NCBI GenBank assembly: GCA_024635875.1 | Contig: JAGXIC010000281.1 | Span: 1 to 34,289, forward strand | DNA length: 34,289 nt | Source of the DNA: Pricia sp. | GTDB lineage: Bacteria; Bacteroidota; Bacteroidia; Flavobacteriales; Flavobacteriaceae | Direction: 5' to 3' | Part shown: in pieces, positions 1 through 34,289 of the stretch | Position numbering within the stretch: the first letter of the stretch is position 1 | How the letters are laid out: every line of letters starts with the position of its first letter | Notes under the pieces: generated by a model | What the model was told of the DNA's origin: nothing | The model's database searches: none | Seen by the model: the letters and a program-made list of their open reading frames with translations, nothing else | Position numbers and translations under genes: made by a program

Positions 1-628
1 GACCACTACGACGCACAAAACACTTCGCGGACCTAGAGGCGGACTCATTTTAATGGGTAAGGATTTCGACAACCCGTTCGGTCAAAAATTGAAGAACGGA
101 AAGCTGAAAAAAATGTCCAACCTTATGGATATGGCGGTGTTTCCTGGCAATCAGGGCGGACCTTTGGTACACGTGATTGCTGGAAAAGCCATCGCTTTCG
201 GGGAAGCCCTGACCGATGACTTTTTAAACTATATGCTGCAAGTGAAAAAAAATGCTACGGCCATGGCGGAGGCTTTCGTCGCCAAGGACTATCACATTAT
301 TTCCGGGGGAACAGATAACCACATGATGCTGATCGATCTTAGAAACAAAGACATAACAGGTAAGGATGCGGAAAATGTCTTGGTCAAGGCCGATATTACG
401 GCGAACAAGAATATGGTGCCTTTCGATGACAAGTCCCCCTTCGTGACTTCCGGCATCCGCTTTGGCACGGCAGCCATTACCACTAGGGGATTAAAGGAAG
501 ATGATATGTTAACGATTGTCGATTTAGTGGACAACGTATTGACCCATTCCGAGGACGAGGATACCCTTAAAAAAGTCAAGGAAAAAGTCAATGATTTGAT
601 GAAAGGAAGAGCGTTGTTCAATTTCTGA
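1..628 (+). CDS. glyA: Serine hydroxymethyltransferase, 3' part (cut by window edge)
   Basis: PLP enzyme that interconverts serine and glycine and charges tetrahydrofolate with a one-carbon unit in the cytoplasm. The reading frame is open from base 2, ahead of the first ATG at 53, and its first codons give [14 protein letters not shown]. This is the SHMT active-site motif, and its lysine (codon 17-19) forms the PLP Schiff base. About 208 residues are visible, roughly the C-terminal half of a ~420-residue enzyme, including the family motifs [15 protein letters not shown] and [14 protein letters not shown]. The true start lies upstream of the window, so the ATG at 53 is internal. The stop at 626-628 is followed by a strong palindromic terminator. 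Identification is secure; only the 5' half is unseen. Confidence 0.97.
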
Positions 629-646
629 ACGAAATAGCCAACGTAT

Positions 647-690
647 AAATGATAAAACCTGCTTGGTCGACCAAGCAGGTTTTATCATTT
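647..690. terminator. 44-bp perfect palindrome, bidirectional terminator
   Basis: Bases 647-690 equal their own reverse complement. The ends are AAATGATAAAACC and GGTTTTATCATTT and the centre is GGTCGACC. It lies 18 bp after the glyA stop, between glyA (+) and the convergent gene ending at 753 (-). The A-rich/T-rich flanks give a T tract on either strand, so it can serve both genes. Confidence 0.8.
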
Positions 691-752
691 GAAGTATTCG
701 TAAAGCGCTTATTTCCTTTTTATTTGGAATTTAGTGATTGGAATTTCCCCAG

Positions 753-1406
753 CTAGTGATTAAGCATGAAAAGGTCACCATATTCAATTTTTGAATTTTT
801 CAAATCATAAATAACAGCATCTTCTTCGGAATCGCAATATAGTCCCCAATATTTAAAATAATCCTTTTTACTGTGTTTCCCGGCTCCAATGTTCCGTAAG
901 AGAGTGTCGTTGGCATACGTACATTCTTCAAAAACGGGGATATAGATTTCGTATGGAGTTTCTGTCAAGCCTTTGCTCAGATGAACATAATGCTTGCCAA
1001 GATGTGTGAAAATGCTCTCAAGTTGTTCTGCAATACTGTAATCGTAAATCTTGTTGATAACAATCGTCGTATCCTTAAAGAAAAGAGTAACTTCTTCCGC
1101 ATCGACATGCACATCATTTTCTGTAACCAATTGACGAATTAGTTCACCGAAAGAACAAGTGTCCTGCCGAAAATTGCCCCAAGTACCTTTATTAAAATGA
1201 AAAAGCATTTCTACAAGGCTCAGGTTGCAATCTAACTCGATGGCCAGTTGCACCGATGTTGTCAACGGAGAGCAGTTGCGCACGGTAACCTCTGCAAAAA
1301 AATATCTCTCAAGACATTTTTTAAAAGTTTCAAGGCCGTCGATATTTAAATCACCGTTGAAACCTTCCAGAGGATTATTTTTGAAACTGTCGTAATGGAG
1401 TGGCAT
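753..1406 (-). CDS. Hypothetical protein, 217 aa
   Basis: I do not recognise this protein. The ATG at 1406 opens with MPLHYDSFKNNPLEGFNG. There is no signal peptide and no hydrophobic membrane segment, so it is probably cytoplasmic. It is acidic and mixed in composition, with cysteines scattered (CLERYF, NCSPL, DTCSFG, EECTYAN, LYCDSEED) and no metal-binding spacing. It is convergent with glyA across a shared terminator and lies 173 bp downstream of the response-regulator gene on the same strand, with its own candidate -7 element at 1437-1444. That suggests a separate transcription unit. The long uninterrupted frame and normal codon use support it being a real gene; its function is unknown. 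Confidence 0.7.
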   Translation of the reverse strand: MPLHYDSFKNNPLEGFNGDLNIDGLETFKKCLERYFFAEVTVRNCSPLTTSVQLAIELDCNLSLVEMLFHFNKGTWGNFRQDTCSFGELIRQLVTENDVHVDAEEVTLFFKDTTIVINKIYDYSIAEQLESIFTHLGKHYVHLSKGLTETPYEIYIPVFEECTYANDTLLRNIGAGKHSKKDYFKYWGLYCDSEEDAVIYDLKNSKIEYGDLFMLNH

Positions 1407-1436
1407 AGACGTGTTTAGAGTGGTTCAATTGACAAA

Positions 1437-1444
1437 CAAAAGTA
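1437..1444 (-). promoter_or_regulatory. Candidate -7 element for the 217-aa gene
   Basis: Read on the minus strand the bases are TACTTTTG, matching the Bacteroidota -7 consensus TAnnTTTG. It lies about 30 bases upstream of the ATG at 1406. The nearest TTG for a -33 element (1468-1470) is 23 bp away rather than about 19, so only the -7 half is convincing. Confidence 0.35.
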
Positions 1445-1500
1445 AATTGACTTTCAGCTAATTGCACCAAGAAAAACCACGGAAAAACTGGGGCTTTTCT

Positions 1501-1539
1501 TGATTTACATCTATTTTATATTTAATTAACTGTAAATCA
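1501..1539. repeat. Inverted repeat TGATTTAC-N23-GTAAATCA
   Basis: Perfect 8-bp arms at 1501-1508 and 1532-1539 enclose 23 AT-rich bases. The repeat lies between the response-regulator stop (1580) and the start of the 217-aa gene (1406), both minus strand. It could be an operator or a weak hairpin. There is no poly-T tract, so a terminator is unlikely. Confidence 0.35.
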
Positions 1540-1579
1540 GCAATTTAAATATATTAATAATAATTAAAAAAATTATGAA

Positions 1580-2251
1580 TTAGATAAATCCACGCTTTCT
1601 AGCTTCATCGATGAGGGCAAAATCGTTGCCATTTTCCACACCGAGCATAATTTTTAGCTGACGTTTACGATTTTCTACCGTAGTGCTGGCCGCAGCTACC
1701 AGGGCTGATATATCCTTGGTTTTGGTTCCAATGGAGAGTTGGTACAGAATTTTCTTGTCCCGCTCGTCGATTTGGTCCTCATTGGCCATTTTTCTACGGA
1801 TGGCCTGTAAAGCAGCGGCGGTGTAGTACGGGGGATTGTCAAGAACCGTTCGCACCATGGTTTGCAGTGTTTTCTGATCGACCTCCGATTTCACCATATA
1901 ACCGTCCGGATTTACATTTTTCAGGATATTGTTGATGCGGTAACTATCGCTGAAGGAAGATAGAAAAACGACCTTGGAAGTGGGGGAAATTTCCTTGACC
2001 AAAAGCCCCAAATCTTCCCCACCTCGTTCTTCCTTGGCATCTTCGGGAAACATTTGAATATCCAACAAAATAATATCATAGGGCAATCGTTTTGCTGAAC
2101 TTTCGATTTCAGCCTTCCCGGCCTCAAAGCTCGGGGCTGTATGCACTACCACATCAAAATTTTCAAAAGTACTGGCCTCAAGGGTATATTTGTAACCGAG
2201 AACGATCATTTCGTGGTCGTCGACGGCAAGTATGCGTACTAAATCGCTCAT
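1580..2251 (-). CDS. Two-component response regulator, REC + LuxR-type HTH
   Basis: Cytoplasmic DNA-binding response regulator, 223 aa. The receiver domain spans residues 5-135. It has the acidic pair D11-D12, the phospho-acceptor D64 in DIILLDIQM, S98/S99 on beta-4 and K121 in GYMVKSE, so all phosphorylation residues are present. A LuxR/NarL-like helix-turn-helix follows at about 160-220, with GTKTKDISALVAAASTTVE and then an LGV segment. The ATG at 2251 begins MSDLVRILAVDDHE directly at beta-1. The gene starts 21 bp after the stop of the histidine kinase, in kinase-regulator order, so the two form an operon and almost certainly a cognate pair. The target promoters cannot be told from the window. 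Confidence 0.92.
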   Translation of the reverse strand: MSDLVRILAVDDHEMIVLGYKYTLEASTFENFDVVVHTAPSFEAGKAEIESSAKRLPYDIILLDIQMFPEDAKEERGGEDLGLLVKEISPTSKVVFLSSFSDSYRINNILKNVNPDGYMVKSEVDQKTLQTMVRTVLDNPPYYTAAALQAIRRKMANEDQIDERDKKILYQLSIGTKTKDISALVAAASTTVENRKRQLKIMLGVENGNDFALIDEARKRGFI

Positions 2252-2272
2252 ATCTAACTTGTCATTTTCGTT

Positions 2273-4375
2273 TTACACTTCTTGTACAAGCTTTCGGTCG
2301 CCCATAGTTTGGAAATTAGGCGTTTGGGAAAAGGATACGGGGATTTCCAAGGTTACGATCGTGCCTTTGCCTGGCGTACTCTCGATATCCCATACCCCGT
2401 TCAATTTTTCCATGCGTGATGCAATGTTGCGCATGCCGATACCTTTCTTTCTATTGGATTTTCGAAAACCTTTTCCGTCATCTGCAATAGTGACTTCTAA
2501 CATATTCGGTTTCGCTACAAAGGTTACCGTTACGTTTTTGCATTGGGCATGTTTAACGGAATTTTGTAGGCACTCTTGTATCATACGATAGGTATTGATT
2601 TTGATTTCCCCATTTAAGGAGTCCCATTCCCATTGTTCATCGTGTATCAAATGGCAATCGATGTTAGCCGTTTGCTGCACCGAGCTCAATAAATCCTGTA
2701 ACGAGAGCATAAAGTTATGGACTTTTTGATAGGCCGAATGGCTTAGTGCATGGGAAATTTCCCGCACCTCCTTTTCCACATTCTGTAAGGCATCGATGGC
2801 CTTCATTCGTTGTATTTCGGCGTCGCTGTCATTTTTCTTATTAAGTCCCGTTAGCACCATTCTGGCACCCATCATACTGCCCAGTACACCATCGTGGAGT
2901 TCTTCGGAAATCCGTTTTTGTTCCGACTTTTTGCCTTCTTCCTCTTTTTGCTTTTGGCCGAGCATCAGGTTGAATATTTCTTGGTTGGCCGCCTGCTGTT
3001 CTTGTTGGAAGCGTAGTTTTTGGTTTTTTGAACGTTGGTCGAATATCACGATGGCCGATGCGCCGAGTAAAAAAACGGCAAAGGCGATACCTGCCCACAA
3101 TTGTTTCTCGCTTTCCAACATTTGATTTTCGGCAATATATGCGTCGGTCTCGAAACGGATACGCGCAAATTTATTGCGAACCTGACGCTCTTCTTCTTGT
3201 AGGCTATCGTTGAGGGCTATATATCTTTGGTTGTAAATCGAAGAATTTTTTGAATCTATGCTGCTCAATAATTGTAAAGTCCTTAAAACACGCTCATTAT
3301 TATCGGCTACTTCCGCATATCGTAAAGCTTTTTTAGCATAGTTTATTGCAATCGTCGTATCACTTTGGCTAAAATGGTACTCTGCGAGATCGTGATGACT
3401 GAGGGAAAGCCCTGTAATATCATTTAAACTATCCCTAACTTTCAAGGCTTCAAGAAACTCGGATTCTACATTTTCGTAATCCCCAGATTTAAATTTACTG
3501 AATGCCAGATTGTTCAATGCCAAAGCATACAGTTTGGGATTTCTATCACGCAGCGTATTATCACTTAAAACTTCTTTAAAATATGAAATTGCTTTTAAGT
3601 AATCTCCTTTTGCTAAGTACACATAGCCAATATTGCTCATCGTGGCCAAATCAAAAGTGTGGCGACCCGTTATCTTCTTTTGATAGTCCAAGGCAGTATT
3701 GTGATTGTCAACGGCACGGTCATATTCTTTTAGTTCTACCGATATAGCCCCTAAATTAGTATAAGAATTATACAGCTGAACATAGTTATTCAATGGTTTC
3801 AGCAACTCTATTGCGTTAATGGTAGTTATTTCACTCGCCGTGTAATCTTTTACGTTTGACTGAACTATGGCCATATTATTGAACATGGTACCGGCTTCAT
3901 TTGTTTTTCCCAGATCGCTATATATTTCTTGGGCCGATAAAAAGTGAAAATAAGCACTGTCAGCTACCGCTTCCAATTTGTAGAAATCCGCCAAATCCCA
4001 ATGGGCTTCGGCCAGACTCACACTATCCCCGACCTTGCTGGCCAATTCAAGGAGTTCAAAGTTACTTTTCCTAAAGTTCAAAGAGTCGTTTAAGAACAGA
4101 TAGGCTAATGATAACTGGGAAAACACTTTTGTTTTTACAGAATCATTATCAATACTGCTAGCTTTAGCAAAAACTTTGGAGAGTTGGTTTCCTCTTTCTT
4201 CTAATGTGAATTCCGTATTTCTTCCTTTTTTGATTGTAGCGTACAAGGAGTCCAATTCCGTACTATCCCTTTCTTCATAGGTATATTTTTGGTCTAAATT
4301 ACAGGAACAAACGAATAAAAAAGAAAGACTTAAATATGGAATGATATTTAAATTTGTGTGATTTGGCGAAATCAT
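2273..4375 (-). CDS. TPR-containing sensor histidine kinase (HisKA_3/HATPase)
   Basis: Membrane histidine kinase, 700 aa, of the NarX/DegS-like class that pairs with LuxR-type regulators. The N-terminus has a hydrophobic stretch ending in a lipobox-like V22-C-S-C25. A helical region with several TPR units occupies about 75-390 (for example NLGAISVELKEYDRAVDNHNTAL). A single membrane helix follows at about 427-445, then a coiled segment. The dimerisation/phosphotransfer motif is SEELHDGVLG, with the phosphorylated residue H494. The ATPase domain shows N605 (N box), DDGKGF at 632-637 and GIGMRN at 645-650. The TPR part is therefore predicted outside the inner membrane and the kinase inside. It lies immediately upstream of its regulator. 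The presence of both a lipobox-like start and an internal helix is odd. Confidence 0.92.
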   Translation of the reverse strand: MISPNHTNLNIIPYLSLSFLFVCSCNLDQKYTYEERDSTELDSLYATIKKGRNTEFTLEERGNQLSKVFAKASSIDNDSVKTKVFSQLSLAYLFLNDSLNFRKSNFELLELASKVGDSVSLAEAHWDLADFYKLEAVADSAYFHFLSAQEIYSDLGKTNEAGTMFNNMAIVQSNVKDYTASEITTINAIELLKPLNNYVQLYNSYTNLGAISVELKEYDRAVDNHNTALDYQKKITGRHTFDLATMSNIGYVYLAKGDYLKAISYFKEVLSDNTLRDRNPKLYALALNNLAFSKFKSGDYENVESEFLEALKVRDSLNDITGLSLSHHDLAEYHFSQSDTTIAINYAKKALRYAEVADNNERVLRTLQLLSSIDSKNSSIYNQRYIALNDSLQEEERQVRNKFARIRFETDAYIAENQMLESEKQLWAGIAFAVFLLGASAIVIFDQRSKNQKLRFQQEQQAANQEIFNLMLGQKQKEEEGKKSEQKRISEELHDGVLGSMMGARMVLTGLNKKNDSDAEIQRMKAIDALQNVEKEVREISHALSHSAYQKVHNFMLSLQDLLSSVQQTANIDCHLIHDEQWEWDSLNGEIKINTYRMIQECLQNSVKHAQCKNVTVTFVAKPNMLEVTIADDGKGFRKSNRKKGIGMRNIASRMEKLNGVWDIESTPGKGTIVTLEIPVSFSQTPNFQTMGDRKLVQEV

Positions 4376-4395
4376 TGATCGGGCTATAAGGTTAT

Positions 4396-4424
4396 AAAAA
4401 AAGCCTTAAATGTTATTTAAGGCT
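4396..4424 (-). terminator. Rho-independent terminator after the small lipoprotein gene
   Basis: A perfect 10-bp stem (AGCCTTAAAT / ATTTAAGGCT, bases 4402-4424) with a 3-nt loop is followed on the minus strand by seven T residues (4396-4402). It sits between the small lipoprotein stop (4456) and the kinase start (4375). This separates the two transcription units or attenuates readthrough between them. Confidence 0.8.
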
Positions 4425-4455
4425 AATATAGCTGAAAATTTTATATGATAAACTT

Positions 4456-4614
4456 TTACTGTCTTCGCGTCCCTTCGTTATAAGATCTGTCCGTGGCCTG
4501 AACTTCCACATCATACAGTGCATCATTATCCGTTACATTCGTTTCAGATTCACAAGAAGAGAAAAGTCCGACACTCATTACCACTACTGCGAAAATACTT
4601 ACTACTTTTTTCAT
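4456..4614 (-). CDS. Small lipoprotein, 52 aa
   Basis: Short gene found by direct translation of the minus strand from the ATG at 4614 to TAA at 4456-4458. The first 20 residues (MKKVVSIFAVVVMSVGLFSS) form a textbook lipoprotein signal peptide: two lysines, a hydrophobic core, and a lipobox F-S-S with acceptor C21. The mature part is only about 31 residues, acidic at first (CESETNVTDNDALYDVEVQA) and basic at the end (EGTRRQ). It has no known domain. It is followed by its own strong terminator and sits between the LytTR regulator (upstream) and the histidine kinase (downstream). A membrane-anchored signal or ligand for the adjacent sensor is an inference only. Confidence 0.75.
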   Translation of the reverse strand: MKKVVSIFAVVVMSVGLFSSCESETNVTDNDALYDVEVQATDRSYNEGTRRQ

Positions 4615-4754
4615 AATAATTTGGTTTTAGGGGGTTATAGTTATTTAATACCACTAAACTAATACCAATAAGCCCGAGATGGACAGGGAGAAAATGAGAT
4701 GCGAGTGAACGCACCTATTCTGTGAGTAAGTAGACCGGTTCTGTTAGAATTACG

Positions 4755-5528
4755 CTAATTAAGGGAGGAAATCGTGTTTTTTGAGAGTATCTGTTTTAAT
4801 CCGTCGATGTTCGAACGGTACGATTTTGAAAAGGGCAACTGCAATTTGTTATGCTTCAAGGTGCAAACGGATTTACCATAACTGATACGCGATATATAAT
4901 CGGTATTCACGATATAGCTCTGGTGGATACGTACGAAATTTTTGGGCAACTGGTTTTCAAACGTCTTTAAAGTTTTGAAAGCGTTGTTTATGGTACCATC
5001 TTTCATCACGAACTCTGTCGCGTTGTTGTCGGCCTGTAGATAGAGGATGTCATTTGTGTTGATATATTGAAAGTCGCTGTATGATTTCAGGCACAGGGTA
5101 TTCGGTTCTGCTTTTGCAGGTACTTGTTTCTTGAGCCGCAATAATGACTTTCGAATATCGAATTCGTTGTAGGGCATCAGCCAATAATCGAAAAATCCAT
5201 TTTTGATGGCGTCATAAGCGTGGTTCTTACTTTTCGATATACCTATAATAACGGGTAGGTTGCTAACATATTGATGCAGCTCCATTACCATATGAAAATA
5301 TTCCTGAGCGTTTTCGTTTAGGTTGATGAACACCACATCGGGAGAGAATTTTAAGATGGAATTGATACCTTCGGTACTGTCCTTGGCCAAATCGGCACAG
5401 TTGAAATCGCCATACTCCCCCAGATAGTGCTGCAGTTGCAGGTTGGAGGCCGCGTCGGAATCCAGAATGGTATAGGTATATTCCAAAGCACTGTAATTTG
5501 AGTGCAAATTAATGATAGTAAGATACAT
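4755..5528 (-). CDS. LytTR-family regulator with degenerate receiver domain
   Basis: Cytoplasmic DNA-binding protein, 257 aa from the ATG at 5528. A GTG at 5549 would add seven residues, but the ATG places beta-1 of the receiver at the N-terminus. Residues 1-130 have a receiver-like fold, yet every phosphorylation residue is changed. Beta-1 reads YLTIINLHS with no acidic pair, the acceptor position is N69 (VVFINLNEN), and the conserved lysine is M118 (YWLMPYN). The C-terminal half (about 150-250) is a LytTR DNA-binding domain, with LYLQADNNATEF, FVRIHQSYIVN and LPFSKSY. The DNA-binding half looks intact. It is divergent in logic from the canonical pair nearby and probably acts without phosphotransfer. 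Confidence 0.88.
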   Translation of the reverse strand: MYLTIINLHSNYSALEYTYTILDSDAASNLQLQHYLGEYGDFNCADLAKDSTEGINSILKFSPDVVFINLNENAQEYFHMVMELHQYVSNLPVIIGISKSKNHAYDAIKNGFFDYWLMPYNEFDIRKSLLRLKKQVPAKAEPNTLCLKSYSDFQYINTNDILYLQADNNATEFVMKDGTINNAFKTLKTFENQLPKNFVRIHQSYIVNTDYISRISYGKSVCTLKHNKLQLPFSKSYRSNIDGLKQILSKNTISSLN

Positions 5529-5882
5529 AGCAACCAAGTTATTCCCCACAATATTTGGGGTTTTTATTATAATTTATTGACAATGAACGTATTTGAAGGA
5601 AAAAACTTGCATACCAAGGCGTTTTTTTATATGGTTTTTCGATGAATTGTTATTTCTAGGGATTTTTTTGTTAGACAAAAGCGAAATACGGTAGGAATTG
5701 AAGAAGAGAAAGGAAAAGACGAAGAGCTTAAAGGCTAAAAAAGGAAGGCAATTTGAATTTGAAAAATAAATTGCCGCTGTAATTCAAAAGCATGCTCGTG
5801 TTGGCAGACCTATCTGAAGATGTGATTGTCTTCAAATTTTCTAGGAAGTGATTATTTCAAGGACTAAACCTCTGTCCCCCGC
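5529..5882. other. 354-bp intergenic stretch
   Basis: AT-rich region between the LytTR gene start and the thioesterase stop, both minus strand. It must hold the LytTR promoter, but I see no clear TAnnTTTG element. One weak hairpin, TGAAGA-N8-TCTTCA (5815-5834), is followed by AATTTT. The only small frames are implausible, such as about 20 codons from 5583. Nothing else is recognisable. Confidence 0.5.
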
Positions 5883-6275
5883 TTACCCAAAAACCTGCTT
5901 GATCTCTTCTGAAATCCGTGTAGGCTTTAGGGACTTTTCATTGAGCAAACACCACTCGGTGCTTGAACGTACCAGTAGCGCATCGGTTGCCGCATTTTGC
6001 ATTTCAACAATTCTTATAGAAGTGGCCCCACGGCTTTTTTCTATGTAGGTGCTTATGTTGATTACATCACCCAGCTGTGCGGAATTTTTATAGGAAATAT
6101 CGTGGTGCATAACTACCCAGATGACCCCTTTCCGCATAGTTTTCGGAGCGGTAGTTATCCAATGCTCCTTCGAGATGTCCTGTATCCATTGTACATAACG
6201 CACATTGTTTACATGGTTTAGTTCGTCAAGGTCATCCTCTTGCACAACGATAGTCTTTTCATAGGCTGCCCTCAT
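5883..6275 (-). CDS. Acyl-CoA thioesterase, hotdog fold (4HBT/YbgC-like)
   Basis: Small cytoplasmic thioesterase, 130 aa, the usual single-hotdog length. The N-terminal half carries the family active-site region EDDLDELNHVNNVRYVQWIQD, in which the acidic residue ahead of H-V-N-N is the expected catalytic one. The helix WIQDISKEHW and the strand pattern (VIWVVMHHDISYKNSAQLGD, TSIRIVEMQN) follow the 4-hydroxybenzoyl-CoA thioesterase fold. It hydrolyses acyl-CoA thioesters, but the chain length cannot be read from the sequence. The ATG at 6275 overlaps the stop of the upstream cyclotransferase in an ATGA arrangement, so the two are translationally coupled. The functional link between them is unknown. 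Confidence 0.88.
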   Translation of the reverse strand: MRAAYEKTIVVQEDDLDELNHVNNVRYVQWIQDISKEHWITTAPKTMRKGVIWVVMHHDISYKNSAQLGDVINISTYIEKSRGATSIRIVEMQNAATDALLVRSSTEWCLLNEKSLKPTRISEEIKQVFG

Positions 6276-7327
6276 TTTTTTTTCTGTATTGTGACCTCAA
6301 AGAGCTTGTTCCATTCCTTTCCCGTAACAAAGAAAGTTTTTCGTTCGGGATGGTAGGCAATACCGTTCAATACGTTGTCTTTTTCGCTCCAGCTGTCGTG
6401 ATGGTCAACCTTGTCGATTAATCCCCCGAAATTGACAACACCTTCCATGGCACCGCTTTTGGCATCGATAATCATTACGCCGGATTTTTGGTAGACGTTG
6501 GCGTAGATTTTTCCGTCGACATATTCGAGTTCGTTGGCATTATCGTTTATCGATGCATTGGTAACCGTTTCGATATAATCTTCTTCGACAAGGGTATCGG
6601 AATTCAAAAACCAGATTTTTTCTGTACCATCGCTTTTAAATAGTTTTTTGCCATCATTAGCGAGGCCCCAACCTTCCTTGCTTTTTCCATATTGAAAACT
6701 ATCCATTTTTTTAAAGTCTTTCAGATTGTAAACGAATCCCGTTCCTGATTTCCAAGTCAGCATATAGACCTTATCGTTCAAAATGGTAATTCCCTCCCCG
6801 AAATAGGTTTTATCGAGATCGATTTGTTGCAAAACTTTTCCGGTTACAAAGTCTACTTTCCTTAAGGAAGACCTGCCCGTTTTTCCAGTACTTTCATAAA
6901 GGGTGTCGTTATGGAATTCCAGTCCTTGCGTATAGGCTTGGGCGTCATGCGGGTATTCATTGATAATTTCGTACGTATATATTTCCGGGGCCTTGGGCGC
7001 TAAAACTTTTATATTTTTTGAAATTTCTGCAGAACTATCATCATAGATGACCTTTGCCTTCAAAATTTTATTGCCCAAATGGGGAATATCCAAAGAAATG
7101 GTACCCTCGCTCATCGGAAGCTCTTTTCCATCTATGGAATAGGTGATTTCGCCAAGGTTCTTCTCTTTTTTATTTTTAATACCAATGGCAATGCTTTCGT
7201 TTTGTGCAAAACTGTTCTGATTGTTCGGCAGTTCGATCTCAAAAAGGGATTCAGGGGAATTATTGCCACCACAAGCCATGAACACGGTCAATAGGGTACT
7301 GCAAGAAAAGGATTTTAAGGAATTCAT
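6272..7327 (-). CDS. Glutaminyl-peptide cyclotransferase, lipoprotein
   Basis: Exported glutaminyl cyclase of the beta-propeller (plant/bacterial) family, which converts N-terminal glutamine of peptides to pyroglutamate. It has 351 aa. The N-terminus MNSLKSFSCSTLLTVFMACG is a lipoprotein signal with acceptor C19. A short Ig-like stretch (about 30-110) precedes the propeller. Family motifs are PHDAQAYTQGLEF, LYESTGKTGRSSLR, YFGEGIT, LTWKSGTGFVY, GWGLANDGKKLFKSDGT, ELEYVDGKIYANVYQ and VLNGIAYHPERKTFFVTGK. All are close to the family pattern, so the enzyme should be active at the membrane surface. It is first in a two-gene unit with the thioesterase. A candidate -7 element lies at 7374-7381. Confidence 0.93.
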   Translation of the reverse strand: MNSLKSFSCSTLLTVFMACGGNNSPESLFEIELPNNQNSFAQNESIAIGIKNKKEKNLGEITYSIDGKELPMSEGTISLDIPHLGNKILKAKVIYDDSSAEISKNIKVLAPKAPEIYTYEIINEYPHDAQAYTQGLEFHNDTLYESTGKTGRSSLRKVDFVTGKVLQQIDLDKTYFGEGITILNDKVYMLTWKSGTGFVYNLKDFKKMDSFQYGKSKEGWGLANDGKKLFKSDGTEKIWFLNSDTLVEEDYIETVTNASINDNANELEYVDGKIYANVYQKSGVMIIDAKSGAMEGVVNFGGLIDKVDHHDSWSEKDNVLNGIAYHPERKTFFVTGKEWNKLFEVTIQKKK

Positions 7328-7373
7328 TTCGGCGTATATATAGGTATATGTATTTAATTTTGCTTATCAGCAA

Positions 7374-7381
7374 CAAAAATA
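7374..7381 (-). promoter_or_regulatory. Candidate -7 element for the cyclotransferase gene
   Basis: On the minus strand the bases read TATTTTTG, an exact TAnnTTTG match, 47 bases before the ATG at 7327. The nearest -33 TTG (7405-7407) is 23 bp away, longer than usual. It lies back to back with the SRP RNA promoter. Confidence 0.4.
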
Positions 7382-7427
7382 GGGAATTGCCAAGAATTAT
7401 AAGGCAACGAAAAACTATCCAAAACCA

Positions 7428-7457
7428 TTGCAAAAGTATCAAAAGATCGTATATTTG
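7428..7457 (+). promoter_or_regulatory. Promoter of the SRP RNA gene
   Basis: The -33 element TTG (7428-7430), a 19-bp spacer and the -7 element TATATTTG (7450-7457) match the Bacteroidota primary sigma-factor consensus (TTTG-N19-TAnnTTTG). The expected start of transcription, about five to seven bases further on, coincides with the first base of the RNA's closing stem at 7462. It is the best-formed promoter of this class in the window. Confidence 0.8.
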
Positions 7458-7461
7458 CAAT

Positions 7462-7557
7462 CGGCAAGTCCTACACGACCAGCTCCTGTAGAATCCCCCA
7501 GGGCGGGAACGCAGCAAGGGTATATGGTCGTAGCGGTGCGATGTAGGTAGCTTGCCG
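7462..7557 (+). ncRNA. ffs: Signal recognition particle RNA (4.5S type)
   Basis: Small SRP RNA that binds Ffh and targets nascent membrane proteins. The ends pair as CGGCAAG (7462-7468) with CTTGCCG (7551-7557). Inner helices include CTACA/TGTAG and GACCA/TGGTC. The apical hairpin is GCG-GGAA-CGC (7503-7512) with the GGAA tetraloop, followed by the Ffh-binding AGCA internal loop (7513-7516) and AGGG pairing back to CCC. This is the conserved helix 8 of the short bacterial SRP RNA without an Alu domain. The T run at 7558-7565 supplies termination. Exact ends are estimated from the stem and promoter. Confidence 0.9.
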
Positions 7558-7565
7558 TTTTTTTT
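7551..7565 (+). terminator. Terminator of the SRP RNA gene
   Basis: The 3' arm of the closing stem (CTTGCCG) runs directly into an eight-T tract. The RNA's own terminal helix therefore acts as the terminator hairpin, just ahead of the SDR gene at 7589. Confidence 0.7.
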
Positions 7566-7588
7566 ATTCCTTACACGCAACAACCGGT

Positions 7589-8398
7589 ATGCAGCAGAAA
7601 GTAGTCCTCATCACTGGAGGTTCTTCGGGTATCGGCAAGTCCATCGGTCTTTATCTACAATCCAAAGGACATAAAGTTTACGGTACTACAAGAAATTTAT
7701 CCAAAAACTCCGATTTTGAATGTTTTGAACTTATAGAGCTTGAGGTTACGGATCCGACAAGTATTCGTGCGGCCGTGCGACAGGTTCTCGATAGAGAAGC
7801 TAGGCTAGATGTGCTGGTCAACAATGCGGGCGTGGGTATTACAGGTCCGGTCGAAGAGACGCCGCATAAAGAAATAGTAAAAGCTTTCGATATTAATTTC
7901 AACGGACCATTACATCTGATCAAAGCCGTGCTTCCACAGATGAGACTTCAAAAATCAGGACTCATTATCAATATCACTTCTATTGCAGGTGCCATGGGAT
8001 TGCCCTATAGAGGCATCTACTCCGCAACAAAAGGGGCTATGGATGTGGTTTCGGAAGCATTGCGTATGGAAGTAAAAGACTTCGGGATACAAATTACCAC
8101 CGTGGCCCCAGGAGATTTTGCGACGAACATTGCCGCAGGCCGTTACCATGCGCCGATAGAGGATCAATCGCCCTATGGCAAGGGCTATGGCAAAACCTTG
8201 AACATGATCAACGAGGATGTCGCTACCGCCGAAGATCCTATCCTTGTGGCTAAGAAAGTTTTTGAAATTATCAATACGGCGAAACCCAAAGTACATTATA
8301 CGGTCGGCGATTCTATGCAAAAATTTTCCCTTTTCCTAAAAAAGATATTGCCCGATAAAATCTACGAGAAACTCGTGCTAAACCATTATAAATTGTAA
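7589..8398 (+). CDS. Short-chain dehydrogenase/reductase (SDR)
   Basis: NAD(P)-dependent oxidoreductase of the classical SDR family, 269 aa, cytoplasmic. The cofactor-binding motif TGGSSGIGKS is at 9-18 and NNAG at 78-81. The catalytic triad S131-Y144-K148 appears in NITSIAG and YSATKGAM. The segment VAPGDFATNIAAGR matches the usual PG loop after the active site. The substrate is not deducible; ketone or hydroxyl oxidoreduction on a lipid or small metabolite is usual for this subgroup. The ATG lies 31 bp after the SRP RNA terminal stem, so it may be transcribed by readthrough or from a promoter overlapping the RNA gene. The transaldolase-like gene follows 84 bp later on the same strand. Confidence 0.92.
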   Translation: MQQKVVLITGGSSGIGKSIGLYLQSKGHKVYGTTRNLSKNSDFECFELIELEVTDPTSIRAAVRQVLDREARLDVLVNNAGVGITGPVEETPHKEIVKAFDINFNGPLHLIKAVLPQMRLQKSGLIINITSIAGAMGLPYRGIYSATKGAMDVVSEALRMEVKDFGIQITTVAPGDFATNIAAGRYHAPIEDQSPYGKGYGKTLNMINEDVATAEDPILVAKKVFEIINTAKPKVHYTVGDSMQKFSLFLKKILPDKIYEKLVLNHYKL

Positions 8399-8482
8399 TT
8401 TTACGATACTCATATAATTATGAAGAGTATCAGCAGTTTATACTCCTCTAAATTCATATTAATCCTTTTAAAAAAGTAACGA

Positions 8483-9136
8483 ATGAAATTTTTTATAGAC
8501 ACGGCAAATTTAGATGAAATACGTGAGGCCCAAGAACTTGGAGTTTTGGACGGTGTAACAACCAATCCTTCCTTAATGGCCAAGGAAGGTATTACCGGAA
8601 GGGACAATATTTTGAAGCATTATGTAGATATCTGTGAAATTGTGGACGGAGACGTATCCGCAGAAGTGATTGCCACAGATTTTGATAAAATTATAAAGGA
8701 AGGGGAGCAGCTCGCCGAACTTCATGATCAAATAGTAGTAAAAGTGCCTATGATCGAGGACGGGGTAAAGGCCCTGAAGTATTTTTCGGATAGCGGTATC
8801 CGCACCAACTGCACACTAGTTTTCTCAGTTGGCCAGGCACTACTTGCCGCAAAAGCCGGAGCTACATACGTTTCACCTTTTATCGGAAGGCTTGACGATA
8901 TTTCCACGGATGGCCTGAACCTTATCGCCGAGATACGCCATATTTACGATAATTATGGTTATGAGACTCAAATTCTCGCTGCTTCGATACGTCATACCAT
9001 GCATATAATTAATTGTGCTAAAATTGGTGCCGATGTCATGACCGGCGGTCTATCTTCGATTAAAGGCCTGTTGAAGCATCCATTGACCGATAGCGGGCTG
9101 GAAAAATTCTTGGCGGATTATAAGAAAGGAAATTAA
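8483..9136 (+). CDS. fsa: Transaldolase / fructose-6-phosphate aldolase-like protein
   Basis: Small TIM-barrel class I aldolase, 217 aa, the length of the FSA/TalC-type subfamily. The N-terminus [13 protein letters not shown] and the motif [13 protein letters not shown] are family signatures. The Schiff-base lysine is K87 in IVVKVPM, followed by [20 protein letters not shown] and [11 protein letters not shown] (the phosphate site region), then AASIRHT. Members either transfer dihydroxyacetone units in the pentose phosphate pathway or cleave fructose 6-phosphate. In organisms of this group it often serves as the transaldolase, but sequence alone does not decide. It ends ahead of a strong terminator that it shares with the convergent gene. 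Confidence 0.9.
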
Positions 9137-9202
9137 TTTATTCCTGATTTTATAATTTAATCTAAACGCTGGTTTTGGCAAGGCGTACGGCGAAAAAGAA
9201 AG

Positions 9203-9240
9203 AACCGTGGAAGAGATGTTCAAAATCTTCCACGGTTTTG
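9203..9240. terminator. Bidirectional terminator between the aldolase and thioredoxin-like genes
   Basis: A perfect 12-bp stem, AACCGTGGAAGA (9203-9214) with TCTTCCACGGTT (9226-9237), encloses an 11-nt loop. It is followed by T residues on the plus strand and preceded by an A-rich stretch for the minus strand. It lies between convergent genes ending at 9136 and 9265. Confidence 0.85.
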
Positions 9241-9264
9241 CTTTATACGCCTCTGTCAAATCGA

Positions 9265-10650
9265 TTATATAGGCTTATAGACATCGGCGAAGGCGTCTAC
9301 GATATGCCCGTCATCGGTAATGATACATTTGTTGAGCCGGTCGATAACCAAGGATTTCGTGAGGGCATCAAAGTCCCTGGCGTGGTACTGCATTTTTTTG
9401 TCGAGTTCAGAGGTTTCCAATAGGCCTTTCCAAATATTTTCAGGGGTTTTGATGTTGATGCCTACAAATCGGTATTCCGGTTTTTCAGCAGTGAGCTTCC
9501 CAACTCTTCGTTTTATGTGTTCGAAGTGAGTGCGATTGGTACCCGACCAAAAGTAGAAAACGGTTTTCTTTTTCCCTGCTATGTCGGGTAAAGAAATCAT
9601 ATTTCCATCTAAATCGGAAACGGCTACATCGGGAATTTCTTTGTGGGGCTGAATGTTTTTGATGCCCTCATAGAGCGCATCGATTTCTTGCATATGTCGG
9701 TTATTGTCCGAAAGTTTATGAAAACGATCTATAAATTCCTCATTGTTTTCTTCCTGATCATTGACGTTCAGCAAATAGTTAAAGGCAACATACCTAAAAA
9801 GATTGTCCCTTAAATCTTTCTCCTTGACCAGACTGTCAATCAATTTCAGTTTATGCATGTTGAAATGCAGCAGGTCTCTTACCCTAACCTTTTTGGTAGC
9901 GCAGTCGTGGGTACAGGTCATATATGACAGATTGTCCATATGATTGTTCATAAAGTGATAATAGGGGCGGAGATACGTGAGGTCTTTGTCGTTAAAGGTC
10001 AAGTCTGCCCGATAATCATAAAAATTCTCTGGAAGTTTGCCGATTACATTTTCCCCGGTAAATTTTTTATGTTTGAAAAGATATTCTTCTTTATAGGAGT
10101 TATAGTTATAGACCACACTTGCCTTACCGATTTTTTCCTTCTTCTCTGAAAGGGCGCTTCCTTTATTCAAATCCGTAAGTGCATCGAGGCGTATTTGTTT
10201 AAGGGAATCAATCTTACCCGCAAAAACCACGGCATTCAATCGGTAAAAAGTTCGTATAAGGCTAGCTTCTTCTTCGTTCGCCAGAAAGAGATCTAAAAGA
10301 AAATTATTTATTTCCTCGCCCTTTCCCGAAAAAATAAGCGACTCGTCAAAATAAAGGGTATTCAGCCGAATCATCAGGCTATCTCCTCTTTCAAGATAGA
10401 CATATTGCAATTCGGGCTCATGGTTGAAATGGTACAGTCCCTCGGATATGGAATCGAATGTGAAGGCAAACCTATTCTGTTCGTCCAGTTTTGCGGAGTC
10501 GAGGGCAATGTCGCCTCTGAACAATACAACGTATTCGCTAGTAGGATTAACGATTTCCCCGGCGAAAAATGCGTTTTTGGGATTTTTTTCTCCTGTTCCA
10601 CATCCCACCAGCATGCACAGAGAAAAATAATAAAAAAACAGTTTGCCCAT
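9265..10650 (-). CDS. Thioredoxin-fold lipoprotein lacking CxxC (TlpA-like)
   Basis: Exported protein of the TlpA/DUF4369-like group common in Bacteroidota. The ATG at 10650 gives 461 aa starting MGKLFFYYFSLCMLVGCG, a lipoprotein signal with acceptor C17. An ATG at 10677 would add nine residues but lies too close to the candidate -7 element at 10688-10695. An N-terminal beta-rich domain (about 25-115) resembles DUF4369. A helical middle follows, then a C-terminal thioredoxin-like fold (about 340-455) with KKTVFYFWSGTNRTHFEHI and YRFVGINIKTPENIW. The position where active members have WCxxC reads WSGTNRTH (368-375), so the redox cysteines are gone. A pair C-T-H-D-C is present in the helical part instead. 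The role is unknown. Confidence 0.82.
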   Translation of the reverse strand: MGKLFFYYFSLCMLVGCGTGEKNPKNAFFAGEIVNPTSEYVVLFRGDIALDSAKLDEQNRFAFTFDSISEGLYHFNHEPELQYVYLERGDSLMIRLNTLYFDESLIFSGKGEEINNFLLDLFLANEEEASLIRTFYRLNAVVFAGKIDSLKQIRLDALTDLNKGSALSEKKEKIGKASVVYNYNSYKEEYLFKHKKFTGENVIGKLPENFYDYRADLTFNDKDLTYLRPYYHFMNNHMDNLSYMTCTHDCATKKVRVRDLLHFNMHKLKLIDSLVKEKDLRDNLFRYVAFNYLLNVNDQEENNEEFIDRFHKLSDNNRHMQEIDALYEGIKNIQPHKEIPDVAVSDLDGNMISLPDIAGKKKTVFYFWSGTNRTHFEHIKRRVGKLTAEKPEYRFVGINIKTPENIWKGLLETSELDKKMQYHARDFDALTKSLVIDRLNKCIITDDGHIVDAFADVYKPI

Positions 10651-10687
10651 ATAGCTTAGGTACTTGTATCTTAGCACAAGTTCTAAC

Positions 10688-10695
10688 CAAATTTA
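10688..10695 (-). promoter_or_regulatory. Candidate -7 element for the thioredoxin-like gene
   Basis: The minus strand reads TAAATTTG, matching TAnnTTTG. Transcription would begin near 10682. This leaves a leader of about 30 nt before the ATG at 10650 but almost none before the ATG at 10677, which favours the shorter start. No good -33 element is seen. Confidence 0.35.
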
Positions 10696-10781
10696 CGCAA
10701 CCCTCGTACCCCACGCTGTTAATACCGAGTTAAAAATAAATTTGGACAAGTCAATGAAATCGGTAAAAGTATCTTGATTAA

Positions 10782-10817
10782 TTCATTGGCTAAGCCAATG
10801 AAAATTCCGTATTTTTG
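10782..10817 (+). promoter_or_regulatory. Promoter with overlapping inverted repeat upstream of the ABC-F gene
   Basis: A -7 element TATTTTTG (10810-10817) lies 24 bp before the ATG at 10842. TTG at 10786-10788 could serve as -33, with a slightly long 21-bp spacer. A perfect inverted repeat TTCATTGGC-TAA-GCCAATGAA (10782-10802) covers the -33 position, so a bound dimeric regulator could block or help the polymerase. Confidence 0.5.
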
Positions 10818-10841
10818 CACGGATTTTTAAAAAGATAAAAT

Positions 10842-12470
10842 ATGTTGTCGGTATCAAATTTATCCGTTCAATTTGGAAAAAGGATTTTGTTCGATGAGGT
10901 AAACGTGACTTTTACGCAAGGGAACTGTTATGGTGTGATCGGAGCAAATGGGGCAGGTAAGTCGACCTTTCTCAGGATTCTTTCCGGACAGATCGATCCC
11001 ACCTCGGGCCGCGTAAACCTCGAACCCGGAAAACGGATGTCCATTTTAGAGCAGGATCACAAAGCCTACGATGCCTCGACCGTTTTGGAAACCGTGGTTA
11101 TGGGTAACAAGCCTTTGTTTTCCATCAAACGACAAATCGATGCTCTTTACGCCGATTATACCGACGACAATGCCGATAAAATCGGGGAGTTACAGGTAGA
11201 ATTCGAAGAAATGAACGGATGGAACGCCGACAGCAATGCGGCAGCATTATTATCTAACTTGGGTATACCCGAAGAATTGCACCATACCACTATGGCCGAA
11301 ATGGATTCCAAATTAAAGGTACGGGTACTATTGGCCCAGGCTCTTTTTGGAAATCCAGATGTGCTCATCATGGATGAACCTACCAACGATCTGGATTATG
11401 AAACCATCCACTGGTTGGAAAATTTTTTGGCCAATTACGAGAACACCGTAATCGTTGTTTCCCACGACCGTCATTTTCTAGATTCCGTATGTACCAGTAT
11501 TGCCGATATCGATTTCGGAAAGATGAACCTGTATTCCGGCAATTACACCTTTTGGTACGAAAGTAGCCAATTGGCGGCCCGCCAGCGTGCACAACAGAAT
11601 AAAAAAGCAGAGGAAAAGGCCAAAGAATTGCAAGAATTCATCGCCCGTTTCAGTGCCAATGTCGCCAAGAGCAAGCAAGCGACCTCGCGTAAGAAGATGC
11701 TATCAAAATTAAAGATAGAGGATATAAAGCCATCGAGCAGAAGATACCCGGCCATCATCTTTGATCGGGAGCGGGAAGCAGGCGACCAAATATTGAACGT
11801 TGACAAACTTGCCGCTTCCACTGAAGATGGCGAGCTGCTTTTCGAAAACGTAAACGTAAATCTTGCCAAGGGAGATAAGGTAGCCATCATTTCAAAGGAT
11901 TCACGAGCGACGTCGGCTTTTTACGAAATTATCAATGATAATAAAAAAGCTGATGCCGGTTCTTTTCAATGGGGCATTACTACAAACCAATCTTACCTTC
12001 CAGCCGATAACTCCGATTTTTTTCAAGAAAATATCAGTCTGGTCGATTGGCTGCGCCAATGGGTCAAGACCGAAGAGGAGCGAGAAGAAGTCTATATCCG
12101 CGGATTCTTAGGAAAAATGCTTTTCAGTGGTGAGGAAGCCCTCAAAAAATGCACGGTTTTGTCGGGTGGTGAAAAAGTGCGTTGCATGTTGAGCCGTATG
12201 ATGATGCAACGTGCCAATGTGTTGATGCTAGACGAGCCTACGAACCACTTGGATTTGGAGAGTATCACTGCTTTCAACAACTCGTTAAAAAATTTCAAGG
12301 GCACAGTACTTTTCACGACCCATGACCACGAATTTGCACAAACCGTCGCCGATCGAATCATCGAATTGACCCCTAAAGGCAACATTGACAGATATTTGAC
12401 GTTTGAAGAGTATATGTCTGACAAGTCATTGCGGGAGCAGCGCGATAAAATGTACGCTGTACCGGCTTAG
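10842..12470 (+). CDS. ABC-F ATPase, YbiT-like
   Basis: Soluble twin-ATPase of the ABC-F family, which acts on ribosomes and not as a transporter. It has 542 aa and no membrane segments. The first half has an intact Walker A GANGAGKST (34-42), Walker B/catalytic E in LIMDEPTNDLD (E179) and H208. Its signature position reads MDSKLK (154-159), not LSGGQ. The interdomain linker (about 240-305) carries the YbiT-type segment FIARFSANVAKSKQATSR. The second half has an intact signature LSGGE (440-444), Walker B LMLDEPTNHLD (E465) and H494, but its Walker A position reads SKDSRATSA (351-359), without the lysine. One composite site is thus intact and the other degenerate. The start and length fit the family. 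The gene stands alone behind its own promoter. Confidence 0.93.
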   Translation: MLSVSNLSVQFGKRILFDEVNVTFTQGNCYGVIGANGAGKSTFLRILSGQIDPTSGRVNLEPGKRMSILEQDHKAYDASTVLETVVMGNKPLFSIKRQIDALYADYTDDNADKIGELQVEFEEMNGWNADSNAAALLSNLGIPEELHHTTMAEMDSKLKVRVLLAQALFGNPDVLIMDEPTNDLDYETIHWLENFLANYENTVIVVSHDRHFLDSVCTSIADIDFGKMNLYSGNYTFWYESSQLAARQRAQQNKKAEEKAKELQEFIARFSANVAKSKQATSRKKMLSKLKIEDIKPSSRRYPAIIFDREREAGDQILNVDKLAASTEDGELLFENVNVNLAKGDKVAIISKDSRATSAFYEIINDNKKADAGSFQWGITTNQSYLPADNSDFFQENISLVDWLRQWVKTEEEREEVYIRGFLGKMLFSGEEALKKCTVLSGGEKVRCMLSRMMMQRANVLMLDEPTNHLDLESITAFNNSLKNFKGTVLFTTHDHEFAQTVADRIIELTPKGNIDRYLTFEEYMSDKSLREQRDKMYAVPA

Positions 12471-12575
12471 GAAGTACAAGTCGTGGCTTTTTGTTTTACC
12501 TACGAATGGTGTTTATAGCGCCTTCGAATAAAAAGTCAAGATAAGTTCACCTCTTTCAACCCAAATCTTGACATC

Positions 12576-13709
12576 ATGAAACCCTACAATCTAATTTATG
12601 CCTTCATGGCATTGTTCGTCGTTGGTTGCAGTACGTCCGATGAACCTACCAAAGATGATGGCAAAATCGAACAAAGCGTCGAAGCCAACTACACTTTACT
12701 TTTAAATACCGGAGGAATACTCACTGGTAAGCTCCTAAACGGAGATGCCGAGACGCTGAACGTGAACGATGGCGCAAGTGGATTTACCGCTATTGCCGAA
12801 CCCCAATTAATTTCGGACGAAGGTAAAGTTTTGACCGCGTATCACAAAACCTCGAGCTGTGGAGGCACTATTACTGTTCACGATTTCAATAACGTTACGT
12901 CTAAGAGCTTTGACATATTCGCAGACTTGGGTGCGTGCAATCTTACCGCAAAGGCCATCGTTAAAGGAGGCAACATCCTATATGTGGCCTATAAAAAAGA
13001 AATTAGTTTTGAAATCACCGAGTTTTGGGTAAGGGCCGTGGATATCTCGGGAGCCGAAACCACTTTTAAAGATGCGCAGCTTGAGTTTGATCCGGTGGGT
13101 CTTGCCTTTTCCAATGCTAGACTTTTTATCATGGGTCTCGATGAAGACGTATCAGGCGAGCATAAGCTCACCGTTTTAAGTGAGGACACGAATACGGAGA
13201 TTTACAAAGACAACCTTGGGTTTGATGCCCGTAGTATATTAAAAAATCCGGAAGGAAATATTATCGTGGCGTACGATAACCTTCATACTACCATTAACAG
13301 CAAGACTTTGGATGAAGCCTACACCAATTACGGTCCAGATTCCGCACCTAATTTTGCGACATCCGAACTTAGGCACTTTGACAGTAATGGAAAAATGTAT
13401 TACGCCATGTTAGCGGGCACTCATAGCGTGTATTTACAAATACCGGCAGTATATGATTTCGATAAAAATTCAGCTGTGCTATACGCCTTCGAGAATTTTT
13501 TGACCGAAGTACAACTTAAGTTTGAGTTTGAAATAGAGAATACCACTTTGGTACATTACGACGAAGTCAATAATCTTCTACTGGTCGGATATAAGAAATC
13601 TGGGGAAGGAAAAAAAGGGGGACTTTTAAGAATCAATCCCGTTCCGCAGCCTAAATTTGCTGGTAATCTTGATTTAGATGGCGTGCCCTATTCCATTTAT
13701 ATCAATTGA
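12576..13709 (+). CDS. Hypothetical lipoprotein, 377 aa
   Basis: Not recognised. The start MKPYNLIYAFMALFVVGCSTSDEP is a clear lipoprotein signal with acceptor C18, followed by an acidic flexible stretch rich in D, E and K. The rest is beta-rich with repeated strand-turn patterns (for example GNILYVAYKKEISF, GNIIVAYDNLHTTI, NNLLLVGYKKSGEG), spaced roughly as in a beta-propeller. That fold is an inference. It has no catalytic motif. It lies 105 bp after the ABC-F gene, with no clear promoter between, and ends at a terminator shared with the convergent gene at 13779. Probably a surface or periplasmic protein of the outer envelope. Confidence 0.75.
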   Translation: MKPYNLIYAFMALFVVGCSTSDEPTKDDGKIEQSVEANYTLLLNTGGILTGKLLNGDAETLNVNDGASGFTAIAEPQLISDEGKVLTAYHKTSSCGGTITVHDFNNVTSKSFDIFADLGACNLTAKAIVKGGNILYVAYKKEISFEITEFWVRAVDISGAETTFKDAQLEFDPVGLAFSNARLFIMGLDEDVSGEHKLTVLSEDTNTEIYKDNLGFDARSILKNPEGNIIVAYDNLHTTINSKTLDEAYTNYGPDSAPNFATSELRHFDSNGKMYYAMLAGTHSVYLQIPAVYDFDKNSAVLYAFENFLTEVQLKFEFEIENTTLVHYDEVNNLLLVGYKKSGEGKKGGLLRINPVPQPKFAGNLDLDGVPYSIYIN

Positions 13710-13723
13710 AATCGGCATAAAAT

Positions 13724-13762
13724 AAAAAGGCATTCCAAATTTTTGGGATGCCTTTTTATTTT
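13724..13762. terminator. Bidirectional terminator
   Basis: The stem AAAAAGGCATTCC / GGGATGCCTTTTT has one G-T wobble and a short A/T loop, and runs into TTTTTATTTT. Its A-rich 5' arm gives a T tract on the other strand. It lies between convergent genes ending at 13709 (+) and 13779 (-). Confidence 0.85.
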
Positions 13763-13778
13763 GATATGCTTTTCAGCA

Positions 13779-14498
13779 TCACGCATTAAAATACTTACTG
13801 TTCCAAATAGCCGGATTAAAGTTTTTACCTAGGGCAAAGCCGTAGAAGATTACAATCGAGGCAATACATTTGAACATAAAGAAGAAAATAATCCAAAATT
13901 CTGTGGTGGAACTACTTTTTGAAAAAAGACCTTCAGGAACGAGAGTTGTGACTAAATAACTTACAACTAAAGTCACAAAGATGAGGTTGACAATGCCTTT
14001 AAAAGGCCACATCAACCACTTCCGTAACGGGTGCAAATCGTTGCCCCATTTGTGTATCAGATAAAAATAGTTGTTTCCAATGGGGGCAAAAAGTAAGGGA
14101 TCATCCTTATCCTCCAATTTAAACAATTTTGAAGGTGCGATAATTTTGAAGCCTTTGACCTCAATGTTATGTTCTTTTTCAAGCCTTTTGATTTTCGACA
14201 CGGCATCAGGCGGAATCTTGCCTTTGAAATATTTTGAGTTTAGAAAACGTAACCTGTAATCGATACAAATTTCTCGTATTTGATCAATATGATAGATGCG
14301 GTCAGTTTCCAAAAGGTCGAAATCGAAGGCGTTTATAATGTTATCCTGCCCTCCGCTAATATTCTTTTCAATGCGTTCGTGACATTCGGAATCGGCAGCC
14401 AAAATTTTTTGGACCTCCGCCAAAATACCCTGAGAAACTTTTTCATCGTCTTTTAGACGGATTAGTTTCTCTTCAATGTTAGTTCTTTTTAATAGCAT
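13779..14498 (-). CDS. Hypothetical protein with two C-terminal membrane helices, 239 aa
   Basis: Not recognised. The first ~160 residues are charged, helical and cytoplasmic in character (LKDDEKVSQGILAEVQKILAAD, IDQIREICIDYRLRFLNSKYF). A turn region follows with LLFAPIGNNYFYLIHKWGND. Two hydrophobic helices come near the C-terminus (about 168-190, GIVNLIFVTLVVSYLVTTLV, and about 203-225, FWIIFFFMFKCIASIVIFYG). The topology is therefore a cytoplasmic N-terminal domain on a hairpin membrane anchor. There is no enzymatic motif. A -7 type element lies at 14515-14522. The neighbours, an unknown lipoprotein and a fasciclin protein, give no functional hint. Confidence 0.72.
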   Translation of the reverse strand: MLLKRTNIEEKLIRLKDDEKVSQGILAEVQKILAADSECHERIEKNISGGQDNIINAFDFDLLETDRIYHIDQIREICIDYRLRFLNSKYFKGKIPPDAVSKIKRLEKEHNIEVKGFKIIAPSKLFKLEDKDDPLLFAPIGNNYFYLIHKWGNDLHPLRKWLMWPFKGIVNLIFVTLVVSYLVTTLVPEGLFSKSSSTTEFWIIFFFMFKCIASIVIFYGFALGKNFNPAIWNSKYFNA

Positions 14499-14514
14499 TT
14501 ATTTTCTTTTATTC

Positions 14515-14522
14515 CAAATTTA
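14515..14522 (-). promoter_or_regulatory. Candidate -7 element for the 239-aa gene
   Basis: The minus strand reads TAAATTTG (TAnnTTTG match), 16 bases before the ATG at 14498, giving a very short leader. No clear -33 element. Confidence 0.35.
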
Positions 14523-14691
14523 AGCATTTCATCGCTAAACTGGATTTTATTTGGGAGCACGAAAGTTAATATTTTGTTAATTGGAATATGGGTTTTATTG
14601 GTTTTTAAACTTAAAATTGCTTTTCATTGTACCTTGTCGAATCAATTTGTCCGTTCATCGACCTCATGATCTATCAAGTCCTTAATTTGCC

Positions 14692-15258
14692 ATGAAAAGT
14701 TACATTACCGCTTCGTTTTTAACTTTCTTAGTCACTATTTGTTCAGTTTCAGCACAGGAATTTTCATCCCAATCGCCAAAACGGGTCCCGGTTTTGGAAG
14801 TAAAGAAGTTATCCATACTACGCACAGCCCAGGCTTCTGAGAAGTATCAGACGCTGTTGTCTGTAATAATAGCGACCGACCTCAAGGAATTACTTGACCA
14901 TTCGGGGCCGTTTACGGTATTTGCACCCTCTGACCTTGCCTTTGAGAAATTATCCGGCACCTCCTTTGATGATTTAATGCATCCTGATAACCAAAAAGAA
15001 CTTAAGGCCTTATTGAGCTATCATATCGTTGCTGGCAAAATCTCCGCATCAAAAATTTTAAAGGCTTTGAGCAGGGGTGGTGGCAAGACTACCTTTACGA
15101 GCCTTCAAGGCGATATAATTACAGCTACTATTAAAGGAATCGATATTATTTTAAGTGATAGTTTTGGGAATACGGCTACAATTGTTGTAGCAGATACTAA
15201 CCAACAGAACGGAATAATTCACGAAATCGATGCAGTAATGAGACCTCAAGAACTTTGA
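14692..15258 (+). CDS. Secreted fasciclin (FAS1) domain protein
   Basis: Exported protein of 188 aa with one FAS1 adhesion-type domain. The signal peptide MKSYITASFLTFLVTICSVSA is followed by Q-E-F at the probable cleavage site. The FAS1 domain spans about 50-186. It shows the first conserved box GPFTVFAPSDLAFEKL, the middle YHIVAGKI that marks the H box, and the last box NGIIHEIDAVMRP. Fasciclin domains mediate cell-surface or matrix interactions, though in small bacterial members the ligand is unknown. A second fasciclin gene in this window (32579) has the same architecture, so they are probably paralogues. No terminator is evident before pheT on the other strand. Confidence 0.9.
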   Translation: MKSYITASFLTFLVTICSVSAQEFSSQSPKRVPVLEVKKLSILRTAQASEKYQTLLSVIIATDLKELLDHSGPFTVFAPSDLAFEKLSGTSFDDLMHPDNQKELKALLSYHIVAGKISASKILKALSRGGGKTTFTSLQGDIITATIKGIDIILSDSFGNTATIVVADTNQQNGIIHEIDAVMRPQEL

Positions 15259-15359
15259 GAAATATCTTTGCTTCGTTATTTTTGCGGTCGGCACGGCTAA
15301 GAAGTAGCAATTCAACTATAGTTATAATTGCCTACTGCGATGGCCAACTGCCATCAATT

Positions 15360-17786
15360 TTACCGTAATTCCCCCCCAAGTTCCTCTTTGTAACTCCGTT
15401 GTAGCTTGTCCATAATTTTATCGATTTGCTTATCGGTCAGGGTACCTTGGGAATCTTGCAAGGTGAAGCTGACGGCGTATGATTTTTTGCCTTCGGGAAG
15501 TTTATCCCCTTTGTACACATCGAAAAGATTGATATGTTTTAATAGCTTTTTCTCCGTCCGTCGACCGAGCTCATAGACTTGCTGAAAGGTGATGCTATCT
15601 TCCAAAAGTAACGCAAAATCACGTTTTACTTCGGGATATTTTGGAATCTCACGAAAGCTTATCTCATTCTTTTTTGCCAATACCATAAGGTGGTCCCAAT
15701 CGAATTCGGCGTAGAGGGTTTCCTGTTTAATATCCATTTTTTTAAGTATGGATTGCCGTACCGTGCCTACCGAAATTAATGCTTTGGAATTGACCGTCAA
15801 GGTCAGTCCTTCCGAAAAAATTGGATTTTCTGTAGGTATTGGGATGGTTTCCGGTATGCCCAGTCTCTCTAGGATATTGGTGACGATGGACTTTAAGTAG
15901 TAAAAATCCGTTCTTTTTTCAGCTATCGCCCAGCTATCCCCATATCGATTTCCTGTTAAAAATAGACTCAGTCGTTTCTTTTCAATGCGGGACTTATCCG
16001 TTTGGTGATAGGTTTTTCCGAACTCAAAAAACTTCAGATCCCTGTTCCTCCTATTTATGTTATACGAAACTGCTTCCAATCCCGAAAACAGCAGGGACTG
16101 GCGCATGACGGACAGTTCGGTTCCAAGCGGATTGAGCATGGAAACGTCACTCTTCCCAAATCCGTCACCCAAAAAATCGGAGTACTCGGGTGAGGTTAAA
16201 CTGTTGGCCATAATTTCAAAGAACCCTTGTGCGGCTAAAAAATCACCGATGGTATGCTGTAATTTGTAATCCTCGAACTTATGGGTCGTTGCGATCGAGG
16301 CGTTCAATTTGTTCTTGAAATCGATATTATTATAGCCGTAAATACGTAAAATTTCCTCAATAACGTCAACTTCACGCTGCACGTCAACACGGTAGGAGGG
16401 AATAGACAGCCCAAGGCCGGCCTCGGTCACGCTTTTTACCTTTATATCCAAAGAGGCAAGTATAGATTTGATAGTGTCTTGTGCAATTTCCTGTCCAATA
16501 AGAGAGTAGGTCTTTCGAAAAGTCAGGAACACCTGCTGTTCATCGGTCCGTTTGGGGTAAAAATCAACGATATCGGAGGTAATGTCGCCGCCGGCAAGTT
16601 CCCTGATAAGCAAAGTAGCGCGTTTTAGGGCATATTCTACGTTTTCTATGTCGATGCCCCGCTCAAATCGAAAAGAGGCATCTGTATTGAGCCCATGTCT
16701 TTTTGCGGTTTTTCGTACCGATACCGGATTAAAATACGCGCTTTCTAAAAAGATGGCTTTGGTCTTTTCGGTTACCCCGGTATTGATACCGCCAAAGACA
16801 CCAGCTATACACATGGGCTTTTCAGCGTCGCAGATCATGAGGTCGTCTTCGTGCAAACTGCGTTCTTCGCCATCCAAGGTCATGAATTTGGTACCTTCGG
16901 GTAAAGTTTTTACGATTATTTTATGCTCATGTATTCTCTCGGCATCAAACGCGTGTAACGGCTGGCCCAAATCGTGCAACACATAATTGGTAACGTCTAC
17001 AACGTTGTTTATGGGCTTTACACCAATGGCACGCAGTCGGTTTTGTAACCAATCGGGAGATGGTTTGACTTTTAGATTGCTAATGGTCACCCCACAATAT
17101 CGTGGTGCTGCCTTACTGTCGTCAACAGTTACTTGTACTTTTAAAGATCGGTTGTCAATACCAAATTGGCTGACGGATGGGGTTATCAGTTCTTTGTCGA
17201 CCTCCTGCTGTCTAAGTCCGGCTTTCAGATCCCTTGCGACACCGAAATGGCTCATGGCATCGGCGCGGTTCGGGGTTAGACCGATTTCGAAAACTTCGTC
17301 CCGTTCGACCCCGAAAACTTCGGAACAGGGCGTTCCGGGAACCAAGCTTTCGTCAAGTACCATAATGCCGTCATGGTCCGATCCGAGTCCGAGTTCGTCT
17401 TCTGCACAGATCATACCTAGGCTTTCCTCACCGCGAATCTTCCCCTTTTTTATCTGCCAGGCTTCTCCTTCCGGAGTGTATAGGGTAGTGCCAATAGTCG
17501 CCACAGGTACTTTTTGACCTTTAGCAACATTGGGCGCGCCGCAAACGATTTGCACTGGGACTCCAGAACCGATATCAACTGAAGTCAGCTTTAATGTATC
17601 GGCATTTGAATGTTTTTCACAGGATAGTATCTGGCCTACGACGATACCTTTTAATCCGCCTTTAACGGACTCGAAAGGGGTTATTCCCTCCACCTCTAGC
17701 CCAAGATCGGTCAAAAGTTCGGCCGTTTTATGGGATGGCCAATCCAGTTTAATGAATTGTTTCAACCAATTGTACGAAATTTGCAT
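15360..17786 (-). CDS. pheT: Phenylalanyl-tRNA synthetase beta subunit
   Basis: Beta subunit of the alpha2-beta2 enzyme that charges tRNA-Phe. It has 808 aa, normal for the family. The start MQISYNWLKQFIKLDWP is typical. The tRNA-binding OB domain (about 40-150) shows VGQILSCEKHSNADTLKL and VCGAPNVAKGQKVP. The B3/B4 editing domain follows with GLTPNRADAMSHFGVARDL and RCHGLNTDASFRFERGID-like motifs (here RHGLNTDASFRFERGID), then B5 (about 410-480) and a C-terminal anticodon-binding FDX-ACB domain (about 713-808, YPEVKRDFALLLED). The partner pheS is not in the window, as is common outside E. coli. The gene follows leuB after 101 bp with its own -7 element at 17840, so it is probably transcribed independently. 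Confidence 0.97.
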   Translation of the reverse strand: MQISYNWLKQFIKLDWPSHKTAELLTDLGLEVEGITPFESVKGGLKGIVVGQILSCEKHSNADTLKLTSVDIGSGVPVQIVCGAPNVAKGQKVPVATIGTTLYTPEGEAWQIKKGKIRGEESLGMICAEDELGLGSDHDGIMVLDESLVPGTPCSEVFGVERDEVFEIGLTPNRADAMSHFGVARDLKAGLRQQEVDKELITPSVSQFGIDNRSLKVQVTVDDSKAAPRYCGVTISNLKVKPSPDWLQNRLRAIGVKPINNVVDVTNYVLHDLGQPLHAFDAERIHEHKIIVKTLPEGTKFMTLDGEERSLHEDDLMICDAEKPMCIAGVFGGINTGVTEKTKAIFLESAYFNPVSVRKTAKRHGLNTDASFRFERGIDIENVEYALKRATLLIRELAGGDITSDIVDFYPKRTDEQQVFLTFRKTYSLIGQEIAQDTIKSILASLDIKVKSVTEAGLGLSIPSYRVDVQREVDVIEEILRIYGYNNIDFKNKLNASIATTHKFEDYKLQHTIGDFLAAQGFFEIMANSLTSPEYSDFLGDGFGKSDVSMLNPLGTELSVMRQSLLFSGLEAVSYNINRRNRDLKFFEFGKTYHQTDKSRIEKKRLSLFLTGNRYGDSWAIAEKRTDFYYLKSIVTNILERLGIPETIPIPTENPIFSEGLTLTVNSKALISVGTVRQSILKKMDIKQETLYAEFDWDHLMVLAKKNEISFREIPKYPEVKRDFALLLEDSITFQQVYELGRRTEKKLLKHINLFDVYKGDKLPEGKKSYAVSFTLQDSQGTLTDKQIDKIMDKLQRSYKEELGGELR

Positions 17787-17839
17787 GCTAAAGGGTTAAG
17801 GGACTCGGATTAAAAAATTCAAACCGGATTTAGAAGCGA

Positions 17840-17847
17840 CAAAGATA
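17840..17847 (-). promoter_or_regulatory. Candidate -7 element for pheT
   Basis: The minus strand reads TATCTTTG, an exact TAnnTTTG match, 54 bases before the pheT ATG. No convincing -33 element is present, because that position is filled by the TTTGGGATT repeat tract. Confidence 0.4.
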
Positions 17848-17852
17848 AATAA

Positions 17853-17887
17853 TGGGTTTGGAATTTGGGATTTGGGATTTGGATTTT
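17853..17887. repeat. Short degenerate tandem repeats of TTTGGGATT
   Basis: The sequence is several imperfect copies of a 7-9 base unit (TTTGGAA, TTTGGGA, TTTGGGA, TTTGGA) directly abutting the leuB stop codon. The same TTGGAATTTGGAA-type wording ends both copies of the longer repeat at 23687-23871, which also abuts a minus-strand stop codon. Confidence 0.6.
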
Positions 17888-19006
17888 TTAAATAATAGTC
17901 GATTTTCCCAACCAGATATTCTCCTCGTTCAGATTGAAATTTTCATCGGAATCCACAATGTTCTCGGTAATATAATCGCCTACATACTCCGTACCGTACT
18001 TACTGCTACCCAGCACATCGGGAGTGACTACTTTTTTCACGAAGGATTTATGTACCGCGGTCATGACGGCATTGGCTTCTTCGTCCATCCCAAAATGCTG
18101 CAACATCATGGCCGTGCTAAGGATAGATGCAACAGGATTGGCAATATTCTTACCCTTGGCCTGGGGATATGAGCCATGGAAAGGTTCGAACATGGCGTTC
18201 TCGGTGCCAACCGATGCCGCAGGCAATAAACCGGTGGAGCCTATTATGACACTTCCCAGGTCCGATAGGATGTCACCGAACATATTATCGGTCAATATAA
18301 CATCGAATTGATCAGGCTTGAGCATCATTTGAACGGCCGCATTGTCAATAAAGAGGCATTGCAGTTCGACCTCGGAATAGCTTTTTCCAATTTCCGTGAC
18401 CGTTTTTCGCCACAGTCGTGAGGATTCCAATACATTGGCCTTATCGACAAGGGTCAATTTTTTTCTTCGCTTTTTTGCCGCTTTGAATGCCAAATGGGCG
18501 ATACGGCTTATTTCTTGCTCCGAATATTCACAAAGATCGGAGGCAACGGTGCCATCGGCACTTATCGTTTTTTTACCAAAATAGATACCTCCCATAAGTT
18601 CCCTAAAAATGACCAGATTGGTATTGCCGATTATTTTTTCCTTTAAAGGGGAATTGCCGATGAGGGTAGGAAAGGTTCTTATCGGCCGGATGCTTGCAAA
18701 AAGTTCCAATTCTTTCCGTAATTTAAGAAGTCCTTGTTCCGGCCGTATTTTGGCTTCGGGGTTGTTGTCATACTCCAAGGCACCGATGGCTCCAAATAAG
18801 ATGGCGTCGGACTCCCGACATAAATTGAGGGTTTCGTCGGGCAATGGTTTGCCCGTACTGGTCATGGCAATGGCCCCGACCGGTGCTTCAACATAAATGA
18901 ATCGGTGGTTAAACGTTTCTTCTATGGCCCGAAGACATTTGACCGACTGGGCCAAGACCTCGGGTCCGATACCATCTCCACCAAGAAGGGCTATTTTTAG
19001 CTGCAT
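17888..19006 (-). CDS. leuB: 3-isopropylmalate dehydrogenase
   Basis: Third step of leucine biosynthesis: NAD- and Mg-dependent oxidative decarboxylation of 3-isopropylmalate. It has 372 aa, the family length. The motifs IALLGGDGIGPEV (5-17), RPEQGLLKLRKEL and ELMGGIYFG, with Y142 and K189 catalytic, are in place. The metal aspartates D221, D245 and D249 lie in LFIDNAAVQ and TDNMFGDILSDLGS, and the NAD loop is AMFEPFHGSYP. All key residues are present. The gene lies 167 bp downstream of leuA on the same strand. leuC and leuD are not here, so the pathway is split, and only leuA-leuB are together. Confidence 0.97.
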   Translation of the reverse strand: MQLKIALLGGDGIGPEVLAQSVKCLRAIEETFNHRFIYVEAPVGAIAMTSTGKPLPDETLNLCRESDAILFGAIGALEYDNNPEAKIRPEQGLLKLRKELELFASIRPIRTFPTLIGNSPLKEKIIGNTNLVIFRELMGGIYFGKKTISADGTVASDLCEYSEQEISRIAHLAFKAAKKRRKKLTLVDKANVLESSRLWRKTVTEIGKSYSEVELQCLFIDNAAVQMMLKPDQFDVILTDNMFGDILSDLGSVIIGSTGLLPAASVGTENAMFEPFHGSYPQAKGKNIANPVASILSTAMMLQHFGMDEEANAVMTAVHKSFVKKVVTPDVLGSSKYGTEYVGDYITENIVDSDENFNLNEENIWLGKSTII

Positions 19007-19173
19007 GATGTTGGATTACTGCGTTATTCACCTATGAAGTCATTGGTTATTCAGTTTACATGAATGCAATTCCTCCACCGCTGTAAAATTAACCTAATAA
19101 CTTAATACCATCACAATACTAGCTTAAATAACTATCGCCAAATCAATTTGAGGTGTAAAAGAGTATGAAGTGT

Positions 19174-20346
19174 TTACGTAACCGTCTCGATGCCCAAATT
19201 GCAGGCTTCTATGATTTCCGGAATATCTTCGTCGGAGATTTCTTTATGCACGTCGGCAAACTTTAGAAATTCTTGATAGACTTCGTCCAATTGACGTTTG
19301 GTCAGTTCATAGCCGACAATTTTTGCCCGGTAGGCCAATGCGGCACGGCCACTTCTGGCGGTGAGTACTATCGAAGATTCATTGACACCTACATCTTCGG
19401 GATCCATGATCTCATAGGTTTCCCTATTCTTGATGACGCCGTCTTGGTGTATTCCGGAACTATGTGCAAAGGCGTTGGCCCCGACGATGGCCTTATTGGG
19501 CTGAACGAGCATTCCCATCTTTTGGGATACCATCTGGCTGGTATCGTACAATAATCTACTGTTGATATTCGTGTCGAGATTTAGGTCGGGGTGTTGGCGC
19601 ATAATCATCACGACTTCCTCTAGAGAGGTATTTCCGGCCCGTTCACCGATGCCATTTATTGTGCACTCTATCTGTCTTGCCCCGTTCATTACCCCAGCAA
19701 TGGAGTTGGCGGTGGCGAGACCTAGGTCGTTATGGCAATGGCAAGAGAGTATGGCTTTGTGGATGCCCTTAACATTCTCCTTAAGGTATTTCATTTTGGC
19801 GCCGTATTCCTCGGGTAGACAGTATCCTGTGGTATCTGGAATGTTAAGTACGGTGGCTCCCGCCTTAATGACCGCCTCACAGACCTTGGCAAGGAATTCG
19901 TTATCGGTACGACCGGCATCCTCGGCATAAAACTCTACATCCTCTACAAAAGTCTTGGCGTATTTGACCGCACTGACGGCACGATCGATAATAGCCTCCC
20001 GATTGGAATTGAACTTGAATTTTATATGGGAGTCAGAAGTTCCAATCCCTGTATGAATCCGCGGTTTTTTGGCAAATTTTAAGGCGTCCGCAGCTACTTC
20101 GATATCCTTTTTAACGGCACGGGTGAGACCGCAAACCGTAGCATTTTTTATCAATTTCGAAATCTCTACTACGGAAGTAAAGTCCCCGGGACTCGATATA
20201 GGAAATCCCGCTTCGATAATATCCACCCCCAATTCGTCTAAACGGGCCGCAATGACCAGTTTTTGGTCGGCATCCAATTTGCAACCGGGCACCTGTTCGC
20301 CGTCACGTAATGTGGTGTCAAAAATCTGTACCTTATCTTTACTCAT
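19174..20346 (-). CDS. leuA: 2-isopropylmalate synthase, short form
   Basis: First committed step of leucine biosynthesis: condensation of acetyl-CoA with 2-oxoisovalerate. It has 390 aa. The catalytic barrel is complete: [12 protein letters not shown] (R14, D15), the [10 protein letters not shown] metal motif (H203, H205), NGIGERAGN and HSSGIHQDG. The family's C-terminal regulatory domain (leucine feedback site, about 120 residues in the long form) is absent, because the protein ends soon after the linker helices. The related homocitrate and citramalate synthases share the barrel, but the neighbouring leuB supports the leucine assignment. It opens at the ATG at 20346 and stands first in the leuA-leuB unit. 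Confidence 0.9.
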
Positions 20347-20443
20347 TATATTTTGTACTTTAGCTAGCTTATGTTGAAATCGTTTAAACTTTTTCTTCTA
20401 CCTACAAAGTAAAGGTATTCGATTTCATTAAAAAATTAAAGTG

Positions 20444-20455
20444 CGCTTATAAGCG
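20444..20455. repeat. 12-bp perfect palindrome CGCTTATAAGCG
   Basis: Self-complementary 12-mer in the intergenic space between the divergent leuA (-) and the 514-aa gene (+). It is about 98 bp upstream of leuA, a reasonable place for an operator. No repeat copy is seen elsewhere in the window. Confidence 0.4.
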
Positions 20456-20580
20456 ACGGTTACGAATATAAAGCCAAATAGGCAGTTGAACTACCGAATA
20501 AGGCCATTAGTACAACGCCAAGTGCGTTTTAGTATTAGTTAAATCATTGAACAGCAACCATATAAACTGCAATTATTACG

Positions 20581-22125
20581 ATGACAAATGCGCATAGGGA
20601 TGCCTTGTTCGTTTTGGTAAAGTCCCTTTCGAAATCAGAAAAACGTCAATTTAAACTATATGTTGGTCGGTTGGGGGTAAATACCGATGCTAAATTTTTG
20701 GCTTTGTTCAATCTGATGGACAAAATCAAGAAATACGATGAGAAAACGATTTTGGAAAGTGGCATTGTCAAAAAAGCCCAATTATCGAACCTTAAGGCCC
20801 ATCTATACAAACAGATATTAGTAAGTTTACGTTTAAACCCCGTCAACCAGACTATCCGGTTGCAGATTCGCGAACAGCTTGATTTTGCAACCATCCTGTA
20901 CCAAAAAGGACTGTACCGGCAAAGCCTAAAGATTTTGGACAAGGCCAAGGCGACCGCCATCGAGAACCAAGAAAAGAATATCGCCTACGAAATCGTCGAG
21001 CTCGAGAAGATTATTGAGACCCAGTATATCACACGAAGTATTCCCGACCGGGCCGATGAACTTGCCATTCAGGCCAAAGAACTGTCCGCCCAAAATGTCA
21101 TGACCAGTAAACTTTCAAACCTTTCGCTGCAGCTCTATGGGCAGATGCTGAAGGTCGGATATGTTCGTAGCGATGATGATTACGTTCGGGTCAAGTCGTA
21201 TTTCGAAAGCCATTTGCCTAAATATCAGATCGAAGATTTGGGTTTCCGTGAAAAATTATGGCTCTATAAAGCGCATCTTTGGTATAGTTTTCTAACTCAG
21301 GATTTTCTTTCTACCTATAAATATGCGAGTAAATGGGTCGATCTTTTCTATGAACAAAAGGAGCAGATATATTTGAATCCCGTTTTCTTTATTAAAGGAA
21401 ACCACTATTTGTTAGAATCTTTATTCTATGTTAAATATGCATCCCAATTTAAAGAAACGCTTGAACACTTGGAGAAAGTGGTTGGGGGAAAGGAATTTCC
21501 GAAAAACGACAACGTTAGGTCCTTGGTATTTCTCTATGTTAACGCCAATAAACTGAATCTCCATTTTTTGGAAGGCACGTTCAAAAAAGGAGTGTACCTG
21601 GTCAAAATCATCGAATACGGCATCAATAAGCACAAAGATCGCATCGATGCCCATCACATCATGTTGTTGTACTATAAAATTGCTTGTCTCTATTTCGGTA
21701 TCGGTGACAACAAGAACTGTATTCAATACCTGAAAAAAATTATAAACAACCGAAACCTAAAAATGCGAGAGGACCTAATGTGCTTTTCCCGGGTCTTAAG
21801 TTTGGTCGCCCATTATGAGGCGGGAATGGATTACCATCTTGAAATCCAATTGAAAAGTACGTACAAATTCCTTCTAAAGATGAACGATTTGCACGCCGTT
21901 CAGAAGGAAATGATCAAATTTTTGCGCAATTTAGGGGGAATCTATCCCCATGAGCTGAAAAACGAATTCCAAAAGCTGTATACGGAACTGAAAAAGTATG
22001 AGGACCATCCCTACGAAAAAAGAGCTTTTCTATATTTGGACATTATTTCGTGGTTGGAAAGCCATTTAGAGAACCGGCCGGTTGCGGAAATCATCCGTGA
22101 AAAGGCGATGGCGGCAATACGGTAA
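20581..22125 (+). CDS. Helical-repeat protein of unknown function, 514 aa
   Basis: I do not recognise a named family. The protein is almost entirely alpha-helical, with no signal peptide or membrane helix. Its pattern of paired amphipathic helices (QLDFATILYQKGLYRQSLKILDKAKATA, YKIACLYFGIGDNKNCIQYLKKII) is TPR-like from about residue 95 on. The N-terminus (FVLVKSLSKSEKRQFKLYVGRLG) is basic. It is therefore likely a cytoplasmic scaffold or regulatory protein. The transporter gene starts 28 bp after the stop on the same strand, so the two are likely cotranscribed. The start ATG at 20581 has an AT-rich leader and no Shine-Dalgarno. Confidence 0.82.
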   Translation: MTNAHRDALFVLVKSLSKSEKRQFKLYVGRLGVNTDAKFLALFNLMDKIKKYDEKTILESGIVKKAQLSNLKAHLYKQILVSLRLNPVNQTIRLQIREQLDFATILYQKGLYRQSLKILDKAKATAIENQEKNIAYEIVELEKIIETQYITRSIPDRADELAIQAKELSAQNVMTSKLSNLSLQLYGQMLKVGYVRSDDDYVRVKSYFESHLPKYQIEDLGFREKLWLYKAHLWYSFLTQDFLSTYKYASKWVDLFYEQKEQIYLNPVFFIKGNHYLLESLFYVKYASQFKETLEHLEKVVGGKEFPKNDNVRSLVFLYVNANKLNLHFLEGTFKKGVYLVKIIEYGINKHKDRIDAHHIMLLYYKIACLYFGIGDNKNCIQYLKKIINNRNLKMREDLMCFSRVLSLVAHYEAGMDYHLEIQLKSTYKFLLKMNDLHAVQKEMIKFLRNLGGIYPHELKNEFQKLYTELKKYEDHPYEKRAFLYLDIISWLESHLENRPVAEIIREKAMAAIR

Positions 22126-22153
22126 GAATGCGTATGCACGTGGTGATTCTCTT

Positions 22154-23044
22154 ATGTCCTGCCAAACTAATAGCTACTATTTGAACCGACCGACGACCTT
22201 TACTACCACGAATTTTCTAGAAATAAACCTGGCCATGTTGCTTTTGAGCACGTCGGGGCCTTTTGGTAAGTTTATTACCTTGCCAGTGCCTTTGACTATT
22301 GCTATACGGGCTGTATTGGCACTACTATTTTTAATACTGTACTGTAGGTTCAAAGGCATTTCGTTTGGCCTTCGAAGTGGTGACAGATGGCCTATATTGT
22401 TAAGCGGATTATTGATGGCCGCACATTGGCTGACCTATTTTCATGCCTTGCAACTATCGAACGTCGCCATTGGCATGCTATCATTATTCACGTACCCCGT
22501 TTTCACTTCGTTTTTGGAGCCACTTTTTTTAAAGACCCGGTTTAAAAAAACCCATATGCTATTGGGCCTTCTTGTATTGTCGGGAATATATTTTTTAGTA
22601 CCGGATTTTAGTTTGGGTAACCAGAGTACCATAGCCATCGGGTTTGGATTGCTTTCCGCCCTATGCTATGCCATTCGCAATCTGATATTAAAAACAAAGG
22701 TAGACCGGTACCAGGGTTCGCTTTTGATGACGTATCAAATGGGTATTGTCAGCTTGCTGCTTTTGCCCGTTTATTTTTTATACGACCTAAGCACAATCGG
22801 GCAACAATGGGAAGGGCTTTTGGGCGTGGCATTGATTACTACGGTGCTGGGGCACACCATGTTCATCAATTGTTTTAAACATTTTTCGGTAACGACGGTC
22901 AGTATCTTGAGCAGCATCCAGCCCGTTTATGGTATTTTGATCGGAGCGTTGCTTTTGTCGGAAATACCAGCTTGGACTACAGTTATAGGTGGTCTTTTAA
23001 TCTTAGCCTCGGTGGTTGTGGAGAGCATCAGGTCGTATCGTTGA
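22154..23044 (+). CDS. EamA/DMT-family inner-membrane transporter
   Basis: Drug/metabolite transporter with the usual ten membrane helices in two EamA repeats, 296 aa from the ATG at 22154. An earlier in-frame ATG at 22082 lies inside the preceding gene and would add a basic, non-hydrophobic stretch, so it is rejected. Helices are recognisable from LEINLAMLLLSTSGPFGKF through WPILLSGLLMAAHWLTYFHA, and in the second repeat GLLSALCYAIRN, LLGVALITTVLGHTMFI and VTTVSILSSIQPVYGILIGALLL. The last is the typical final EamA motif. The substrate is unknown; relatives export amino acids, purines or sugars. It converges with the DUF4252 gene, with stops 34 bp apart. Confidence 0.92.
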   Translation: MSCQTNSYYLNRPTTFTTTNFLEINLAMLLLSTSGPFGKFITLPVPLTIAIRAVLALLFLILYCRFKGISFGLRSGDRWPILLSGLLMAAHWLTYFHALQLSNVAIGMLSLFTYPVFTSFLEPLFLKTRFKKTHMLLGLLVLSGIYFLVPDFSLGNQSTIAIGFGLLSALCYAIRNLILKTKVDRYQGSLLMTYQMGIVSLLLLPVYFLYDLSTIGQQWEGLLGVALITTVLGHTMFINCFKHFSVTTVSILSSIQPVYGILIGALLLSEIPAWTTVIGGLLILASVVVESIRSYR

Positions 23045-23078
23045 TTTCGACCTGCGAATTCCCGCCTTCTTTTTTCTC

Positions 23079-23603
23079 TTATTGATTACTACCGTTCGTC
23101 GGCCCCAGATTATATTGATTGATCAAACCTTCGCTTATTTTCTGGAACGCTTCGTTCTGGGCCATTTGTCGGACTTTGGCCGGGTCGAAATCCCCGTTAA
23201 AATACAGAAAGGAACCTTTTTGGTTGTTATTGTTATAGATCAGGATTTCCTTCACGGCATCCTTTTTTTCGCGGACGGATACAACATTTCGGTTCAGGTC
23301 ATCATTTTTTCGGAATACCTCGATAAACGAATTGCCGGTAATCCCGTTCATTTGCTGGTTTAAAAAACTGGTCCTTTCCGGTGTGGTACTCGGGAACTGC
23401 ATGTACCGAAGGTCTTTGGTATTGCCGACCAAGGATTTCATTTCCGGCGAAATAGTACCGATCATCGAAAGCATAAAACGGGGCACACGAATGGCAGTTA
23501 CTTGATTATCCTCTTTATGGGCATCATAAAAGCGGTCGATGGAGTTGTAGGTGCCGCAAGAGGATGTCAGTACAATAGCTAAAAGAAAGATTATTTTTTT
23601 CAT
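23079..23603 (-). CDS. DUF4252-type lipoprotein
   Basis: Exported lipoprotein of 174 aa. The N-terminus MKKIIFLLAIVLTSSCGTYN is a textbook signal with acceptor C16. The mature part matches the DUF4252 pattern. It opens with a small helix (IDRFYDAHKED), then VTAIRVPRFMLSMIG, a central SPEMKSLVGNTKDLRYMQFP, and a C-terminal EKKDAVKEILIYNNNNQKGSFLYFNGDFDP. Function is unknown; in this phylum such genes often neighbour extracytoplasmic sigma-factor systems, but none is visible here. It starts at 23603, and the repeat region lies upstream of it. Confidence 0.78.
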   Translation of the reverse strand: MKKIIFLLAIVLTSSCGTYNSIDRFYDAHKEDNQVTAIRVPRFMLSMIGTISPEMKSLVGNTKDLRYMQFPSTTPERTSFLNQQMNGITGNSFIEVFRKNDDLNRNVVSVREKKDAVKEILIYNNNNQKGSFLYFNGDFDPAKVRQMAQNEAFQKISEGLINQYNLGPTNGSNQ

Positions 23604-23686
23604 GGATGTTTAATTAGGATGTGCCTAATCGTAAGCCACGAATGTACGTTTATTTCTTAAAAACCTGATTTTTGTTCTCCTGACTA

Positions 23687-23871
23687 TAGTTTATATTGAG
23701 CGCAGTCGAAGTGCTCGACGTGACAAATTTGGAAGTTGGGATTTGGTGCTTGGAATTTGAAATTTTTGGGGGCATCTCCACTTTAGTTTATACTGAGCCC
23801 AATCGAAGTACTCGATGTGACAAATTTGGAAGTTAGGATTTGGAATTCGGTGCATGGAATTTGGAATTTTT
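23687..23871. repeat. Two tandem copies of a ~80-90 bp dispersed repeat
   Basis: Copy 1 runs 23687-23767 and copy 2 runs 23784-23871. The first 60 bases of each (23687-23746 and 23784-23843) differ at only six positions, all substitutions. Both contain TCGAAGT(G/A)CTCGA(C/T)GTGACAAATT, followed by a TTGGAATTTGGAA-type tail. Copy 2 ends on the first base of the pseudouridine-synthase stop codon. The TTCGAC/GTCACGTCGAG wording resembles extragenic repeats that I know from flavobacterial genomes, but I cannot search for other copies. Confidence 0.8.
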
Positions 23872-24569
23872 CACAAACAAGCATCCCAAACCGGATCTCG
23901 GGGCGGGGGAGCGGTCAAGGATAACAATTCCTTTTTTACGGGATGTATAAAACTAAGGCTCTGCGCATGTAGGTGGATACTCGCGTCTTTGTTACTCCGA
24001 TCGAATCCGTATTTCAGGTCCCCTTTGATGGGGCAGCCAATAGCGGACAGTTGCGCGCGTATCTGATGGTGTCGGCCGGTTTTTAGGTCTATTTCCAATA
24101 GGAAATAATTATCAAGCTTTTTAATCACCTGAAATTCGAGAATAGCCTTTTTACTCTCAGTGACCTCGTTGTGGTTTGCATAGGATTTATTCCGTTTCGT
24201 ATTGCGATAGAGCCAGTGTACCAGCGTGTCGCTTTCTTTTTCAGGGGGATTCTTTACGACGGCCCAATACGTCTTGGTCGTTTTTTTTTCTGCGAACAGT
24301 TTGTTAAGGCGCGGTAGGGCCTTTGAAGTCTTGGCGAACACGATTATTCCGGACGTAGGGCGATCCAAGCGATGGGCGACGCCTAAATACACATTACCGG
24401 GCTTGTTATATTTTTCCCTGATATACAGTTTTACAACTTCGCTAAGCGGCATATCACCGGTCTTGTCGCCTTGCACAATATCTCCTGGTCTTTTATTGAC
24501 GGCAATTAAATGGTTATCCTCATAGAGCACCTGAAGATTTTTTGGATTTGAACGTATTTTGTCGGCCAC
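23871..24569 (-). CDS. RluA-family RNA pseudouridine synthase
   Basis: Converts specific uridines of rRNA or tRNA to pseudouridine. It has 232 aa, lacks an S4 domain and consists of the catalytic fold alone. The family motif VAHRLDRPTSGIIVFAK contains the catalytic D69. The later motifs TYWAVVKNPP, FLLEIDLKTGRHHQIRAQLSAIGCPIKGDLKYG and SIHLHAQSLSF are complete. Which uridine is modified cannot be told; the short form matches RluA/TruC-like enzymes. The gene lies 75 bp downstream of panB on the same strand and is probably in its operon. Confidence 0.93.
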   Translation of the reverse strand: MADKIRSNPKNLQVLYEDNHLIAVNKRPGDIVQGDKTGDMPLSEVVKLYIREKYNKPGNVYLGVAHRLDRPTSGIIVFAKTSKALPRLNKLFAEKKTTKTYWAVVKNPPEKESDTLVHWLYRNTKRNKSYANHNEVTESKKAILEFQVIKKLDNYFLLEIDLKTGRHHQIRAQLSAIGCPIKGDLKYGFDRSNKDASIHLHAQSLSFIHPVKKELLSLTAPPPRDPVWDACL

Positions 24570-24644
24570 TATATTACCGGTTTTTCAACTACTTTTCTAA
24601 ATAAATGAACTGCCTGTAAAAGCACATACTAAAGGCAACACCAG

Positions 24645-25463
24645 CTAATATTGCTCCTCATCACTCGGAAAATCACGGCTTTTCACATCGGCCACATATT
24701 TTGAAATCGCCTGACCCATTTCCTCGTATAAATTCATGTAGCGCCTTAAGAAACGGGGATTGAACTCATGGGTCATTCCCAATAGATCGTGGATGACCAA
24801 AACTTGCCCGTCGGCATGTTTGCCGCCCCCGATACCTATGGTGGGAATGCTGATACTTTTGGAAACTTTTTCGGTAAGGCTGGCGGGTATCTTTTCCAGA
24901 ACGATGCCAAAACACCCCAGTTTTTCGAGAAGATAGGAATCCTCCATCAAGGTGTCCGCCTCCTGTTCTTCCTTGGCGCGAACGGTATACGTTCCGAATT
25001 TATAAATGCTTTGCGGCGTCAATCCCAAATGGCCCATCACGGGGATACCGGCATTGAGAATCCGTTTTACCGATTCCTTGATTTCAAGACCACCTTCGAG
25101 CTTGACCGCATGGGCACCGCTTTCTTTCATGATACGAATCGCTGAACGCAGCGCTTCTTTAGGGTCGCTCTGATAACTGCCGAAGGGGATATCGACCACC
25201 ACCAGTGCCCTCTCCACAGCACGGATTACAGAGGTGGCATGGTAAATCATCTGATCCAAGGTTATAGGTAGCGTTGTCTCGTTGCCGGCCATAACGTTAC
25301 TTGCGGAGTCACCCACTAAAATAACATCGACATTGGCGGAATCCACAATCTTGGCCATGGAATAGTCATAGGCAGTTAACATGGAGATCTTCTCCCCGTT
25401 CTTCTTCATATCTACTAACGACTTTACCGTTACCCGTTTGTATTCTTTCTTTGCGGTAGACAT
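24645..25463 (-). CDS. panB: 3-methyl-2-oxobutanoate hydroxymethyltransferase
   Basis: First step of pantothenate (vitamin B5, CoA) synthesis: transfers a hydroxymethyl group from methylenetetrahydrofolate to 2-oxoisovalerate. It has 272 aa, the normal size. The motifs are [38 protein letters not shown] with the metal ligand D52, [11 protein letters not shown] with D91, and HAVKLEGG with E123. [12 protein letters not shown] and [20 protein letters not shown] complete the active site. It uses the same precursor, 2-oxoisovalerate, as leuA in this window, though the two are not co-operonic. It lies upstream of the pseudouridine synthase gene. Confidence 0.96.
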
Positions 25464-25619
25464 TTGTTTTTTGATTTGTTTAAGAGGGATAAATGTAAGG
25501 AAATTGTTTTAGGTTGGGATGTTCTCAGGTTTGTAGTCTATTTTAGACCATAGGGACGCAATGCACTGCGTTACCCCTGGCAAAACATTTTTCACTACAT
25601 TAGACAAAAACCGTTCGTT

Positions 25620-26078
25620 ATGAAGCATTTTACAAGCTTAGTGATGTGCCTCTTTTTCGTTAGTCTCTCCGCGCAGGAATCGGAAAAAATAGCTGTACAA
25701 AAAACTATAGAAACCTTTTTCGAGGGTTTTCACCAACAGGATTCCACGCTGATACGACAGATGGTCTCCGATGCCATTTTTATGCAACGCATATCAATCG
25801 ATTCCTCACAAAAAGCATTCGTTCGCAAACAGGATTTCGACGAATTTTTAAAAGCTGTGGTTAGTATTCCCAAAACCACTCAATTCAAGGAAATCATTAA
25901 ATCGTATTCCATTCAAATTGACGGTCCGATGGCCAACGCTTGGACGCCCTATGAATTTATTCGCAATGGGGAATTCAGCCATTGTGGGGTTAATTCCTTT
26001 CAACTGTTCAAATATGGCACAGATTGGAAGATTATTTACATTATCGATACCGGTCGAAAGGAGGGATGCGAGTACTAA
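25620..26078 (+). CDS. Secreted NTF2-like (SnoaL/lumazine-binding-like) protein
   Basis: Exported small protein of 152 aa. The signal peptide MKHFTSLVMCLFFVSLSAQ is followed by E-S-E. The mature part is one NTF2-like cone fold: IAVQKTIETFFEGFHQQDSTLIRQMVSD forms the first helices, then the strands ANAWTPYEFIRNGEFSHCGVNSFQLFK and WKIIYIIDTGRKEGC. Members bind small molecules or act as enzymes, but I see no catalytic residues to name. The wording FHQQDS and DWKIIYIIDT matches the DUF4440/lumazine-binding-like proteins of Bacteroidota. It is convergent with the Gfo/Idh/MocA gene (stop 26100) across 21 bp. Confidence 0.82.
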   Translation: MKHFTSLVMCLFFVSLSAQESEKIAVQKTIETFFEGFHQQDSTLIRQMVSDAIFMQRISIDSSQKAFVRKQDFDEFLKAVVSIPKTTQFKEIIKSYSIQIDGPMANAWTPYEFIRNGEFSHCGVNSFQLFKYGTDWKIIYIIDTGRKEGCEY

Positions 26079-26099
26079 AAATGTCATTTACCACAGCAT

Positions 26100-27566
26100 C
26101 TAAACTTCCCAACCTTCCCGGTACTGTCGCCCCACGAACTGGTTCGCTTCCTCTAAGTTTGTGATACGCATGTTTTCGCCGTCCCAAAGCAATTTTTTTC
26201 TTCCGAAGAATTCCATGTCACCTTCCGCGTTTTCTCTACGTAACATATAGCTTCGGATGGCCAGGTTGCCCATCAAAACGGTTTCTGTCATCGGGCCGGC
26301 ATAATCGAAGGACGAGGTTAGGCCTTTGTGCAGCTCGCTGTCGAAACCGGCCTTGCAGGCATTCACCCATTTGCGTTGGTGGCCGTATTCAGGTTCAAGG
26401 TTCGGTTCGGTATCCGGGCCGAATTCCGTTGTACCGTCATTTAGGTACAGTTTGGGCATCAGGGGCGAACTGTCGTTAATATTCGTTGTGATAATGCCCT
26501 TCTCTCCGATAATCATAACGCCGTTTTGGCTATCCTTCCCTCCGATATCGCTGTCAGCGGGAATGATATCCGGATGCGAGGGACGGATGCCCCCATCGCT
26601 CCAAGTCATTTCGATTGGGGATTTGGACTTGTCGGTGGCGTCGAAATTCAAAGTGATAAAGGAGGATGCGGGACAGCCTTCGGGGTTATAATTGGGAGTC
26701 CACATTTGCGAGTAGACCGATCCAACGCTACATTCCGCTCCCGTGGGATATTTTAGGTTCAGGGTTCGAAAGGGGATATCGATCAAATGGCAGCCGACGT
26801 CGCCAAGGGCGCCCGTACCATAATCCCACCAACCCCTCCAACTGAAAGGATGCAAATTTGGGATATACGGCTTTTTTTCCGCAGGGCCCAGCCACAGATC
26901 CCAATCCAACGCATCGGGTTTAAGGCTTGGGTCAGGGGCTGGCATGGCACCGCCTTGGGGCCAAACGGAACGATTGGTCCAAACTTGTACTTTTGATATG
27001 GGGCCGATTTTGCCGTCATCGATCCATTTTTGAACCATGTTCAAAAGTCCGTTAGAGCCGCCTTGGTTTCCCATTTGACTAACAATTTTATTGTCCCGAG
27101 CCATTTGAGTCAGGGTACGGGCCTCGCGAATGTTATGGGTCATAGGTTTCTGTACGTAAACGTGTTTCCCCCGTTCCATGGCGTATTTTGCGGCTGGACC
27201 GTGCACATGATCCGGAGTGGAAATGGTAACCGCATCGATACCTTTTTCCTTGTCCAGCATTTCCCGATAGTCAGCATACTGCTTGGCCTTGGGAAAACGC
27301 TCGACGGAGGCTTTGGCGGAACCTTCAAAATCTACGTCGCAAAGCGCAACCACTTTTTCGCGGCCGTCAACGGAGGCGTTCCTGATATCACTGGCTCCTT
27401 TTCCACCTGAACCGATGGCAGCCAAGTTCAGCCGATCGCTCGGTGCCAAATAGCCGACGCCCCCCAGTACATGTCGGGGAACGATGAAAATAGAGGAGGC
27501 CAAGGCTCCCTTTTTGATAAATGATCTACGAGTAGTGTTCGATAAAGCGTCCTTTTTATTTTTCAT
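26100..27566 (-). CDS. Tat-exported Gfo/Idh/MocA oxidoreductase
   Basis: NAD(P)-dependent oxidoreductase on sugars or related polyols, 488 aa. It begins with a twin-arginine signal, TTRRSFIKKGALASS (RR at 13-14), so it is exported folded with its cofactor. The Rossmann motif AAIGSGGKGASD (50-60) follows, and the family active-site lysine is K140 in HVYVQKPMTHN. The C-terminal alpha/beta dehydrogenase domain includes WDLWLGPAEKKPYIPNLHPFSWRGWWDYGTGALGDVGCHLIDIP, a motif of the GFO_IDH_MocA_C2 group typical of Bacteroidota and Planctomycetes. It is transcribed divergently from the DUF1080 hydrolase (167-bp gap), which makes oxidation of a glycoside to a 3-keto sugar a reasonable role. Confidence 0.92.
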   Translation of the reverse strand: MKNKKDALSNTTRRSFIKKGALASSIFIVPRHVLGGVGYLAPSDRLNLAAIGSGGKGASDIRNASVDGREKVVALCDVDFEGSAKASVERFPKAKQYADYREMLDKEKGIDAVTISTPDHVHGPAAKYAMERGKHVYVQKPMTHNIREARTLTQMARDNKIVSQMGNQGGSNGLLNMVQKWIDDGKIGPISKVQVWTNRSVWPQGGAMPAPDPSLKPDALDWDLWLGPAEKKPYIPNLHPFSWRGWWDYGTGALGDVGCHLIDIPFRTLNLKYPTGAECSVGSVYSQMWTPNYNPEGCPASSFITLNFDATDKSKSPIEMTWSDGGIRPSHPDIIPADSDIGGKDSQNGVMIIGEKGIITTNINDSSPLMPKLYLNDGTTEFGPDTEPNLEPEYGHQRKWVNACKAGFDSELHKGLTSSFDYAGPMTETVLMGNLAIRSYMLRRENAEGDMEFFGRKKLLWDGENMRITNLEEANQFVGRQYREGWEV

Positions 27567-27732
27567 GGTGTATTTGATTTGTATGAATCTAAGAAGAATT
27601 TAAAGGTATTAAAATTTATAGGATGGCGAAAAATTTTCTCTAATATCAAACAAATCCTCAAAATATTTAAAAAAAAACTTTCCTGTTTATATGATTCCTT
27701 ATATTTATGGCTTAAAATATAAAGAACCAAAA

Positions 27733-28677
27733 ATGAAGAATACTTTGAAAATACTCCCTATCGTCCTCACCATTATTACCCTCGCATCGTCGACCGCACA
27801 GGCGCAAGAAGCCAATCCGCTTGAGGGAAAATGGGATATGGTAATTCAGCAAGACGGCAAGGAACTCCCCTCTTGGCTTGAAATAAAACATTCGGGCATC
27901 AAGACGTTAGTGGGCCGTTTTGTCTATGCCAATGGTAGTGCACGGCCGATATCGGAAGTGAAAATGGAAGATGGCAAATTCAAATTTACCATCCCCCCGC
28001 AGTGGGAAGATGCCGATTCCGATTTGGAATTCGAAGGCAAAGTAAACGGAGAGAACCTAGAAGGTACGCTAGTCTATACGGACGGAAACACTTACAACTG
28101 GACAGCTACACGGGCCCCAAAACTGGCGTATACCAATAACCCGAAATGGGGCAAGCCCATTCCACTTTTCAATGGCAAGGATCTAAAGGGATGGAAGCCC
28201 AGTGGCGAAAAAAATCAATGGATAGTTGAGGATGGCATTTTGAAAAGTCCGGAATCAGGTTCCAATCTAATTACCGAAAAGAAATTCGAGGATTTTAAAC
28301 TGCACGTAGAATTCAAGGTACCTCCGGGAAGCAACAGTGGCATCTATCTACGTGGCCGTTACGAAGTGCAGATAACCGACGATCATGGCAGTGAGCCCAG
28401 CAATGTACTATTCGGAGGTATTTATGGATTTTTGACTCCCAACGAAATGGCGGCCAACCCGGCCAGTGAATGGCAGACCTATGACATTACTTTGGTCGGT
28501 AGGCGAATAACAATAGTAGCTAATGGTAAAACGATTATCAGCGAACAGAACATTCCCGGTATAACCGGTGGCGCAATCGATAGCAAGGAAGGCGAACCCG
28601 GAGCGTTTATGATTCAGGGGGATCACGGGCCTGTTTCTTTCCGGAAATTTGTGGTTACGCCGAGGGTTTCGAAGTAA
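27733..28677 (+). CDS. DUF1080 3-keto-disaccharide hydrolase-like secreted protein
   Basis: Exported protein of 314 aa. The ATG at 27733 (MKNTLKILPIVLTIITLASS) gives a signal peptide ending at AQA. The earlier ATG at 27691 adds an unlikely tail of 14 residues. An N-terminal beta-rich lipocalin-like domain (about 25-128) is followed by the DUF1080 jelly-roll (about 136-310). Family motifs are PIPLFNGKDLKGWKP, WIVEDGILKSPESGSNLITEKKFEDFKLHVEFKVPPGSNSGIYLRGRYEVQITDD and GAFMIQGDHGPVSFRKFVV. DUF1080 members cleave 3-keto-glycosides made by Gfo/Idh/MocA dehydrogenases. The divergent dehydrogenase at 27566 fits that pathway. It converges with sdaA, with only 3 bp between the stops. Confidence 0.9.
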   Translation: MKNTLKILPIVLTIITLASSTAQAQEANPLEGKWDMVIQQDGKELPSWLEIKHSGIKTLVGRFVYANGSARPISEVKMEDGKFKFTIPPQWEDADSDLEFEGKVNGENLEGTLVYTDGNTYNWTATRAPKLAYTNNPKWGKPIPLFNGKDLKGWKPSGEKNQWIVEDGILKSPESGSNLITEKKFEDFKLHVEFKVPPGSNSGIYLRGRYEVQITDDHGSEPSNVLFGGIYGFLTPNEMAANPASEWQTYDITLVGRRITIVANGKTIISEQNIPGITGGAIDSKEGEPGAFMIQGDHGPVSFRKFVVTPRVSK

Positions 28678-28680
28678 GTA

Positions 28681-30108
28681 CTAGCAATCACTCATATTAA
28701 TTCCAACGGCCAGCCCGCCTTCGGAGGTCTCCTTATACTTTGAACTCATATCCTTTGCAGTGGCCCACATGGTCTCAACCACCTTATCCAAAGGCACTTT
28801 TGCATCTTTTGGATCGGAACCTAATGCCAGTTCGGCAGCACTGATCGCTTTAATAGCCCCCATGGAGTTACGTTCGATACAGGGAATCTGAACGAGGCCG
28901 CCGATAGGGTCACAAGTCAGTCCCAAATGATGTTCCATGGCGATTTCAGCGGCCATCAACACTTGTTCCGGCGAACCGCCTAGGAGTTCGGTCAATGCAC
29001 CTGCTGCCATCGCGGAGGAAACTCCGATTTCCGCTTGGCAACCGCCCATTGCCGCAGAAATGGTCGCCCCTTTCTTAAAAATACTCCCGATTTCACCGGC
29101 TACCAATAAAAATTGTTTAATGTGTTTGAAGTCCGCTTCATGGTTTTCAATGACCAGATAGTACATGAGAACAGAGGGGATTACGCCAGCACTACCATTG
29201 GTCGGAGCCGTAACGACGCGCCCTAAGGAAGCATTTACCTCGTTTACGGCCAAGGCAAAACAACTGACCCATTTTAATATTTGACGGAATTTGACTTCCG
29301 TACTGCGAATGGTCGTTACCCATTCCTCGGGCGTGGTATATGCGTCGGAATCGCCCAGCATCCCTTTGTTCAGCTGGTAGGCCCTTCGTTGCACATTGAG
29401 TCCGCCCGGCAGTTTGCCTTCGGTATGGCATCCGAGGTACATACACGCTAACATCGTATCCCAAATTTTTTGAATGTTCGCGTCGATTTCCGTATCATTT
29501 CGAAGTGAACGCTCGTTTTGAAGCACCAGTTCTGAAATGGAGATTTTTTTACTGGTACAGTAGGCCAGCAGTTCCTTTCCGTTCTGTACGGGAAAGGGAA
29601 ACGTATCGAAAGTCGCTTGCTTGCGCTTGGCGTTCTTACGCTCTTTGACCACCACAAATCCGCCACCGATGGAGTAGAAGGTGTTCGATTTCTTTTTGCC
29701 AGATTTCAGCGTGGCTTCGAATTGAAGTCCGTTGGCATGGAATTCCAAAAATTTTTTGTGGAAAAGGATATCCTGTTTGGGGTCGAAGGCTATTTTCCGG
29801 GTATTTCCAAAATTTAGGATATGGCTATCCTGTATATTCTTAACGATAGTATGAATGTTTTCAATGGGAATTTCCACTGGATCGGCGCCCGATAGGCCGA
29901 GCATCACCGCATAATCAGTGGCGTGCCCCTTTCCCGTCAAGGATAGCGAGCCATAGATATGCACCTGAATATTTTCGACCTCGTTAAAAAGGCCGTCGGC
30001 GTTAAGCTCTGCAATCCACCGCTCCGCTGCCCGCCAAGGTCCCAAAGTATGTGAACTTGACGGGCCGATACCGATTTTGAGCATATCGAAGATACTGATG
30101 CATTCCAT
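28681..30108 (-). CDS. sdaA: L-serine ammonia-lyase (iron-sulfur type)
   Basis: Deaminates L-serine to pyruvate and ammonia using a [4Fe-4S] cluster. It has 475 aa, single-chain form. The N-terminal beta domain starts [27 protein letters not shown], the family signature. The alpha domain has the three cluster ligands C357 (GGCQAE), C399 (LTCDPIGG) and C410 (IPCIERN), and the motif [13 protein letters not shown]. The last residue of the protein is Cys475. In the known structure of this family the C-terminal cysteine folds back as a fourth cluster ligand, so the residue looks conserved in function. The window's glyA fragment also uses serine. Its stop is 3 bp from that of DUF1080. Confidence 0.95.
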
Positions 30109-30134
30109 TTTTCAAACCGAATTTAACTTCGATA

Positions 30135-30142
30135 CAAAGATA
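30135..30142 (-). promoter_or_regulatory. Candidate -7 element for sdaA
   Basis: The minus strand reads TATCTTTG, an exact TAnnTTTG match, 27 bases before the ATG at 30108. No -33 TTG is found at the usual spacing. Confidence 0.4.
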
Positions 30143-30173
30143 GTCAATAGTGGGTTTGAAAAATGGAAAGTAC

Positions 30174-30321
30174 AAGTTCAAGTGTCAAGCACAAGTTCAA
30201 AAAAAAGGTTAGGAGTTCAGTATTTCCTTTTATTCTGTCTGACTTCTTTTTTTCAAATATCGAACAGGGCATTCCCTAACTGATTGGGTTGAACTTGACA
30301 TTTTAACTTGCACTTGAACTT
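30174..30321. repeat. 148-bp element with nested inverted repeats
   Basis: Outer arms AAGTTCAAGTG (30174-30184) and CACTTGAACTT (30311-30321) are perfect complements. Inner arms CAAGTTCAA (30192-30200) and TTGAACTTG (30289-30297) are also complementary. The interior of about 90 bp is AT-rich with no reading frame. It lies between the divergent sdaA and dnaK genes and ends six bases before the TGACA inverted repeat of the dnaK control region. Confidence 0.7.
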
Positions 30322-30326
30322 AAAAA

Positions 30327-30339
30327 TGACATCCTGTCA
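30327..30339. promoter_or_regulatory. Inverted repeat TGACA-N3-TGTCA upstream of dnaK
   Basis: Perfect 5-bp arms with a 3-bp centre, 77 bp before the dnaK ATG and 12 bp before the -24 element of the predicted promoter. Its centre lies near -44 relative to the expected start. It is therefore a probable binding site for a dimeric regulator. It is not the CIRCE element of HrcA. Confidence 0.5.
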
Positions 30340-30350
30340 GTTTTATTCCC

Positions 30351-30367
30351 TTGGCATATTGTTTGCC
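30351..30367 (+). promoter_or_regulatory. Sigma-54 type (-24/-12) promoter of dnaK
   Basis: TTGGCATATTGTTTGCC contains TGGCA and TTGC. The GG (30353-30354) and GC (30365-30366) are separated by exactly ten bases, the rigid spacing of sigma-54 promoters (consensus TGGCAC-N5-TTGC). The ATG of dnaK is 49 bp further on. A TAnnnTTTG reading for the primary sigma factor also exists but has one base too many. Confidence 0.55.
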
Positions 30368-30415
30368 TTTTAGTAATCGATTTCAGAAATTGGACACTAA
30401 TTTAATATATATAGC

Positions 30416-32332
30416 ATGAGCAAGATTATAGGAATTGATTTGGGTACGACCAACTCCTGCGTTTCCGTAATGGAAGGTAACGAGCCGGTAGTCATCCCGA
30501 ATGCCGAACGAAAGCGGACTACTCCGTCCGTCATTGCCTTTGTAGAAGGTGGTGAAATAAAAGTGGGTGATCCCGCGAAAAGACAGGCGGTAACGAATCC
30601 CGAAAAAACAATCTATTCGATTAAGCGTTTTATGGGGAACAAATATTCCGAGTCTAAAAAAGAAGCGGAACGCGTACCTTATAAAGTGGTTAAAGGTGAT
30701 AACGATACGCCACGGGTCGATATCGACGGACGTATGTATACGCCCCAAGAACTTTCTGCCATGATTCTTCAGAAAATGAAGAAAACGGCCGAGGATTATT
30801 TGGGACAGGATGTGACCCGAGCAGTCATCACCGTTCCCGCATATTTTAACGATTCACAACGTCAGGCCACCAAAGAGGCCGGTGAAATTGCAGGATTGAC
30901 CGTGGAACGCATCATCAACGAACCTACGGCTGCATCATTGGCATATGGACTCGATAAAAAGGATGTCGATCAGAAAGTAGTCGTATTCGATTTTGGCGGT
31001 GGTACACATGATGTTTCCATTCTTGAATTGGGCGACGGTGTTTTTGAAGTACTTTCTACGGAAGGTGATACCCACCTGGGCGGCGATGATGTCGATCAGA
31101 AGGTAATCGATTGGTTGGCCGAGGAATTCAAAAAAGATGAAGATATCGATTTGCGCAAAGACGCCATGGCATTGCAACGTTTACGGGAAGCAGCGGAAAA
31201 AGCGAAGATAGAGTTATCGTCCTCCGCACAGACCGAAATCAACCTGCCTTACGTAACAGCGACCGCTTCAGGACCAAAACACTTGGTGCGCACATTGACT
31301 CGTTCAAAATTTGAGCAGTTGATAGAAGATTTGGTAAAACGTACCATCGATCCTTGCCAAAATGCGTTGAAAGCAGCGGGACTCTCAAAAAGCGATATCG
31401 ATCAGGTTATTTTGGTCGGTGGTTCCACGAGGATACCTGTCGTACAGGAAGCCGTCGAAAAGTTCTTCGGTAAAAAACCATCGAAAGGTGTGAATCCCGA
31501 TGAAGTAGTGGCCATTGGTGCCGCGATTCAGGGTGGTGTTTTGACAGGCGACGTGAAAGATGTGTTGCTGTTGGATGTTACACCATTATCCTTAGGTATC
31601 GAAACTATGGGAAGCGTAATGACCAAGTTAATCGAGGCCAATACCACGATTCCTACGAAGAAATCCCAGGTATTTTCCACTGCGGCAGATAATCAGCCTT
31701 CTGTTGAAATTCATGTGCTACAGGGAGAGCGACCCATGGCAACGGACAACAAAACGATAGGTCGCTTCCATTTAGATGGAATTCCTCCCGCGCAACGTGG
31801 TACGCCGCAGATTGAGGTGACTTTCGATATCGATGCGAACGGCATCATCAAAGTTTCAGCAACAGATAAGGCGACCAATAAGTCTCAGGACATTCGTATC
31901 GAAGCATCATCCGGATTGACCGAAGAGGAAATCAAGAAGATGAGGGCCGAAGCCGAAGCGAATGCCGAAACGGACAAACAAGCGAAGGAAACTGCCGATA
32001 AGCTAAATGAGGCCGATAGCATGATCTTCCAGACCGAGAAGCAATTGAAGGAATTTGGCGAGAAACTCTCCGATGACAAGAAAAAGCCGATCGAGGAAGC
32101 TTTGGAGGAATTGAAAAAAGCACACGTCAGTAAAGATTTGGCTTTAATTACGCCCGCTTTGGACAAAATTAACGAAGCTTGGAAAGTTGCTTCGGAAGAA
32201 ATGTACAAAGCCCAGGCCGATGCACAACAAGGGGGTGAACCTTCCGCTAATGGACAGGATACCGCCGATGCTAGCAAAAACGCCAAAGAAGGTGACAATG
32301 TAGAGGATGTTGACTTCGAAGAAGTTAAATAG
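30416..32332 (+). CDS. dnaK: Molecular chaperone DnaK (Hsp70)
   Basis: ATP-driven chaperone that folds and disaggregates proteins with DnaJ and GrpE. It has 638 aa, full length. The ATPase domain (1-380) shows [61 protein letters not shown] (H where most Hsp70 proteins have F) and [13 protein letters not shown]. The substrate domain includes [15 protein letters not shown] and the region around [17 protein letters not shown]. The acidic C-terminal tail ends [11 protein letters not shown], the EEVD-like bacterial end. dnaJ and grpE are not adjacent, so it is monocistronic and followed by three hairpins. Its control region carries a sigma-54-like promoter and an inverted repeat. Confidence 0.98.
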
Positions 32333-32338
32333 ATAATT

Positions 32339-32362
32339 CAAAACGCGATATATCGTGTTTTG
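32339..32362 (+). terminator. First hairpin after dnaK
   Basis: A near-palindrome CAAAACGCGATATATCGTGTTTTG with one G-T wobble lies seven bases after the dnaK stop. It lacks a T tract and probably works with the stronger terminator that follows. Confidence 0.4.
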
Positions 32363-32368
32363 CTTAAG

Positions 32369-32404
32369 AACCCGTCAGGTTATCGAAACCTGACGGGTTT
32401 TTTT
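32369..32404 (+). terminator. Main dnaK terminator
   Basis: A perfect 13-bp stem, AACCCGTCAGGTT (32369-32381) with AACCTGACGGGTT (32387-32399), has a 5-nt loop and runs into a T tract. Strong Rho-independent terminator. Confidence 0.9.
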
Positions 32405-32458
32405 GTTGAGCTTCGGCCACTGTTTTAAATCACCTGAAAGTATCCCACGGCCAGCATT

Positions 32459-32486
32459 AAAAAGGTCCCTTTCTGGGCCCTTTTTA
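32459..32486 (+). terminator. Further hairpin between dnaK and the fasciclin gene
   Basis: The stem AAAAAGGTCCC / GGGCCCTTTTT has one mismatch and a 5-nt loop, and is followed by TTTTTATTTTG. It could catch readthrough from dnaK or act as a leader hairpin for the fasciclin gene, which starts 93 bp later. Confidence 0.55.
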
Positions 32487-32578
32487 TTTTGTTTAATCTT
32501 TTTAACAAAACTTTGAACAAAAAAAATATTATTTCCCGATACTCTGTACTATTTTTACCCCTGAATATTTAAAACTAT

Positions 32579-33148
32579 ATGATTATGAAAAGAGTACTTG
32601 TAAATCTAATGGCTATTGTAATAACTACGGGCGCAGTATTTGCGACAGCCACCGAGAAAGAAAATGTAACACCGAAACAAGAAAAGGTAGTTGTGAAGGA
32701 AACTCCGAATATTGTCGGGGTAGCTTCGGGTAACGAAAATTTCAGTACGCTGGTTGCTGCTGTCAAAGCTGCGGATTTAGTTAAAACGCTAAGTACCGAA
32801 GGGCCGTTTACCGTTTTCGCCCCGACCAACGCAGCGTTCGAAGCCTTGCCTAAAGGTACCGTCGAAAGCTTACTGAAACCTGAAAACAAAACCACCTTGA
32901 CTTCTATTCTAACCTATCATGTAGTTTCGGGCAAGGTAATGGCCGCAGACGTGGTGAAAGCCATCAATGATAATGGAGGAGAGTATGTTGTTGAAACTGT
33001 ACAGGGTAACAAATTAACCTTGTCCCTAGATGGAGACAGTGTAATTCTTACCGATGCCAAAGGTGGCAAGGCTACAGTTGCACAGGCCGATGTAGCAGCA
33101 TCTAACGGCGTGATTCACGCCATTGATGCAGTAATAATGCCTCAATAA
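32579..33148 (+). CDS. Secreted fasciclin (FAS1) domain protein, second copy
   Basis: Exported protein of 189 aa with a single FAS1 domain. It begins either at the ATG at 32579 (MIMKRVL) or, more like its relatives, at the ATG at 32585 (MKRVLVNLMAIVITTGAVFA). Either start gives a signal peptide. A charged linker (EKENVTPKQEKVVVKETPN) precedes the FAS1 domain (about 45-188), which has EGPFTVFAPTNAAFEALP, ILTYHVVSGKV and SNGVIHAIDAVIMP. It is very similar in layout to the fasciclin protein at 14692 and closer to the consensus (FAPTNAAFEALP against FAPSDLAFEKLS). It has its own terminator. Confidence 0.92.
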   Translation: MIMKRVLVNLMAIVITTGAVFATATEKENVTPKQEKVVVKETPNIVGVASGNENFSTLVAAVKAADLVKTLSTEGPFTVFAPTNAAFEALPKGTVESLLKPENKTTLTSILTYHVVSGKVMAADVVKAINDNGGEYVVETVQGNKLTLSLDGDSVILTDAKGGKATVAQADVAASNGVIHAIDAVIMPQ

Positions 33149-33170
33149 TTTTTTTTGACCTTACTATTTT

Positions 33171-33200
33171 AAGCATCCCATTTTGGGGTGCTTTTTTTTT
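33171..33200 (+). terminator. Terminator of the second fasciclin gene
   Basis: The stem AAGCATCCC / GGGGTGCTT has one wobble pair and a 4-5 nt loop, and runs directly into ten T residues. It lies 22 bp after the stop. Confidence 0.88.
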
Positions 33201-33228
33201 GCTGGATTCCAAGTCCCAACGACTGTCC

Positions 33229-33236
33229 TATTTTTG
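33229..33236 (+). promoter_or_regulatory. Candidate -7 element for the last gene
   Basis: TATTTTTG matches TAnnTTTG and lies 47 bp before the ATG at 33284. A second match (33272-33279) is too close to the start codon. No good -33 element is seen for either. Confidence 0.4.
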
Positions 33237-33283
33237 GTACAGCTTTTGTTTCCAATTGCCCGAATAAGTCCTAATTTTGTGCT

Positions 33284-34246
33284 ATGCCCAAACAACGAGC
33301 CATCCTATTTTTGTTCCTATCCCTACTCATGGGATTACCTTCCCTTGTATTCTCCCAAGAAATTAAAACCTTTCAAATCTCAGATTTTAATTTGGGCGGG
33401 AACGTAAAATCTTGCTTGGTCATAACGGACTACGGGAAGGAAGAATATTATTTCGATACCTTTGGTCGTTTGACCAAATCTATTACACGGTTCAACGATT
33501 TTAATTACGAAATCACGTATTATAAGTACCGAAATAATGAACTTATAGAAAAAAGAGTGGAAAATTATCGGGACAATTCATTTGACAAGTCCACCTCTCT
33601 AGCCAATTTTTATGAAATTGATACGAGTGCGAATCGAAAGGTCACAGAGAAAATAGTTTCGTATACCAATAAACAATTGCTGGAACAGAACGTATATCGC
33701 TACAATGCGAAAGGGGACCTGATTAAAATGACCCGGACGGATAACGACGGTACGGACGAAAATATAATCAGCTATGATACCATTGACGGAAAAAGTACAA
33801 GGACACAGACCCTGAACGGAAGACCCTTTAAAGCGGTTCATACTTGGAACGAAAAAGCGAAAGACGGTTCGTTATTACTGCTGAAAACTATAGAGAAATA
33901 TTTTGGCGGGGTGCTGAACACAAAGTCCCAAGAAGTGTATAACGCCGATAAAAAACTGATTTCAAAGACCGATTCCCTTTTCGATACCTCGACCGAAAAA
34001 TGGATTCCCCAAGAACAGGTCAGTTACACCTACGGAGAAAACGGAGTTTTGGCCAAAACGGAGACCAATAGAAGTAATTTGACGATCACCAAAGAATATA
34101 TTTATCAATTCGACGGTACGGAAAACAACAACTGGGTGAAAGAGATCATCACGCCCGATAATACCTATAAGACCAGAAAGATAGAATATTACGAAGCTCC
34201 GGAGCCAACAAAAGAAGCTCCGAAGCGACCAAAAGAAGGGAAGTAG
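33284..34246 (+). CDS. Secreted YD-like repeat protein of unknown function, 320 aa
   Basis: Not a named family that I can fix. The signal peptide MPKQRAILFLFLSLLMGLPSLVFS is cleaved before Q-E-I. The mature protein is a run of beta-strand pairs in the style of RHS/YD repeats: YYFDTFGRLTKSITRFND, VYRYNAKGDLIKMTRTDNDG, VYNADKKLISKTDSLFD and YTYGENGVLAKTETNRSN. Each has a Y-x-x-x-G-x-L-x-K/x-x core. It ends in a short basic proline-rich tail (EPTKEAPKRPKEGK). Related short proteins are often outer-surface or toxin-like, but here there is no toxin domain, immunity gene or secretion tag. It is probably a stand-alone periplasmic or surface protein. Confidence 0.75.
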   Translation: MPKQRAILFLFLSLLMGLPSLVFSQEIKTFQISDFNLGGNVKSCLVITDYGKEEYYFDTFGRLTKSITRFNDFNYEITYYKYRNNELIEKRVENYRDNSFDKSTSLANFYEIDTSANRKVTEKIVSYTNKQLLEQNVYRYNAKGDLIKMTRTDNDGTDENIISYDTIDGKSTRTQTLNGRPFKAVHTWNEKAKDGSLLLLKTIEKYFGGVLNTKSQEVYNADKKLISKTDSLFDTSTEKWIPQEQVSYTYGENGVLAKTETNRSNLTITKEYIYQFDGTENNNWVKEIITPDNTYKTRKIEYYEAPEPTKEAPKRPKEGK

Positions 34247-34289
34247 TTACCTACGCTGCGCTACTGCCCGTTTGAGACCAGAGTCAACC

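Follow-up and report, generated by a model that had tools for sequence, protein, structure and literature searches.

In a stretch of Pricia sp. DNA, the dnaK gene is preceded by a sigma-54 promoter core and, at a near-fixed distance upstream of that core, by a short palindrome, and this combination of operator and core is the signature of a Bacteroidota chaperone regulon that comprises dnaK, grpE-dnaJ, htpG, groESL, clpB and hsp20. The window, by which we mean the whole stretch of 34,289 nucleotides that was analyzed, corresponds to contig C107 in an assembly of 3.96 Mb that is about 80% complete. Based on sequence comparisons, we consider with moderate confidence that the regulon, including dnaK, is probably driven by sigma-54 RNA polymerase together with a helically phased, DNA-bound activator, most likely an AAA+ protein that is here designated A. 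Bacteroidota are major gut and marine bacteria, and the way in which they switch on their chaperone genes is poorly known.

Operator and promoter core at the window dnaK

The elements upstream of dnaK are arranged as follows:

30327-30339, no strand assigned: operator TGACA-TCC-TGTCA (TGACATCCTGTCA), centred at −45 from the predicted start
30327-30331 and 30335-30339: operator half-sites TGACA and TGTCA, separated by TCC; two TGNCA elements, 8 bp apart
30340-30351, no strand assigned: 12-bp spacer (N12) between the operator and TGGCA
30352-30366, plus strand: sigma-54 core TGGCA-N6-TTGC (−24/−12), with TGGCA at 30352-30356 and TTGC at 30363-30366
30378, plus strand: predicted transcription start, inferred from the geometry with the C of GC set as −12
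30416-32332, plus strand: dnaK, an open reading frame of 638 codons with its ATG at 30416

The sequence TTGGCATATTGTTTGC (30351-30366) lies upstream of dnaK, and ten bases separate GG (30353-30354) from GC (30365-30366), which is the sigma-54 distance and agrees with what a preliminary description of this DNA had reported. The same description had placed a TGACA/TGTCA inverted repeat 12 bp upstream of the −24 element, exactly where we find it (30327-30339, followed by N12); its centre had been put near −44, which is approximately right, the geometry giving −45. The −12 element of the window carries the textbook GC and is in this respect an exception among its relatives, in which this element reads TTGnC; among 63 aligned sites, only about 2% have a base other than A or T at n. 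CIRCE, which had been described as absent, was indeed not found in the window with up to three mismatches allowed. Likewise, the region 30110-30415 has no TAnnTTTG box, the element read by the primary sigma factor in Bacteroidota; its two boxes with one mismatch have no spaced TTG.

Each of the single parts, the palindrome alone or the core alone, is weak evidence. With up to one mismatch, TGACANNNTGTCA was observed twice in the window against 0.86 expected, and TTGGC-N7-TTGC 15 times against 9.1 expected, a number reached in 4 of 100 shuffles. In the 3.96-Mb assembly, TGACANNNTGTCA alone is found at two places, the one not at dnaK lying within an open reading frame or at its start, and the composite TGACANNNTGTCA-N6..20-TTGGC-N7-TTGC has a single match, with none in the reversed control. 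The combination of operator and core is far beyond chance and the observation is real: TGNCA-N3-TGNCA-N8..16-TGG-N8-TTG was present in 67 of 70 dnaK upstream sequences, as opposed to none of 14,000 shuffled sequences, and in 56 of the 67 matching sequences of this first set the TGACA/TGTCA palindrome is perfect. The view that the arrangement is accidental and that the primary sigma factor serves dnaK can appeal to the fact that neither part is rare by itself in the window, but it has hardly any probability, being excluded by the conservation at dnaK and the regulon matches described below and by the absence of a TAnnTTTG box from 30110-30415.

Two further features of this locus are recorded here. 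An imperfect inverted repeat with 33-nt arms (30168-30200 and 30289-30321; 76% complementarity, arms 88 nt apart) takes up much of the intergenic region between the sdaA-like gene and dnaK. Furthermore, the N-terminus of the window DnaK (30416-30540) differs where all other pattern-matched copies have NAEGKRTTPS; the N-terminal R occurs only in the four copies of the window locus and represents either a real change or an assembly error.

Conservation in the family and extent of the regulon

DnaK matches were obtained in 118 of 120 family genomes, with identities of 77-95% outside the Pricia genome itself, and 116 of the 118 upstream sequences were read, those of G083 (where the match begins at residue 71) and G089 (where it lies at the start of a contig) being dropped. 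When scored as TGGCA-N6-TTG or, failing that, as TGGC-N7-YTG, the sigma-54 core was present in all 116. The DNA-binding domain of RpoN was found in 120 of 120 family genomes (in the Pricia genome at G000:C96:13551-14030), and together with the mapped transcription starts in the available part of a study on Flavobacterium psychrophilum (PMC9723704) these counts uphold the sigma-54 reading that had been proposed for dnaK. The combined motif, too, recurs in close relatives: TGNCA-N3-TGNCA lies 11-13 bp before the core in 104 of the 116 dnaK upstream sequences, the spacing between operator and TGGCA being 12 bp in 97 of these, 13 bp in six and 11 bp in one. In ten others the palindrome is located farther from the core, and two (G035 and G094) have no intact palindrome. 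Counted individually, half-sites peak at 12 bp (98 cases) and 20 bp (104 cases) from TGGCA over a background of 0.5 per position, and the half-site at 20 bp is retained in 7 of the 12 non-canonical promoters.

The pattern TGNCA-N3-TGNCA-N8..15-TGGCA-N6-TTG, searched in 16 family genomes, gave 31 matches and none in the reversed control. Fourteen of these belong to dnaK, 16 to grpE and one to htpG; 30 were read and their genes recognised by sequence, while the remaining one was assigned to dnaK of G061 by its place. As a spacing control, lengthening the spacer between TGGCA and TTG from 6 to 7 abolished all matches (0 of 16 genomes). Within the family as a whole, the composite is present in 117 of 120 genomes, with one reversed-control match. 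In a sample of the phylum, counted by pattern, it was found in 75 of 395 genomes, with reversed-control matches in 7 genomes. The composite was present in 40 of 41 genomes of the own family, in 27 of 49 genomes of other families of the class, and in 8 of 297 genomes outside the class, which is little above the control. Family f2 of the same order had the composite in none of 8 genomes, yet sigma-54 activators are present there.

The strict form TGACA-N3-TGTCA-N12-TGGCA-N6-TTG was scanned in 84,980 species, each represented by one genome, and at least 118 sites were obtained. Among the matches listed, 113 of 118 precede dnaK (68, including one weak and shortened match), grpE (20), htpG (13), groESL (7), clpB (4) or hsp20 (1), as assigned by tblastn of the 900 nt that follow each site, with two GrpE references. 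Of the remaining five, three are truncated where the locus ends, and two precede other open reading frames. A search upstream of further chaperone genes in related genomes had been suggested beforehand, and grpE, htpG, groESL, clpB and hsp20 were all matched. The genome-wide searches thus confirm the idea of a heat-shock regulon, whereas its supposed restriction to this group of bacteria was too narrow: the strict matches listed reach other orders of the Bacteroidota, including Bacteroidales, Cytophagales, Chitinophagales and Saprospirales. No organism outside the Bacteroidota is named among the matches listed, five less familiar genus names having been checked and one title reading just 'uncultured bacterium'.

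With regard to the two other open reading frames, one in a Taibaiella metagenome-assembled genome (L338:2050-2925) encodes a SMODS (CD-NTase) domain and starts 32 nt after a strict composite, which is perhaps a chance occurrence and perhaps marks a stress-linked defence gene. The second had no Pfam match.

Helical phase of displaced operators and the candidate activator

The ten dnaK promoters with a displaced palindrome carry it at 54, 44, 43, 43, 33, 53, 43, 53, 43 and 62 bp from TGGCA, that is 42, 32, 31, 31, 21, 41, 31, 41, 31 and 50 bp beyond the usual 12 bp; a chance palindrome is expected in 0.001 of these 100-bp stretches. These displacements are phased (Rayleigh test, n = 10, p approximately 3.5e-5 at 10.5 bp per turn; p between 7e-6 and 3e-4 across five periods from 10.0 to 11.0), although in G016, with its palindrome at 62 bp, the phase is off by about 2.5 bp. 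In a DnaK tree of 51 rows the displaced label changes 9 times, at least 6 of these changes being forced, and five of the ten displaced cases lie in one clade. When this clade is represented by a single value, p ranges from 0.0006 to 0.0046 according to which member is chosen, and without the clade it is 0.0027 (10.5 bp). Because the displacements are nearly whole turns, the operator would seem to work on one helical face only, as a DNA-bound activator would.

A related arrangement is seen at groES, for which 22 loci were retrieved, 19 of them with the gene inside the sequence taken. In 17 of these 19 promoters TGGCA has a half-site 11-12 bp away. Eleven of the 19 carry a second palindrome 32-34 bp from TGGCA, and in one more it lies at 43 bp. 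The groES promoters share ancestry and were left out of the Rayleigh test. At several loci (L199:6668-6830 and others) the distal groES palindrome, which is TGACA-AGC-TGGCA in several cases, overlaps a hairpin after the preceding SecG-like gene.

Protein A consists of a Sigma54_activat AAA+ domain and a C-terminal Fis-type HTH_8, the latter present in the five full-length copies scanned, and it has no receiver; a long, variable and acidic linker precedes the HTH. It was detected at more than 440 bits in 116 of 120 genomes, including every genome that is at least 90% complete. It was not found in G051, G062, G065 and G083 (84-88% complete), where composite sites are present. The Pricia copy is truncated, its open frame running for 306 codons before the contig ends. 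At five loci, with gene names assigned by eye, the A gene has miaB on one side and groES-groEL on the other; two or three small genes, one of them SecG-like, also lie in this interval. Among 55 copies, several of them from one genome, 50 share an identical HTH helix LGISERTLYRKIKQ, and of the remaining five, two are truncated; the loop reads GAFTGA in 45 and GSFTGA in 10.

We propose that sigma-54 RNA polymerase would transcribe dnaK from the core at 30352-30366, and that TGACA-TCC-TGTCA (30327-30339) would serve as the dock for an activator bound on a given helix face relative to the polymerase. That a protein binds the palindrome and activates from it is a reading of the conservation and the phasing; this protein would most likely be A, encoded between miaB and groESL. 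Since A has no receiver, its signal may come from a partner protein, as in the case of PspF, or from the amount of free chaperone. What speaks against the proposal is that other activators with an HTH exist in the Pricia genome, that G051, G062, G065 and G083 keep composite sites although A was not found in them, and that family f2 has sigma-54 activators and no composite in 8 genomes. The two dnaK upstream sequences with no intact palindrome, the out-of-phase site of G016, the clade shared by five of the ten displaced cases, and the TTGnC of relatives in place of TTGC also count against it.

The preliminary description had left open whether the close repeat marks a repressor or an unusual activator. 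A perfect inverted repeat close to a promoter would suit the operator of a heat-labile repressor that obstructs sigma-54 polymerase in an HrcA-like way, and HrcA/CIRCE provides the precedent. However, CIRCE is absent from the window, and a steric block is unlikely because ten promoters keep the palindrome at 33-62 bp from TGGCA, mostly in phase. This phased displacement favours a DNA-bound activator over a blocking repressor, which makes the latter improbable, so that of the two suggestions the activator is the favoured one. A repressor operator, chance, CIRCE and a primary-sigma promoter were all rejected as explanations on the basis of the displaced sites, the conservation and the scans.

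A further view is that a non-AAA+ protein, a co-activator or an architectural factor, occupies the palindrome while the ATPase is supplied from solution, the mode in which FlgR and CtcC are said to act, by a second, conserved protein, here designated B, which consists of a receiver and an AAA+ domain. We regard this as unlikely, though it has several points in its favour. No HTH_8 was found in the copies of B tested, and a close, near-fixed site is more like that of an activator working by contact than like a distant enhancer. B is also encoded downstream of dnaJ in all six loci read far enough (L200, L202, L203, L207, L208 and L209; for example L200:9555-10718, L202:3079-4245 and L207:8152-9315), but four of these six had been chosen for having B near a grpE site. 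In G016 it lies beside dnaK, and in G119 and G094 it occurs with the same ABC genes and no dnaJ. Against this view, 9 of 14 copies of B have GAFTSA or GSFTSA in place of the GAFTGA loop, and G035, G058 and G081 (91%, 80% and 66% complete, respectively) have A and no full-length B. It would also be conceivable, though very improbable in our view, that the palindrome is bound not by A but by a response-regulator activator with an HTH, as the Pricia genome encodes three such sigma-54 activators (of the types of L032, L034 and L035) besides A. This is countered by twelve small genomes (G004, G020, G043, G046, G052, G055, G064, G067, G092, G095, G099 and G119; 83-100% complete) that have just two full-length activators, namely A, identified by place, and one of B-like length, which was sequence-checked in four and had no HTH_8. 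All twelve nonetheless keep composite sites. It is also countered by G233, from another family, in which A is the sole activator at E ≤ 1e-40 as far as the activator count goes. Taken together, these findings make A the best candidate for a protein on the palindrome.

We are evenly divided over a broader form of the proposal, in which sigma-54 and A, acting on TGNCA-N3-TGNCA one or a few turns from −24, would constitute an old and dedicated heat-shock circuit of the Bacteroidota that differs from those of sigma-32 and HrcA. The activator gene lies beside groESL, so in such a circuit the chaperones could feed back on A. If true, sigma-54 would here serve a general stress response, from an enhancer that is phase-locked and lies unusually close.

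Relation to known systems

A link between sigma-54 and flavobacterial chaperone genes is already published (PMC9723704; PMC12316311). In F. psychrophilum, the −24/−12 motif SM4 is located at mapped starts of dnaK, groESL, grpE-dnaJ, htpG, clpB and lon; the motif is the one described here, and the accessible part of that paper gives no operator, spacing rule or activator, noting three PF00158 proteins and leaving the activators unassigned (PMC9723704). The inducing conditions reported in that part are blood agar, osmotic pressure, plasma and freshwater; heat is not among them (PMC9723704). Sigma-54 regulons predicted in silico for Bacteroidota are enriched in chaperone genes behind predicted promoters, again the same targets, with no operator or activator given for them in the accessible text (PMC12316311). 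The terms sigma54, groES, grpE and heat shock do not occur in the accessible part of PMC7366714. A literature search of titles and abstract openings yielded no match for this operator, its phasing or the activator assignment. What appears to be new, therefore, is the operator with its near-fixed, phase-locked arrangement, the association of this site with chaperone genes across the Bacteroidota, and the candidate activator. These findings supply a precisely defined cis-element, a definition of the regulon, a rule for the geometry and a single candidate for the activator, and the natural displacements provide a data set on the closeness and phase-locking of a sigma-54 enhancer.

Compared with control by HrcA/CIRCE and sigma-32, the target genes are the same, but here the window has no CIRCE and the promoter has a −24/−12 core. 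The sites of NorR, GTCA-N3-TGAC, are short palindromes bound by the Fis-type HTH of a sigma-54 activator. The operator described here is likewise a short palindrome, but it has the form TGNCA-N3-TGNCA and usually occurs as one site at a fixed short distance. PspF is composed of an AAA+ domain and an HTH without a receiver or other N-terminal regulatory domain, and is controlled by a partner protein. The candidate A resembles PspF-type activators in having AAA+ and HTH domains and no receiver, and differs from PspF in its acidic linker, in the position of its gene by groESL, and in a putative site that is centred near −45 rather than farther upstream.
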